From positions 1 to 64,000 of the forward strand of contig JAKAJS010000083.1 of NCBI GenBank assembly GCA_021813685.1: a DNA stretch of 64,000 nucleotides. The letters are read 5' to 3'. How positions within the stretch are numbered: position 1 is the stretch's first letter; every line of letters begins with the position of its first letter. Source of the stretch: Deltaproteobacteria bacterium (GTDB lineage Bacteria > Desulfobacterota > Syntrophobacteria > Syntrophobacterales > Syntrophobacteraceae). The notes under the pieces were generated by a model. The model made no database searches. It saw only the letters and a list, made by a program, of their open reading frames with translations, and was not told where the DNA came from. Of the stretch, positions 1-64,000 are shown in pieces. The position numbers and the translations under genes were made by a program.

Positions 1-72
1 GGACCCGAAAAAACATGGCACTACAATGAGATTTTTGACTATGGCTCTCCTGAAATTATTGGTGTTTTCTGA
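1..72 (+). CDS. C-terminal end of a CDS truncated by the window edge (unknown product)
   Basis: Frame +1 reads GPEKTWHYNEIFDYGSPEIIGVF* before the intergenic region upstream of the AAA ATPase. Confidence 0.4.
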   Translation, partial: GPEKTWHYNEIFDYGSPEIIGVF

Positions 73-239
73 CGCAGCAAGCGCCAAACGACCAATTTTG
101 GATCTCAAAATGTTAAACTTGGGCTAGCACTGAAAACAGTGTAGGGGTTAGAGATTTCTCACCTGCTTCGTAAAGTCCTTCCTGTTGAAAATGTACCGGG
201 GCTGGGCTATGTAAGGAGCTTTACACCGGAGAGAAGGCG

Positions 240-1073
240 ATGAAATTCGAAGGCACGGAGAACTATTACCTTGGCCCCGAACTGGGGGAGATCGTAAATA
301 TTGCCATCGCCATGGAAAAGCCGCTGCTTCTCATGGGGGAAGCGGGGACGGGTAAGACACAACTGGCGTTTGAAATCGCGAGAGGTTTCGGGGCAAAGAT
401 GGAGGAGGCCCGTTGCAAGTCCACCTTCAAAGGTGAGGAGCTTTGCTATATTTACGATGCAGTGCTGCGATTGAACGATTCGCGGTTTGGAAGCGGCGAG
501 TCGGGGCGAGACGTAAACGATATATGGGATTATCTGCGCTTCGGACCCATAGGGAGGGCTTTTCTTGCCGAAGATAGAAGGGTCCTGCTTCTCGACGAGA
601 TCGACAAGACCGATTCGGACACTCAGGACAACCTGCTCGATGTTTTAGAAGACGGCTCCTTCATCATCCGGGAAATAAACCACAAGGTTTCGGCCAGGCA
701 AAAACCGATCATCATCATTACGAGTAACGCCAAGCGGGAGCTCTCCGATCCTTTTTTACGCCGCTGCTTCTGCCACTACATTCCGTTTCCCGGCCCCGAG
801 GAAATCTCCATCATCGTTCGGCTTCACTATCCCGACATCTCCGAACTTCTTCTGGACGCCTGCCTGCACGAGTTCTACCGGCTGCGTGACGGGGGGTTCG
901 AAAAGCCGCCGGCAACCGCGGAGCTGCTCGACTGGATCGGCGCCCTGCGCTCGGAGGCAGACACCGGAGAACCGGGCGGAGGGAGAGCGCTGCGGCATAT
1001 CGGAACCCTTCTCAAGCGGTCCAGGGATCTTTTGAAGTTCAGGGGGCCGGGCCCCAAAACCCCCTGGCGATGA
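240..1073 (+). CDS. MoxR-like AAA+ ATPase
   Basis: Walker A GEAGTGKT, Walker B VLLLDEID, sensor TSN; followed by a VWA-type gene. Confidence 0.88.
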   Translation: MKFEGTENYYLGPELGEIVNIAIAMEKPLLLMGEAGTGKTQLAFEIARGFGAKMEEARCKSTFKGEELCYIYDAVLRLNDSRFGSGESGRDVNDIWDYLRFGPIGRAFLAEDRRVLLLDEIDKTDSDTQDNLLDVLEDGSFIIREINHKVSARQKPIIIITSNAKRELSDPFLRRCFCHYIPFPGPEEISIIVRLHYPDISELLLDACLHEFYRLRDGGFEKPPATAELLDWIGALRSEADTGEPGGGRALRHIGTLLKRSRDLLKFRGPGPKTPWR

Positions 1074-1098
1074 GCACCATGTCTCAGGAGGGGTTTTC

Positions 1099-2280
1099 TT
1101 GTTGCTTTCGTTTATTCAACAGTTGCGCGAGGCGGAAATACCTGTAAGCGTCCGGTATATCCTGGAGTTCTACGAGGGGATCCAAAAGGGGCTCGCGCCG
1201 GATATCGATCGACTGTTTCTACTGGCGCGCCTTGTCTTTGTGAAAAAAGTCGAACACTACGATGCCTTCGAACGTGTCTTCGCCGCCCTTTTTCTCGGAC
1301 AGGGGGACGGTCAACCGGTGGAACGGGAGGAAGCGTTTGGCGGAAAACCTTTCGAAGAATGGCTGCGTGAGCAGGTAGCGAAAGGGGCGATCTCGCTTGA
1401 CGAACTGCGAACCTTTGAGATCGATGAGTTGCTCAAGCGCTTCCGGGAAACGCTTTTACAGCAGGAAGGCGCACACCACGGGGGCAACCGGTGGATCGGA
1501 ACGGGTGGCAGGTCGCCTTACGGCCACTCGGGGTCTGCCGGAGGAGGGGTGCGGGTCTACGGAAGGGGTCTGCACGGTACGGCGCAAAAGGTCATCGATA
1601 GAAGGAATTATCTCAATTACAGCGGAAAAGCACGCCTTGCCGAAAGCAATGTCGGTCAGGCGCTCGCTTTATTGAAAAACCTCAAGCGTGCGGGCCCGGA
1701 GACGGAGCTCGAAATAGAGGAAACCATACGCCGGACGGCAAAAAACGGCGGAGAAATCGAGCTCGTGTTCGCAAAGGAGTTACGAGACCGGCTAAAGCTC
1801 GTGGTGCTGCTCGATAACGGCGGCTACTCGATGGAGCCCTACCTCCAGGTCGTCAAATCCGTCTTTGCCAAGATCAGGGATAAGTTCAAAGACCTCAAAT
1901 ACTATTATTTCCATAACTGTCTGTACGGGACGGTTTACGAGAACATGGAGAGGACCAGGGCGGTTTCCTGGGAAACGCTCGTCTCCCGCGGTCCCGATAC
2001 GCACCTCATCATCATCGGCGACGCCAATATGGCGCCCTCCGAACTCATGGCCGCAAACGGCGCCCTCTACACCTACACCAGCGACCGAAGACCCGGCGTC
2101 GAATGGCTGAAACTGCTGCGAACCGCCTTTCCTGCCAGTGTCTGGCTAAATCCCGTACCCAAACGCTACTGGTCCGCCGAAAGCATTACCATCGACCGGA
2201 TCGGGCGCATCTTCCCGATGGAGGACCTGACCCTCGACGGTATCCGAAACGCGGTGCAGATACTCATGCGGAAGATATGA
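1099..2280 (+). CDS. VWA-domain / CoxE-like protein paired with the MoxR ATPase
   Basis: 393 aa; degenerate MIDAS-like VVLLDNGGYSM; adjacent to the MoxR-like ATPase. Confidence 0.75.
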   Translation: MLLSFIQQLREAEIPVSVRYILEFYEGIQKGLAPDIDRLFLLARLVFVKKVEHYDAFERVFAALFLGQGDGQPVEREEAFGGKPFEEWLREQVAKGAISLDELRTFEIDELLKRFRETLLQQEGAHHGGNRWIGTGGRSPYGHSGSAGGGVRVYGRGLHGTAQKVIDRRNYLNYSGKARLAESNVGQALALLKNLKRAGPETELEIEETIRRTAKNGGEIELVFAKELRDRLKLVVLLDNGGYSMEPYLQVVKSVFAKIRDKFKDLKYYYFHNCLYGTVYENMERTRAVSWETLVSRGPDTHLIIIGDANMAPSELMAANGALYTYTSDRRPGVEWLKLLRTAFPASVWLNPVPKRYWSAESITIDRIGRIFPMEDLTLDGIRNAVQILMRKI

Positions 2281-2907
2281 AGGGGGGACAGTCGCCCCCG
2301 TACATCCCCGTGTGTTAAGGTCGGCATTGAGAAGGGGGGGATTTTCCGGTTGCTCGCTCACAGGATGCAAATAATTTGACATTTTTCGGGGTAACTGTTA
2401 GAAATCTCCGTTGGGTTTTTTAATAGATATTAACAGCATCTGTCCAGCCCTTAAGCGTTTGGCGATCCGGTAGCAAATTTGAGGCCGAAGCCGGCTGGCC
2501 CTCGGGCGCGCCGCCCTGATGGTACAACCGTCTTTATGGACTGCCCCGGTGAGGGTAGAAAGCGCACCCGGGCATCGGTACGCTAAAAAGCTTATAGCCC
2601 GCGCGGTAACTCCTGGCATCAACTTTGCCTAAGAGAATGCGATTCGCAAAATCCCCGGACATGTCGCTGGGACCCCAAAGAGGAGCAGTACGCAATTGAA
2701 GGAGCCATCCGGAACATGCCCTCGACTGCAGGAAGACCGCCTTTCCTGCGAGCGGGTCTCGTTTGGGGAAAGCAAAGCCGACGAGAAGCATACGACCCGG
2801 ATTGCGGGAGTGATAGAGCAAATGTCTTCCACATCCTAAGGAGAGGATCGTTCGCAGCGGGCGGTCCGAAAACGATGAATTTGCATTGACAAACGAAAAG
2901 GGGATTT

Positions 2908-3780
2908 ATGAGTTTTCAAAAACGACTCCTGTCAGGCGAATTTGTGGTCCTTGCGGAAATGAATACGCCCAAAGGCGTTGACACTTCGCAGCTAATCCAG
3001 AATGCGCGCAGGATCAAGGGCCGTGTGGACGCGGTTATCGTGCCTGATATGGACGACGGCGTCATGAGAATGAGTGCCCTTGCCGGGGCGGTTCTGATGC
3101 ACCAGCAGGGAATGGAAGCCCTCATTCACGTTTACTGCCGGGACAGAAACCGCATGGCTCTGCAGTCCGATCTGCTCGCGGCGTATGCGCTGGGGGTTCA
3201 GAACCTGGTGGTGGTCTCCGGGGAAGATGTGTGCAACGGGGATCATCGAGAAGCCCGGGCCGTGGACGATCTCGACGAACTGGGGTTGCTCCACGCGGTT
3301 CGCTCGCTTGAAGCGGGAACCGACCTGGGTGGAAGCGACCTGACGGGTGCTCCCAGCTTTCTGGTCGGATGCGCCATTGCCCAGTGCCGGGATGAAAAAA
3401 GCCTCGATAACGAATTGGAAGTTGCGGCAAAGAAGGTGGAAGCGGGTGCGAAATTTCTCCTCACTCCGCCGGTCTTTGACCTCAGCCGCTTCGAGTCCTT
3501 CCTGGGCAAGGCCAGGAGTCTGAAAGTTCCCATCATCTCCACCGTGTACCTGCTGAAGTCTGTGGGTGCTGCCCGCTACATCGCGACAAACGAGCCCGAA
3601 GCAGGCATTTCGGAAGACCTCATCCGCCGTATCCGCAAAGCCTCCGACCGTGAGATGGAATGCGTGCGTATCGCCGCAGAGACCCTCGTGGCCCTGAGAC
3701 AGCTTTCCCAGGGCGTGCGGATCGTCACCCTCGGGTGGGAACACCGGCTGCCCGATGTGCTGGAGTATGCGGGCCTTTGA
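2908..3780 (+). CDS. Methylenetetrahydrofolate reductase family protein (MetF-like)
   Basis: GEFVVLAEMNTPKG...VYCRDRNRMALQSDLLAAYALGVQNLVVVSGED; paralog of the 8035-8958 MetF; RBS-like aaaagggg upstream. Confidence 0.85.
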   Translation: MSFQKRLLSGEFVVLAEMNTPKGVDTSQLIQNARRIKGRVDAVIVPDMDDGVMRMSALAGAVLMHQQGMEALIHVYCRDRNRMALQSDLLAAYALGVQNLVVVSGEDVCNGDHREARAVDDLDELGLLHAVRSLEAGTDLGGSDLTGAPSFLVGCAIAQCRDEKSLDNELEVAAKKVEAGAKFLLTPPVFDLSRFESFLGKARSLKVPIISTVYLLKSVGAARYIATNEPEAGISEDLIRRIRKASDREMECVRIAAETLVALRQLSQGVRIVTLGWEHRLPDVLEYAGL

Positions 3781-3846
3781 TCGTATACACTTTCCCGTTA
3801 TAATGCGGACTACATTCATCCACGTATAGAGGGGTACTGAACGGCA

Positions 3847-6800
3847 ATGCAAGAGCAAAAAAAATCCCAATTCAGCAACAAAGTTCTGATAGTCGGCGGG
3901 GGCATGGGCGGCATACGGGCGGCCCTGGACCTTGCGGAGGCAGGGCGGGACGTGGTGCTGGTAGACAAGTCCTACTCGATCGGCGGCCTCATGACAAGTC
4001 TCGACCGCACCTTTCCCACCAACAACTGCGACCTGTGCACCTTGTCTCCGCGCCTGTCGGAGAGCGGCCGTCAGCTCCACATCGAACTCATGACGATGAC
4101 CGAGGTCGAAAACCTCGAGGGCAGCGTCGGCAACTTCACGGCACAAGTCACCACGCGGCCGCGATTTATCGACCTGCAAAAATGCACCGCCTGCGGCGAG
4201 TGCTACCGGCAGTTTCCCGGGTGCGTGCGCTTTACCCCCGGGCTCGACCACCGCGCACCTACCTGCATGCGCTATCCCCAGGCTACCCCCTATGCCTTCT
4301 CGATCGATATCGATAAGTGTGAAAACATCGCGGAAGTGGCCAAGGTCTGTCCGGCCGGGGCAATCATGACCGAGGATCTGCCAAAGGCCCGGCAGATCGA
4401 TGTCGGAGCGATCATTCTGGCGCCTGGCGCCGAGCTCTTCGACCCGAGCGTTCTGGATACCTATGGGTACGGCGCTTTCCCCAACGTCGTGACGAGCCTG
4501 GAATACGAGCGGATCCTTTCTGCCTCCGGGCCGACCGGCGGGCTGCTGATGCGGCCCTCCGACGGCAAAAAGCCCCGCAAGGTCGCCTGGATCCAGTGTG
4601 TTGGCTCCAGAGGGCTCCAGAAGGGCGCCTCCCCCTATTGTTCGAGCGCCTGCTGCATGTATGCCCTGAAAGAAGCCATCGTTACCCGCGAGCGCTTCTC
4701 GGATGCCATCGAGACCACCATCTTCTACATGGACATGCGTACATACGGCAAGGACTACGAGCTGTATCTGCAGCGGGCCAAAAACGAATACGGGGTCCGT
4801 TTTGTGCGCAGCCGCCCCCACACCATCGATCCTGTGTTCAACGACGACAAGACGATGAACGGGAACCTCTATATTAACTACTCGACCTACGGGGCCGGAG
4901 CGCCTGCAGGCGAAGAATTCGACCTGGTCGTGCTCACGACCGGGTTTCGCATTTCGGCCGATGTAAAAGAGCTTGCCCGAAAACTCGACGTCGAGCTAAA
5001 CGATTACGGATTCGCCAGGACGGGAAGTTTTGAACCCGTTGCCTCTTCGAGGCCGGGCATCTATGTGTGCGGTCTTTTCGAAACCCCCAAGGACATTCCC
5101 GAAACCCTGGTCCAGGCAGGTGCGGCCGCCTGCTGCGCGGCAGCGGATTTGAGCCCCCTGCGAGTCGTTAACGAAAAGAAAGAAGAGTTCCCGCCCGAAC
5201 GGGACATCAGCGGAGAGGACCAAAGAATCGGCGTCTTTGTCTGCGACTGCGAAAACAACATCGGCGGGGTGATCGATGTGAAGGCCATGGCCGCGGGGCT
5301 GAAAAGCATTCCCGGCGTCGTGGTCTCCGAAACGATCGGTCACGGCTGCAGCCGCGACTCGCTCGAGCGGATTCAGGAAGCGATCAAATCCGAGAAACTC
5401 AACCGCGTAGTGTTCGGCGCATGCTCTCCCAGGACCCACGAGGCGGTGTTCCAGGATACGCTGCGAAAAGCCGGTCTCAATAAGTATCTTCTTGAAATCG
5501 TCAATCTGCGCGACCAGGACACCTGGGTGCACACCGACGATCCGGCCTTTGCCGCCACCAAGGCCAAAGAATTGATGCACATGGGGGTGAGCGCGGTTCG
5601 GCTGACCCATCCTCTCACCGACCACATCGTGCCCATGAACAAGGACATCCTGGTGGTGGGCGGTGGCGTTGCCGGTATGAAGGCTGCGTTAAGCCTTGCC
5701 GAAGGCGGCTTCAAGGTCTTTTTGGTCGAAAGATCGCAGCATCTGGGCGGCAACGCGGCCAAGGTGCACAAAACTCTGGAGGGCGCCGATGTTCCGGGCT
5801 TTCTCGAAACGCTGATTACAAAGACCGAAAGTCACGAAAACATCCAGGTGCTCAAACAGGCCGTGGTCGTCGACCATACGGGGATGGCCGGCATGTTTAA
5901 AACCGGCGTCCAGGTCGGCCCGAGAATGGTTTACCGGCAACTCGTTCATGGAATCACGATTCTTGCGACGGGCGCTCTGGCCAACAGGCCCAAAGAGATG
6001 CTTCTGGGCTCCCACAAGGCCGTGCGCACCCAGTTGGAACTCGACGCCCTGATCGAACAAAGCCCGGAGACGGTCCGCTCGCTCCAAAACGTGGTGATGG
6101 TCCAGTGCGTCGGCTCGCGCGTTGCCGAAAATCCCAACTGCTCGCGCATCTGCTGCCAGTCGGCGATAAAGAACGCTCTGCGGATAAAAGAGCTGAACCC
6201 CGATGCCTCCATCTCCGTTTTCTACCGCGATATGCGCATGCCCGGCATGCAGGAGGAATTCTACACCAAGGCAAGGAAAAGCGGCGTGATCTTCATTCCG
6301 TACGAAGTGGAAGACAAGCCTGCTGTTGTCGCCGACGGCGACAAGGTGTCGGTCTCCTTTACCGACCCGGTGCTCGGACGAAAAGTCACTATCCCCTGCG
6401 ATTGCCTGGCGCTTAGCACGGGGTTTGTCGCCGACGAGGAATCCACCGAAGATCTGGGCGTCATCTTTCATCTTCCCAGGACCACGGACGGCTATTTCCT
6501 GGAAGACCACGTCAAACTCCGACCGGTCGATCTGCCGATCCCCGGGTTTTTCGTGGCCGGCGCCGCCCATTCGCCCAAAAACATTCGCGAAAGCATCACC
6601 CAGGCGCAGGCCGTGGCGAGCCGCGCCCAGACCTTCCTTGCCGGGGATGCGATCAACATGGGGGCCGAGGTGGCAAGGGTTGACAGCAATAGATGCGCCG
6701 CCTGCCTCATTTGTGCGCGCTCCTGCCCCTTCGGTGTGCCCTTCATCAATGCCGAGGGCCATTCGGAAATCGACCCGGCCAAGTGTCACGGGTGCGGCGT

Positions 6801-6900
6801 GTGCGCCTCCGAATGCCCCGCACAGGCCATTCAGTTGATGCGGTATGAAGACGACCTGATTTTTGCCAAGTTGGACGGACTATTTGAAAGGACGGCGTGA
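3847..6900 (+). CDS. HdrA-like FAD/Fe-S protein (heterodisulfide reductase subunit A family), double-module
   Basis: Two Rossmann FAD motifs (VLIVGGGMGGIRAA, ILVVGGGVAGMKAA), ferredoxin-type CxxCxxC clusters and C-terminal 2x[4Fe-4S] CAACLICARSCPF / CHGCGVCASECPA. Confidence 0.92.
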   Translation: MQEQKKSQFSNKVLIVGGGMGGIRAALDLAEAGRDVVLVDKSYSIGGLMTSLDRTFPTNNCDLCTLSPRLSESGRQLHIELMTMTEVENLEGSVGNFTAQVTTRPRFIDLQKCTACGECYRQFPGCVRFTPGLDHRAPTCMRYPQATPYAFSIDIDKCENIAEVAKVCPAGAIMTEDLPKARQIDVGAIILAPGAELFDPSVLDTYGYGAFPNVVTSLEYERILSASGPTGGLLMRPSDGKKPRKVAWIQCVGSRGLQKGASPYCSSACCMYALKEAIVTRERFSDAIETTIFYMDMRTYGKDYELYLQRAKNEYGVRFVRSRPHTIDPVFNDDKTMNGNLYINYSTYGAGAPAGEEFDLVVLTTGFRISADVKELARKLDVELNDYGFARTGSFEPVASSRPGIYVCGLFETPKDIPETLVQAGAAACCAAADLSPLRVVNEKKEEFPPERDISGEDQRIGVFVCDCENNIGGVIDVKAMAAGLKSIPGVVVSETIGHGCSRDSLERIQEAIKSEKLNRVVFGACSPRTHEAVFQDTLRKAGLNKYLLEIVNLRDQDTWVHTDDPAFAATKAKELMHMGVSAVRLTHPLTDHIVPMNKDILVVGGGVAGMKAALSLAEGGFKVFLVERSQHLGGNAAKVHKTLEGADVPGFLETLITKTESHENIQVLKQAVVVDHTGMAGMFKTGVQVGPRMVYRQLVHGITILATGALANRPKEMLLGSHKAVRTQLELDALIEQSPETVRSLQNVVMVQCVGSRVAENPNCSRICCQSAIKNALRIKELNPDASISVFYRDMRMPGMQEEFYTKARKSGVIFIPYEVEDKPAVVADGDKVSVSFTDPVLGRKVTIPCDCLALSTGFVADEESTEDLGVIFHLPRTTDGYFLEDHVKLRPVDLPIPGFFVAGAAHSPKNIRESITQAQAVASRAQTFLAGDAINMGAEVARVDSNRCAACLICARSCPFGVPFINAEGHSEIDPAKCHGCGVCASECPAQAIQLMRYEDDLIFAKLDGLFERTA

Positions 6901-7340
6901 TGGACAACTTCCAACCGGTTATAGTAGCTTTCTGCTGCCACTACTGTGCGTATACGGCCGCGGATATGGCCGGCAGCAAAAGGCTTCATTATCCTGCGAA
7001 CGTTAAGATTATACGGGTACCGTGCTCGGGAAAGGTTTCCGCGATCCATTTGATGGAGGCTCTGAGGAAGGGCGCCGACGGCGTCTACGTGGCCGGATGT
7101 CTGGAGGGCGACTGCCACTTCAGAAGCGGCAACACCAGAGCGGAAAAGCGCGTAGCCTACGTAAAGAAGCTGCTCGATGAGATCGGGATCGGAGGCGAGC
7201 GCGCCGAGATGTTCCTGATGTCGGCGGGCATGGGCGAGGTGTTCGCCAGGACCGCCTCCGAGTTTACGGAAAAGATTCGCCGCCTGGGTCCAAACCCGAC
7301 AAAGAACGCGCTGGGCAATAACGAACGTGCTGCAGGCTGA
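6897..7340 (+). CDS. MvhD-like hydrogenase iron-sulfur subunit
   Basis: IVAFCCHYCAYTAADMAGSKRLHYPANVKIIRVPCSGKV; overlaps the HdrA stop. Confidence 0.9.
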   Translation: MMDNFQPVIVAFCCHYCAYTAADMAGSKRLHYPANVKIIRVPCSGKVSAIHLMEALRKGADGVYVAGCLEGDCHFRSGNTRAEKRVAYVKKLLDEIGIGGERAEMFLMSAGMGEVFARTASEFTEKIRRLGPNPTKNALGNNERAAG

Positions 7341-7369
7341 TTTCCAAAAAAAGGAGAAAGTTAGCTGAG

Positions 7370-8035
7370 ATGATTACCGCCGAACGTAAACCAATGGAAG
7401 AACTTATCAACTTCGTGAGCCCCTACCGGCGAATTCTTCTCGTCGGCTGCAACGAGTGCGTCACAGTGTGCTCTGCGGGTGGACGAAAAGAGGTGGCGCT
7501 TCTTTCCTCGGCGCTCCAGATGCATTTCATGAAGGAAGCCAAGCCCTTTGAAATAAAAGAGCTCACCCTCGAGCGGCAGTGCGACCCGGAATACGTCGAG
7601 GAACTCGTTCCCCTCATGGACCAGGCCGACGCGGTGGTCTCGATGGCCTGCGGGTGCGGGGTCCAGGAAGTCGCGCGGCGCTTCAAGGAAAAGGTCGTCC
7701 TGCCCGCGGTGAATACCAAGTTCATGGGCGCCTCCGAACGGCAGGGGGTGTGGGCCGAGCGGTGCGCCGGCTGCGGCGACTGCGTGTTGGGTACGACCGG
7801 CGGGGTTTGCCCGGTTGCGCGCTGTTCCAAGCAGATCTTTAACGGTCCGTGCGGCGGCTCTACCAAAGGCAAATGCGAGGTAAACCCGGATATCGACTGC
7901 GCCTGGCAGCTCATCTGGGACCGGCTCAAGACCCTCGGAAGGCTCGACCTATACGAGAAGAACATCCCTGCGAAGGACTGGCGCACCGGACGGGGTGCGG
8001 GCCCAAGGAAAATTGTGAGAGAGGACCTTGCATAA
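7370..8035 (+). CDS. MetV-like protein (MTHFR C-terminal zinc-binding domain protein)
   Basis: Cys-rich, CAGCGDCVLGTTGGVCPVARCSKQIFNGPCGG motif; upstream of metF in the HdrA/MvhD context. Confidence 0.88.
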   Translation: MITAERKPMEELINFVSPYRRILLVGCNECVTVCSAGGRKEVALLSSALQMHFMKEAKPFEIKELTLERQCDPEYVEELVPLMDQADAVVSMACGCGVQEVARRFKEKVVLPAVNTKFMGASERQGVWAERCAGCGDCVLGTTGGVCPVARCSKQIFNGPCGGSTKGKCEVNPDIDCAWQLIWDRLKTLGRLDLYEKNIPAKDWRTGRGAGPRKIVREDLA

Positions 8036-8958
8036 TGAAGACCGATAGCATACTCGAAAAAATCTTGGCATCGGGACAACTGGCTGTAACCTCCGAGTGC
8101 GGTCCTCCGCGCGGCGCTCTTCCCGCAAAGGTGAGGGAAAAGGCCGAGATGCTTCGTGGCTGTGTCGATGCGGTAAATGTCACCGACAACCAGACGGCCA
8201 TGGTCAGAATGTCGAGCCTGGCGGCCTGCATTCTCATAAAGCAGATGGGGCTCAATCCTCTTCTCCAGATGGTCACAAGAGACCGCAATCGCCTCGCCAT
8301 GCAAAGCGAGGTTCTCGGCGCCTATTCGCACGGCATCGATAATATGCTCTGCCTTTCGGGCGACCACCCGCACTTCGGCGATCACCCGATGGCCGCCGCC
8401 GTCCATGATATCGACTCTATTCAGGCCGTGGACATGGTGCGAAAGATGCGCGACGAGGGGTTGTTCCAGGGTGGCCAGCAAATCGACGGTCCTCCGAAAA
8501 TGTTTATCGGCGCCGCTGCAAACCCCTTTGCCGACCCGTTTGAGCTGCGCGTCGCGCGGCTTGCCAAAAAGGTCGCCGCCGGGGTGGATTTTGTGCAGAC
8601 CCAGTGCATCTACAACGTCGAGAAGTTCGAAAAGTGGATGGAAGGAGTGGTGGAGCGCGGCCTGCACGAGAAGGTCTACATCCTTGCGGGCATCACTCCC
8701 ATGAAATCCGCCGGGATGGCCAAATACATGAAAAACAAAGTCCCCGGGATGGATGTTCCCGATGAAGTGGTAAAGCGCATCGCCGGGGTTCCCAAGGAAA
8801 AGCAGGCCGAAGAGGGAATCAAGATGTGCCTTGAGACCATCGAGCGGCTGAAACAGGTCAAGGGCGTGAGCGGATTTCACCTCATGGCTATAGAATGGGA
8901 ACACAGGGTGCCTGAAATTGTGGAAAGAGCCGGGTTTTTGCCCAGACCCTCATTCTAA
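8035..8958 (+). CDS. metF: Methylenetetrahydrofolate reductase (MetF)
   Basis: MKTDSILEKILASGQLAVTSECGPPRG...TRDRNRLAMQSEVLGAYSHGIDNMLCLSGDHP; ATG overlaps the metV stop. Confidence 0.9.
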   Translation: MKTDSILEKILASGQLAVTSECGPPRGALPAKVREKAEMLRGCVDAVNVTDNQTAMVRMSSLAACILIKQMGLNPLLQMVTRDRNRLAMQSEVLGAYSHGIDNMLCLSGDHPHFGDHPMAAAVHDIDSIQAVDMVRKMRDEGLFQGGQQIDGPPKMFIGAAANPFADPFELRVARLAKKVAAGVDFVQTQCIYNVEKFEKWMEGVVERGLHEKVYILAGITPMKSAGMAKYMKNKVPGMDVPDEVVKRIAGVPKEKQAEEGIKMCLETIERLKQVKGVSGFHLMAIEWEHRVPEIVERAGFLPRPSF

Positions 8959-9060
8959 GAAGAGCATGCCGGGAGACAGGAAGGCGAGGGGGTGCGCCAA
9001 AACCAGTGGGCGCGCCATGTCCGGCCCCGCTTGGACCGGCCAACCAAAGGAGAAGGCAGC

Positions 9061-9450
9061 ATGAGCGATAAACGGCTTATTTTGGTGGTGGATGACGATC
9101 CCGATCTGGTTGAGGCTGTTTCCATGAAGCTCCAGGGCAGCGACTTCCGGGTTGCCAAGGCGTACGACGGCATCGAGGCATGGGAAAAGATCAGGCAGGA
9201 AAAGCCCGATCTGGTGCTCCTGGATGTCATGATGCCCAGAAAGGACGGCTACGAGCTGTGCAGGGAGATCAAGGAAGATCCCCAGTTCAAGGATATCGCG
9301 GTCGTGCTGCTGACTGCGGTGGCCGAAAACGTCAAAAGCAGCAGGTATACGCATCAGGACGGTAAATCCACCCCCGCAGACGACTACATTGCCAAGCCGA
9401 TCGATCTCGACAGGCTCATGGAAGTCGTGAGGGACAACCTGATTCGCTAA
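9061..9450 (+). CDS. Response regulator (single receiver domain)
   Basis: LILVVDDDPDLVEAV...PDLVLLDVMMPRKDGYEL...DDYIAKPID. Confidence 0.9.
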   Translation: MSDKRLILVVDDDPDLVEAVSMKLQGSDFRVAKAYDGIEAWEKIRQEKPDLVLLDVMMPRKDGYELCREIKEDPQFKDIAVVLLTAVAENVKSSRYTHQDGKSTPADDYIAKPIDLDRLMEVVRDNLIR

Positions 9451-9458
9451 AGACAAAG

Positions 9459-9546
9459 AGGGCGGGGGAAAGTTTCCCCCGCCATAGGAGCCGCCTGGCG
9501 GCGCAGGGGTGCAGGGGGCGATAAGCGCGCCCCCGCGCTTTTCGAC
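9459..9546. repeat. Palindromic GC-rich intergenic repeat, copy 1
   Basis: gggcgggggaaagtttcccccgccataggagccgcctggcggcgcaggggtgcagggggcg; its reverse complement matches the element at about 17600-17722. Confidence 0.6.
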
Positions 9547-11080
9547 TCGGCTCCCCTGGCCGCTTCCGGCGAGGACGTCTGCATTGGCTGAAATTGGTCG
9601 ACTGGCATGCGCCACGGAACATAATGGGGAATTCGATTGGAATGTCCGTGTGTTCGACACCCTGTCCTTCCCCACGCTGATTTTGAAGCCGGATAAGACC
9701 ATTTTGAGCGCCAATATCAATTTTCTCAAAAAATACGGTGTTTCCAAAGAACAGGTCGTGGGCAAATCCTGCCACGACTTCTTTTTTGACACCTGCCCCC
9801 TCGATGGGTGCCCGCTGCCCGCAGTCTTGGAAAGCGGGGAAGGGCAGACGGTTTTGAGGCGGGTGGAAGCCGAAAACGGCGAAGACAGGTGGGAGGACAG
9901 GGTTTTTTCTCCCATCCTCGACGAAGAAGGCCAGGTCAGGTACATCATCGAAAGTATTCGCGATGTTACGCGAATAAAGACGATGGAGAAAGAACTGAGC
10001 GAGCTCAGGGGCTTTCTCGAAAAGGCCATCCAGGGCTCGACAAGCGCCATTCTGGCAGCGGATATGCGTGGGCACATCCTGGTGATGAATCGCGCTGCCG
10101 AAGAGATCATCGGCTACACCCTGGAGGAGGCCAGGCAAAAGATCAATACGGTCAACCTCCACCCGCCCGGCCAGGCCGAAGAAATCATGAGAACGATGAG
10201 AAACAGTCAGGTCGGGGGCAAGGGCAGGTTTCCCTGCACCCGGGTCGATATCGTCAATTCCCGGGGGGAGCTGATCCCCGTCGAACTCTCGGCTGCGATC
10301 ATCTACGAGGGCGATGAAGAACTCGCAACGATGGGGATTTTCAATGACCTGAGGGAAAAGCTGGCGCAGGAAGAGCGCATGCGCCAGGTGATGGAGCGGG
10401 TCGCACAGGCCGAAAAAATGGCCTCCCTTGGCCGGCTGGCCGCCGGTGTCGCCCATGAAATCAATAACCCCCTTACGGGCATCCTGCTCTATGCCAACCT
10501 GGTGCTCGAAAACATGGAAGAGGGAGATCCGCGAAAAGACGACCTGCGCTATGTGATCGAGGACGCCAACCGGTGCCGGGAAATCGTGCGGAACCTTCTC
10601 GCCTATAGCCGCCAGACCCTGCCCGATAAGGAGACTTTGGAACTCAACGATCTTGTCGCGCAAAGTCTTCGCCTTATCCGGGACCAGAGTCTTTTCATGC
10701 GCATTGAGGTGGTAAAGGAGTTTTCCGACGACTGGATGTCGATCCATGCGGATAAAAACCAGCTCACCCAGGTGTTCATAAATCTGATCATCAATGCCAT
10801 AGACGCCATGGAAAGAGAGGGAACCCTCACCTTGCGCACCTATCTGAGCCCGGACGGCCAGGAGGCCTGCCTCGAAGTGTCCGACACCGGCTGCGGGATT
10901 TCCGAGGAAAACGTTCCCAAAATATTCGACCCTTTTTTTACCACCAAGGAGGTGGGAAAGGGTACCGGCCTGGGGCTGAGCACCGCTTACGGAATAGTGC
11001 GGGATAACGGCGGCGTCATCAAAGTGAAGAACACAGGCCAAACGGGCACGACATTTCTGGTGACTTTTCCGGCAGTGTAG
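9509..11080 (+). CDS. PAS-domain sensor histidine kinase
   Basis: PAS-like regions, H-box LAAGVAHEINNPLTG, HATPase GTGLGLSTAYGIV. Confidence 0.88.
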   Translation: MQGAISAPPRFSTRLPWPLPARTSALAEIGRLACATEHNGEFDWNVRVFDTLSFPTLILKPDKTILSANINFLKKYGVSKEQVVGKSCHDFFFDTCPLDGCPLPAVLESGEGQTVLRRVEAENGEDRWEDRVFSPILDEEGQVRYIIESIRDVTRIKTMEKELSELRGFLEKAIQGSTSAILAADMRGHILVMNRAAEEIIGYTLEEARQKINTVNLHPPGQAEEIMRTMRNSQVGGKGRFPCTRVDIVNSRGELIPVELSAAIIYEGDEELATMGIFNDLREKLAQEERMRQVMERVAQAEKMASLGRLAAGVAHEINNPLTGILLYANLVLENMEEGDPRKDDLRYVIEDANRCREIVRNLLAYSRQTLPDKETLELNDLVAQSLRLIRDQSLFMRIEVVKEFSDDWMSIHADKNQLTQVFINLIINAIDAMEREGTLTLRTYLSPDGQEACLEVSDTGCGISEENVPKIFDPFFTTKEVGKGTGLGLSTAYGIVRDNGGVIKVKNTGQTGTTFLVTFPAV

Positions 11081-11134
11081 CGCTCCCTCGGAAAACCTGA
11101 GCTCTCGAAAGTGCGGACTGGAGAAACCCACATC

Positions 11135-12613
11135 ATGAAAGACCTAGCAACATCGAAAAACTTGCGGCAACCTGCCATCCTGGTTGTAGACGATGAGCAG
11201 CGCATTCGGGAAGGTTGCCGAAAGGTGCTGAGCCAGGAAGGCTTCGATGTCGAAATGGCCGACTCCGGCGAAGTCGGGCTGAGAATGATTGAAGAGAAAT
11301 GCTACGACATCGTTTTGCTCGACCTGATGATGCCCAGCCTTTCCGGCTTCGATGTGCTCGCGCGGGTCAAGGCCCTGCACCCCGATTCGGTCATTATCGT
11401 GATAAGCGGCTACGCGACTGTGGAGTACTCCATCGAGGCAATGAAAAAGGGCGCCTTCGATTTTCTGCCCAAGCCCTTCACCCCCGAGCAGCTGCGGCTG
11501 CTTGTGACCAAGGCGATCGAATACACGCAGGCCCTCCAGGACATCGCAAACGAAAAATCCCGGATGCGGGTGCTCATAGATCATCTGCGCGACGGAGTCA
11601 TGGCGGTGGACACCCAAAAACGTCTGGTGCTCGCCAATCCCGCTTTCCTCGACATGCTCGGCTGCAGAGAAGAGCAGGTGGTGGGCCTTCCGGCTCACGA
11701 GGTGTGCGGCAACCCCGGGATCGAAGCCCTTATCGACGGCGCGCTCGCAACACCCGAAGAGGAGTTCCGGGAATATAGCGAGGAGTTGGTGCGCGAAAGT
11801 GGCGCAGGAACGCCCGAGGCGATTTTGGATGCGCGCTGCATTCCCTTCCGGGACAGAGCCGGCAGGAACGTGGGGGCGATCGCCGTGCTCCACGACATAA
11901 CCGATCAGAAAAAAATGGAACGGATCAAGTCGGACTTCGTCTCGATGGTTTCCCACGAAGTTCGCAGTCCCCTCAACTCGGTGCTTGCGCAGTTGCACGT
12001 GATCACCGACGGGCTGGCCGGGGAGACGACCCCCAAGCAGATGGAAATTCTGGGCCGCGCCTCCGAAAAAATCAAAAGTTTGCTCAGCCTTTCCACCGAA
12101 CTGCTCGATCTCGCCAGGATCGAGTCGGGTCTCATAACCGTCGAAAAAGAACGGGTTAATCCTGCTGAAATTCTCCAGGACCAGGCGGCCTTCCATGAGG
12201 CGGCCGCGCGGGAAAAACAAATCTCCCTGGAACTCGAGCCGCTCCCCCAACTGCCCTCCCTGCTCGTAAACAGGCGCAATATGGAGGAAGTGCTCTCCAA
12301 TCTCATCACCAACGCGATCAAATACACCCCGGAAGGCGGAAAAGTGGTCATTTCCGCCTCTACGGAAAACGACTACCTCAAAATGAGCGTGCGCGACAGC
12401 GGCATCGGCATTTCCCCCGAAGAACAGGAGAGGGTCTTTTCCCCCTTCTACCGCATCAAAAACGAAAAGACGCGCTTCATTATCGGCACCGGCCTGGGGC
12501 TTGCCATCGTAAAAAGCATTGCCGAAGCCCACGGCGGCTTCGTGCGTCTGCAAAGCGAGGCGGACAAGGGAAGCGTTTTTAGCGTCTATTTTCCTGTAGC
12601 TGCTTGTTGTTAG
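11135..12613 (+). CDS. Response regulator / PAS / histidine kinase hybrid
   Basis: Receiver ILVVDDEQRIREG...DIVLLDLMMPSLSGFDV; PAS; FVSMVSHEVRSPL; GTGLGLAIVKSIAEAHGG. Confidence 0.88.
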   Translation: MKDLATSKNLRQPAILVVDDEQRIREGCRKVLSQEGFDVEMADSGEVGLRMIEEKCYDIVLLDLMMPSLSGFDVLARVKALHPDSVIIVISGYATVEYSIEAMKKGAFDFLPKPFTPEQLRLLVTKAIEYTQALQDIANEKSRMRVLIDHLRDGVMAVDTQKRLVLANPAFLDMLGCREEQVVGLPAHEVCGNPGIEALIDGALATPEEEFREYSEELVRESGAGTPEAILDARCIPFRDRAGRNVGAIAVLHDITDQKKMERIKSDFVSMVSHEVRSPLNSVLAQLHVITDGLAGETTPKQMEILGRASEKIKSLLSLSTELLDLARIESGLITVEKERVNPAEILQDQAAFHEAAAREKQISLELEPLPQLPSLLVNRRNMEEVLSNLITNAIKYTPEGGKVVISASTENDYLKMSVRDSGIGISPEEQERVFSPFYRIKNEKTRFIIGTGLGLAIVKSIAEAHGGFVRLQSEADKGSVFSVYFPVAACC

Positions 12614-12626
12614 TTGTTAGTTGTTG

Positions 12627-12710
12627 ATTCAATAGTTCTGTCAGAATCGCAGGTTATCTCCCGGCGCGGGGCCCTCTCCTTTGTCTCGCTGCGGGCTCTG
12701 TGGAAATAGG
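12627..12710. repeat. Diverged duplicated fragment of the sigma54 regulator gene 3' region
   Basis: ttcaatagttctgtcagaatcgcaggttatctcccggcgcggggcc...aatagg aligns to 13372-13452 ttcaacagttccgtcagaatctcgcgggttatctcccggcgcggggcc...gatagg. Confidence 0.8.
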
Positions 12711-12848
12711 AAAAATCCAGGGAGCCACCTTGCGTCAAACACTAAAAACGTTATCGAAGCGAACTATCAAGGCGCATTGTGGTATACTCACGGCTGATCG
12801 GATCTTAAATGTTAAAGGAGAGGGAGTAACCCTCCGAGAGAGAATACC

Positions 12849-13103
12849 ATGCCGCAGATAGCAGAAGCCAATTACCACGACGGAATCGTGGAACTGAAGC
12901 GAAAACCCGTGGGGATACGCAAGTCTTAAGCCCTGGTGGTTTTCCTTGGCGACGCCGACGCTATGCAACACCGTTCCGTGGACCTGGATAAGGTGAGAGG
13001 GACAAAAAGTTCGGTCGACAGGTGGATTGGCGTCATCGAGGGGGCGGAGCTCGGAGACTGGAAGGCTGAGCGCAGGGCAGTCATTGAAGGTGATTCCCGG
13101 TGA
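12849..13103 (+). pseudogene. Antitoxin-like gene of a PIN-type toxin-antitoxin pair, in-frame TAA at 12927
   Basis: MPQIAEANYHDGIVELKRKPVGIRKS* then the same frame continues to ...RWIGVIEGAELGDWKAERRAVIEGDSR*, whose TGA overlaps the GTG of the PIN ORF. Confidence 0.6.
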
Positions 13104-13249
13104 AAGTCCCCTTTGATAGCAACGTCGTCCTTGATATCGCCCTGAACAGAAGTCCCTTTGTGGAGCATGCCGCGCTTTTGTGGCGGCTTGCCGAGCAAAA
13201 GGAGATTGCGGCGTGTCTCTCCAGTACCAGCATTACAGATAAGGATTAA
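13100..13249 (+). pseudogene. Truncated PIN-domain toxin (VapC-like)
   Basis: V/MKVPFDSNVVLDIALNRSPFVEHAALLWRLAEQKEIAACLSSTSITDKD*: PIN N-terminus with DxNVxLD, stops after 49 aa. Confidence 0.65.
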
Positions 13250-13261
13250 GACGGCAGGTGG

Positions 13262-14647
13262 CTAAGGCCGCTCCCTCTTCAGGGGTATATCAAACTTCTT
13301 CATATATTTCCAAACCGCCGTCCTGCTGATCCCGAGGCTTCTCCCCACCCTGGCCTTGTTCCAGCCGCAGTCGTTCAACAGTTCCGTCAGAATCTCGCGG
13401 GTTATCTCCCGGCGCGGGGCCGCCTCGGTTGTCTCCGTGCAGGCCGGATAGGCCACCTGCCGTATTTCGACCGGCAGGTCGAAAACATCGATGTATCCTC
13501 CCGCGCACAGAACGAAGGCGTGTTCGACTGCATTTTCGAGTTCCCGTACGTTTCCCGGCCAGTGATATTCCATGAGGATTCGCAGCGCCGATTGGGTGAG
13601 CCCCCCTATGCTTTTGCCCGTCTTGGCGTTGTGGGCGTCTATGAAGTGGCCGGTAAGAACCGGGATGTCTTCCCTCCTCTGGCGCAGAGGCGGAAGATTT
13701 ATGGGAAACACCTTCAACCGGTAAAAGAGGTCTTCCCGGAAATTGCCGGCCCGCACAAGCTGCGCGAGTTCCCTGTTCGTTGCAACGATTATCCGTAAGT
13801 TTACCTTGCGTTTCCTCGATTCCCCGACCCTTTCGATTTCACGCTCCTGTACGGTGCGCAGGAGCTTTACCTGGATGAACGGGCTCAGTTCCCCGATCTC
13901 GTCAAGAAAGATCGTGCCGCCGTCGGCCTGCTCGAACCGGCCGATACGATCCCGGATCGCACCCGTAAAGGCCCCTTTCACATGCCCGAAAAGCTCGCTT
14001 TCCAGAAGCGATTCGGAAAGAGCACTGCAGTTTACGGTCACAAACGGCTTCATACGCCGGACGCTGTGATGGTGGATGGCGCCCGCAACCAGTTCCTTCC
14101 CCGTTCCGCTCTCCCCCTGGAGAAGGATGGTCGCATCGCTTGCCGCGGCCGCCCGTATGGCCGTAAAAACCTGCTGCATCGCATGGCTTTTCCCGATGAT
14201 GTTGTCGAAGCCGTGCAGTTCTGCGAGTCTTCGCGCCGCTTCCTCCGCTTCCTCCCTGGCCCGCTTTAGCTCCGAGAGATCCGTTATGGTTTCCACCACA
14301 CCCCGAATCTCGCCCCGTTGGTTTTTCACCAGCCGTGCGCTCTTTATCACCGGCACATCCCGCCCGTCCTTGTGGCGCAACATACACTCCCTGCCGTCAA
14401 TGCGGCCGTGCCGGAAAATCCCGCAATTCTCTACGCCCGTGGGGCAATCCGTCTTGAAACATTGCGTGAAGTTGAGCAACGTGCAGGGCCGCCCGATCGC
14501 TTCCTGCGCGCTGTAACCCGTGATCCTCGCTATCGATGGGTTCCACGAGGTAATGATTCCCTTCTCGTCGAGCGTGAAAACGCCGTCGGCCATCGATTCG
14601 AGAAGCAGCCTGGAAAAACCGGGCTCAAGCGTAGTCTTTGTCTCCAT
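13262..14647 (-). CDS. PAS-containing sigma54-dependent transcriptional activator
   Basis: GAFTGA motif, Walker [10 protein letters not shown]-terminal HTH; PAS at the N-terminus. Confidence 0.93.
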
Positions 14648-14709
14648 GGAGATTGGATTCCCCGTCCCTTGGACGATGAGGGGTTGTTGCGTTCCGGTAG
14701 CGTTCCAAA

Positions 14710-14737
14710 AACGTTACTTTACAGCATAAGTAACGTT
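14710..14737. promoter_or_regulatory. Perfect inverted repeat, probable regulator binding site
   Basis: AACGTTACTT-tacagcat-AAGTAACGTT, 10-bp arms, in the divergent intergenic region. Confidence 0.7.
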
Positions 14738-14797
14738 GTGGCCGGCTGTCAAGAGCGATTCACCCCTCCGCGCCGTTATCTCTCCGTCCTGCCGTGA

Positions 14798-14813
14798 TGG
14801 CACGATATTTGAC
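14798..14813 (+). promoter_or_regulatory. Candidate sigma54 -24/-12 promoter upstream of the thioredoxin-like gene
   Basis: TGGCACGATATTTGAC; GG-N10-GA spacing. Confidence 0.6.
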
Positions 14814-14878
14814 TGAGGATACAAACCGGGCTTGGCGGGAGAAATCGCCGATTGAGAAGGGTCTGCGGAGCGCTTGGC

Positions 14879-15220
14879 ATGAAATGGATCAAATCACGCG
14901 TTCAGTTTGAAGAGGCTACGGTTGGAAAACTTGCACTGGTTGGCTTTTGTGCGCCGTGGTGTTCTTCCTGTCGGCTCCAGGAGCCGATTTTGGACCATCT
15001 TTCGACCCGTTTCGAGGGCGAGGTCTTCATCGGTGCGCTGAACATCGATGAGAATAAAGAGCTTGCCAAAACCCTGGAAATCCGCTGTATTCCAACGATC
15101 CTCATTTTCCGGGACGGCATCGAGATCCATCGCTTCGTGGGGCTTCATCCGGAAGCGAGCCTGGCGGAAGCCGTAGCCGAATGTGCAGGGCAGGGGCGGT
15201 TTTCTTCCGTGTTGGCCTGA
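14879..15220 (+). CDS. Thioredoxin family protein
   Basis: VGFCAPWCSSCRLQEPIL (WCSSC active site) and cis-Pro RCIPTILIF. Confidence 0.9.
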   Translation: MKWIKSRVQFEEATVGKLALVGFCAPWCSSCRLQEPILDHLSTRFEGEVFIGALNIDENKELAKTLEIRCIPTILIFRDGIEIHRFVGLHPEASLAEAVAECAGQGRFSSVLA

Positions 15221-15347
15221 AAATTGCTCTATTTAGTATTCACTTGGCGCTACCTCCATGTAGGTTGTCTCTTTACCATACAGGTCGACTTTCCGGCCCC
15301 TTCGCCGGGGAATCGGCCTGTAACCTTTTGATGCGAGGGAATGAACG

Positions 15348-15566
15348 ATGCCTATCCACGAATTCAAATGCAAAAAATGCGGAATACTTTTCGAATCCAT
15401 CTGTCTTCGAATCGACGAAAAAGAGAAGGCCGCCTGCCCCTCCTGCGGCGGTAATGAGGTCGAACCGCTCATCTCCACCTTTTCCTTATCCGGATCGTCC
15501 TCCGGCAAGGCAAGCGGAACGACGCCCTTCACCTCATCGTGTTCGTCTTCGGGCAGGTTTTCCTGA
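15348..15566 (+). CDS. FmdB-family zinc ribbon protein
   Basis: MPIHEFKCKKCGILFE...CPSCGGNEVEPLISTFS. Confidence 0.85.
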   Translation: MPIHEFKCKKCGILFESICLRIDEKEKAACPSCGGNEVEPLISTFSLSGSSSGKASGTTPFTSSCSSSGRFS

Positions 15567-15650
15567 GGCTAAAGTTGCGGGCCGCAGGGTGCGGCCTTAA
15601 ATGCAGTTGTTAGTTGCTCGTTGCTGGTTGTTAGTTTGGGGAAAACTGCT

Positions 15651-17594
15651 ATGAGTTCGGTAAAAATAACTTTTCAGCCTGCGAACCGGACGGTTGAGGC
15701 TGAAGAGGGCGAGACGATCTTTGATGCGGCTTCGCGCGGAAATATCGAGATCGGCAATCTTTGCGGCGGCCAGGGAGTTTGCGGCAAGTGCCGCGTGCGG
15801 GTGCTGCGGGGAAAGGTCCGAAGGTCGGCCAAATCGCTCGGGTATCTGGACAGAAAAGACTTGGATGAAGGCTTTGCGCTGGCCTGCCGCACACAGATCC
15901 TGGAAGAAGACCTCGAGGTCTGGGTCCCGCCGGAAGCGACCACCGAACAGGAGCAGATTCTTACGGCCGACCGGGTCCTGCGCTTTGAATCTCCGGAGTC
16001 CCTGGAAGAGGAGTCGGCCGCTACAGCCGTTTCCCACTATTTGCCCCTGGTGAAAAAAATCTACCTGGAGCTGCCCGAGCCCACGCTTACGGACAACCTG
16101 TCCGATCTAGAGCGCATTTTCCGGGAATTGCACAAAAAATTGGGAGATACGGGGAGTTGCGCGGATTTTTGCTGTCTACGCGACCTGGCGGGCTCCCTTC
16201 GCCAAAATAGGTGGAAGATCACCGCCGCGGTTCATTTTACAAACCCCGCCTGCCCCATGATTCGTGCCTTGGAGGGCGGAGACACCTCGAAGCAAAATTT
16301 CGGGGTCGCCATCGATGTGGGCACCACCACCATTGTGGCCCAGTTGGTCGATCTGCGAACGAGCGATGTTATCGGAGTGGAGGGTAGCCACAATGTCCAG
16401 GCCCGCTACGGCGAGGATGTAATCTCCCGCATGATTTTCGCCTGCGGCCGGGGTGGGGTGAAGCCTCTAAACGATGCGGTGGTGACTACGATCAACTCGC
16501 TTGTCGACTCGCTGGCAAATAAGGCGGGGATTTCGGTCGAGGAGATCTATTGCCTGGTTGCGGCAGGCAACACGACGATGACCCACTTGCTCCTGGGGCT
16601 TGAGCCCTGCACCATCCGGCTCGAACCGTACGTGCCGACGGCCTCGCGCTTCCCGCATCTTCTGGCGGCGGAAGCCGGCTTGCACGCTAATCCACGCGCG
16701 GTTCTGCACTGCGTTCCCTGCGTGAGCAGCTATGTGGGCGGCGATATCGCCGCCGGGGTGCTCGCGTGCGGGATGAACGACCAGTCGCGGCTAAGCGCCC
16801 TGATCGATGTCGGGACTAATGGCGAGATCGTCGTCGGCAACTCCGAATGGCTCGTGTGCTGTTCGGCCTCCGCCGGCCCCGCCTTTGAGGGTGGGGGTGC
16901 AAAGTGCGGCATGCGCGCCGTAAAAGGCGCTATCGAAACGGTGCGAATCGAGGGAGACCAAGTCTTCTATTCCACGATCGGAAAAGCCAGGCCGCGGGGC
17001 GTTTGCGGGTCGGCGCTGATCGACGTCATCTCCGAACTGCTCCAGGCCGGGATTATCGATCAAAGCGGAAAGTTCATCGAATTCGATCATCCCGGGGTGC
17101 GGGTGGTGGACGATACGCCCGAATTTGTCGTTGCGCCGGGGACGCAGACCGAGACCGGGCAGCCGGTGAGCGTCACCGAAGATGACATCGGAAACCTCAT
17201 AAAGAGCAAGGCAGCAATCCTTGCGGCGATGAAGGTGCTGCTCGGAAGTTTGGGGATGAGCTTTTCCGATCTGGAGCAGATCTATGTGGCCGGAGGATTC
17301 GGCGCCCACCTGGATATAGAAAAAGCCATCACGATCGGCCTTCTTCCCGACATTCCCAAGGAGCGCATCCAGTTTATCGGAAACAGCTCTCTTGCCGGCG
17401 CGCGCCTGGCTCTTCTCTCCGTCCACGCGTTCCGAAAGCTGGAGGCCATCGCGCGGCAGATGACCTATTTCGAGCTCTCCGTACGGCCCGAATTCATGAA
17501 CGAATTCGTGGCCGCCCTCTTTCTGCCCCACACCCAGATGGCGCTGTTCCCGACCGTTGAGGAAAAACTCTCGCGCAAAAGAAGGCAGGCTTAA
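15651..17594 (+). CDS. ASKHA-domain protein with N-terminal 2Fe-2S ferredoxin (RamA-like corrinoid activation protein)
   Basis: CGGQGVCGKCRVRVL ferredoxin motif; IDVGTTTIVAQLVDL; ALIDVGTNGEIVVG; AGGFGAHLD. Confidence 0.85.
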   Translation: MSSVKITFQPANRTVEAEEGETIFDAASRGNIEIGNLCGGQGVCGKCRVRVLRGKVRRSAKSLGYLDRKDLDEGFALACRTQILEEDLEVWVPPEATTEQEQILTADRVLRFESPESLEEESAATAVSHYLPLVKKIYLELPEPTLTDNLSDLERIFRELHKKLGDTGSCADFCCLRDLAGSLRQNRWKITAAVHFTNPACPMIRALEGGDTSKQNFGVAIDVGTTTIVAQLVDLRTSDVIGVEGSHNVQARYGEDVISRMIFACGRGGVKPLNDAVVTTINSLVDSLANKAGISVEEIYCLVAAGNTTMTHLLLGLEPCTIRLEPYVPTASRFPHLLAAEAGLHANPRAVLHCVPCVSSYVGGDIAAGVLACGMNDQSRLSALIDVGTNGEIVVGNSEWLVCCSASAGPAFEGGGAKCGMRAVKGAIETVRIEGDQVFYSTIGKARPRGVCGSALIDVISELLQAGIIDQSGKFIEFDHPGVRVVDDTPEFVVAPGTQTETGQPVSVTEDDIGNLIKSKAAILAAMKVLLGSLGMSFSDLEQIYVAGGFGAHLDIEKAITIGLLPDIPKERIQFIGNSSLAGARLALLSVHAFRKLEAIARQMTYFELSVRPEFMNEFVAALFLPHTQMALFPTVEEKLSRKRRQA

Positions 17595-17599
17595 GACAG

Positions 17600-17722
17600 A
17601 AAAGCGCGGGGGCTGTCGCCCCCTGCACCCCCACGCCGCTGCGCGGCTCATGATGGCGCGTGCGCGTCAGGGACGAATCCCGGGGGGGTGCGGGGGAGAC
17701 ACTCCCCCGCGCTTTTCGCCGT
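17600..17722. repeat. Palindromic GC-rich intergenic repeat, copy 2
   Basis: aaaagcgcgggggctgtcgccccctgcacccccacgccgctgcgcggctc...cgggggagacactcccccgcgctttt; matches the reverse complement of copy 1. Confidence 0.6.
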
Positions 17723-17747
17723 CTTTCGTCTTTCGTCTCTCGCAACT

Positions 17748-18638
17748 CTAGCTCGCGCACCCCGGGCAGGAGGAAAACATCTTGAGGGAGGGGCCGGGGG
17801 CCTTGCCGCATCGAGTGACCACTTCGGTTGTGAACCGCTCCACGGCGCTTATGATGGGGCTGCCGTCGGGGTTTTCCAGAAGAGGTTTGCCTGCATCTCC
17901 GGCCAGCACCATGCGCGGGTCGAAGGGGAGGCTTCCCAGGAAATGAATCCCCATCTGATTGGCGGTGCGCGCGCCTCCGCCTTTTCCCAGAAGCGGGGTT
18001 TCGGTGTTGCAGTGAGGGCAGATAAACCCGCTCATGTTCTCGACAAGGCCGAGGACCTCCATGCGCACCTGTTTGCAGAAGTTGATCGACTTTCGTACAT
18101 CCGCCAGTGCGATTTCCTGGGGAGTCGTAACGATGACCGCTTTGGCGTCGGGTACGGTCTGGACTATGCTTAACGGCTCATCTCCCGTTCCGGGAGGCGA
18201 GTCGATCACAAGGAAATCGAGATCGCCCCACTCCACGTCGGAGATAAACTGTTGAATGACCCCGTGTTTTACCGGGCCCCGCCAGATCACGGCCGTGTCG
18301 CGGTCTTCCAGAAGACATTCGATCGAAATGACATGCAGCCGGTCACTATAGGCATGGGGCAGCATGCGTTTTTCGGGTGTAAAGCCGAAAACGCCCTCCA
18401 GTCCCAGCATGCGTGGGATGCTTGGCCCATGAAGGTCCACATCGAGCAAGCCGACTCGATTGCCTAGCTTTGCCAGACTGAGCGCCAGATAGGCAGCCAC
18501 ACTGCTCTTGCCCACTCCGCCCTTGCCGCTCATGACGAGCAGCTTGTGACCGATCCGGCCCAGTTGCTCCCGGATTCGCGCGTTGTCTTCTCCCTGCTGC
18601 CGGCCGTGGCCGCACTGCGGGTTTTCCGATGAACTCAT
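17748..18638 (-). CDS. Mrp/NBP35-family Fe-S carrier ATPase
   Basis: VMSGKGGVGKSSVAAYLA, LLDVDLHGPSIPRMLG, VIDSPPGTGDEPLS. Confidence 0.93.
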   Translation of the reverse strand: MSSSENPQCGHGRQQGEDNARIREQLGRIGHKLLVMSGKGGVGKSSVAAYLALSLAKLGNRVGLLDVDLHGPSIPRMLGLEGVFGFTPEKRMLPHAYSDRLHVISIECLLEDRDTAVIWRGPVKHGVIQQFISDVEWGDLDFLVIDSPPGTGDEPLSIVQTVPDAKAVIVTTPQEIALADVRKSINFCKQVRMEVLGLVENMSGFICPHCNTETPLLGKGGGARTANQMGIHFLGSLPFDPRMVLAGDAGKPLLENPDGSPIISAVERFTTEVVTRCGKAPGPSLKMFSSCPGCAS

Positions 18639-18982
18639 AAAAGATGTACCCCCTTTGTATCGTAGAAATCAGTGAAAAAACACATTCGAGCAACCTCCGT
18701 ACTACCGCCCCCGGGGCAAGTTTGTCCCGGGCCTCTCTCCAGGTGTCCCCGGTTCACCCGGGGAACATTCGGTTCCTTGAGGGGCGAGCCAATGGGTTCA
18801 GGCTGCACTATTGTAAGGCAAAAGGGACTGAAGAGGGAAGAGCTGTCCGGACGATTACCCGGGCGGAAATCATTTCTGAAAAGAAGCGAGAAGCAGGAAG
18901 TGACGCGCGCGTTGCTAATCGCTTCAAGAAATCCTGCGATATCCCGAAATCAAAAAAAGGGACAGGATGGTTTCCTTCTCTC

Positions 18983-19038
18983 TTCCCGCTTCCCGCTCCC
19001 CGCTCCCCGCTCCCCGCTTCCCGCTTCCCGCTCCCCGC
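18983..19038. repeat. Heptanucleotide tandem repeat (8 units of TTCCCGC/TCCCCGC)
   Basis: Direct reading: TTCCCGC TTCCCGC TCCCCGC TCCCCGC TCCCCGC TTCCCGC TTCCCGC TCCCCGC. Confidence 0.9.
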
Positions 19039-19042
19039 TTCA

Positions 19043-19570
19043 TCAGCCCTCCGCGCCTGTCGGTTCGACCCGGTCGATCTGCCCCAGGCATAGTTCGAGG
19101 CACTCTTTGCAACTCGAAGACTTAGCCCCCCCTTCGCAGAACAGTGCGAAAGCCTCCGACCAGTTGATGCCGGTTCTCGGGCAGCTTTTCAGAAACTCGA
19201 GAAAGCGGACCAGCCGTTCGACGGCGATCGAGTCTATGGCATGCTCGATGCGGCAGGCGTTGCGTTCGGCCCGTTCGGGATCGAGTTGCAGCGTGGAGGT
19301 GAAAAACTCCCTGAGTATCCGGTGGCGGTTTATGAAGTCGCGCCCGATCGCGCGTCCTTCACTCGTAAGGGTGATGCTGCTGTAAGGGCTGTAATGGATG
19401 AGCCCGCGGCCGGCAAGCACCTTGAGCGCCCCTGTTACCGAGGGGCGCCGCACCCCCATCTGGTCGGCGATGTCTTTGGCCCGTGCCGCGCGGTTGGATT
19501 CCTCCAGGTGAAAGATCACTTGAAGGTAATCTTCCAGGCTGGCGGAAAGCCCTTTCCGTGCGTTTGGCAT
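19043..19570 (-). CDS. DtxR/MntR-family metal-dependent transcriptional regulator
   Basis: SLEDYLQVIFHLEESNRAARAKDIADQMGVRRPSVTGALKVLAGRGLIHYSPYSSITLTSEGRAIG. Confidence 0.9.
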   Translation of the reverse strand: MPNARKGLSASLEDYLQVIFHLEESNRAARAKDIADQMGVRRPSVTGALKVLAGRGLIHYSPYSSITLTSEGRAIGRDFINRHRILREFFTSTLQLDPERAERNACRIEHAIDSIAVERLVRFLEFLKSCPRTGINWSEAFALFCEGGAKSSSCKECLELCLGQIDRVEPTGAEG

Positions 19571-19610
19571 CCTCTGTTCCCGCCCGGACCATGCCGCTCG
19601 CGGCGACCCG

Positions 19611-20048
19611 CTATCGGCTTCGGGAACCTTTGCCGGCAACCGCTTTGTAGTAGTCCCCAACGGCCTCTCCCAGTGTGTTGACGGCAAGCCTCGCGCAGTG
19701 CATGTGGTCGTCGGGCAGGCCGCCGAGAAACGATGCAATTTCATCGGGTTCGATGTGGAGCACCTCGTCGATCCGCTTGCCTTTGGCCAGTTCACTCATC
19801 GCGCTCGCGCACACCCATGTGTAGACGCAGCCGTGAGGCGCTACCCTGATATCCTCGATTGTTTCTTCGGTGATTTTCAAAAAAACCTCGACGGAATCTC
19901 CGCACACGCCGACCGCGCCGGCCCTGGCGTTGGAATCCTCCAGGTTTCCGATATTTTCAGGCTGTTTGGCCAGGCGGAGAAAATTTTCCCCCACCCGGCC
20001 GAGCGCCGCCAATTTGCCTTCCGCCATCTTCGGTTTCTCCTTTCCCAT
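19611..20048 (-). CDS. NifU/IscU-like iron-sulfur cluster scaffold
   Basis: GDSVEVFLKITEETIEDIRVAPHGCVYTWVCASAMSELAKGKRIDEVLHI...LPDDHMHCARLAVNTLGEAVGDYYK. Confidence 0.85.
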   Translation of the reverse strand: MGKEKPKMAEGKLAALGRVGENFLRLAKQPENIGNLEDSNARAGAVGVCGDSVEVFLKITEETIEDIRVAPHGCVYTWVCASAMSELAKGKRIDEVLHIEPDEIASFLGGLPDDHMHCARLAVNTLGEAVGDYYKAVAGKGSRSR

Positions 20049-20175
20049 TGTTCCCTATTTGTCTGCGGTACAAGTGAATAAACAATCCGGTTCAATCAAA
20101 AATCGCGCCATTCCTTGGGGCTCTGCCGGGTTGAGGGTATACGGGGGCGCCTGGACTCCCGCAACGCACCCGCAT

Positions 20176-20192
20176 GGATGCAAATTGTTTCC
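20176..20192. promoter_or_regulatory. Conserved upstream motif copy A (GGATGCAAATTGTTTCC)
   Basis: Identical 17-mer at 22981-22997, each upstream of a sigma54-like promoter. Confidence 0.55.
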
Positions 20193-20244
20193 ATTTTGCC
20201 ATTCCCCGCCTCTTCCCTTCCATCTTTAGAGCTTCCAGGAAAAA

Positions 20245-20260
20245 TGGCATGGAGATTGTA
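20245..20260 (+). promoter_or_regulatory. Candidate sigma54 promoter for the GAF gene
   Basis: TGGCATGGAGATTGTA; GG-N10-GT. Confidence 0.5.
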
Positions 20261-20366
20261 CTTTCTTTTTCCATTCTTATGGTCTTGCGTACAGGAGGTC
20301 AGTGCCATGAGCGATCCCGCCGTGTTTGGAGAAAACATCCCTGAATAACACAAAGGAGGAAAAGCC

Positions 20367-20984
20367 ATGAAAAGACAGCCTCTTAACTATGAAACGCTGT
20401 TGAAAATCGCCGGCGCCATCTCCCATTCCAAAGATCCCGAAGAAGTCGTGCTGATGACCGTGGAAAGCATGAAAACGGCCCTGGATGTGAAAGGGTGCGC
20501 GTTGTTTCTGGTCGATCGCCGCACCGATCAGCTCGAGCTCGCCGCCTCATTCGGGTTGAGTAAGACTTACATCGGCAAGGGCCCGGTCAGCGCCTCGCGG
20601 TCGATAACGCAATCCTTGGACGAGGGGCCGGTGGCCATCTACGATGTGAGCGACGACCCCAGAATTCAGTATCCCGAAGAGGCTCAAAAGGAAGGGATCT
20701 CCTCGATTCTTTCGGTTCCCGACGTGGCCGGCGGAAAGTCGATCGGGGCTTTGCGCGTCTATACGGCCGAACCGTGGGAGTTCACCCTGGAAGACCTCAA
20801 TTTCGTTCAGGCCATGGCCTCGCTGGCCGGTATGGCAATCGAGATGGCAAGGCTCTACAAGGGGATGAAGGACAGCATCGAGGTGCTGAAGCAGTTTAGA
20901 GACCCCAAGAGCCTCAAACTCAAAAGAAGAACTCCCTACGAGGGCGTTCCGGTAAGCGTTGCCAGGAAAGAGTCGGCGGCCTGA
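20367..20984 (+). CDS. GAF-domain protein
   Basis: MKTALDVKGCALFLVDRRTDQLELAASFGLSKTYIGKGP...ILSVPDVAGGKSIGALRVYTAEP; RBS aaaggagg. Confidence 0.85.
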   Translation: MKRQPLNYETLLKIAGAISHSKDPEEVVLMTVESMKTALDVKGCALFLVDRRTDQLELAASFGLSKTYIGKGPVSASRSITQSLDEGPVAIYDVSDDPRIQYPEEAQKEGISSILSVPDVAGGKSIGALRVYTAEPWEFTLEDLNFVQAMASLAGMAIEMARLYKGMKDSIEVLKQFRDPKSLKLKRRTPYEGVPVSVARKESAA

Positions 20985-20999
20985 GCCACGAGGGCGGGA

Positions 21000-21029
21000 G
21001 GCGCGGGGAGCAACTCTGTTCCCCGCGCC
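21000..21029. terminator. GC-rich hairpin between convergent genes
   Basis: GGCGCGGGGA-gcaactctgt-TCCCCGCGCC; 10-bp arms, no strong T-tract. Confidence 0.5.
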
Positions 21030-21034
21030 GCCGC

Positions 21035-21289
21035 TCAGTGCATGGCTTTCCCACAGCAACTGCCCGGAACGCATCCTGCCGAGGAGGGAGAATGTCCGCA
21101 GCATCCGGTGTCGCCGGCTCCGGGGAGCTTTCCTTCCGGCTTCACTCCCGATAGACTCGAGGGTGTGGAAAGAAGCTTGGTAAGCTCCGAGCTGCCGCAT
21201 TTTTCGCAGCTCAACTCCTCGCTTTCCGTATACACTATCTTTTCGAACACAGTGCCGCACGTTGCACAGACGAACTCGAAGATGGGCAT
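21035..21289 (-). CDS. FmdB-family zinc ribbon protein
   Basis: MPIFEFVCATCGTVFEKIV...CEKCGSSELTKLLSTPSSL; Cys-rich tail GCCGHSPSSAGCVPGSCCGKAMH. Confidence 0.85.
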   Translation of the reverse strand: MPIFEFVCATCGTVFEKIVYTESEELSCEKCGSSELTKLLSTPSSLSGVKPEGKLPGAGDTGCCGHSPSSAGCVPGSCCGKAMH

Positions 21290-21372
21290 GGCTGTTTTCC
21301 TCCTCGTTATCGTTTAGACTTAGCGAACTCGGCCTGGCGGTCCCGGCTGCGGCGACTCGCCGCCTCGCCGTG

Positions 21373-22215
21373 TCAGATCTCCAGTACAAATCCTACAGAG
21401 CCGAAGGCGAACCTGTCGCCGAAAGCGGCAGCCAGTCTTGCGGTGACCGCCTGCCCGGTGCAGTGGCCTACCGCAAGCCTTTGAATGTCGAACTGCTGTA
21501 ACGCCTCGAGGCTCGGGTCTACCTGCTCTTCGGGGGAAAGGCCCAGGTGGGTGCCTCCCAGAACGGCGTAAATGCGCCTTTCGCCGGTCTTTTCGACCGC
21601 ATGGCAAAGAATATTCACTACTCCCGCGTGGGCGCAGCCCAGAACCACCACGAGTCCCCGCGACGTTTGCAGGATCATCGAGTAATCATCCGGAAAGGGG
21701 TCCTGAACGAAAGTACCGTTTCGGCTGACCACCAGCCTGGCCGAGCCTTTCTCGAAGGCCGTTTCCCGGGGGACTTCGCCGGTTATGAAGACTTTTGACG
21801 CTATTTGCGTAAAGTTGCGCTGGAAATCGAAACGCGCCCCGTGGGTCTCCAGATAGGATCGGGGCCATGGCATCCCGTTGGCTACCGGTACGCGTGCCCC
21901 GCCCGGGGCATCGGCCAGCCGAAATCTTTCCCGGAAGACTTCCGGGTGAGCGGTAACGGGGCAGGGGCCTTTGATCTCGAGGAAGGCGAGCAGGCCTCCG
22001 ACATGGTCTGAGTGCCCGTGACTCAAGACTACCCGCGAAACGTCCCGAAGATCCTTTTTGAGCAGCAGGGCGTTGCGAAGGAGGCCAATGCCCTGGCCGG
22101 TGTCGAAAAGAATATTCTGTTCGGGTATTTCGATCAGGGCTGCGAAGCCGTGCTCGCCGACAAGTCCCAGTCCCACCACCGTGTTTTCGCAAAGAACCGT
22201 GATTCTGCACTCCAT
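21373..22215 (-). CDS. MBL-fold metallohydrolase
   Basis: LSHGHSDHVGGL; GLVVVLGCAHAGVVNI. Confidence 0.88.
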   Translation of the reverse strand: MECRITVLCENTVVGLGLVGEHGFAALIEIPEQNILFDTGQGIGLLRNALLLKKDLRDVSRVVLSHGHSDHVGGLLAFLEIKGPCPVTAHPEVFRERFRLADAPGGARVPVANGMPWPRSYLETHGARFDFQRNFTQIASKVFITGEVPRETAFEKGSARLVVSRNGTFVQDPFPDDYSMILQTSRGLVVVLGCAHAGVVNILCHAVEKTGERRIYAVLGGTHLGLSPEEQVDPSLEALQQFDIQRLAVGHCTGQAVTARLAAAFGDRFAFGSVGFVLEI

Positions 22216-22264
22216 CAGTACGCCTCTCCAAGAGTTGCGAACTTGCAACCCGACGGTTTGGTCC

Positions 22265-22813
22265 TCAATTGTCGATCTTTCTGGTCATGGCTGCGGAACA
22301 CCCCGGACAGCGAAGCTGAGAGCACGGGATGCCGCGTTCGTGGGGTGCTGTGGCGCCGCACTGCGGGCAGATACAAAGGCCTCCCGGCCCGCCCGTGGCC
22401 ATGTTTAGCAGCCCTGGTTCCGAAGATTCGGTTACCCCCGTGCATTTTGCGCTCCCTTTGTACCGGCGCTGTCCCCGGCATCCGGGGAGCCAGTATCGGG
22501 GGCGGTCCAGTTCTCCTTTGCGGTAGGCCTGAAGCACTTCCTCGATGTCGCCCGCGATTCCGTGGATGATTCTGAGTCCGAGGCTCTCCCCGTAGTGCAG
22601 CATCTCCGGGCTGAGCGCGCCGCATATCACGGTATCGATTCCCTGCTGCCGCAGGGCGCGCATCAGGGCGAACCTGCCGGTTTCCTGCACGCCGATTTCA
22701 CGGCTCGCGTTCACATCCGGAGGGGCCTCTTCGGGGACGATCAGGATCTTCGAGCACCAATCCAGCACCGGCGCCACCCGGGTGCGGAAGATCGGGATGG
22801 CCATCATAGGCAT
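22265..22813 (-). CDS. NifX/NifB-type dinitrogenase Fe-Mo cofactor biosynthesis domain protein with Cys-rich C-terminus
   Basis: MAIPIFRTRVAPVLDWCSKILIV...GIDTVICGALSPEMLHYGESLGLRIIHGIAGDIEEVLQAYRKGEL. Confidence 0.85.
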   Translation of the reverse strand: MPMMAIPIFRTRVAPVLDWCSKILIVPEEAPPDVNASREIGVQETGRFALMRALRQQGIDTVICGALSPEMLHYGESLGLRIIHGIAGDIEEVLQAYRKGELDRPRYWLPGCRGQRRYKGSAKCTGVTESSEPGLLNMATGGPGGLCICPQCGATAPHERGIPCSQLRCPGCSAAMTRKIDN

Positions 22814-22980
22814 CTCCTGGGAACATTGTCTCCAATTCTATCCGAATCGGGGTGCGTACAAAACTATCAAAAAACGCGCCATTCCTTCCCGGCCCGGCCT
22901 ATTGCGCTGCGCCTCGCTTCCTGCTTCTTGCTCCCCGTTTCTTTTCCGGGCGTCTATCGTCCCCTCTGACCCGTTGGGAA

Positions 22981-22997
22981 GGATGCAAATTGTTTCC
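22981..22997. promoter_or_regulatory. Conserved upstream motif copy B (GGATGCAAATTGTTTCC)
   Basis: Identical to 20176-20192. Confidence 0.55.
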
Positions 22998-23040
22998 CCG
23001 ATACGGTCCCCCCTCTTCCCTTGCGCCTTTCCTGCCTGGA

Positions 23041-23056
23041 TGGCACGAAGCTTGTT
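23041..23056 (+). promoter_or_regulatory. Candidate sigma54 promoter for the selenoprotein-like oxidoreductase
   Basis: TGGCACGAAGCTTGTT; GG-N10-GT. Confidence 0.6.
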
Positions 23057-23213
23057 ATTAAAGAGTGTGCCCGGGGGATCTTGACATTTGACCCGTGGTG
23101 ATTTGGATACGCTAAAGACAGGACCGGGAATTTTCGAGAAAATTCTGTTCGGTATCAGGCGGAGCCTGCAAAAAGCTCGAGTCGGAAACAGTGGCGACAG
23201 AAGGAGGTGTGGC

Positions 23214-24578
23214 GTGAAGAGCGGAGATAAACTGGTGATCGTTGGGTGCAGCGGTTCGGGGGGCCCGGCAGCGATGCTGGCCAAAAAACTCATGCCCGAA
23301 GTGGATGTTACCGTCATTCGCAAGGAAGAGTTCTTTATCGTCAGGTGAGCGCTTCCTCACGTAGTGGCCGGTCTGGCCGCTGGGCAATCGATCGTTGTGC
23401 CCGACAAAATGCTTGAAGGCGCCGGGATAAAAGTCATACAGGACACCGTGACCGGGGTCGACGCAGCGAACAAAAGCGTCATGGTGTCCGGCGGCGAAAC
23501 GTATCCCTATGACAAACTCTACCTTGCGACGGGGGCGAGCGCCCTTATTCCGCCCATTGAAGGCCGGGACCTCGGGGGGGTTGTGTCGTTGCGCGGACTT
23601 TCCGATGCCGAGGAAATCAAAGCCTGTATAGCCGAAAAAGCGCCTGTAAATATCGTGTTCATCGGCGCCGGGTTTATCAGCATGGAAATTGCGTCGCTCC
23701 TGGTGGAAAACGTACCGCGCAAGCTCAATATTTCGTTGGTGGAATTTCTGGACCGTCCTCTTCCCCTCATGCTGGACAAGGACATGGCGGAGTTAGTCCA
23801 GACATTCGTCGAGCAGAAGGGGCTGCGTATTTTTACGGGTGAGAAGGCGGAAAAACTGGTCGGGCGGGACGGCAGGGTGACCGGTGTGAAGCTTGCCTCC
23901 GGAAAAGAACTCGATGCCGACATGGTCGTGATATCCGTTGGCGTTCAACCCAATGTGGAACTTGCCGAGCAGATCGGACTGGAGATGGGCCGGTTTGGCA
24001 TCAAAGTGAACGGATTCCAGGAAACCTCCCACCCGGATATCCTGGCGGGTGGCGATTGCGTTGAAAAAATCCATTTCGTCACCAAAAAGCCGACAGCGGG
24101 CCGTCTGCGAGGACCTGCGGTCATGCAGGGCCGGATTGCCGCAAAGCGGCTCGCAGGCTATGCCATCGAGTTTCCGGGCGTGCTGGATGCCGGGGGCTGC
24201 AAGCTCTTTGATATGACGGTAACCGCTACCGGTCTTACCGAGGAAAGTGCTGCCCGGGAAGGCATTGAAACGGTGTGCGCCGTTGTGGACTCCAGGAGCA
24301 GGCATGCGATGATTCCGGGCGTCAAACCCTGGAAAATCAAACTGGTCTTTGACAAAAACACCCAAAAACTTATCGGGGGCCAGATAGTGAGCCATGAGGT
24401 GGCGCCGGCACGCGAGATCGATGCGGTTAGCGCCTTTATCCTGGGCGGGAAAACGATCCCCGAACTGACAACCTTCACCTCCGCCTGCAACCCCGATATT
24501 TCTTCGGAGCCGAGTGCAGAGCCGATCACGGTTGCCGCCGAACAGGCGCTGCAAAAATTGAGGGCTCAACTCGGGTAA
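23214..24578 (+). CDS. FAD-dependent pyridine nucleotide-disulfide oxidoreductase (NADH oxidase / CoA-disulfide reductase-like), predicted selenoprotein with Sec at TGA 23346-23348
   Basis: GTG start with AAGGAGG at 23201; MKSGDKLVIVGCSGSGGPAAMLAKKLMPEVDVTVIRKEEFFIVR-U-ALPHVVAGLAAGQ; same frame on both sides of the TGA; Rossmann GxGxxG variants and VVISVGVQPN downstream. Confidence 0.85.
23362..23382 (+). promoter_or_regulatory. Candidate bacterial SECIS hairpin
   Basis: UAGUGGCC-GGUCU-GGCCGCUG: 8-bp stem with G-U wobbles, 5-nt loop starting GG, about 21 nt between the UGA and the loop. Confidence 0.75.
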
Positions 24579-24757
24579 TCCTTTCTCCGGTGGTCCGGCG
24601 CTATTCGTCGTCCGGATCCCCGGAATCCTTCCTTCCTCACCTCGGACCGATTTGACTTTGCGCCGGAGGCTTCTTATTTTTCAGCTTCCAGTCGTAGGGG
24701 CGCGGCCGGCGATGCCGTCGCTTATCGTTGATCCACTTTTTTATAACCCGGGGAGAA

Positions 24758-25258
24758 ATGACAATGTCCAAGACAGAAAAGGACCTGATGGACGCCTTTG
24801 CCGGTGAGTCACAGGCAAACAGGAGGTACCTGGCCTATTCGCAAAGGGCCGAAGATGAGTTCATGCACGGTGTGGCCAAGCTTTTCCGAGCCATAGCCGA
24901 GGCCGAGACGATTCATGCGATCAAACACCTGCGCACGGCGGGAAAAGTCCGGAGCACCAGGGAAAACCTCGAAGACGCCATAGCCGGTGAGACCCATGAA
25001 TACACGAAGATGTATCCGGAGATGATCGCGCATGCGAAGGAAGAGGGCCAAAAATCCGCCGAGGTAGGCTTCGATTATGCCAACAAGGTCGAAGCCCTTC
25101 ATGCGCAGATGTATAAAAAAGCCCTCGCCGACCCGGACAATTTTCCCGTTCAGGATTACTACATCTGCAAGATCTGCGGCTACACCGCCGCTAAAGACCT
25201 CCCGGATGTCTGCCCGGTGTGCGGGGCAAATCAAAAGGCTTTCTTCAAGGTCGAATAA
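24758..25258 (+). CDS. Rubrerythrin family protein
   Basis: Ferritin-like AFAGESQANRRYLAYSQRAEDE and C-terminal rubredoxin YICKICGYTAAKDLPDVCPVCGANQKAF. Confidence 0.93.
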   Translation: MTMSKTEKDLMDAFAGESQANRRYLAYSQRAEDEFMHGVAKLFRAIAEAETIHAIKHLRTAGKVRSTRENLEDAIAGETHEYTKMYPEMIAHAKEEGQKSAEVGFDYANKVEALHAQMYKKALADPDNFPVQDYYICKICGYTAAKDLPDVCPVCGANQKAFFKVE

Positions 25259-25584
25259 TCGCCAGGGAAGCGCGAAACCCGGGAAACATTCCCCACTCTT
25301 CTGCTTTTCGCTCTCTCAACGCTTCGCGGGCTTTCTGCCCGCGAAGCGGTCCATTGATGCTTATTTTCTGAACCTCGCGGTTGAGCAGCTTGATGACCCC
25401 GAGGTTATACTATTTCCGGCCAGGCTCAGCAGGAGTCTTGCCATTCTTGCGACCCACTCTTTCCAATAGAACTTCTCGATTCCCGACCCTTGAAAATCTG
25501 TTTTTCAGTTATCATTGTAACCCTTGAGGTGGAATTTTCGTTCGGAGACCATCTTTGCTGCGAATGATTGAGTGAGATGCGGCC

Positions 25585-26130
25585 ATGGAATTTTTTTCAG
25601 TTTACGACCAATATTATGGCAGGGTCAGGAGTTTCATTCTTGCCTCAGTTCGGGACCAGTGGACGGCGGATGATCTTGCTCAGGAAACTTTTATCCGAGT
25701 GGACCAGAACCTTAACTCGCTAAAAGACCCTTCCAAACTGGCCTCGTGGGTCTTTCGCATTGCACACAACCTTTGCCAGGATTACTTCCGAAGCATGAAG
25801 AGAACTTTGTCAAAGGAATGCGCTTTAGACGAAGCAACGGACCTGTTCAAAGAGGCAAGCGTCCAGAAAAGGCTCGAGCAAAGCGAAATGAGTTCGTGTG
25901 TTCAGGATGAGATCAGACTCCTTCCCGAATCCCTTCGAAGTGTAATAACACTGTTTGATGTGGCAGAACTCAGTCAGCGAGAAATTGCAGAGACTCTGGG
26001 CATTACGGTCGAAAACGTAAAGGTGAGGCTTCACCGTGCCCGAAAGGAGCTGAAAGTGCTGCTCGATAAGAAATGCGACTTCGAAGTCGATGAAAGAAAC
26101 GTGCTCGTCTGTGTGCCTCGGCAGCTGTAA
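25585..26130 (+). CDS. ECF-type RNA polymerase sigma factor
   Basis: WTADDLAQETFIRVDQNLNSLKDPSKLASWVFRIAHNLCQDYFR; sigma-4 LSQREIAETLGITVENVKVRLHRARKEL. Confidence 0.9.
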   Translation: MEFFSVYDQYYGRVRSFILASVRDQWTADDLAQETFIRVDQNLNSLKDPSKLASWVFRIAHNLCQDYFRSMKRTLSKECALDEATDLFKEASVQKRLEQSEMSSCVQDEIRLLPESLRSVITLFDVAELSQREIAETLGITVENVKVRLHRARKELKVLLDKKCDFEVDERNVLVCVPRQL

Positions 26131-26291
26131 GGCTGAAAGATTCAGATATCTCCCTCAAAACATCCGCCGTTTAATCCGGAACCAGGTTTTCAAATCTCCC
26201 TCCAAAGTTTGTAACCTTTCTCCTCTTCTTTGCGTCTCCATGGCAAATGAGCAGCCCCAACAGACGGGGCAAAATCTCGAAGCGGAAGGAG

Positions 26292-26504
26292 ATGATTTCC
26301 ATGGCGAATCAAAATTCCGAGAAAAACGAAACGCGTTCCTGCTGTTTTGGCGGAATGCAGGAGATGATGCGGCGTATGAGGTCGGAAAGTGGCGGCCTCC
26401 GGTGCCCCCTTGGCGAAAGAATGACCGAGATGATGGAAGGTTGTTGCGGATTTCGGACTCAAAAGGATGATTCGAAAAAGGAGGAGCAGGGCGCCCCGAG
26501 ATAA
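26292..26504 (+). CDS. Small Cys/Met-rich hypothetical protein
   Basis: MISMANQNSEKNETRSCCFGGMQEMMRRMRSESGGLRCPLGERMTEMMEGCCGF...; RBS ggaagga. Confidence 0.55.
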   Translation: MISMANQNSEKNETRSCCFGGMQEMMRRMRSESGGLRCPLGERMTEMMEGCCGFRTQKDDSKKEEQGAPR

Positions 26505-26639
26505 CCGATGCCGGTCTGAACCGGGGACTCAACGAGATGCACTCGTCACAGACGAAGCACTCAAATCTGAGAACCGGTTCAGACCTTGCCGACCAGAACA
26601 GACGGGGATGAATCCGGTTTACAGGACAGGAGGAATGCC

Positions 26640-26840
26640 ATGATTGGCTGCATACCATTCTGGTTTGGGTTTGGATGGTGGTGGATATTCCCAATTTTAA
26701 TGATAGCTCTCTGCTTTTTCATGATGCGAGGGTGCATGCGCAGAATGCTTCATGACACATCCACCGCCCGCAGAACTGACATTCGGCCCCGGGCTTCCCG
26801 GGATGATCGCTTCGATATTGATGAGCGCAGGACCGTATAG
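26640..26840 (+). CDS. Small single-TM hypothetical protein
   Basis: MIGCIPFWFGFGWWWIFPILMIALCFFMMRGCMRRMLHD; RBS aggagg upstream. Confidence 0.6.
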   Translation: MIGCIPFWFGFGWWWIFPILMIALCFFMMRGCMRRMLHDTSTARRTDIRPRASRDDRFDIDERRTV

Positions 26841-27133
26841 AAGGAGAACGACCAACGCAAAACAATCCGGATCCGGTTAGCAGAGAAGGGTTCTTGACGG
26901 GTGCGGGATGGGAGATGATACCAAGCACGCCATCCCTCGACGTGTTCCCGGGTGGACACTAAACTAAACCCCTGAGCGTCTTCCCGCAAGGTTTACGCGT
27001 CGAAAAGGCTGGGCCGAGTCGAAAAAAATGTCTTGAGGAATCTCGAAAAGTTGCCGTGTTTATAACACCACTGTTTGCTTACCAAAACGACAGTTCCGGT
27101 GCAATATCTAAAACTGACAATCGCTCGGAGTAG

Positions 27134-30100
27134 ATGCCCAGGGGGGAGCGGCACGTGAAAAATCCAGGCTCGGGATTCAGGTCATCCGATATGGTTTCGA
27201 CCTCTCAGCAAATTGCGAGCGTCTATTTCGCCGCGGGACTCCTGTGGGTCCTGCTCTCGGACAAAATAACGGGGGTTTTCCTACATAGCCGGATCCTGCT
27301 GACTGATGTTTACATGGTCAACGGGTTCGTCTTCGTTTCCGTCTCGGCCGTGCTTATCTATTTTCTGCTCAAACGGCGGGCGCTGCAAATTGCTGGTTTT
27401 CAGGAAGAAACGCGGCTAACGAATTGTAACTATCAAGAGATAGAGGAGCGGCTGCGCCTCTTTATCGAGCATGCACCCGTTTCTTTGGCGATTCTCGATC
27501 GCGACATGCGCTACGTGAGTGTCAGCCGCCGATGGAACAGGGACTATAAACTGGGGGAGCGCGATGTAATCGGACTCTCTCACTATGAGGTATTTCCCGA
27601 TATTTCCGAAAAGTGGAAGGAAATTTACCGCCGGGCGCTTGCGGGCGAGGAGTTGGATTCGCAGACCGGCCATTTTGAGGGAGTAGAAGGGCCTGAGCAG
27701 TGGCTGAACTGGGAAGTGCGGCCATGGTATGGGGCCAACGGAGACATCCGGGGCATAGTGATCTTCACCGAGGATATCACCGAACAAAAACTGTCGAAGT
27801 CCGCTCTGGGTATAACGCTGAAAAAGCTCCGCCACCTGAACGATGTTTTGAGAGCGATTCGCGAGGTTTCTGCTCTGTTGAACCGGGAGTGCGATGAGCA
27901 GCGGCTTTTGAACGGAGTTTGTCAATGCCTCCTCGGTGCCCGCGGCTATGTGGCTGTTTGGATTGGCCGACCCGAGGAGCAATCGGGAGAGGTCAAGCCT
28001 ATCGCCTACGCCGGTCCCGGCGCGTGCTTTGTCTCGCAGGCGCCGATTCGCTGCGACGATGGTCCGCTGGGCCGGGGCCCCACCGGCACTGCATTGCGGG
28101 AGCGACGCCCGGTGGTGTTCGACGATGTGGCGAGCGATCCGCGTTTTGTGCCCTGGCGGGAACCGGTTGTAGCCGCCGGAGCGGCCTCCATTGCTTCTGT
28201 GCCGCTGCTGCACCGGGGACGGCTCTTTGGTGTCGTGACGGTAGAGGCCGACCGGGTTAATGCGTTCGGCCCCGAGGAAGTGGAGCTGCTAAGCGACCTG
28301 GCAGGGGATGTCGCCCGCACCCTCCAGGCGCTGGAGGACCAGGGGGAGTTGGTGGCGGCTCATTGCGCGCTGCGGGACTCCGAGGTAAAAATGAGAAGCA
28401 TCTTCCGCGCCGCCCCGACAGGCATCGGCCTCAGTTCCAATCGCATCATGCTGGAAGTAAACGAAAGGCTCTGCGAGATGGTGGGCTACCGGCGTGAGGA
28501 ACTGATCGGCAAAAGTACGAGAATGCTCTACCCTTCCGAAGAAGATTATGAGTATGTAGGCGGGGAAAAATACCGACAGATGAGGGAGAAGGGAACGTGG
28601 ACTGTCGAAACGCGCTTCCTGCGAAAAAGCGGAGATATCATCGATATCCTGATGAGTTCCAGTCCCTTCGATCCGACCGATCTCGCCTCCGGCGTAACGT
28701 TTACGGTCCTGGACATTACGCGGCAAAAACAGGATCAGGCCGAGTTGTTGAAGCTCTTTCGCCACAATAAGCTCATCCTCGATACGGCACAGGAGGGCAT
28801 CGTCGGTTTGGACACGGCCGGGAAGGTCACCTTCTCCAATCCTGCCGCTGCGGCGGTGTTCGGCTACTCTGTCGAAGAGTTGCTGGGACGAAATCTGCAC
28901 CAGCTTGTCCATCACACCAAACCCGGCGGAGAGCTTTACCCGGAGAGCGAATGCCCCATGATCCAGGCCCTGAGGACCGGGCAGGTATTCAGTGTGCGCG
29001 ATGAGATCCTTTACAGGAAAGACGGCGCCTGGTTTCATTCGGCCTACTCAACGAGTCCGATAGAAGAAAACGGCGCAATAACGGGCGCAGTCGTAACTCT
29101 GCGGGACATAACCGCACGCAGGCAGGCGGAGGAAAGACTCACCGAATCCGAGAAAAGGCATCGGGCGCTCTTTGAAAACATGGTTTCCGGTTTTGTGCTT
29201 TTTGAGGTCGTACAGGACGAGCGAGGCGTTCCGGTCGATCTCATCATCCTCACGGCCAATAAGGGCTTTGAGGCGATCTCCGGGTTGAAGGTTTCCGGTG
29301 TCGCCGGCAAACGATTGACACACGTGTTGCCGGGTATCGAAAAAGATGGAGCCGATTGGATCGGTGTTTACGGGAAAGTGGCGTTGACCGGTGAGCCACA
29401 ACAGTTTGAGAAAGGGTCGGAGTTGCTTGGGGTTTGTCTTTCCGTTACAGCCTACCGGGCAGGGCCGGGGCAATGCTGCGTTACCTTCCAGGACATCACC
29501 GAGCGCAAGCGTTCCGAAGAAGAACGGGCACGTGTTGAGGCTCAGCTGCGCCAGGCCCAGAAGATGGAAGCCCTGGGCACGCTCGCTGGGGGCGTAGCCC
29601 ATGATTTCAACAATATTCTTAATATCATCATGGGCTATACGGAACTTTCCAAAATGGAGATCGGGGATGGGAGCCTGGTAGCCCAAAACCTCGAGGAAGT
29701 GTTTGCCGCGAGCACGAGGGCCAAGGAGTTGGTGCAGCAAATTCTCGCTTTCAGCCGCCGGTCGGAAAACCGGAAATTATCCCTGCAACCGGGCATAGTC
29801 GTAAAAGAGGCCATGAAAATGCTACGGCCCTCCCTGCCGTCGACCATTGAAATCCAAACGGAAGTGCTCGGCAGATCCCTCGTGCTTGCCGACCCCACTC
29901 AACTGCACCAGGTGCTGATGAATCTGTGCACCAACGCCGCGCACGCGATGCGGGATAAAGGCGGGGTGCTGGAGGTGAGGCTGGAGGATAGAGTGCTGGG
30001 AGATGATGAGGCGCGGCATTACGACGGCCTGCAGCCGGGCGGATATGTGGAACTGAGAGTCAGGGACACCGGAGCAGGCATCGAACCGGGCATCATCGAT

Positions 30101-30721
30101 TCGATTTTCGACCCCTTTTTCACGACCAAAAAACAGGGGGAGGGAACCGGGCTCGGCCTGTCTGTCGTTCACGGAATCGTAAAAAGCCACGGGGGAGCCA
30201 TTAGCGTTCAGAGCACTCTTGGAGAGGGGACTGCGTTTACCGTACTCATTCCCGCCCTTCCGGAAAACCACCCGCACGAAGAAAAAGCGACTTCCCACCA
30301 TCTTCCCCGGGGCCATGAACGTATCCTCGTGGTCGACGATGAACCCGTGCTGGTGAAGATGGTAGGAAGGCTGCTCTCAAACCTCGGCTACGAAGTGGTT
30401 ACCCGCACGGGCGGAATGGAAGCCCTGGAAATCTTGAGGCAGCGGTCCGACGCAAAACCGTTCGACCTGGTGATTACCGATATGACTATGCCCCATCTTA
30501 CCGGCGAGAACCTTGTTCGTGAGCTTTCCAACTCCGGGGTTGCCGTTCCGGTAATCCTCATGACCGGCTTCAGCGAAAAAATCGATGTCGAAAAGGCAAA
30601 AACCCTGGGGATTGAGGGGTTTCTCATGAAGCCGATTGTCTCCAAAGATATCGCCGAGACGATCCGAAAGGTTCTCGACCGGCAGATACTCCGAGATGGA
30701 AACCTTGAAGTGCTCGGGTGA
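27134..30721 (+). CDS. PAS/GAF hybrid sensor histidine kinase with C-terminal receiver
   Basis: Several PAS regions, [19 protein letters not shown]-box, [13 protein letters not shown], receiver [14 protein letters not shown]...[14 protein letters not shown]. Confidence 0.9.
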
Positions 30722-30857
30722 ACCGGGCGCCGGTCCATTTCTAGTAAACCGACGCCTAATGCTCTCCGTTGCATTGAGATAGACTCCGACTTACCTTTGA
30801 TCATATTTGCTCTGTTTGATGCTCCCCCATTTCCCGATCATACAAAAAGGAGTCAAT

Positions 30858-31580
30858 ATGAAGCTGAGTCAAAAACTTGCGGCTGAGTTTATCGGAACTT
30901 TCTGGCTTGTCTTCGGTGGATGCGGGAGCGCGGTCCTTGCGGCCGCCTTCCCCAAACTCGGCATCGGCTTTCTCGGAGTGGCACTGGCCTTCGGCCTTAC
31001 GCTCCTCACCATGGCCTATACAATCGGACATATCTCGGGTTGCCACATCAATCCGGCCGTTTCCATCGGTTTATGGGCCGGGAAGCGCTTTCCCGCCTCA
31101 GACCTGTTGCCCTATATCATCGCCCAGGTGGCAGGGGCTATTCTGGCCTCCTCGGTCCTCTACGTGATCGCCAGCGGAGTACCGACTTTTCAACTGAGCA
31201 ACGGGTTTGCGACAAACGGCTACGGAGCCCATTCGCCGGGAGGATATCCTCTTTTGTCCTGCTTTGTCTCCGAGTTTGTTCTGACGTTCATGTTTCTCAT
31301 CATCATCATGGGCTCGACCCACGGAAATGCGCCCAAAGGGTTCGCCCCCATCGCCATCGGCCTGGGGTTGACTCTTATCCACCTTATCGGGATCCCTGTG
31401 ACCAACCTTTCGGTCAACCCCGCCCGCAGCACGGGGCCGGCTCTTTATGTGGGAGGATGGGCGCTTCAGCAGCTCTGGCTGTTCTGGGTCGCCCCGATTC
31501 TGGGCGGAGCAGTGGGCGGGATCGTCTATAGAATTCTGGCACCCGAGGTTGCCGCCGAACCCGACGTTGTAGGCGGATAG
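30858..31580 (+). CDS. aqpZ: Aquaporin Z / MIP family channel
   Basis: Two NPA motifs: [14 protein letters not shown] and [18 protein letters not shown]. Confidence 0.92.
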
Positions 31581-31612
31581 CCCCCTCTGCGGGAGAGATC
31601 GGAAGGGAGAGG

Positions 31613-32698
31613 TCACCGCCTGCCAGACGCCAGGCACGAAGGGGGGAAACCGATCAGGCGTACCTCCGGTTCGAGAACAACGCCGAATTTTTCTCTTACC
31701 GCTCCCTGCACCTCTTCTGCAAAATCAACTATTTCCAGTGCAGTGGCTCCGCTGTGGGCGATAAGGATGAGCGCATGCTTCGGGGACAGGCCCACGTTGC
31801 CTTTCCGGTAGCCTGGGGAGAAGCCGGCGTTTTGTATGAGAGCTGCTGCGGCAACCTTCACCTCGCCGGTATCCAGCGGCCAGGATGAGCAGGTGCAAAC
31901 TCCCGCTTTTTTAACACCTTGCTCTGCCTCTTCGAAGCGCTCCGCGGATAAAACGGGGTTTTTAAAAAAGGAGCCGGCGCATCGGAAGTATTCGTGATCC
32001 CTGCGCATCAGGAGCCCTTTGGCCGCCCTGATGTCCATGACTCTATCCCGCACTTGTCGAATGGTCAAATCCGGGGCCCCCCCGAGTTGTCCTGTCAGGG
32101 TGCCCCGGACAATGGCGGGTTTTCCGTGCCTTTTCAGCCTGAATGTCACGCCGGTTATCATGTACTTGCCTTCGGCAGTGGAATTGAAGATGCTCGTGCG
32201 GTATCCGAAGCGGCAGTCTTCGTTTTCGAGAAGAACCGCTTTCCCTGTTTTGATCTCCAGTGCCCTGATTGCGGCGATTGTTTCAGAAACCTCCTGGCCG
32301 TAAGCCCCGACATTTTGCACCGGACACGCCCCGACGGCGCCCGGAATGCCTGAAAGGCATTCTATTCCCTGCAGGTCTTCTGAGACGCACCAGTCCACGA
32401 ATTCCTGCCAGGATTCGCCTGAGCATGCATGGATAAGGCAGTAGGCGCCTTCCGGTCGGGATGTGATGCCCCTTATGCCGTTTTTAATGACGAGACCGGG
32501 GAAACCCTCGTCGTTTATGAGCACATTGCTCCCGCCGCCCAAAATGAGAACGGGGCAGCCACGCTTTTCGGCAAACTCCAGGGCTTCCAGCGCGTGGGCT
32601 TCCGAGTCGGCCGACACAAAATATTTCGCCGGCCCTCCTACCCCAAACGTAGTGAGCGGCCCCATCGGAAAATTCTCTTCGACCTTAAACGACCTCAT
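31613..32698 (-). CDS. murB: UDP-N-acetylmuramate dehydrogenase
   Basis: PLTTFGVGGPAKYFV, ILGGGSNVLINDEGFPGLVI, GIPGAVGACPVQNVGAYGQE. Confidence 0.92.
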   Translation of the reverse strand: MRSFKVEENFPMGPLTTFGVGGPAKYFVSADSEAHALEALEFAEKRGCPVLILGGGSNVLINDEGFPGLVIKNGIRGITSRPEGAYCLIHACSGESWQEFVDWCVSEDLQGIECLSGIPGAVGACPVQNVGAYGQEVSETIAAIRALEIKTGKAVLLENEDCRFGYRTSIFNSTAEGKYMITGVTFRLKRHGKPAIVRGTLTGQLGGAPDLTIRQVRDRVMDIRAAKGLLMRRDHEYFRCAGSFFKNPVLSAERFEEAEQGVKKAGVCTCSSWPLDTGEVKVAAAALIQNAGFSPGYRKGNVGLSPKHALILIAHSGATALEIVDFAEEVQGAVREKFGVVLEPEVRLIGFPPSCLASGRR

Positions 32699-32949
32699 CT
32701 CTTAGAACTCGACCGGAGGAATCGATAATGTTCCTGTCGCATTGAATTCCCTTTCTTTCGTTGTGCCAAAGCCTTCGAGAAACCTCTCCTGAGAAGTAAT
32801 CATCTACGCAACTTTTTTTTCGGGATCACGGCTTCCTTACAGAAAGCTCGGCGTTGTAAAGATAATAGCCTCCATCACGGGATTGCACAAGCAGTCCTGT
32901 GCTTTAGCGCCTCCCGGCCGGGAATCCTTTCAATTCACAGATCATTCTG

Positions 32950-33133
32950 GCATGTGGTTCGGGACCAAGCGGGAGGGAGCGGGTGAGTCTTCAACCAGTC
33001 GGCGTTCTTTCCGAAATTACGGGCGCTCGAACCAGATCCCATGGCTTCCTGCGGCCTGCCGATCAAAAGCGCACCCGAAGGCTCTAAGCTTTCTCGCTAT
33101 GTCTTTGTATCGGAATCCGGCAAGCCGTCCCAT
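32950..33133 (-). pseudogene. Degraded HicA-like toxin
   Basis: Reads MGRLAGFRYKDIARKLRAFGCAFDRQAAGSHGIWFERP* then decayed frames with VPNHMPE; starts just after the stop of the HicB-like ORF. Confidence 0.65.
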
Positions 33134-33135
33134 CT

Positions 33136-33381
33136 TCAAGAATTCACGATGAGGCGATAATCGAAGGAATCGCCTACACTCGACAACTCGGGATCGCCGG
33201 AACGCTCCCTATGGGCCTCAATAAGCTTTCCAGCCACATCTCGTGCCATTTCCAAAGTCTCAGTGGCCGTACGGCCTTGGGCATCGAGCCCCGGCACCTC
33301 CCGGGATGTGGCGAGATCCACTCCCTCAGGGAGTTTCTCGATGTGGCTTTTGATTATTCGTTCCATGACGTTCGTCCCCAT
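33136..33381 (-). CDS. HicB-like / DUF1902-type antitoxin
   Basis: EKLPEGVDLATSREVPGLDAQGRTATETLEMARDVAGKLIEAHRER. Confidence 0.65.
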   Translation of the reverse strand: MGTNVMERIIKSHIEKLPEGVDLATSREVPGLDAQGRTATETLEMARDVAGKLIEAHRERSGDPELSSVGDSFDYRLIVNS

Positions 33382-33460
33382 GGTGAAAGAGAACGCCGAA
33401 TTTTATTCGGCCGGTGGAATTTGTGCCGCTTGCTGGCCACACCCACCCCAAGGGATACTA

Positions 33461-33545
33461 CGTGACTGAGACCACCGGGGATGCCACGGGCGCCCGTTTC
33501 TACACTCAACCCCCGGGGAATACCATGCGATCTGGGACAATGGGG
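33461..33545 (+). repeat. Dispersed repeat, copy 1
   Basis: GACTGAGACCACCGGGGATGCCACGGGCGCCCGTTTCTACACTCAACCCCCGGGG... Confidence 0.75.
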
Positions 33546-33691
33546 GAGGGGGCAGGGTAATCAGTTGACCTCCGCTCAACAGAAAAACATCAAAAACAGG
33601 GGCAAAATCACGATAGTGAGTTAATGATTCCGAGTACTTAGCGATGGCACCTTTTTGTAAATACCAATAATGCCGGGTAGTTCATTTAGTC

Positions 33692-33800
33692 AGACCCCGG
33701 ATGCCCAGCCGGATGCCCAGCCGGATGCCGGATGCCCACATTTAGTCAGACCCCGCATGCCCGGATGCCGGGGGGCGGATGCCGGGACCGGATGCGTGGA
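33692..33800. repeat. Degenerate short tandem array of CCGGATGCC units
   Basis: ggatgcccagccggatgcccagccggatgccggatgcccac...cccggatgccggggggcggatgccgggaccggatgc. Confidence 0.8.
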
Positions 33801-33811
33801 AATCGTTGTGA

Positions 33812-33893
33812 TGGTTGAGACCACCGGGATGCCACGGACGCCCGTTTCCACACTGCATCTCCTGAGGGATACCCAGTGGATCGAGACCATGGA
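33812..33893 (+). repeat. Dispersed repeat, copy 2
   Basis: GTTGAGACCACCGGGATGCCACGGACGCCCGTTTCCACACTGCATCTCCTGAGGGATACCCAGTGGATCGAGACCATGG. Confidence 0.75.
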
Positions 33894-34007
33894 GGATCCC
33901 TCAGCCAAATTGTGAAATCGGATTTTGACAAGATCAGTCTTTTAGCTATATTGGAATTAACAGTGGTAAAATATGACCAAACAACCAAGCGGAGCCGGAG
34001 AGAGCGC

Positions 34008-34232
34008 ATGGAGATCAAACTGACTGCCGTCTTTCGGAAAGTAACGGAAGGCTACATAGGGTTTGTGGAAGAATTACCGGGGGCCAACACACAGGGAGCT
34101 ACACTCGAGGAAACACGAGAAAACTTGCGAGAGGCCATCCAATTGATGCTAGAAGCCAATCGCCTGCTTTCGGAGGAATCTCTTTCCGGGCAAGAGGTCA
34201 TTCGCGAACTGTTGGTGAACTGCGCGGCATGA
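34008..34232 (+). CDS. hicB: HicB-family antitoxin
   Basis: MEIKLTAVFRKVTEGYIGFVEELPGANTQGATLEETRENLREAIQLMLEANR; overlaps HicA. Confidence 0.9.
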   Translation: MEIKLTAVFRKVTEGYIGFVEELPGANTQGATLEETRENLREAIQLMLEANRLLSEESLSGQEVIRELLVNCAA

Positions 34233-34414
34233 AACGCCGTGACCTAATTCGACTCTTGGAAACTCACGGCTGCAGATTGCTGCGTGAAGGCAGCAATCAT
34301 TCTGTGTATTTCAATCCCGCAAAAAGCAAAATATCGACGGTGCCCAGGCACCGCGAAATCAATGAGGACCTTGCCCGAAAGATTTGCCGCGATCTGGACA
34401 TCCCGCCAACTTGA
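34229..34414 (+). CDS. hicA: HicA-family toxin (mRNA interferase)
   Basis: MKRRDLIRLLETHGCRLLREGSNHSVYFNPAKSKISTVPRHREINEDLARKICRDLDI. Confidence 0.92.
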   Translation: MKRRDLIRLLETHGCRLLREGSNHSVYFNPAKSKISTVPRHREINEDLARKICRDLDIPPT

Positions 34415-34536
34415 AGCCAATAATTTGAAACCCCAGCCTGACACCCCCTCGTTGATCGCAAGTCAGGGAGTAGGCCTCAGATAAATCCATGTGCTTCATG
34501 AATTTCAGCCTGCCCCGCCTGAGGCATCCCACATGG

Positions 34537-34620
34537 TCCCGATCACAGAGGATGCCCTGGGGGTCGAGTGTGGAAACGGGCGCCTGCGCAATCCTACGTG
34601 GTCTCAGTCATGGAGCATCT
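34537..34620 (-). repeat. Dispersed repeat, copy 3 (inverted)
   Basis: Reverse complement reads ctccatGACTGAGACCACgtaggattgcgcaGGCGCCCGTTTCCACACTCGACCCCCaggg. Confidence 0.7.
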
Positions 34621-35030
34621 CTCGGAGGTCGGGATGGAGTGCGCCTTTCACACGCCTCGCAGGATCGCCTGTTCCACGGCCAAGTACGGCCAGTGCACCG
34701 ACCGGGCTCACCTCGGCATTCCGGGCGGCTGTCTCCGGAGCCTAGGGCGAAAAGCGTGTCTCCATCATACTGAGTGTGGGCCGGATAGACGATTCTTGCC
34801 AGCCCGTCATGGGCCATTCGGACTACCGTGGTCAATTGCACCTTGTTTAAGGAGGCATTGGTCGCGGCGACCGTGTTTTGATTCGGGAAGCCCATCTGGA
34901 AACCGGTCCTTTTCCGGAGTGCGGGTATGGTATCGATCGGGTCGCTCTGCCCCGGCGACCTTGATACCCGTAGCCGGGTCGTATACTTCCCCGAATGCGT
35001 TTACGACTATCAACGGCCCCACGGCTTCAT
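34621..35030 (-). pseudogene. Partial degraded copy of the P1/DmpA (S58) peptidase gene
   Basis: Fragments LIVVNAFGEVYDPATGIKVAGA and NQNTVAATNASLNKVQLTTVVRMAHDGLARIVYPAHTQYDGDTLFAL match the intact gene at 46279-47277. Confidence 0.88.
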
Positions 35031-35167
35031 CCGTTCGACGCTCCTCACGGAAGAACTTCGAAAATAGGGGTAAAATTGCTATTACGGCCGACAATGCCGA
35101 CGAACTTGACATTCAAGACAGTTGCTCAGGATCGGAGTTGCTTTTTAAGTTGGATCGAACCGGTAAA

Positions 35168-35290
35168 TGACAGCCATGCGGGCGTCCTGTCGAAATCGCA
35201 GTCAAAACTCACAATTGTGAGTTCGAGTTCGACTGCCAATACGTATTGATGAGCGTCGTCCAAAATCAGGGGCGTATTGTCGAGCGACGG
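35168..35290 (-). pseudogene. PIN-domain toxin fragment (C-terminal relic)
   Basis: Minus strand reads LDDAHQYVLAVELELTIVSFDCDFDRTPAW, typical PIN C-terminal signature. Confidence 0.5.
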
Positions 35291-35510
35291 CAATGACCCG
35301 GGTCAAATCACCCGGTAAGATCCTGAAGACGTCAGCCCGCCACCGGTTCGCCTGATGCTGAAGCTCCACCGAGGTGTACTTCTTTTGCACATCCTCAAGC
35401 CCGCCTGCCCGGTGTTGACCTCCATTACGATTCCATTTTTAGAGCAATGAAGGCGAGGAGGGTATGGCATGACCTCTCCCCGGCCGACCCGTCCATCCTG
35501 CTCCGGGGCC

Positions 35511-35625
35511 TCAGAAAAGCTTCACGTGGCCGGCTTCTTCAAGTGCCTTTAATCGGCCCTGGCCGATTCCCGGCACGAGTTCCGCAATCTGTTCAAATGA
35601 TGCGAAGCGCGATATCCCTTTCTTT
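35511..35625 (-). pseudogene. 3' fragment of a gene encoding a helix-hairpin-helix motif
   Basis: Minus strand reads KGISRFASFEQIAELVPGIGQGRLKALEEAGHVKLF*. Confidence 0.45.
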
Positions 35626-35638
35626 TTCCTTTCCGTTC

Positions 35639-36058
35639 TTATCGCAAAAAGTCGATTTTGCGGATTGCGTCGATGGGGCTTCTCAGCCGGTCCGAATCGA
35701 TGGGGTCGGCATAACCGCCCACCGAAACGATATAACAGCCTCCGCCCCCATTGTCGAAAAAAAGCCGCATGCTGTCGTAGAGATAATAGGTGCTGGTGAA
35801 GGTCGAGCTGAGGAAATCGTTGTTTTCACCCAGCAGTACTTTGGACACGCTTATGTCCGGACCTTGACCGAAATAAAACTCGTAATCAAGCAACGACTTG
35901 ACCTTGGTGGGAACCTGCAACAAGTCGTTGTCGGAGAGTTTGGTTGCCCTTGCCGTATAGCCGATGAAGGCCGGAATGGCCGTTTCCACCTCGGCCACTG
36001 AAGGTGGGAAAAGCGAAATCTCTTCTACGTAGACGTCCGGGGTCTTGTAGGTCGCCAT
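35639..36058 (-). pseudogene. Phage-tail-like / eCIS contractile sheath protein, N-terminal fragment
   Basis: MATYKTPDVYVEEISLFPPSVAEVETAIPAFIGYTARA...: sheath N-terminus, only 139 aa, far shorter than usual sheaths. Confidence 0.82.
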
Positions 36059-36070
36059 CGTTCAAATCCC

Positions 36071-37074
36071 TTATGGTTTCGAAAGGTGAATAATGATGTT
36101 TCCATTGACCCTGTTCGAACCGACCTGAGGCAGGTTCGGGATGATGACTTCGCCATTCGTGCTCAGCTGGATTTTCTTCCGGGCCTTTTCACGGCGGGGC
36201 ACAAGGCCCTGCGACTTGAAGAGCACCACCCTGGCACTGGCCGAACCCAGCGGCGCCGGGGGGATGTCTTCGCCTTCGAGGTCCTCGGAATTTATCCGCG
36301 TGAAAAACAGTTGAGGCCGCAAGTCCTCCTGGAATCCTGCGTCGTCGACGACGAACCGGGCGACGTCCGCATCGTTGTAATTCTCGGCCACCTCAAGATC
36401 TCCGATCTGGACTGGAAGACAATTTGTAACGCCGCGGGGGCACCGACAAAAGCGTCGTCAATGACAATTTCCACAATGCCGAACGCGCCTGCCCGAGGGA
36501 GTTCGGGGTCGGAATAATAGGAGACTTCGGCCGATTCGCTCCAATATTCTTCTTCCACCAGGTAGGCCCCCGGACCACTGCCGGTGAGATCGTACACAAT
36601 CGAGTCGCCGCCTGCGGTCGCGGTAAGGGTATCCATCTTGAGTATGTTTCCCGCGGCGTCCCTGAGCGTCAGTGTCACGGGGCGGGCGGCTCCGGTGGGT
36701 GTGTGACGGAGCGATGTTCCTACCATTACCGATGTGGCGGTTCTGTCCAGCTTGCGGACGTCGGCGGTATTGCGGTAAAGAGGGAAAGTCCGGCCTAAAT
36801 CGAAATCCAGCTCAGTGAAGTTTCCAAAATATGGATTCAGAAGAATCAATCCGATCCGCAGCTTCGAGCCGGCGAGGGGGACCCGCGGGGCACCCGTTCC
36901 ATCCGACTCGTAAAAAACGTAAAGCACGCCTTCCATCACCTTGGCGACCATCCTGCCGTCCGCCAGGGTCCTTTTTGTGTCCAAAGGAAAAAAGAAATCG
37001 AAGTCCTGTCCTCCATTGCCGTGGAAGGCATGTGAAATGGCAACACTAAAAAGGATTGGAAACTCCGTCGTCAT
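36071..37074 (-). pseudogene. eCIS/tail-associated hypothetical protein, single frameshift
   Basis: ORFs 36292-37074 and 36071-36391 join as ...VIDDAFVGAPA/(G)VTNCLPVQIGDLEVAENYNDADVARFVVDD...; shift lies near a C5/G5 run at about 36430-36440. Confidence 0.65.
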
Positions 37075-37640
37075 CGGCTTTGCAGACTGCTCTTTATGAT
37101 GGTGAGCGGTGGTTGTACTGCTGTTTGGGCCTCATCCTGCACGGCGACCATCCTCATGCGGTAGACCACGGAGGGCAAATGCTCGCCCCCGATAAAAGTC
37201 CAGACCTGGTTTAGCTGCTCATAATTCAGGGACTGCAATTCTACGACGAGCTTTTCGATCCGCGGGTCAAGAGCAGGGTACTGTTCGGAAGAAAAGTAGG
37301 GGTGAGACTGAAAAAAGGTCAGAATTAAGGAGAGGTATTTTAACGCCACATCATATTGTTTGAAGTTGGCCGCAAACATGACATAAAGATTGAGCTTCAA
37401 ACGAGGTTCCAATACCACGTGCTGACCGTTAGTATAAGTGTATTCGGGAAGCTGGGACATGAGGGTACGTTCTTCTTCGATATTGATGAGGCACGCACCA
37501 ATGGTTTCTGAATCGAACGCGTACTTGCCGGTTTCATCGGCAATCTTGCTGGGCTTCACATCCACGGATTCAGTTCCGGTCCGTGCAAGCATGTAGGACT
37601 TCAATTCATTTCTGAGAAACTGAAGGGCTACGTCCAGCAT
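37071..37640 (-). CDS. DUF4255 / Pvc16-family protein (putative tail terminator of eCIS)
   Basis: MLDVALQFLRNELKSYMLART...NIEEERTLMSQ...LEPRLKLNLYVMFAANFKQYDVALKYLSLILTFFQSHPYFS. Confidence 0.88.
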   Translation of the reverse strand: MLDVALQFLRNELKSYMLARTGTESVDVKPSKIADETGKYAFDSETIGACLINIEEERTLMSQLPEYTYTNGQHVVLEPRLKLNLYVMFAANFKQYDVALKYLSLILTFFQSHPYFSSEQYPALDPRIEKLVVELQSLNYEQLNQVWTFIGGEHLPSVVYRMRMVAVQDEAQTAVQPPLTIIKSSLQSR

Positions 37641-37828
37641 GGCCGGTTTCCGGTCTTGGATAGGTGAGGAGTAAATCCTGCTTTCGCGCCAAAGTAGCTA
37701 TCGTCATACATGCTGTCAAGAACCCTACGTGCAGTTTGGCCGAATCTTACCTCTCCGGTTCCGGCAACGCTCAGCACGAGCGCCCAGCGGAGGTCGAGCG
37801 TCAAGCGGGCTGTCGATCTGCCTGCCAT
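37628..37828 (-). CDS. Small hypothetical ORF overlapping the DUF4255 gene start
   Basis: 66-aa ORF, no recognised motif; co-directional. Confidence 0.3.
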   Translation of the reverse strand: MAGRSTARLTLDLRWALVLSVAGTGEVRFGQTARRVLDSMYDDSYFGAKAGFTPHLSKTGNRPCWT

Positions 37829-38231
37829 CAGGACTTCTTATAGAATTATGCCCGGGAATCCTCGGTCGACAGTAGGGGGAGGGGGGTAAAAATACAGCTT
37901 TTCCCCCATTGTTTTCCCAAAATATCATTTCTATGATGCTTGCCAGCGGGCTTTGCTTACCCCCAACAAGTGAAAAACCAGAACGCCTGGATGTAGCGGA
38001 TTCATTGGTATCTATGTTGCATCGGGCAGAGAATACGAATCAGGCTTAAGCTTTCACTTGAAGTCTGCCAGCAGGCTACAAAACGCATACCATGTTCCAA
38101 ATCGCCACCATCGTACCGCATTCATGGCTTTGCCCTCATTACTGGGCCCGGATAGATGGCAAGTAACCTGCCATTTGATACTGGATTTCGAGGTACAGTT
38201 TACTGAGACCAGAATAGAAAGGGGTTTCGTC

Positions 38232-40190
38232 GTGGCACTCAAACCCTTTGAATATATTGTCGGGGACCTCAAAATCAAGCTTCTTCCTGCAAATGATGTC
38301 ATTGCAGTTCGATTTCGCGAGCCTGCGCTGTATTCCGTCAGGGAACAGGCAGCCATGAATGCCCCGGTAGAGCCCTTCGAAACGAGGTTTGAAGTTCCGG
38401 GTGAGAAGTTCACGGTCTTCCGGGTCTCGGATGCCCATCCTGCTGCGGCCGCCGCGGATCAATTGCAGACGAATCCGGATGTGGCACGCACGGCGCCTGT
38501 GTTCGAGCTGAAGAGCAAGCGGGTCATCGCAACGGATCGCGTTCTCGTGAAGCTGAAGGACACCAGTCCTGAGCACATGAGCACGCTGCGACAGACGGGG
38601 ACGGGAATCACGGGAGTATCCGACAAGGAATTCGTGCTCCAGCTCAGCGAAGACCAGGACCCGCTCGAAATTTCGATTCAGCTCGCAAAGCTGGATTGGA
38701 TCGACTATGCGGAACCCGATTTTGTGACGATCGGTAAGTACCCGCATACCGGAATGGACGCTCCGGGGCTGCAAGCATTGAGTGCCGCAGATCCTGATTA
38801 TGCCTTCAAGATCACAGAGTGCGACAAGGCCTGGATGATTCAGCGTGGCGACCCGGCGATTCGAATTGCCATGCTCGACGACGGGGTCGATCTGCAGCAC
38901 ATAGATCTTGCCGGCGCCATTGTTGCTGCCTACGATGCTGTTCTTGATGCGCCTTTGAGTGCGCCGAATCAGTGGGACGGGCATGGCACTGCGTGTGCCG
39001 GCCTGGCGGCTGGGACGCATACGGCGCCGCTTGGCGTCAGGGGAATGGGGTGCGGGTGCTCGCTGCTGGCGGTGCGCATCGCCTCATCGCCTTATGCCAA
39101 TGGGCCGTGGGTCACCTCGAGTTCTTATATCCGGCGCGGCATCGATTGGGCCGTAGACCACGACGCCGCGGTGATCAGCAACAGTTGGGGGGGCGGTGCG
39201 CCTTCCAATGCTGTTGCTGATAGCTTTGATCGGGCGCGGAGCGTCGGTAGATCCGGCAGGGGGTGCGTGCTGGTGGTCGCTGCCGGCAACGAGGGCGGCC
39301 CGGTTGAGTTTCCCGCAAATGTTCCCGGAGTTCTTGCTGTTTCAGGGACCAACGAGTTTGACGAATTCAAGAATCCTTTCAGTCGTGATCAGGAGACCTG
39401 GTGGGGATCCAATTACGGGCCGGAAGTCGATGTCGCGGCACCCGCCGTGCACATCCGCACTACCGACATCACCGGTAGTGGCGGTATGTCACCGGGGGAC
39501 TACGCTCAGGCATTCAACGGCACATCGGCAGCCACCCCTCTGGTGGCCGGTCTTGCGGGCCTTGTGCTCTCTGCCGATAGTTCGCTGACGGAGATTGGAG
39601 TTCGAGAAGTTATTTGCTCGACCGCCGATAAAGTTGGACAGTATCCGTACACGAACGGCCGTAACGACGAACTCGGCTTCGGTAGGATCAACGCGCTGCG
39701 TGCAGTCCAGGTCGCGCTTGGCACCCCTGCGCAAAATGAAACGAACCTGCCGCCGGTCGAGCAGACCAACCAGGAGACCGGTACGGGAAACGAGCTTGCA
39801 GGGACAGTGCGGGCTGTCGGTGGTGGCACTCCCAGAGCGGGCGCATTCTATCTGGATCAGGATGGAAAAGCGTCGTATCTGCTCAAAACATTTACGGGTG
39901 ATGATCAGACCGCTCTCGCCTCCCTTGAACAACAGAGCCTTGCTACTCTTAGCGGTTTCGAAGGCAAGCTTGTCCGAGTGCGGTACGCTGAGATGGAAAA
40001 CACTCCTTATGGCTCGATCATCTGGGGCGTACAGATCGAGTTGGCGGATTCAGGAGACGATCAAGCAATCCCGCCAAATGAAATTCGAATGGGCTATGTC
40101 GAATCGGGACACTCCAAAGCCACGGGTTCAGGCGATTTCGGGATTCCTGACAATGAAGTCCGTTTACCTTTTGTCGACGTTTTCAATTGA
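38232..40190 (+). CDS. S8 family (subtilisin-like) serine peptidase without an evident signal peptide
   Basis: Asp IAMLDDGVDLQH, His WDGHGTACAGLAAG, Asn VVAAGNEGG, Ser FNGTSAATPLVAGLAGL; GTG start with GAAAGGGG upstream. Confidence 0.9.
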   Translation: MALKPFEYIVGDLKIKLLPANDVIAVRFREPALYSVREQAAMNAPVEPFETRFEVPGEKFTVFRVSDAHPAAAAADQLQTNPDVARTAPVFELKSKRVIATDRVLVKLKDTSPEHMSTLRQTGTGITGVSDKEFVLQLSEDQDPLEISIQLAKLDWIDYAEPDFVTIGKYPHTGMDAPGLQALSAADPDYAFKITECDKAWMIQRGDPAIRIAMLDDGVDLQHIDLAGAIVAAYDAVLDAPLSAPNQWDGHGTACAGLAAGTHTAPLGVRGMGCGCSLLAVRIASSPYANGPWVTSSSYIRRGIDWAVDHDAAVISNSWGGGAPSNAVADSFDRARSVGRSGRGCVLVVAAGNEGGPVEFPANVPGVLAVSGTNEFDEFKNPFSRDQETWWGSNYGPEVDVAAPAVHIRTTDITGSGGMSPGDYAQAFNGTSAATPLVAGLAGLVLSADSSLTEIGVREVICSTADKVGQYPYTNGRNDELGFGRINALRAVQVALGTPAQNETNLPPVEQTNQETGTGNELAGTVRAVGGGTPRAGAFYLDQDGKASYLLKTFTGDDQTALASLEQQSLATLSGFEGKLVRVRYAEMENTPYGSIIWGVQIELADSGDDQAIPPNEIRMGYVESGHSKATGSGDFGIPDNEVRLPFVDVFN

Positions 40191-40355
40191 AATAAGTTGT
40201 CGGAAATTTGCCCGGGAGCATTCAACCAACTTACATGTGACTTTGCCAGCGATGACCGGCATTCGCATTTTGGATTTATGAGTGTGCTAAGGGATGGAAA
40301 TACGATCCATCGGTCAACACTTCCAATTCTCTTTTTCCACTATAAGGAGGCTAAA

Positions 40356-40760
40356 ATGCCCGACCAAAAAGATCTAAAACTTGTAATAGCCAATTCGATT
40401 CAAGATCTTAAGAGTGTCCGACTTCCAGGATTAGACAAGTCGTTCGACAAATTGACTATCGGGGAACTGGTACAGTTGCGGCCGGGCTCATCTGTTGCAG
40501 ACACCTATGATGTTCAGGCCGTAACCGATAATGCCAGCGTAAATACCAGTTCGAAACTGGCACAACTCGGCAGGATTCAAGCAATTCGATCCATGCAAAA
40601 GGTGGTTCAGCAGTCGCAGTTGAACGAACTGAAAACCCATCTGATGCCGGGAGGTGCCGGAGGCCTTGGGTCTATGAGCGCAGGCCCAAGTCCTCAATCC
40701 GTGGAGATGCCCGCAGAAGACGTCTTCAGTGCGGGCGATTCCGATCCGTTTAAGGCCTAA
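40356..40760 (+). CDS. 134-aa hypothetical protein, candidate peptide/protein substrate of adjacent radical SAM enzymes
   Basis: RBS aaggagg; MPDQKDLKLVIANSIQDLKSVRLPGLDKSFDKLTIGELVQLRPGSSVADTYDVQ...MPGGAGGLGSMSAGPSPQSVEMPAEDVFSAGDSDPFKA; no Cys. Confidence 0.75.
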   Translation: MPDQKDLKLVIANSIQDLKSVRLPGLDKSFDKLTIGELVQLRPGSSVADTYDVQAVTDNASVNTSSKLAQLGRIQAIRSMQKVVQQSQLNELKTHLMPGGAGGLGSMSAGPSPQSVEMPAEDVFSAGDSDPFKA

Positions 40761-40769
40761 ACGATCCTT

Positions 40770-41807
40770 ATGTTTTCCGTGGGCTATACCCTCACGGGAG
40801 AAGCGCTGACTGCTCTCCAGCGACAGGGCACAAAGCATATAGCCTTCAGTGTCACTGACGCGTGTCCGGTGAGGTGTTCGCACTGCATCGTCTCGGCCAC
40901 CCCGCCGGGGAGTGCCACGATCTCGATGGGGGCGGAACGAGCTCGGGCATACGCGTCACAGTTCGGCCGCCTCGAAGAGATGGGAGTCGAGAGAATCAGC
41001 TTCACGGGGGGCGAGCCTCTGCTGGCTCCCCGCATCCTGAAACTTCTATCCGAGGCTGCGGATTTGGCGGGTATTGAGTCTACGGTAGTGACAGGGTGCC
41101 ACTGGTGTGGCAGCGCGGAAACAGCGACTGCTGTTGTGCGTTGCCTGCCTCATATCGGCACCTGGCACTTGTCGGCGGATCGTTTTCATCAGGCGGCTGT
41201 TCCTTTATCCAATGTCATCCTCGCGGCGCGGGCAGCAGTCGATTCCAACCGATCCGTACTAATAAGAATGGCGGTGATGCTTCCACTCTCGAGTGCTGAT
41301 GCGGACTTCTATGAGGAACTTCGCAACACATTGCCCGTCGGCATTGAGATATTGGTGCAGCCCGTTACGGCATCCGGGCGCGCGGAACGGCTTGAGGTGA
41401 ATACCCCCACGGGCAGGTCGAAGAATATGCCGTGTATGTCGGGCGGCATGATGATTCGCGCGGACGGTTCGATAAGTCCTTGCTGTGCCGCATTGGTCGC
41501 GGAGCCGAAGGATCATCCGTTTCATTTCGGCTCGGCGGAACGTGACGGTTTGGCGGGCGTCTACGATGCCTGGCGGCGCGATACGTTGCTGCGCCTCATC
41601 CAGTGTGTGGGATTCGCTCCGGTGCTTCGATGGGTCGCCGAGGATGCGGCGGACCACCCTATCCTGCAGGCGATCCCGGACCATGCGTGCGACGTTTGCA
41701 CCGCCCTGTGGCGGCGGCCCGGGACTGCGGAACTTGTCCGTATTCGTTGTCAGCCGGCTGCGGTTCGGCAGAAGGTGGATGAACTGTATGAGACAGTCTT
41801 TGGATGA
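40770..41807 (+). CDS. Radical SAM protein (paralog 1)
   Basis: CPVRCSHC (CX3CX2C), FTGGEPLLAP, GGMMIRADGSISPCC. Confidence 0.9.
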   Translation: MFSVGYTLTGEALTALQRQGTKHIAFSVTDACPVRCSHCIVSATPPGSATISMGAERARAYASQFGRLEEMGVERISFTGGEPLLAPRILKLLSEAADLAGIESTVVTGCHWCGSAETATAVVRCLPHIGTWHLSADRFHQAAVPLSNVILAARAAVDSNRSVLIRMAVMLPLSSADADFYEELRNTLPVGIEILVQPVTASGRAERLEVNTPTGRSKNMPCMSGGMMIRADGSISPCCAALVAEPKDHPFHFGSAERDGLAGVYDAWRRDTLLRLIQCVGFAPVLRWVAEDAADHPILQAIPDHACDVCTALWRRPGTAELVRIRCQPAAVRQKVDELYETVFG

Positions 41808-42984
41808 AAAGGTACTGCCTTTGGGCAAGCCGGTGATAAAACTACCCGATCGTTCAGTCAAACTCACGTTGGCTGAACTCGCGTTCGTACAGTCGATTGC
41901 CACGTGCCATATTGCTTTCAGTGTCACCTTGGCCTGTGCTCTCCGATGCGCGCACTGCATTGTCCGAGCGGGTCCAGACAAAGCATTCACGACGATGAGC
42001 GTCGATACGGCTCGGCACTACGCTCGGCAGATGAAAGATCTGGCCGAGCACGGAATAACCAATATCAGCTGTACGGGGGGGGAGCCTCTGCTCGCTCCGA
42101 AGCAGGTCGGCATATTGGTCGATGCCGCTGCCGAGCAGGGCATTTCATCCGGCATCGTGACATCAGCCTACTGGGCTCGCAGGCCGGAGAGCGCGCGACG
42201 CGTGATCAAGCGTTTCCGCGCCATTAAAGAATGGGACATATCCGTCGACGCCTTCCACCAGGAATTTGTAAGTCTTGATACGATTCAAAACGCGTATCAA
42301 GCTGTAAAAGATGCCGGGCACCGTGTAACCGTCCGATTTACGCATTCAGATCCGCCCTCCGCCGCTGATATTCAAATTCTCGAGTTCATCACGACTCTGG
42401 AGGACGCCAATTTTACATCCCAGCAGGTAAGAGGATTGGGACGTGGCGCTGATTTGGGGGTTGCCTGCTCGCATACCGGCAACCGATGGATGAAGCCGTG
42501 CCTCACACAAGGGATGGTGATCCGCTATGATGGATCAATCGCCCCGTGCTGCCTCAATCTCATCGAAGAAAGGCAGCATCCGTTTCAATTCGGCGATGCC
42601 GCCGCGCAGCCCCTGTGTAAGATCCACGATGCATATCTCAGCTTTCCCTTATTGCAGTTGATCCGGGCCATCGGTTTTTCCGAATGCTGGCGCTGGATCG
42701 GGGAAGAAGGGCTGCGATCGCGGCTGCCGGCCGATCTGCCGCATGACGCGTGCGATTTTTGCTCCCTTATAATGCGAGATCCGGTGGTGTCTGCGTGTCT
42801 CACTCGCAAAACTTCCGATCCTGACATGCGATTGAAAATTGCCGTTGCAGTAAAGCGCATACTTGGCGAAACGGTGATGTTGTCTTCTGTGTTGAACGAA
42901 CTTGCGGATTGCGCGGACCGGATACAAGGATTCGAAGAGGCTAAAGCCTGTCTCGCCGCTCCGGCCGGCAACTCCGCTTCATAG
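41788..42984 (+). CDS. Radical SAM protein (paralog 2)
   Basis: CALRCAHC (CX3CX2C), CTGGEPLLAP, GMVIRYDGSIAPCC; overlaps paralog 1 by 20 nt. Confidence 0.9.
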   Translation: MRQSLDEKVLPLGKPVIKLPDRSVKLTLAELAFVQSIATCHIAFSVTLACALRCAHCIVRAGPDKAFTTMSVDTARHYARQMKDLAEHGITNISCTGGEPLLAPKQVGILVDAAAEQGISSGIVTSAYWARRPESARRVIKRFRAIKEWDISVDAFHQEFVSLDTIQNAYQAVKDAGHRVTVRFTHSDPPSAADIQILEFITTLEDANFTSQQVRGLGRGADLGVACSHTGNRWMKPCLTQGMVIRYDGSIAPCCLNLIEERQHPFQFGDAAAQPLCKIHDAYLSFPLLQLIRAIGFSECWRWIGEEGLRSRLPADLPHDACDFCSLIMRDPVVSACLTRKTSDPDMRLKIAVAVKRILGETVMLSSVLNELADCADRIQGFEEAKACLAAPAGNSAS

Positions 42985-42992
42985 GAAGTGCG

Positions 42993-44954
42993 ATGGCCCA
43001 GCCCCCCAAAGTCGTTTTGCTCACCATGCCGTGGACGACAACCATTCAGCCTTCGCTCGCGGTTGGCATTCTTATCGCGATCTGCGCGGAGGAATCCGTT
43101 CCCGCGGTCAGTCTCTATCCGAATATGGACATGACTGCGATGCTCGGATTTGAGGCCGCGGGCGACCTGGCGGTCAACCGCAATTTGTACGGGCTTTCCG
43201 AGCATCTCTTCGCCTGCGATCTGTTCGGCAGAGAAGAGCTTTGCAGCGACGAATACATAGAAACGCTGGCGCAGGACGATTTGCCCAAGCGCTTCAAGGA
43301 TGCCGCATTCGTGCGGCATATTCGTGACGAGGTCGTCCCCGCGTTCCTGGACGGGACCACCCGGCGAGTGCTCGCGCAGGAGCCTTCCGTGGTCGGTTTT
43401 TCCGCCACATTCAATCAGATCATGTCCGGTCTCAGTCTGGCACGGCGGCTGAAGAAGGTGCGGCCCGACCTCCCCATCATCGTGGGAGGAGCCTCTTATG
43501 ACGGCGAAATGGGCTTGGAGTATCAACGCGCCCTGCCGGACCTGCTCGATCATGTCTTCATCGGAGAAGCGGACGATTCATTCCGAGAATATTTGGCGCG
43601 ACATGTGGCTGGGCAGCCAACGACGGGGATCGCGGGGGTCGCCTGGTTTGCCGAGGAGCGGGTGCAGTTCGCTCCCGCGCGGCCGCTGACCGATCTGAAT
43701 CGTAGTCCGAGGCCCAATTATGATGGCTTTTTCGCCGAGAAAGAGCGTCTGTTTCGGGAAACGGGACTGGTTTTCAATATAGAGTCGCTTCCGTTCGAGA
43801 GTTCGCGCGGCTGCTGGTGGGGATACAAAAATCACTGTCTTTTCTGCGGACAGAATGAAACATCGATGGCATTTCGAGAGAAGGACCCGGACAGGGTCAT
43901 CTCTGAAATTGTGTATCTCTCCGCGCGTTATCGCGTGCTGTCGCTGCACGCGTCGGACTGGATCATATCCAGGAAATCGCGGGCGGAATTATGCCGGAAG
44001 CTCCGAGATCTCGATCTCGACTTGGGATACTTTTACGAGACCCGCTCTGATCTGCGCAAGGAGGAGGTTGCCTTGCTGCGCGATGCGGGAGTCCTCAAGA
44101 TCCAGCCGGGAATCGAATCATTCTCCACAGAGTTGCTCCAGCTCATGAACAAGGGCACCACGCGGATCCGGCAGGTGCAGTTCATGCGATGGTGCAAGGA
44201 GTATCAAATCCACTGCGGCTATAACATTCTCTCGGGTTTTCCCGGCGAGAAAGCCGAATGGTATCGCGAAATGGCGGCATTCCTCCCTCGAATCATTCAT
44301 CTTCAGCCGCCCCGCTACAACACGCACGAGATTGAAATGCACCGCTTCAGCCCGCTGTTCGAACGGCGGGACGAACTTGGTGTCAATCAGTGGCGTATTC
44401 GCGAGGACTACGGTTTCAACTTTCCCCGGGGATTTATCGACTTGGATCGCATCGGTTACTTTTTCAGCTACGACTGCGCAGGCGTACGGCTGGAGGAGGG
44501 ATATATGGAGGATCTCCGCGTACCCATCCAGCAATGGATCGATGCGCACGAGGAAAAGAAGCCTCCAGTCTACAACTATTCTCTCGGCCCGGGATTCCTG
44601 CGTATTACGGATACCCGCCAACGGGAGGCTCGCTATCTTTATCTTGCAGATTTGGACCATGACGTTTTTCTGCTTTGCGATCACGTTCAGACTCTGAGCA
44701 GCCTGAAGGAATTGCTGACGCCCCGCTACCCTGCGGAAGTTGCTTCCGGGGCGCTGGAGAGCACGGTGGAGCGGATGGTGCGCGAAGACATCCTCATGCA
44801 GGAAGGAGACGCAATACTCGCGCTGCCGATTGCCCTTCACCCGCGCACAACAGCGCAACTGTATTCTTACGTCCTGGGAGATTCCTGCAAGAAGGCTCCA
44901 GCCTCCCAGCCGACCCTTGCCAAGGCCATCGATGATGTGCCACCATTGATATAG
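42993..44954 (+). CDS. B12-binding-domain radical SAM protein, RiPP-maturation C-methyltransferase-like
   Basis: N-terminal MPWTTTIQPSLAVGIL; IIVGGASYDGEMGLEYQRALPDLLDHVFIGEAD; SSRGCWWGYKNHCLFCGQNETSMAFREKDPDRV resembles the RiPP maturation radical SAM 1 (TIGR03975-like) family. Confidence 0.82.
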   Translation: MAQPPKVVLLTMPWTTTIQPSLAVGILIAICAEESVPAVSLYPNMDMTAMLGFEAAGDLAVNRNLYGLSEHLFACDLFGREELCSDEYIETLAQDDLPKRFKDAAFVRHIRDEVVPAFLDGTTRRVLAQEPSVVGFSATFNQIMSGLSLARRLKKVRPDLPIIVGGASYDGEMGLEYQRALPDLLDHVFIGEADDSFREYLARHVAGQPTTGIAGVAWFAEERVQFAPARPLTDLNRSPRPNYDGFFAEKERLFRETGLVFNIESLPFESSRGCWWGYKNHCLFCGQNETSMAFREKDPDRVISEIVYLSARYRVLSLHASDWIISRKSRAELCRKLRDLDLDLGYFYETRSDLRKEEVALLRDAGVLKIQPGIESFSTELLQLMNKGTTRIRQVQFMRWCKEYQIHCGYNILSGFPGEKAEWYREMAAFLPRIIHLQPPRYNTHEIEMHRFSPLFERRDELGVNQWRIREDYGFNFPRGFIDLDRIGYFFSYDCAGVRLEEGYMEDLRVPIQQWIDAHEEKKPPVYNYSLGPGFLRITDTRQREARYLYLADLDHDVFLLCDHVQTLSSLKELLTPRYPAEVASGALESTVERMVREDILMQEGDAILALPIALHPRTTAQLYSYVLGDSCKKAPASQPTLAKAIDDVPPLI

Positions 44955-44957
44955 ATT

Positions 44958-46202
44958 ATGAATCTGCAGACCCGTTTACACCAACTCGCCCGATTGCGGG
45001 ATGTGCTCGGTTCGGGCAACCAGTCCTCAGTTCGGGAATTCGCTGAAGCCGTCGACCGGGCAGGTGACCCCGCACTTGCTCTCACCGCCCGTTTTATGTC
45101 TGCTGCACAGTGCCGCGACTCAGGCAGGCTCAAGGCAATTATCGAATCCGGGGGTGTGGATCTGATCAGATCTGACGCGGCCCTTCACTACGCACTTGTG
45201 GTGTCTCTGTGCTGGACGATCGGATTGGATGGAGCGCGCGCCGAAATTATCCGTCTCTCGGGGCAGGACTTGGGCGCGCTGCCCGCCGACTGGCGAGCCA
45301 ATGCAAGCCACCTCCTCGGATTTGTCCGCCTGCTGGGTGACTGCGCTGCGCAGATTACGTGCGAGGGCGAATCTCAGGCAGACTTCCTCCAGGACCAGCC
45401 AATTCCGGTAATTCGGGCCTCCGTGAATGGACAGCCGGAAGCGCTGTTTATTGTGGATACGGGAGCGCCCACCACTGTCCTGGACCGACAATATGCGATA
45501 GCCTCCGGCGTCAGGTTCGATATGGACAACCCTAAGATCGCGCAGGACGGCGCAGGGAACCGCATACCGCTCTATCCTGCCGTCCTCGACTGCCTCAAGG
45601 TCGCTCGTGCCGTCGCGCAGCATTGCCCCGTTCACGTGATGGACTTCGGCGATCGCATGCACGTACAGGGTATTCTTTCTCCACTCGACAGCTTCAGTGG
45701 CCTGCTGATTGAGTTTGATTTTATCAATCATTTACTCCGAATGGCGCCGGCTGAGCAGTTCCCGGAATGGGAGGGCGTAGCTGGACCAGGTATCTCATCA
45801 CAAAACCTCATTTGGAACGAGGGGAGTCCGAGCGTCCCTGTACGGCTTCTGTCTCGAATAGAAGCCAAGTTTCTCGTGGATACCGGAGCAGGCGCAAACA
45901 TTATCTGCTTCGAACTGGCACGCGAGCTTGGTTTAAAACCCAACAGTCAAGGTGTCGTGAAGGGTCCGACAGCGGCAGGTGAGATGCCCGTATATCCATT
46001 GGTTTCGGGTGAACTTGCAATTGCGGACTCCTGTGAAGTCGCTGTGCCTTTCATGGTGAACGAATGCCCTGAAACAGTTGTCAGAGTATTTCCACGAATG
46101 AAGGACGGCTATCTCGGAGTGCCCTGGTTTCAAGGGCGCCGGGTCACTTTTAGTCCCGATGCACGCACAATGTTTTTCACTCCTCGAATTTCGCTGTCGT
46201 GA
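44958..46202 (+). CDS. Retropepsin-like aspartic protease with two DTG motifs
   Basis: ALFIVDTGAPTTVL and AKFLVDTGAGANII in one chain; N-terminal helical region. Confidence 0.8.
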   Translation: MNLQTRLHQLARLRDVLGSGNQSSVREFAEAVDRAGDPALALTARFMSAAQCRDSGRLKAIIESGGVDLIRSDAALHYALVVSLCWTIGLDGARAEIIRLSGQDLGALPADWRANASHLLGFVRLLGDCAAQITCEGESQADFLQDQPIPVIRASVNGQPEALFIVDTGAPTTVLDRQYAIASGVRFDMDNPKIAQDGAGNRIPLYPAVLDCLKVARAVAQHCPVHVMDFGDRMHVQGILSPLDSFSGLLIEFDFINHLLRMAPAEQFPEWEGVAGPGISSQNLIWNEGSPSVPVRLLSRIEAKFLVDTGAGANIICFELARELGLKPNSQGVVKGPTAAGEMPVYPLVSGELAIADSCEVAVPFMVNECPETVVRVFPRMKDGYLGVPWFQGRRVTFSPDARTMFFTPRISLS

Positions 46203-46278
46203 GGTTTTCGTTTTGCGGGCGGCTTTTTGCCGGAGAAGGAATGCCCAAAGATCAAGTGGATGACACCTGCCATTTCCC

Positions 46279-47277
46279 TCATGCGGTCAATTTCGGGATA
46301 CGGGGCTGCTGCGGCTCGCCGCCCCCCGGTATCCCCGGGATGGAGTTCGCCTTGCACACACCCCGCAGGATCGCCTGTTCCACGGCCAGGACGGCGAGAG
46401 CTCCTACCAGGCTCACTTCGGCATGAACGACGCCTCCGCAGCTAAGGGCGAAAAGCGTGTCTCCGTCATACTGGGTGTGGGTGGGAAAGACGGTTCTTGC
46501 AAGCCCGTCGTGGGCCATCCGGGCTACCGTGGTCAATTGCACCTTGTTCAGGGAGGCATTGGTCGCGACCACCCCGACGACGGTGTTTTGATTGGAGAAT
46601 CCCGTCTGGAAGCCGGTCATTTTCTTAAGTGTGGGTATGGTATCGACCGGTTCGTTCTCTCCGGGGAGGCTCCTTGCTCCGGCGACCTTGATGCCCGTAG
46701 CAGGGTCGTATACTTCCCCGAATGCGTTTACGACTATCAGCGCCCCCACTTTCAGCCCCGCCGCTCCGCTCACCAGGCTGCTTCCCACGCCCGCCTTGAC
46801 ATGCCGTTCGAACCCGAAAAGCTTTGCCACCGTCGCCCCGCTTCCCGCCCCCACGCTGCCTTCTGCAACGGGCTGCGATGAGGCCCTCGCGCAGGCCTCG
46901 CGGGCAAGTCGGGCGCCGGGATAGATGCCGGTATTGTTTACGCCCAGATCGAAAATGATGGCGCCTGCTACGATGGGCACAACCCCGTGGCCGGTGGAAA
47001 ACCCCTCGTTTCGCTCTTTTAGAAATTCCCGCACCCCGTCTGCTGCGCTCAACCCGAAGGCGCTTCCGCCGGAAAAGAAAAGAGCGTTGACCCTGTCGAC
47101 CAGGTTTACGGGGTTAAGGGTATCGGTGCCATGGGTGCCGGGCGCCCCCCCTCGAATGTCGACCCCTGCCACAGCACCCCCCTCGGGTAAAATCACGGTG
47201 CACCCGCTGGGGATTCCCTCCATCTGCGCATGGCCCACCCGTATTCCTTCTATGGCCGTGATCGTGTCGTTTCCCAT
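46279..47277 (-). CDS. P1/DmpA-family (S58) peptidase
   Basis: ITAIEGIRVGHAQ...GGSAFGLSAADGVREFLKE...PVAEGSVGAGSGATVAKLFG...VVNAFGEVYDP. Confidence 0.9.
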   Translation of the reverse strand: MGNDTITAIEGIRVGHAQMEGIPSGCTVILPEGGAVAGVDIRGGAPGTHGTDTLNPVNLVDRVNALFFSGGSAFGLSAADGVREFLKERNEGFSTGHGVVPIVAGAIIFDLGVNNTGIYPGARLAREACARASSQPVAEGSVGAGSGATVAKLFGFERHVKAGVGSSLVSGAAGLKVGALIVVNAFGEVYDPATGIKVAGARSLPGENEPVDTIPTLKKMTGFQTGFSNQNTVVGVVATNASLNKVQLTTVARMAHDGLARTVFPTHTQYDGDTLFALSCGGVVHAEVSLVGALAVLAVEQAILRGVCKANSIPGIPGGGEPQQPRIPKLTA

Positions 47278-47279
47278 CG

Positions 47280-48035
47280 TCACCCCTCCTTGAAATGCTC
47301 CAGCAGGTAGCGGTAGATCTCCTTGCCTATTTCCATCCCGTTTTCGACGATCTCGGGGCCGAATTGCCTGCCGGTAGGGGTCCGGAAGGTTTCGATGATG
47401 CTGGCCGCTCCCGACATCCCCCAGGGAAATTTTTCGATCAGCTCCTGCGGGCCGATTCCCTGGTAGTCCATGATATGCCAGAGCATGTGGGTGAAGATGT
47501 CCGCACCCCAGCGGAACTTGTCCGCGTCGTAGAGACAGTCGCTTACCAGTTGCGCCCACTGCCGTCCTGAGGGCGTCGGGGGGGCGAAGGCTTCGTGGTT
47601 TCTAATGGCCTCGCTCACACAGGAGATTTCCTCCCCACTTAGCGAAAAGCCGCATAGAAGGCTTTTCGCCTTTTCTGCTCCCCTCTGTGCGTGGTTTTGC
47701 TCTTCCCGGCTGATATCGTGCAGAAGGCCGCAATAGGTGCCGAGCACCATGAGCCGCTCGATTTCCGGGGGATCCAGGTGGTTTCCCTCCGTTTCGATAT
47801 GAATGAGGGCCGCGCAGTCGATGCTCACACGTGTGCTGTGGAACAGGCCGTGGCCAAGGGCTTCGTTGTAGATGGGTTCGACGATCCCGCGCAACCGCAC
47901 GGCCCCCGGGTGGTTGTAGAAAAGCCTTTTCGCCAGGGCGAGCGGGGCCTTGAACCGCGTGTAAAACCCGGGCAGCGCGTGCTTTGAAGCTATCCTTTGC
48001 GCTTCCTGCTGCAGTTTGCAGGCAATTTCGTTCAT
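47280..48035 (-). CDS. HD-domain phosphohydrolase
   Basis: HSTRVSIDCAALIHIE, YCGLLHDISREEQNHAQRGAEKAK, IRNHEA. Confidence 0.88.
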   Translation of the reverse strand: MNEIACKLQQEAQRIASKHALPGFYTRFKAPLALAKRLFYNHPGAVRLRGIVEPIYNEALGHGLFHSTRVSIDCAALIHIETEGNHLDPPEIERLMVLGTYCGLLHDISREEQNHAQRGAEKAKSLLCGFSLSGEEISCVSEAIRNHEAFAPPTPSGRQWAQLVSDCLYDADKFRWGADIFTHMLWHIMDYQGIGPQELIEKFPWGMSGAASIIETFRTPTGRQFGPEIVENGMEIGKEIYRYLLEHFKEG

Positions 48036-48166
48036 CCGGAGCCCTTCTGCTTCGAAAAGAAGCGGGAAGAAGACCGCGTCCCGAGTATTTTCGTGGGTTC
48101 CGGGTGTCCCCCGGAGACAGGGAATGCTCGGTTCGCTGCCATCTTTCGCCCTGATCGTACGCTATG

Positions 48167-48448
48167 TTACAGCAGTCGGAACTTTTCGGCAATAAGGCGC
48201 CGGAAGCGGGGAGTGTATACGAGGTCGAACGTCTCCTCCTTTCCCGGAAAAAGCTCCATCGCCTTTTGTCTGACCCCGTGAACGACCCGCTGCGCTTCCT
48301 CGGGCGTAAGGGGCGTCTGGGCGATAAACGCGAGGGAAAAGTCGACCAGCCTGCGCAAGTGCCTGATGCGCTTGTCTTCGTCCCTGATTTCGGCTTCGCT
48401 GTAATGTTTGGAAATTTCGCCTTCCATGCCTGGTGCCTCTATTCTCAT
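48167..48448 (-). CDS. Hypothetical protein
   Basis: MRIEAPGMEGEISKHYSEAEIRDEDKRIRHLRRLVDFSLAFIAQTPLTPEEAQRVVHGVRQKAMELFPGKEETFDLVYTPRFRRLIAEKF. Confidence 0.65.
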   Translation of the reverse strand: MRIEAPGMEGEISKHYSEAEIRDEDKRIRHLRRLVDFSLAFIAQTPLTPEEAQRVVHGVRQKAMELFPGKEETFDLVYTPRFRRLIAEKFRLL

Positions 48449-48637
48449 AAAATTAGTCCTGAAAGGACCCGCATAAATGCAATCATAACCCTTCAGTCCA
48501 TAGCGCACACGGGGTGCGCAGGGGGCTTGGGACTCGATTTTTTGTTGCCTCCGGCTTTGATAATGTTTATCTAAATGTGTTATCTGATGAGCAATCGATA
48601 TCCTGGATTTTCACGTTCATGTTCGAAAGGGGGGCTT

Positions 48638-49861
48638 ATGGGGCCGGTGCAGATAAAAGACGGCATTTACTGGGTTGGGGCGTTGGATTGGGACATTCGT
48701 GATTTCCACGGGTATTCTACGCCCAAGGGGACCACATACAATTCTTTCCTCGTGATGGACGAAAAAATCACGCTCTTCGATGGGGTCAAAAAGACTTTCA
48801 AAAATGATCTGATCGAGTCCATAAGCAGGATCGTCGATCCTCGGAAAATAGACTACCTCGTAGTAAATCACGTGGAGCCGGACCATTCGGGCAGTATTCC
48901 CGAACTGGTGGAATTGATCGGCCCGGAGAAGGTTTTCTGCTCGCCGATGGGGAAAAAGGCCCTGATCGAACATTACAACCGCGAAGATTGGCCGTATCAG
49001 GTGGTCGAGACGGGGCATCAATTAAAGCTGGGTAAAAGAACGGTTTCTTTTTTGGAAACCCGCATGCTGCATTGGCCCGACAGCATGATGTCCTATTTGA
49101 CCGAGGACCGAATCCTGTTTTCGAGCGATGCGTTCGGCGAGCATTGGGCCACCAGCCAGAGATTCGACGACGAGGTGGACGCGGGGGAGCTTTTCGCCCA
49201 CGCCGCCAAGTACTACGCCAACATCCTTTTGCTCTATTCTGCCCTGGTGCAGAAAGTGATGGGCAAGCTGCCCGAACTCGGGGTCGATCCGGTCATGATA
49301 GCTCCCGACCATGGGCTCATCTGGCGAAGCAACCCGGCCGGGATCGTCTCTGCCTATGGAAAATGGAGCAGACAGGAAAGCCAGAGAAAAGCTCTGGTGA
49401 TCTACGACACGATGTGGGAGGCGACCGCCGCGATGGCCAGGGCCATGTGCGAAGGGCTGAAACAGGAGGGCGTCGAGTTCAAACTGATCAACCTCAAGCA
49501 CCATCACCGCAGCGACATCATGACCGAGGTGCTGGACTCGCGAGCTGTCCTCATGGGTTCTTCGACGCTCAATAACGGCATGATGCCTGCCATGGCCGAG
49601 CTTCTGTGCTATATGAAGGGGCTGAAACCCATGGGCAAGGTCGGCGCGGTCTTCGGTTCCTACGGTTGGAGCGGGGAGGCGGTAAAGCTCATCTCCGAAG
49701 CGATGGGCGAGATGAATATCCGCCTGGTTGGCGACGGGCTTCGCGTCAAGTATACCCCCAAAGAGCAGGATCTGACAAAATGTGTCGAACTCGGCCGCCA
49801 GGTGGCGCGAGAAGCGCTGGCGCTCGAAGCCGGGGGATCTTGCGCCAAAGCCGGATCGTAA
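48638..49861 (+). CDS. FprA family A-type flavoprotein (flavodiiron)
   Basis: VNHVEPDHSGSIPELVEL; FSSDAFGEHWATSQRF; flavodoxin domain ALVIYDTMWEATAAMARA. Confidence 0.94.
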   Translation: MGPVQIKDGIYWVGALDWDIRDFHGYSTPKGTTYNSFLVMDEKITLFDGVKKTFKNDLIESISRIVDPRKIDYLVVNHVEPDHSGSIPELVELIGPEKVFCSPMGKKALIEHYNREDWPYQVVETGHQLKLGKRTVSFLETRMLHWPDSMMSYLTEDRILFSSDAFGEHWATSQRFDDEVDAGELFAHAAKYYANILLLYSALVQKVMGKLPELGVDPVMIAPDHGLIWRSNPAGIVSAYGKWSRQESQRKALVIYDTMWEATAAMARAMCEGLKQEGVEFKLINLKHHHRSDIMTEVLDSRAVLMGSSTLNNGMMPAMAELLCYMKGLKPMGKVGAVFGSYGWSGEAVKLISEAMGEMNIRLVGDGLRVKYTPKEQDLTKCVELGRQVAREALALEAGGSCAKAGS

Positions 49862-50308
49862 ATGAGAAAATCCCGGGTGCTTTTCCTGTGCGTGGGCAAC
49901 GCCTGCCGCAGCATAATGGCTGAAGCTCTTGCATACCATTTCGACAGGGGCTGCTTTGAGCCCCTGTCGGCGGGAGTGGATCCGCTCGAGTACATTCCCC
50001 CCTTTACGCTCGAAGCGCTGCATGAGGCCGGCATTTCGACCGTGGGGCTCTATTCGAAGAGCCTCTCCGAAATCCGGCTCCATCGAATCGACTATATCGT
50101 GGACCTCACCGAGCACAAAGTCGCCCGCCGGATGCCCTCCTCCTTTTCCGCAAAAGTGATCTCCTATCCGGTGCGCGACCCGTTCGGGCATGACCTGGAG
50201 ACGTTTCGAGCGGCGAGGGAAAAGCTTGAGCTGTTTGTCCGCGAGGAACTGCCCGGGCTTGTTTGCAAGGGAAACAGGCACTGGTGGTCTTTGTTTAAAA
50301 GACGGTGA
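49862..50308 (+). CDS. Low-molecular-weight phosphatase / arsenate reductase-like protein
   Basis: VLFLCVGNACRSIMAEAL (CX5R P-loop variant); YPVRDPFG. Confidence 0.85.
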   Translation: MRKSRVLFLCVGNACRSIMAEALAYHFDRGCFEPLSAGVDPLEYIPPFTLEALHEAGISTVGLYSKSLSEIRLHRIDYIVDLTEHKVARRMPSSFSAKVISYPVRDPFGHDLETFRAAREKLELFVREELPGLVCKGNRHWWSLFKRR

Positions 50309-50486
50309 ATGGGTGAATGGGGGATGGCCATCCGGAAGCCTCTCGGTGGGCAACGTTGGGCTTTTGCCCACCCTACCCCTAAGCTTGGTGCGGATGAGGT
50401 GGAATGCCTCGGGTGATTCGAACCCGAGTCCCCCTTTGAAAAAGGGATTCAGGGGGATTTTGCGAATAAATCCGGCTGTATACTCC

Positions 50487-50572
50487 TTTTAAATCCCCCC
50501 CGCCCCTCTTTGCAAAAGGGGGGAGATTCGGTGCCCTCCGCGCTTCAGGTCGGGTTTTCGGATGGACATTGG
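50487..50572. repeat. Dispersed intergenic repeat (AAATCCCCCC...AAAAGGGGGGA...CGGGTTTTCGGATGGA), copy 1
   Basis: Similar to 62898-62975. Confidence 0.55.
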
Positions 50573-50628
50573 ACAGGAAATGGCGGGTGGGGGGGCTTAC
50601 CCATTCCCCACTCACCTACGTATCTTAT

Positions 50629-51369
50629 TCACCGATTAATTATTTTTCCCCTCGTGCTTACCGTTACCTCCTCGAAGGCAATGTTTTTGCCTGCATCCTC
50701 CATTGCCTTTCGAACTATGGCCGGAAGGGCCGAGCAGCACGGCACCTCCATATCGAGCACGGTCACGCTGCGGATCTCTGCGGTGCGGAAAATCTCGGTG
50801 AATTTTTTGAGATATTCCTGCTTGTCGTCGAACTTGGGGCAGCCGAGAAGAACGGTCTTTCCCCTGACGAACTTATTGTGAAAATTGGGGTAGGCCACCG
50901 GGGCGCAGTCGGATACGACGAGCAGGTCGGCGCCTTTTAGAAACGGGGCGTTGACCGGCACAAGCCGTATCTGGACCGGCCAGTGAGAAAGCTGCGAGGC
51001 TTCCGCGTCAGGCTCCCGGGAAGTTTGCGCCGCGCCTCCGAGGTGGGGGGCGGGGGCAAAGACGGCGACCTGGCTCGAAGGGCAGGCGCAGGCCGTTTTG
51101 AATTCTTCGGGTTTTTGGGCCTTCTGCCTGTCCAGGTGTTCTTCGACCTCTTCGGGGTCGAACTCGTCGGCCTCGCGCTCGATCACGCGAACCGCCCCCT
51201 GCGGGCATCCGGAAAGACAGGCGCCAAGGCCGTCGCAATAAGACTCCTTTATGAGCCGCGCCTTGCCGTCCCGGATCTCCAGGGCGCCTTCGGCGCAGGC
51301 GATCGCGCACATGCCGCAGCCGTCGCAGAGTTCTTCGTCTATTTCAACTATCTTTCGAATTTTTCCCAT
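50629..51369 (-). CDS. 4Fe-4S dicluster-type ferredoxin domain protein
   Basis: IDEELCDGCGMCAIACAEGALEIRDGKARLIKESYCDGLGACLSGCPQGAVRVIERE. Confidence 0.88.
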   Translation of the reverse strand: MGKIRKIVEIDEELCDGCGMCAIACAEGALEIRDGKARLIKESYCDGLGACLSGCPQGAVRVIEREADEFDPEEVEEHLDRQKAQKPEEFKTACACPSSQVAVFAPAPHLGGAAQTSREPDAEASQLSHWPVQIRLVPVNAPFLKGADLLVVSDCAPVAYPNFHNKFVRGKTVLLGCPKFDDKQEYLKKFTEIFRTAEIRSVTVLDMEVPCCSALPAIVRKAMEDAGKNIAFEEVTVSTRGKIINR

Positions 51370-52070
51370 TACCTTGCTCCTGTCAAAACCTCTTCCAGCA
51401 GTTTCCTGCCCGTTTCCGTAAAAAGAGGCTCTCCCCCCGCCGCGGGTTGGCCGTTCTTCATGGCCTCGGCCGCCTCGGCGATTCGAATCGCGTCGGAGAC
51501 GCACCGCAAATTGACTGAATCCCCCTGTCCGCCCGGGTTTATAAGAATTGACAGAACCTGGCGGGTAACTTCGTCGGGTGCTCCGGCATTGGATAGAATC
51601 GTTCGGGCCGAAGCTTCGTCCTCAGCGGAAAACTCCCCGGGCTTTTCCCCTCCCGACGAGATCCCGGCTATCGCCGAGAGGCTGGCGGCGAGGGTCACGA
51701 TCGCCGGATCGCCCCCTTCCGATTTTTGAATCTTCCCGGAGTACTCGACCACCTTGAGCATTCGCCCGATCCGTTTGAAGTTTCGGCCAAGGAATTTTTT
51801 CACCTCGGTCGCTGCGCGGTCCTTCAGCAGGTCACTCCGTTTGGCCAGAAGCTCGGGGGGCATGTCGGCACCGAGGCACTGAGCGGCGAACTTGCAATAA
51901 ACGGCGCAGCCGAAGTCCATCTTGGGGTTTAGGACCTTTTCACCGCACTTGCGGCACTTCCTCGAACTCTCGTCTTTAAAGAATTCGATCGGTCCGCCGC
52001 ATTTGGGGCAGGTGGTCTCGTAGACCGCATCCGCCCCCCAGTACTGTGTATCCTGACCGGGGCACTTCAT
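51369..52070 (-). CDS. Zinc-ribbon hypothetical protein, coupled to the ferredoxin gene
   Basis: TTCPKCGGPIEFFKDESSRKCRKCGEKVLNPKMDFGCAVYCKFAAQCLG; abuts/overlaps the 51369 start. Confidence 0.75.
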   Translation of the reverse strand: MKCPGQDTQYWGADAVYETTCPKCGGPIEFFKDESSRKCRKCGEKVLNPKMDFGCAVYCKFAAQCLGADMPPELLAKRSDLLKDRAATEVKKFLGRNFKRIGRMLKVVEYSGKIQKSEGGDPAIVTLAASLSAIAGISSGGEKPGEFSAEDEASARTILSNAGAPDEVTRQVLSILINPGGQGDSVNLRCVSDAIRIAEAAEAMKNGQPAAGGEPLFTETGRKLLEEVLTGAR

Positions 52071-52180
52071 CTCTTCCTCCCCTCGGGAGCGGAGGGCCTC
52101 CAGAGCACCCCGCTCCCGGTGAATCTACTCCTGAAGGCCGAAGGCAGTGCGTCCCCGGCCAGGCAATCACGGCCGCGGCG

Positions 52181-53797
52181 CTAGCCGCCCAGAATCGCCT
52201 TCAGATCCTCGTCCGGGGTGGTAATCGGCTTGATCTCGAAATTCTTTACCAGCACGTCGAGAACTCCGGAACTGACGAAGGCCGGAAGAGAGGGGCCCAG
52301 CCGAATGTTCTTGATCCCCAGGTGGAGGAGTGTGAGCAAAATCGCCACCGCCTTTTGCTCATACCACGAAAGGATCATGGAAAGCGGAAGATCGTTTACA
52401 CCGACGTTGAACGCCCCGGCGAGCGCGACCGCAATCTGGATGGCCGAGTAGGCGTCGTTGCACTGTCCGATGTCGAGCAGGCGCGGGATGCCCCCGATGT
52501 TTCCCAGGTCCTTGTCGAAAAAGCGGAACTTACCGCAGGCAAGAGTCAGGACGATGCAGTCCTCCGGGACCTTTTCGACGAATTCGGTGTAGTAGTTGCG
52601 GCCGGGTTTTGCGCCGTCGCAGCCCGCGACCAGGAAAAAGTGGCGGATTTTCTTCCCCTTTACCGCCTCGATCACCTTGTCGGCAACTCCCAGCACGGCG
52701 TTTCTGGCAAAGCCCGCCGTTACGGTCTTTCCGTTGGAATCTTCCGTAAATCCGGGAAGCGCAAGCGCTTTTTCAATTACGGGCGAAAAGTCGCGGTTTT
52801 CCAGGTGGCGTACTCCCGGCCAGCCCACGCAGCCGCTCGTGAAAAGGTTGTCGGCATAAACCGGCGCGGGTTTCTGGATGCAGTTGGTGGTCATGAGAAT
52901 GGCCCCGGGAAAGTTGGGGAATTCTTTTTGCTGGTTTTGCCAGGCCGTTCCGTAGTGGCCGTAGAAATGGGGGTATTTTTTAAGCCCCGGATAGCCGTGG
53001 GTCGGCAGCATCTCGCCGTGGGTATACACATAGATGCCCTTGCCCTCGCTTTGCTTCAATATCGCGTCGAGGTCTGCGAGATCGTGGCCGGATACGAGGA
53101 TCGCCTTGCCCTTCTTGTGGCCAAGGGGAACCGGTGTGGGTACGGGATGGCCGAAGGCGCCGGTGTTGCCCGCATCCAGAAGCTCCATCGCCCGCAGGTT
53201 TACCTCGCCGCATTTCAGGACGAGCCCGATGAGGGTGTCTGCGGGGAGGTCGCTTTTTTCAAGCGTGGCCAGTCCCTCGTGGAGGAAGGCGTATACCGCA
53301 TCGTCTTCCTGCCCCAGAATCCGGGCATGATCGGCGTACGCCGCAACCCCTTTCAAGCCGAAAAGAAGCGTGTGTTTGAGCGAGCGAATATCGGTGTTTT
53401 CCCCGGGCGCGGCCTTTAGTCCTACCCCGGAGGCCTGGGAAAGAAGTCCCTTTATGTCGCCTGCGGGCTGGAATTGCGCGGCCTTCGAGGAGATCTCTCC
53501 GACGGTCCGGCCCTTGAGTTTTTCCCGGAGCGCTACTGCGCGTGGGATCGCTTCCAGAAAATATTTTTCATCGAAGTTGACGTTTGTCAGAGTGGAAAAA
53601 AGGGCAGAGCAGGTAAAAGAGTTCGCTTCTTTATCTATAATACCGGCTTTCCGGGCTTCGACGGCGACAGCCGAGAGTCCCTGGAGAGCATACACCAGAA
53701 GGTCCTGCAGGTCGGAAACCTCGGGCTGCTTTCCGCAAACTCCCATTTTGTCGCATCCCTGCCCCTTGGCCGTTTGTTCGCATTGGTAACAAAACAT
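52181..53797 (-). CDS. hcp: Hydroxylamine reductase / hybrid cluster protein
   Basis: MFCYQCEQTAKGQGCDKMGVCGK; LFTSGCVGWPGVRHL; CDGAKPGRNYYTEFV. Confidence 0.95.
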   Translation of the reverse strand: MFCYQCEQTAKGQGCDKMGVCGKQPEVSDLQDLLVYALQGLSAVAVEARKAGIIDKEANSFTCSALFSTLTNVNFDEKYFLEAIPRAVALREKLKGRTVGEISSKAAQFQPAGDIKGLLSQASGVGLKAAPGENTDIRSLKHTLLFGLKGVAAYADHARILGQEDDAVYAFLHEGLATLEKSDLPADTLIGLVLKCGEVNLRAMELLDAGNTGAFGHPVPTPVPLGHKKGKAILVSGHDLADLDAILKQSEGKGIYVYTHGEMLPTHGYPGLKKYPHFYGHYGTAWQNQQKEFPNFPGAILMTTNCIQKPAPVYADNLFTSGCVGWPGVRHLENRDFSPVIEKALALPGFTEDSNGKTVTAGFARNAVLGVADKVIEAVKGKKIRHFFLVAGCDGAKPGRNYYTEFVEKVPEDCIVLTLACGKFRFFDKDLGNIGGIPRLLDIGQCNDAYSAIQIAVALAGAFNVGVNDLPLSMILSWYEQKAVAILLTLLHLGIKNIRLGPSLPAFVSSGVLDVLVKNFEIKPITTPDEDLKAILGG

Positions 53798-53885
53798 ATT
53801 TTTTGCCTCCTTTTCAGATGAGCATGTTTAAAAGTATTGTAACTCTTGAGTATGATGCAAAATAATACAGGGGCGAAAATTAATC

Positions 53886-53901
53886 CTTGACTTGGATCAA
53901 G
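53886..53901. promoter_or_regulatory. Candidate Crp/Fnr-family binding site
   Basis: CTTGA-cttgga-TCAAG inverted repeat between hcp and the Crp/Fnr gene. Confidence 0.55.
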
Positions 53902-54013
53902 AAAGTCGGATTCCTCGTCGGAAGCTGCAACTGTCGGAAATCGCTAACGAAAGAGCGAACTCTTCGGGGATTTCGCCGAAAAAGAGAGTAAAAAATATTC
54001 AACTGGGGGAAAA

Positions 54014-54709
54014 ATGCAGGTACAGACCAGGAACGATGAGATTTCCAACTCCCCGCTTTTCAACGGCTTGTCGGCCGGGCAGGTCCAGCAGTTGGCCGAA
54101 ATCTGCCTCGATCAGAGCTATGAAAAGGGCAGGGAGATTTTCTCCGAAGGCCAGACCGCAACGGGGTTCTATCTCGTTACTGCCGGCAAAATCAAAGTGT
54201 ACAAACTCTCCCTTGATGGGAAAGAGCAAATCCTGCATATCTTCGGCCGCGGCGAGATAGCCGGGGAGGTCCCCGTTTTTGCGGGGGGAAGTTATCCGGC
54301 GAGCGCTCAGGCGATCGAAGCCGCGCGTGCCCTGTTTTTCCCGAGAGCCTCCTTCCTGGAGCTTGTGAACAGGGAGCCGACAATCGCGGTGAGCCTTCTG
54401 GCCATTTTGTCGCAGCGCCTGCGCCGGTTCACCCACATGATCGAAGACCTGTCGCTGCGGGAGGTGCCGGGAAGGCTTGCCGCGCACTTGATCTATCTTG
54501 GCGGGCTCAGTCGAAGCGGCCAAACCCTGGAACTCGAAATTACGAAGGCGCAGCTGGCAAGCCTTCTGGGTACTATTCCGGAGACGCTTTCGCGCATTCT
54601 TGCCCGAATGGCCCAGCAGGAAATCATATCTGTGGACGGCCGAAAGATCCGGGTGCTCGACCGGGAGGCATTGGAAGCCCTGGCTGCAGGCGGCAAGGGG
54701 CTGGTTTGA
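54014..54709 (+). CDS. Crp/Fnr family transcriptional regulator
   Basis: Cyclic-nucleotide-binding domain GQTATGFYLVTAGKIKVYKLSLDGKEQILHIFGRGEIAGE; HTH QLASLLGTIPETLSRILARM. Confidence 0.93.
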   Translation: MQVQTRNDEISNSPLFNGLSAGQVQQLAEICLDQSYEKGREIFSEGQTATGFYLVTAGKIKVYKLSLDGKEQILHIFGRGEIAGEVPVFAGGSYPASAQAIEAARALFFPRASFLELVNREPTIAVSLLAILSQRLRRFTHMIEDLSLREVPGRLAAHLIYLGGLSRSGQTLELEITKAQLASLLGTIPETLSRILARMAQQEIISVDGRKIRVLDREALEALAAGGKGLV

Positions 54710-54738
54710 AACCGACATTGGAGGATAGAGGAAAGCGA

Positions 54739-55986
54739 ATGGTGGACGGAGAAGGGAGAAGACCGCGGAGCGGCGATTCCGCCAGGCGGTCCCACCGCCT
54801 GTTTGCGGGTTGGCTCATCGACGGGACCGGGGCGCCAGCCAAAAAAAACGCGCTGATAGGCGTGGAGGGCGGACTCATTTCCTCCGTGGAATTCCCGAGC
54901 CCCGAGGAGTTGTCGCGTTTGGAGCGAGATGATTCTCTCTTCTATGAATCATACCCGTCCTGCACCATTTTGCCCGGCCTGATCGACTGTCACGTTCATC
55001 TGAGCATGTCCGGAAAGATCGACCGGAACCTGCGGGTGAGGCAGCTCGGGAATGGGTTCGAACAAAGCGGCCCTCTCATTTGGAAACGGCTGGAAAGATG
55101 CCTCAGCCTGGGGATTATGGCCGTAAGAGACGGGGGCGATGTCGGAGGACACGCCTTGCGGTTTGTCAGGGAAAACGGGTATGGGCAAGTTCGGATAAAA
55201 TGCGCAGGGAAGGGGTGGCGTGCGCCCGGAAGATACGGGAAGATCATCGGACGCGCCCCTGTAAACGGTTCGACCCTGGCCGAGAGTATTCAAGCAGATT
55301 GCGCTCCGGTGGATCATGTAAAGATCTTGAATTCGGGTATCAACAGCCTGGAGGAGTTCGGACGGGAGACCGCGCCCCAGTTTGACCGGGAGGAACTGGA
55401 GGCGGCCTTCCGGGAGGCGAGAAATCGCGGCAGGAAAATCATGGTCCACGCAAACGGCAGGCGCCCGGTGGAGTGTGGTGTCGCGGCCGGGTGTGATTCT
55501 ATCGAACACGGCTTCTTCATGGGCGAGGAAAATCTCAAAAGAATGGCCGATCGCCAGATTTTCTGGGTGCCGACGGCGTGCACCATGAAGGCCCTTGGCG
55601 CGAGTCTGCCCGCGGGAAGCACGCAGCGCACGACGGCATCGAGGATGCTCGAAAGCCAACTCGAGCAAATGAGCCGTGCGCGCGAACTGGGGGTGTCTGT
55701 CGCTTCCGGAACCGATGCAGGCTCCTTCGGGGTGCGGCACGGCCTGGCCCTGGTCGAAGAATTGAAACTCCTGACGGCGGCGGGGTTTTCCATCGAAGAG
55801 ACGCTCCGGTGCGCAACGTCTTCCGGGGCCGCCCTTCTGGGGCTGGAGAGTGAACTGGGGCGGATCCGCCCCGGAATGGAGGCCAGTTTCCTGGTCGCTC
55901 CCGGTCCGCCGGCCCATCTTCCGGGCTCTTTGTCGAACCCCCATGCGGTCTATCGAAGAGGGGTGAAAATCAGTGGCTTACAATGA
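54739..55986 (+). CDS. Amidohydrolase family protein
   Basis: [51 protein letters not shown]. Confidence 0.9.
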
Positions 55987-58218
55987 AGAACAGCCATCCG
56001 TTCGCGCAGCCGGGTGCGAAGCCGTTTCCGCCCCGGAACTTTCGCACAGCCAGCGTTCGAGGACTTCGGCCAGCTGCGCCATATTGAAAGGCTTGCTCAG
56101 ATAATCGTCCATTCCCGCGGCAAGACATTCCGCCGCGGCACTTTGCATCGCGTCGCCGGTCTGGGCTACGATGGGGATGTGATCGGAGCGGCGCCGGGAG
56201 CCCTCGGATTCCTTCGGTCCCGGTTGGGTCTTTTCCTTTTGCCGGATGATCCGGGTGGTTTCATATCCATCCATTACCGGCATGTGGCAATCCATTAAGA
56301 TCATGTCATACCGAGTGCTGGAGAGTGCGTCCAGCACCGCCTGTCCGTCGGCCGCCAGGTCAACCCGGCACCCGAAGCTTTCGAGCATGCCCTGAATCAC
56401 TTCCTGGCCGACGGGACTGTCTTCGGCAACGAGTATGCGGCCGTTGAACCGGCTGGTGTTATCGGCTGTGCGATACTCCTCTGCAGGAGGCTGCTGCGCA
56501 TCTTGCCTGACTCTGGAAATCCAGGCGTAGAGTTGCGATTGACGAATCGGTTTGGTGAGATAGGCAGAAAAGCCCGCCTGATGTATCCGATCTGTCTCGC
56601 AGTAGCCCGTAGGCTTCATCAGGATCAACCCGGTGTCTGCGATAGACGGATCGGCTTTGATCTCCCCCGCCAGTTCTATACCGTCCATCTCGGGCATCGA
56701 GCTGTCGAGCAAAGCCAGTTCGTAAGGCTCCCCGCGCGCGGCGGCCTCGCGCAGCATCGCCAGGGCCTGTTGGCCGCTCGCAGCCGTCGAGCTGTGGACT
56801 CCCCGGGAGCTCAACTGCTGTTGCAGGATAGAGCGCATCGAAGCGTTGTCGTCCACAACCAGGGTATAAAGCCCCTCCAGATCCTCCGACGACATCGGCT
56901 CGGCCGCCTGTTTTCCCATGCGCACCGAAAACCGGAAAATGCTGCCCTTCCCCTTTTTGCTCTCCACCTCGATTGTGCCGCCCATCATTTCGCAGAGCTG
57001 CTTGGAAATGCTGAGCCCAAGCCCCGTGCCTCCATATCTGCGTGTGGTGGACCATTCGGCCTGGGAGAACGCGTCAAATATTTCGCTCTGGCGCTCTGCT
57101 GCGATTCCTATCCCGGTATCACGGACCTCGATGCCGAGCAGTACTTCCTGTTCGGTTTCTTCAAGGCTCCTGGCATGTACCATCACTTCCCCATTTTCGG
57201 TGAATTTGACGGCATTGCCCAGCAGGTTGTGGAGGATCTGGCGCAGCCGGACCGGGTCGCCGCAAAGGGAGACGGGAACATCGGCAGGTATGTGACACGC
57301 CAGTTCCAGGCCCTTTTTCTGCGCATGTTCCGCAAAAAGCTCCGTAACATCTTCCACGCACTGGCGCAGATCGAGATCGATGCGTTCAAGTTTGAGCCTG
57401 CCTGCCTCGATTTTCGAAAAGTCCAGGATATCGTTTATGATTCGTATGAGTGTTTCCGCCGCCTGGAATGCCGTTGTCGCCATCCTGCGCTGCTGACCCG
57501 AAAGATCGGTTGTGAGCAGCAATTCGGTCATGCCCATGACACCGTTCATGGGGGTGCGGATCTCATGGCTCATGTTGGCCAGGAATTGCGACTTGGCCAG
57601 ATTGGCCGCCTCGGCCGCCTCCTTCATGGCGGCAAGCTCCCTGTGCTGCTCCGAGAGTTCTTGGTGCGCTGTGTCTTTTACATACTCGTAAGCAAATGAA
57701 AAGATTGCTACCACGATGAACGATACGCTGAAACAGGCAAGGAAAGGAGTGGAATAAACCGCTACCAGCGGAAAGACTCTCCTCAAAGACAACGAAAGAA
57801 TGAGCGCGGTGGCAATGAGATAGATACTGGCTTTCAGTCCTGTTCCACTGCCGAGCAAGAATGTGGAAGCGAGCGGGAAGATAAAGAGCCAGATCGCGTT
57901 TTCTATTCCTCCGGTGACAAAATAGTAGGCGAACAGCATCCCTGCCGCTGTGATGCTCAGTTTGCTCGCTCGATCGACGTTGCCGCCGCGGCGCAAATAG
58001 CAGACAACGCCCAAAAAAATCACAGCGAGGCAAAGATCCATAATAAAGTTGAGGATGCCGTGCAGGTCCCGATGCGAGGCCAGATAGGAGGAACCGAATA
58101 CAAAGAGAATCGGGACCCCGACGATGCACATCATGTTCGTCAATATGGCCCTGTAGACAGTCTGGCGCGGGGCGTCCGCGCTCAAATTCGCGGGAATGGC
58201 GAACCTGAACAGTTTCAT
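55978..58218 (-). CDS. Hybrid sensor histidine kinase with two receiver domains
   Basis: [37 protein letters not shown]; two receivers; overlaps the amidohydrolase 3' end. Start within ORF to 58338 uncertain. Confidence 0.9.
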
Positions 58219-58416
58219 GATATCCATAAATAATTTCCGGCCGGCAATTGGAAAATGGATTCCACCGTATATTTTTCCTCGCGAAATTAATCGGAAGTAA
58301 CGGGAGAAAAGATTAGAGAAATTTTGATGAAAAGTCATAAAAATTGAGTTTGTCTACATTTTAGGATATATAGAAACACTCCGGGGCAGGGATAACAGGA
58401 ACTAGGGGAGGAGGCA

Positions 58417-59262
58417 ATGCGTCAGGGAATTTTTGCGTCCGAAAACAGCCGGACGGTTCGTCTAAAACGTTCGAAAATCCTGGTGCCGCGAATCGATGAG
58501 ATCGATAGGCCTACGGTAAAGGTCGCCGCGGAGATCGACGAGTTTAAAGGGGCGTTTTCTCTCGTTCACGATAATTACATCAAGAATGGGTATCTGGACA
58601 CTCCAAAATCTCATAGAATGCTTTTCGGCATTCATTCTCTTTTGCCGGGAACAGTCGTTTTTGTAGCCAAATCCAATAAAAAGGTCATCTCTACTATCAG
58701 CGAAATCGCCGATACCGAGCTGTTTGGTCTGCCGATGGACGAACTGTATCGCAGGGAACTCGATGAATTGAGGGCCAGGGGGCGTAAAATTGTGGAGCTT
58801 TCGGCCTTGGTGACTCCTGCGGATTACCGATGGACCAACGTAGTCATGTATATATGCAAGGTAATGTATCAATACTCGATCGATCATGGTGTTAACGACC
58901 TCTGCATCGCTGTCAACCCCAAGCACGTTCGTTTCTATAAACACATACTGTTGTTTGAAGATCTCGGACCGGAGCGCTATTTCCCGAAAGTCAACGCTCC
59001 GGCGGTGGCCTTGCGTGTAAATTTGGATGAGCACTTTGAAAAAACAAAATCCGTTTATGACGGGTGCGATTTCGATTGCAATGTGCATACCTATTTTTAT
59101 GGACGAATAGGCTCCAGGGTTCCTGAAGAAAACGGCAAGAGCTACTGGATTCCCGAAAATGTGGAATATTTCCTTTCCCGGGAAAGATCCATCCTCGAAA
59201 GGCTGAGCCAGTCCCAGAGGGAATTTTTCCTCAAAAGCTACCCGGGTCTGACAATACCCTGA
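58417..59262 (+). CDS. N-acyl amino acid synthase FeeM-like / GNAT-fold protein
   Basis: FSLVHDNYIKNGYL...VFVAKSNKKVISTISEIADTELFGLPMDELYRRELDELRARGRKIVELSALV...NPKHVRFYKHILLFEDLGPERYFPKV. Confidence 0.75.
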   Translation: MRQGIFASENSRTVRLKRSKILVPRIDEIDRPTVKVAAEIDEFKGAFSLVHDNYIKNGYLDTPKSHRMLFGIHSLLPGTVVFVAKSNKKVISTISEIADTELFGLPMDELYRRELDELRARGRKIVELSALVTPADYRWTNVVMYICKVMYQYSIDHGVNDLCIAVNPKHVRFYKHILLFEDLGPERYFPKVNAPAVALRVNLDEHFEKTKSVYDGCDFDCNVHTYFYGRIGSRVPEENGKSYWIPENVEYFLSRERSILERLSQSQREFFLKSYPGLTIP

Positions 59263-59282
59263 TATCTTTAGAAGGGTTGAAA

Positions 59283-60878
59283 ATGGTCGAGCAGGCATTT
59301 GGCGAATTCCGAAAAATAGTAGGCGAAGAGTTCGCTCGGGAAGACGGTCAAAAAACAGAAAAATATCACCGATGCACCATCCCGGTCGAACGGGCGATCG
59401 AGGGGGTGTTGTTGCCGGGAAGTGCGGAAGAAATCCAGCGCATCGTGGCCGTTGCCAACCGGTACGAGATTGCGCTCTATCCAATCAGTACCGGGAAAAA
59501 CTGGGGATATGGCTCTGCAAACCCGGTGCGGGATCGCTGCGTCATTCTCGATCTCAGCAGAATGAACCGGATAGTCGAGGTAAACGAAGAACTCGCGTAT
59601 GCGGTGATCGAGCCCGGGGTTACCCAACGCTGTCTCTACGAGAAGCTCACCTCCGAAAAAACCGGGCTCATGATGGACCCGACCGGCTCGGGACCTGCCT
59701 GCAGTGTGCTGGGAAACGCCCTGGAGCGCGGCTATGGAATCACCCCCTACGGGGATCATTTCGCTTCGACCTGCGGCATGGAAATCGTTTTGCCAAACGG
59801 GGAGATTCTGCGGACAGGTTTTGGCCACTTCGGGGCGGCAAAGGCTGCAAATGTGTATAAATACGGCGTTGGGCCCTACCTGGACGGCCTTTTTACCCAG
59901 TCCAATTTCGGGATCGTGACCAAAATCGGCCTCTGGCTCATGCCCGTGCCGGAACGGTTCGAGGTCTGCTATTTTTCCGGTGAGAAGGAAAGCGATCTGA
60001 ACCCGCTGATAGACGCCGTACGATGGCTGCTCTTACACCGGGTGGTCAAGGGTTCCATAAATCTGGTACACCGAAACCGCGTGCTCACCATGCTCACTCG
60101 CTACCCGTGGGAAGAGATGTCCGGAAAAACCCCGCTCGACGAGGCCGTCTACGGCCGAATGGCGGCTCACAAAAAAGTGGGCGCATGGAACGGGGTGACC
60201 GCGCTCTACGGGGCCAGGGAAGAAGTGGGCGCGGCCAAGAAAATCATAAAGAGAGTGTTGCGGGGCAAGGCGTCCAGGATCAATTTCGTTTCCGAAAAGA
60301 CGCTTCACCTGGCCGAACGGTTTCCAAAACTCATCGGGGCCATGACGGGCATGAACATGTCCGAAGTGCTAAAGGCGCTCAGGCCTTCCTTTGCCATCAT
60401 GAAAGGGCGGCCGGGGGAGGTTTCCCTTCCCACCCCCTACTGGCGGATGAAAAAGCCGGTTCCGCCTTGCGACATCGACCCCGCAGCGGATAATTGCGGC
60501 CTGATATGGCTTGCGCCCGTCGTGCCCATGACAAAAGAAAACGCCGAGGAATTCATCGGGGTGGTGCGCCCGATTTTCGCCAGACACGGTTTCGAGGACT
60601 GTATAACGTTTACCGCCGTAAACGAGCGAAGCTTCGACTGCACACTGCCGATCCTCTACGACAAGAACGATCCGGCCGAGACCCGGCGTGCGGCTGAATG
60701 CCATGAGGAGCTCCTGCGGGGGTGCATGGACAAAGGCTACATTCCTTACAGGCTGGGCATCCAGTCCATGGCCGGGCTGGTGGAGGGAGACGACGTTTTC
60801 TGGGATGTGATCCAAAAGTTGAAACAGGCTTTGGATCCCGGAGGAATCATCTCTCCGGGGAGGTATTCGAGGATTTAG
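59283..60878 (+). CDS. FAD-binding oxidoreductase (4-cresol dehydrogenase / vanillyl-alcohol oxidase-like)
   Basis: FAD-linked oxidase PISTGKNWGYGSANPVRDRCVILDLSRMNRIVEVNEELAYAVIEPGVTQ. Confidence 0.88.
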   Translation: MVEQAFGEFRKIVGEEFAREDGQKTEKYHRCTIPVERAIEGVLLPGSAEEIQRIVAVANRYEIALYPISTGKNWGYGSANPVRDRCVILDLSRMNRIVEVNEELAYAVIEPGVTQRCLYEKLTSEKTGLMMDPTGSGPACSVLGNALERGYGITPYGDHFASTCGMEIVLPNGEILRTGFGHFGAAKAANVYKYGVGPYLDGLFTQSNFGIVTKIGLWLMPVPERFEVCYFSGEKESDLNPLIDAVRWLLLHRVVKGSINLVHRNRVLTMLTRYPWEEMSGKTPLDEAVYGRMAAHKKVGAWNGVTALYGAREEVGAAKKIIKRVLRGKASRINFVSEKTLHLAERFPKLIGAMTGMNMSEVLKALRPSFAIMKGRPGEVSLPTPYWRMKKPVPPCDIDPAADNCGLIWLAPVVPMTKENAEEFIGVVRPIFARHGFEDCITFTAVNERSFDCTLPILYDKNDPAETRRAAECHEELLRGCMDKGYIPYRLGIQSMAGLVEGDDVFWDVIQKLKQALDPGGIISPGRYSRI

Positions 60879-60890
60879 CTCCTGCCCGCT

Positions 60891-61634
60891 CTAAATCCCT
60901 CCGGGCTTATAGCCATGAGTCGGTTCGTAGACTTCTCGGACGTGCTTTGCATGCCTCAGGTAGCCATCGAGCCGGTCGGCCAGCGGGAAGAGAACTCTTC
61001 TTCCGAGTATCCCCGCGCTGAGCCACATCGTCGCGCACCAGTACGGAATACCCAATAGTTCCGGTTGGGGTGGATAGCGCCACAATCCGTGCGAGACGCC
61101 AAAAAATTCCACCACAAAACCCAGGCCCAGGAAGTAGGCAGCGCAATACATGTCCATGGGGTCGTGAAACAGGGTGAAAAGGATGGCCGTCGAACCGATG
61201 GTGGTCAGTAAGAGCAGGCGCGGCGACCACGAAAACAGGGGGAAAAAGGCGGCTGTGAGCAAAAGGCCGAAAATGCCTCTTCTATCGAGTACCACGCTGT
61301 TTCCTTTATCTCCCCTGAATCGCTTCATGTTGACGTAGTAAAAACCCCACAAAAACAGCTCATACCAGGGCATGAGCAATATGTCCCGCTGCTTGAAGGC
61401 AGAGCCTCCGGATCTGCCCATGGAATAGTCCTGGAGTATGAAAAACAGGGAGGCCAGAGCAAAACTAAGGATTTCAAGGCGGCTTACGGGGCGGTATAGG
61501 ATATACCAAAGCGGCAAAAGGAGGGCTGCTGCATAGAAAGAGTTGTCCACCGACCCGATCAAAGCGAGTGTGGCCAGAAGGGCAAACACGGACAATAGCT
61601 TCTGATTGCAGTGAAAACAACCTGGTTCTTGCAT
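60891..61634 (-). CDS. Integral membrane hypothetical protein
   Basis: Multiple hydrophobic helices, e.g. LLSVFALLATLALIGSVDNSFYAAALLLPLWYILY. Confidence 0.65.
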   Translation of the reverse strand: MQEPGCFHCNQKLLSVFALLATLALIGSVDNSFYAAALLLPLWYILYRPVSRLEILSFALASLFFILQDYSMGRSGGSAFKQRDILLMPWYELFLWGFYYVNMKRFRGDKGNSVVLDRRGIFGLLLTAAFFPLFSWSPRLLLLTTIGSTAILFTLFHDPMDMYCAAYFLGLGFVVEFFGVSHGLWRYPPQPELLGIPYWCATMWLSAGILGRRVLFPLADRLDGYLRHAKHVREVYEPTHGYKPGGI

Positions 61635-61649
61635 CTCCACCTCAGCCGC

Positions 61650-61976
61650 TTATCTTTGGGAACGTTTTTTCTCCGGCTGGCTTGTAAGGCTTTTCCCGCA
61701 CCGGGAACACGTTGTTTCGCCGTCATAATTGAGCTCGCCGCATTTGCCGCATTCGATTGCACCGAGGAAGCGATATTTTTTCAGATAGGCTGCGATGGAT
61801 CGCTTCGAAGCCTCACTTCCCGGCGCCTCGGCTCCAATCATGTCCAAAAGCGGGTCGGAAAAGATTTGCTCCATTCCTTCTCCCTCTCTTTCCTGTTGGT
61901 TATCCTCGTAGGGTACAAGCTCGGCACCATGGACTTTTCCGGCCATCATTTTTCCTTTCACAGAAAATCTTCGCAT
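61650..61976 (-). CDS. Small zinc-ribbon protein
   Basis: ECGKCGELNYDGETTCSRCGKSL. Confidence 0.65.
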   Translation of the reverse strand: MRRFSVKGKMMAGKVHGAELVPYEDNQQEREGEGMEQIFSDPLLDMIGAEAPGSEASKRSIAAYLKKYRFLGAIECGKCGELNYDGETTCSRCGKSLTSQPEKKRSQR

Positions 61977-62080
61977 GAAATGCATCCGGACCGCCGGGGC
62001 AGGCGGCTTATGGATCGTTCGGCAGAATTTGCGAAAAACTTGAACACTATTTTGCGTAATGCCGGAACGAGAAAGCAGTA

Positions 62081-62875
62081 TCAGACGATGCTCCGGACCA
62101 CTCCGCCGTCTACCCGCAGTGCGGCACCGTTTGTGGCCGAAGCCTGCGGGCTGCATACGTAGACGATCATCGCGGCCACTTCCTCGGGGGTGGAAAATCG
62201 TTGCAGGAGAGAAGTCGGCCGCATCGTGCGGAAGAACTCCTTCTCGACCTCCGAAGCGGTTTTGGACTGGGACTTTGCAAGACCCTGGACGAACTGCTCG
62301 ACTCCCTCGGAGCGCGTAGGTCCCGGGAGCACCGAGTTGACCGTCACGCCGCTTCCCGCAGTGAGCTCGGCAAGGCCGCGCGCGAGAGAAATCTGCGCCG
62401 TTTTGGTCACTCCATAATGAATCATTTCAACCGGGATCTGCAGGGCCGATTCGCTGGATACAAAAACGATCCTGCCCCAATTCTTCCGCAGCATCGTGGG
62501 CAGATAGAGCCTGCTGAGCCTTATGCCGCTCAGCACATTTGTCTCGAAGAGGTGCTGCCAGTCTGAATCGTCTATTTCGATAAAGGGCTTGGCTTCATAA
62601 ATCCCCAGGTTGTTTACCAGGATGTCCACCTCCGGAAGCGCCCCGGCCAGCAGTTCAAAACCTTCCCGTGTTCCCAGGTCGGCCGCAATCCCTGTGATAG
62701 AAGCCCCCTTGTGCTCTCGGCCTATTTGCCTGACCGCTTCATCGACCCTGGCTTGCGTGCGGCCGTTTACCACCACGGAGGCCCCCTCGCCGGCAAAAAG
62801 CGATGCGGCGGCAAATCCGATCCCGGCGGTTGACCCGGTGACCAGCGCGATCTTCCCTTTTAATTGCAGCTCCAT
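62081..62875 (-). CDS. SDR family oxidoreductase
   Basis: ALVTGSTAGIGFAAA; NNLG; S-Y-K triad SSES..YGVTK. Confidence 0.92.
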   Translation of the reverse strand: MELQLKGKIALVTGSTAGIGFAAASLFAGEGASVVVNGRTQARVDEAVRQIGREHKGASITGIAADLGTREGFELLAGALPEVDILVNNLGIYEAKPFIEIDDSDWQHLFETNVLSGIRLSRLYLPTMLRKNWGRIVFVSSESALQIPVEMIHYGVTKTAQISLARGLAELTAGSGVTVNSVLPGPTRSEGVEQFVQGLAKSQSKTASEVEKEFFRTMRPTSLLQRFSTPEEVAAMIVYVCSPQASATNGAALRVDGGVVRSIV

Positions 62876-62897
62876 TTACTCCCCCTTGGAAGAAACC

Positions 62898-62975
62898 ATT
62901 CAAATCCCCCCCCCCTTGAAAAGGGGGGAAATCCGTCCTGTCGGCACCTTGCGTCGGGTCTCCGGATGGAAACTA
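62898..62975. repeat. Dispersed intergenic repeat, copy 2
   Basis: tcaaatcccccccccccttgaaaaggggggaaatccg...cgtcgggtctccggatgga. Confidence 0.55.
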
Positions 62976-63039
62976 ATGTAATCATGGTAGATAAACGGGG
63001 AAAGGAAAGGCGGGTTGCTGTGCCCTTCGCAGGTTTTTC

Positions 63040-63726
63040 TCATGCCTTTTCCCCGACGTGGTCGCGTAGAGCCCTTATTACGTCCGGCAGGGTGTTTTCC
63101 ACGACCCAGGCCTTCACGAATCCGGGCACGAGAGGCCCGGGGTCGACAAGCGTATCGTAGACCACGATCTGGGTCTTCGGGCCAATGGAGATGATGCGGA
63201 AATAGCCTTCGTTTATTTTTGCTTCCCCCCGAACCTGTTTCCAGCTGAGGTAGTTTGGCGCCTCCATGGTCTCTTCATTTACCAGGGTGGTGTTGATGTT
63301 GAAAAAAAGGAGATGGAACCTGATTTTGAGAAGTTCGAGCCTCCGGTTTGGGGGCAGGGGAGAAGTGGGTTTCAGTATCTCGCACGACTCGAGCGTCGGC
63401 ATGATGGGAGGAGATTTGCCGCAATTTTCGACTTCGTCCCATACGCTCCGGGCACTCGCGTGTACGACGCCGATAATTGCGACATGCACCCCCGATTTTT
63501 CGGCCGGAACCGGACGCGATTGCGTTATGAGTTCCCCGCGCAGAAGCTGCAGGTATTGTGAGGCATCGATCCTCTCGGCACAAAGAGCCGCTGCGATGTT
63601 TGCCGGAAGAGCGCACCATTGCGGCCCATCCGATTGGAACTGCGGCGTTGAAGCTTTGGCCATAGCGAGAACGCCCGTTGACAAAATGAGGGTGAGAGCA
63701 AGCCTGAAGGCTTTTCCTCCTTGCAT
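63040..63726 (-). CDS. SRPBCC/START-like protein with N-terminal signal sequence
   Basis: MQGGKAFRLALTLILSTGVLAMAKA signal-like; VVHASARSVWDEVENCGKSPPIMPTLESCEI...VYDTLVDPGPLVPGFVKAWVVENTLPDVIRALRDHV. Confidence 0.75.
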   Translation of the reverse strand: MQGGKAFRLALTLILSTGVLAMAKASTPQFQSDGPQWCALPANIAAALCAERIDASQYLQLLRGELITQSRPVPAEKSGVHVAIIGVVHASARSVWDEVENCGKSPPIMPTLESCEILKPTSPLPPNRRLELLKIRFHLLFFNINTTLVNEETMEAPNYLSWKQVRGEAKINEGYFRIISIGPKTQIVVYDTLVDPGPLVPGFVKAWVVENTLPDVIRALRDHVGEKA

Positions 63727-63865
63727 TTTGCGTCTTCCTGTTCGTGGATAGGCAACCCCTGCACAGAAGTTAATTCCACCAGGTGACCTTGTCCTCCTCC
63801 ATGGCGGGAATCTTTGGGCGCAATTATCTTTATTTGTAAATTCCCCTTCCAGGAGGCGGCGATCG

Positions 63866-64000
63866 ATGGCTCGGCCAATTTGGAAAGGAAACATCTCTTT
63901 CGGACTCGTGAACATCCCGATAACGCTTTTTACAGCCGAAAACAAACAGGAGCTGCACTTTAAACTGCTGGACCGGCGCACCCGTTCGGAGGTTCGCTAT
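63866..64000 (+). CDS. ku: Ku-like NHEJ protein, truncated by window end
   Basis: MARPIWKGNISFGLVNIPITLFTAENKQELHFKLLDRRTRSEVRY, typical bacterial Ku N-terminus. Confidence 0.92.
   Translation, partial: MARPIWKGNISFGLVNIPITLFTAENKQELHFKLLDRRTRSEVRY

Follow-up and report, generated by a model that had tools for sequence, protein, structure and literature searches.

A putative peptide-modifying operon with paired EpeE-like radical SAM proteins, a B12-binding radical SAM enzyme and two proteases in a Syntrophobacteraceae genome

Within the 64,000-nucleotide stretch of Syntrophobacteraceae DNA analysed here (the window), six genes spanning positions 38232–46202 very probably constitute a peptide-modifying cluster. 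Epimerisation together with C-methylation is, taken by itself, the probable chemistry of this cluster. As the best overall explanation we lean towards a RiPP biosynthesis operon in which a 134-aa protein would be the substrate of epimerisation, C-methylation and proteolysis. The six genes are as follows.

38232..40190, + strand: S8 subtilase, 652 aa, GTG start (PF00082, E 1.4e-40)
40356..40760, + strand: orphan protein of 134 aa, candidate precursor, with a strong ribosome-binding site (TAAGGAGG) and no family match
40770..41807, + strand: EpeE/YydG-like radical SAM enzyme 1, 345 aa (Radical_SAM and SPASM matches, motifs, profile)
41788..42984, + strand: EpeE/YydG-like radical SAM enzyme 2, 398 aa (Radical_SAM and SPASM matches, profile, structural model)
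42993..44954, + strand: predicted B12-binding radical SAM C-methyltransferase of the PoyC type, 653 aa (TIGR03975, E 1.6e-153)
44958..46202, + strand: single-chain tandem retropepsin-like aspartic protease, 414 aa (PF13650 and PF13975, two stretches each)

The initial annotation had described six co-directional genes here, and all six reading frames are indeed open at these positions in one shared direction (+). The gaps that it gave for the last five genes (9, -20, 8 and 3 nt) were reproduced from the ORF coordinates, and the strong ribosome-binding site that it had noted is present upstream of the small ORF. Family searches and catalytic motifs also agree with the content that it listed, namely an S8 peptidase, a small ORF, two paralogous radical SAM proteins, a B12-binding radical SAM protein and a retropepsin-like protease; in profile searches, the family matches of the enzymes lie far beyond chance. 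Since the S8 gene is separated from the remaining five genes by 165 nt, we treat it as a putative member of the operon only. Promoter and terminator scans around this separation gave no signal above shuffles or background. When the gaps were searched for a hidden small ORF with a convincing ribosome-binding site, none surpassed the 134-aa ORF.

The B12 enzyme belongs fully to TIGR03975: it scores 512.4 bits against a cut-off of 281.85 and covers model positions 1–606 of 606. PF04055 is matched at 54.2 bits and PF02310 at 29.4 bits, slightly below the cut-off of 32.1. A PoyC-like CX7CX2C motif is found at residue 274. Among enzymes of this kind PoyC is reported to be alone in having this motif, and it acts as a C-beta-methyltransferase on Ile and Val (PMC11285071). 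Motif and family together point to C-methylation of a peptide as the predicted reaction.

The two radical SAM proteins encoded immediately upstream, hereafter twin 1 and twin 2, are paralogs with 37% identity over 339 residues. Both match Radical_SAM (E 2e-10 and 3e-12) and SPASM. Twin 1 carries CX3CX2C at 32, the pair Cys238-Cys239 and CxxC at 307; the same elements are located at 50, Cys254-Cys255 and 322 in twin 2. Their nearest NCBIfam model is TIGR04078 (YydG/EpeE peptide epimerase), against which they score 58.7 and 55.2 bits, below its cut-off of 300. When twin 2 was scanned against a collection of genome contigs, all relatives that it retrieved were distant (at most 33% identity). A profile built from the twins and ten relatives (A1), which holds sequences of the window and of fetched loci only and no EpeE, matched the EpeE chains of the PDB over their full length with an E value of 5e-46, the next family being MoaA at 5e-11. 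Twin 2 was modelled with AlphaFold on the basis of A1 (pLDDT 82), and in Foldseek the top matches of this model were all EpeE, with TM scores of 0.79–0.80 normalised on EpeE, followed by SkfB at 0.47. The twins belong to the EpeE/YydG fold and sequence superfamily.

Cys223 of EpeE is proposed to re-donate hydrogen to the C-alpha radical (PMC8326336), and the enzyme converts Val and Ile to D residues (PMC8326336; PMC5682303). The C223A variant of EpeE is reported to lose epimerisation and to break the peptide. Because the C223A chain in the PDB reads PCA for PCC, the hydrogen donor of EpeE can be assigned to the latter of the two Cys in PCC; the profile alignment shows its equivalent to be kept as Cys239 in twin 1 and Cys255 in twin 2. 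Both twins also keep the second-cluster cysteines, along with CX3CX2C and the C-terminal CxxC. Asp210 of EpeE is replaced by Gly in both. Single-sequence alignments had placed this Gly at the hydrogen-donor position, an assignment that was rejected because the profile alignment with C223A puts it at Asp210. From the fold and the kept catalytic residues we infer that the twins are predicted peptide-epimerase homologs. Given the replacement of Asp210 and scores far under the YydG cut-off, their reaction could nevertheless differ from that of EpeE.

These same two departures would fit twins that are not epimerases at all and that introduce thioether or carbon–carbon cross-links or have a substrate other than a peptide; the B12 enzyme would then methylate that same product. 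The second-best fold, SkfB, is a RiPP maturase of a different kind, and some relatives of the twins are encoded in clusters where no small peptide was recognised, for instance by polyprenyl-synthetase-like genes (L031 and L032), which also agrees with such a reaction. Yet the Cys223 equivalent is present in both twins, the match to EpeE extends over the full length and the 134-aa protein contains no Cys with which a thioether could be formed, and we regard this alternative as improbable.

The gene for the 134-aa protein lies 9 nt upstream of twin 1. The protein is predicted to contain helices followed by an acidic, Gly/Ser/Pro-rich tail; this tail, the last 37 residues, includes two Val and no Ile, and Val-containing stretches are found nearer the middle (approximately residues 47–62). 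We found no family for it in Pfam, NCBIfam or PHROGs, no leader family, and no NHLP leader match at E 5. Among the 395 genomes of the phylum it gave chance matches only, and plasmids yielded no match. Three weak matches (E 6e-4 to 6e-3, L115–L117) were rejected as spurious frames rather than real genes. A single-sequence AlphaFold model, with a pLDDT of 54, was too poor for use. The position of the ORF matches that of small Val/Ile-rich ORFs immediately upstream of EpeE-like genes at two other loci (L030 and L169), or of a leader-like ORF at a third (L088). Kinship with the small proteins 5' of those EpeE-like genes was considered and rejected, as no homology was seen. On the strength of its position, we consider the 134-aa protein the likelier substrate. 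Val and Ile, the targets of EpeE and PoyC, are few among its C-terminal 37 residues, so the core, if this protein is the substrate, may sit elsewhere.

The subtilase has a prodomain-like N-terminal region, a catalytic domain at approximately residues 197–510, a small C-terminal domain and a tail. It belongs to Peptidase S8, with DDG, HGT (251) and GTS (430) motifs. The closest solved structure is mirolase (E 6.5e-31), and its match to PatA is weak (54 bits against a cut-off of 421). The aspartic protease is a retropepsin-like protein with two PF13650 stretches (Asp_protease_2, E 3.9e-21) and DTG at 167 and 308; its halves are similar to each other (E 7e-6), and its N-terminal region of approximately 140 residues has no family match. 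Among the 395 phylum genomes the tandem retropepsin has no relatives at E 1e-8, and the open-access literature yielded no earlier case of a peptide-maturation operon that includes an aspartic protease of the retropepsin type. Inspection revealed no evident signal peptide in either protease. Only the TIGR03975 enzyme, the subtilase and the aspartic protease are assigned as family members; the twins are EpeE-like in fold and catalytic residues but under the curated cut-off.

To place these genes in a wider context, we compared their neighborhoods in other genomes. TIGR03975 is present in 74 of the 395 phylum genomes, and its scores separate a group above 575 bits from a commoner, housekeeping-looking group at 300–400 bits. 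The window's copy (512 bits) aligns best with the first group. Three genomes of this group (G080, G381 and G133) have an S8 protease no more than 10 kb from TIGR03975, against an expectation of 0.06 (P ~4e-5; 11 S8 domains in 11 first-group genomes, the window's genome being excluded). At two of these three loci there is a separate proline-rich repeat protein and at the third the repeats are in the tail of the protease. Separate proteins of this kind adjoin TIGR03975 at L083, L087 and L133, and at L086 the C-terminal tail of the S8 protease beside TIGR03975 itself bears proline-rich repeats (RPIDPIRPIGPIRRPIEPIRR).

With repeats located in the protease tail at one such locus, a substrate carried by the protease itself is a realistic option. 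The same enzymes might then act on the C-terminal tail of the subtilase, freed by self-cleavage or by the retropepsin, and the 134-aa protein would be an accessory chaperone or recognition protein, which would suit its orphan status. The proline-rich repeats at L086 and in the separate proteins are in keeping with this, and the translated tail of the window's own subtilase contains a two-copy near-repeat (IPPNEIRMGYVE / IPDNEVRLPFVD). However, this near-repeat amounts to just two short copies and is not proline-rich, the S8 gene is the sole gene lacking close spacing with the others, and at L088 it is a leader-like small protein that comes before the same enzyme pair. We therefore judge a substrate within the subtilase to be rather unlikely and retain the 134-aa protein as the preferred candidate.

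Of the 395 phylum genomes, 14 carry full-length EpeE-like genes. In one of them (G324, locus L088) the gene order is small protein, EpeE-like enzyme, TIGR03975 and a second B12-binding radical SAM enzyme, and this is the sole genome besides the window's with such an arrangement; adjacency of EpeE-like and TIGR03975 genes is expected by chance approximately 0.003 times. The small protein at this locus has a weak match to the NHLP leader (E 0.001; 18.9 bits, under the cut-off of 50.9). The pairings of S8 and of EpeE-like genes with TIGR03975 form the main support for one shared peptide pathway, but this evidence is supporting rather than decisive, since the counts are low and the P values were calculated only once the pattern had been noticed. 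Conserved co-occurrence, which the initial annotation had put forward as a check, was thus seen for these two pairs but not for the whole set. No other instance of the six-gene set was seen in the 395 phylum genomes or in 56 genomes of the class. Nor was it found in the ten other genomes of the genus, where a search at E 1e-50 yielded no relative of the methyltransferase and where twin 2 has one remote relative only (G003, 26% identity).

Those genomes of the genus that were examined share the downstream backbone (an S58 peptidase gene at 46279–47559, the next gene, and a flavodiiron protein onward) and lack the block. A broken copy of the 3' part of the S58 gene is found on the other side of the block, at 34608–35112. 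Eroded contractile-injection genes also lie on that side, with a truncated sheath-like gene and split ORFs at 35639–37074; these remnants have no PHROGs match. The six-gene block looks like acquired DNA. All of its enzymes retain their catalytic motifs, which indicates that the block itself is not decayed, though its upstream surroundings are. Such decay next door, together with the 165 nt that set the S8 gene apart, would also be expected if the genes were juxtaposed by chance in a degraded island, the subtilase belonging to the contractile-injection remnants and the five close genes forming the unit. This seems improbable to us, as the six genes are all intact and co-directional and an S8 gene again adjoins TIGR03975 in three other genomes. 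We found neither an exporter nor an immunity gene in the cluster, and the cluster and its scanned neighbors are likewise devoid of ABC transporter and C39 peptidase genes.

Several described systems share parts of this gene content. With the polytheonamide (proteusin) pathway, in which PoyD and PoyB/PoyC act, the cluster has in common radical epimerisation and B12-dependent C-methylation, both predicted here, as well as the CX7CX2C motif of PoyC. Proteusins, however, use a PoyD-type epimerase, whereas the candidates in the window are of the two-cluster EpeE type, and EpeE-type epimerases have no significant homology to proteusin epimerases (PMC8326336). The NHLP leader of proteusins is absent from the 134-aa protein, the window has no visible dehydratase or N-methyltransferase, and its two proteases are of other classes. 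The epipeptide (epe/yyd) systems of Firmicutes have the epimerase fold, CX3CX2C, the hydrogen-donor Cys and the second-cluster cysteines in common with the twins. These epe clusters comprise an ABC transporter, a membrane protease and a short EpeX. In contrast, the window has a duplicated epimerase-like gene far under the YydG cut-off and a C-methyltransferase, it has neither the transporter nor the membrane protease, and the 134-aa protein stands in place of EpeX. Judged by the features tested, the cluster falls outside both the proteusins and the epipeptide systems.

With the TIGR03975 loci of G080, G133 and G381 the window shares a full family member and an S8 neighbor, but the likely substrates there are proline-rich repeats, and those loci have no EpeE-like pair or retropepsin. 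An S8 protease in a RiPP setting is also known from cyanobactins (PatA/PatG); the window's PatA match is weak, its subtilase is closer to mycosin- and mirolase-type subtilases, and no YcaO/PatE or other cyanobactin gene was found among the neighboring genes scanned. The initial annotation did not recognise a known RiPP class, and our searches of the literature, limited to open-access papers, likewise returned no described system with such a combination.

We hypothesize that the pathway would operate as follows. The substrate would be the 134-aa protein, in which the leader would take up most of the length and the core a short stretch. The EpeE-like twins, judging from their fold and kept residues, would use a SAM radical to abstract the C-alpha hydrogen and return hydrogen from Cys239 or Cys255, so converting chosen L residues to D residues (Val and Ile by analogy); the sites may be split between the two enzymes. 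The TIGR03975 enzyme, on the grounds of family and motif, would methylate unreactive side-chain carbons with methylcobalamin and SAM. Finally, the subtilase and the tandem retropepsin may remove the leader or trim the product in the cytoplasm. Of the earlier proposal of peptide modification followed by proteolysis, the first part is upheld by the modification enzymes (a full TIGR03975 member, the EpeE-like twins and the recurring pairs), and the proteolytic part is a prediction. Counted against this best explanation are the replaced Asp210 and sub-cut-off scores of the twins, the orphan 134-aa protein with few Val and no Ile in its C-terminal 37 residues, the lack of an exporter or immunity gene, a full gene set that was found in no other genome searched, and the 165 nt between the S8 gene and the rest.

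Each enzyme type is already known; no collection that we searched contained a second instance of the combination or of its presumed precursor. In its chemistry the cluster seems to resemble the polytheonamide pathway, with epimerisation and C-methylation, except that the epimerase would be of the epipeptide type. A tentative proposal, which we hold to be possible rather than probable, is that the cluster represents a new RiPP class: one unusually long orphan precursor would be acted on by epimerases of the epipeptide rather than the PoyD type and by a PoyC-type C-methyltransferase, and a cytoplasmic subtilase and a single-chain tandem retropepsin would release the product. Polytheonamide-type peptides depend on D and C-methylated residues. 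If our reading is true, polytheonamide-like chemistry would have been attained via an unrelated epimerase, and a retropepsin-type aspartic protease would be placed in a peptide-maturation operon. The cluster would then offer another set of enzymes for these two modifications, assembled independently of the first, and with it new biocatalysts, and would test whether the core or the enzyme dictates site choice.

The block of six co-directional genes is flanked on opposite sides by a broken and an intact copy of an S58 (DmpA-like) peptidase gene, which share 80-93% identity, in pieces. Within the eroded stretch upstream of the block sits a toxin-antitoxin pair, and the window also carries an injection system remnant. 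Its Pvc16_N protein is the sole match across this genome; the N-terminus called sheath-like, by inspection only, is truncated at 139 aa.

33876-34414 (+), the toxin-antitoxin pair, small and of HicB-like/HicA type (PF07927 match of HicA at E 1.7e-12)
34608-35112, broken S58 gene, 3' part
35639-37640 (-), extracellular contractile injection system remnant: Pvc16_N protein, split ORF, sheath-like N-terminus
46279-47559, intact S58 gene

Genes for EpeE-like (epimerase-related) radical SAM proteins and for TIGR03975 C-methyltransferases were also found at loci elsewhere. L030, from a genome of the window's own genus, is a candidate for a further modified-peptide locus; one of its proteins contains several copies of FRPPPEPAH. 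The plasmid-borne protein of L106 is 35% identical to the window's TIGR03975 enzyme, and tblastn found no relatives of the remaining window proteins near its gene.

L030:5933-10227 (+), consecutive B12-radical SAM gene, FRPPPEPAH-repeat protein, small Val/Ile-rich ORF and EpeE-like gene
L036:8211-13052 (-), three tandem EpeE-like radical SAM genes adjoining a B12-radical SAM gene (genome G082)
L106:8983-10857 (+), unannotated TIGR03975-like gene, Paracoccus denitrificans megaplasmid

At four further loci, a TIGR03975 C-methyltransferase adjoins proline-rich repeats, with units RPPIRPPVRPP, ARPPAYFRPP, RPIEPIRRPI and RVEARPKxP across the set.

L083:11487-12533 (-), repeat protein
L086:10889-12610 (-), S8 protease with repeats in its own C-terminal tail
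L087:10340-11368 (+), repeat protein
L133:6084-6716 (-), repeat protein

An S8 protease is present in three of the four loci. These TIGR03975-linked repeat proteins and tails possibly represent a separate substrate class.
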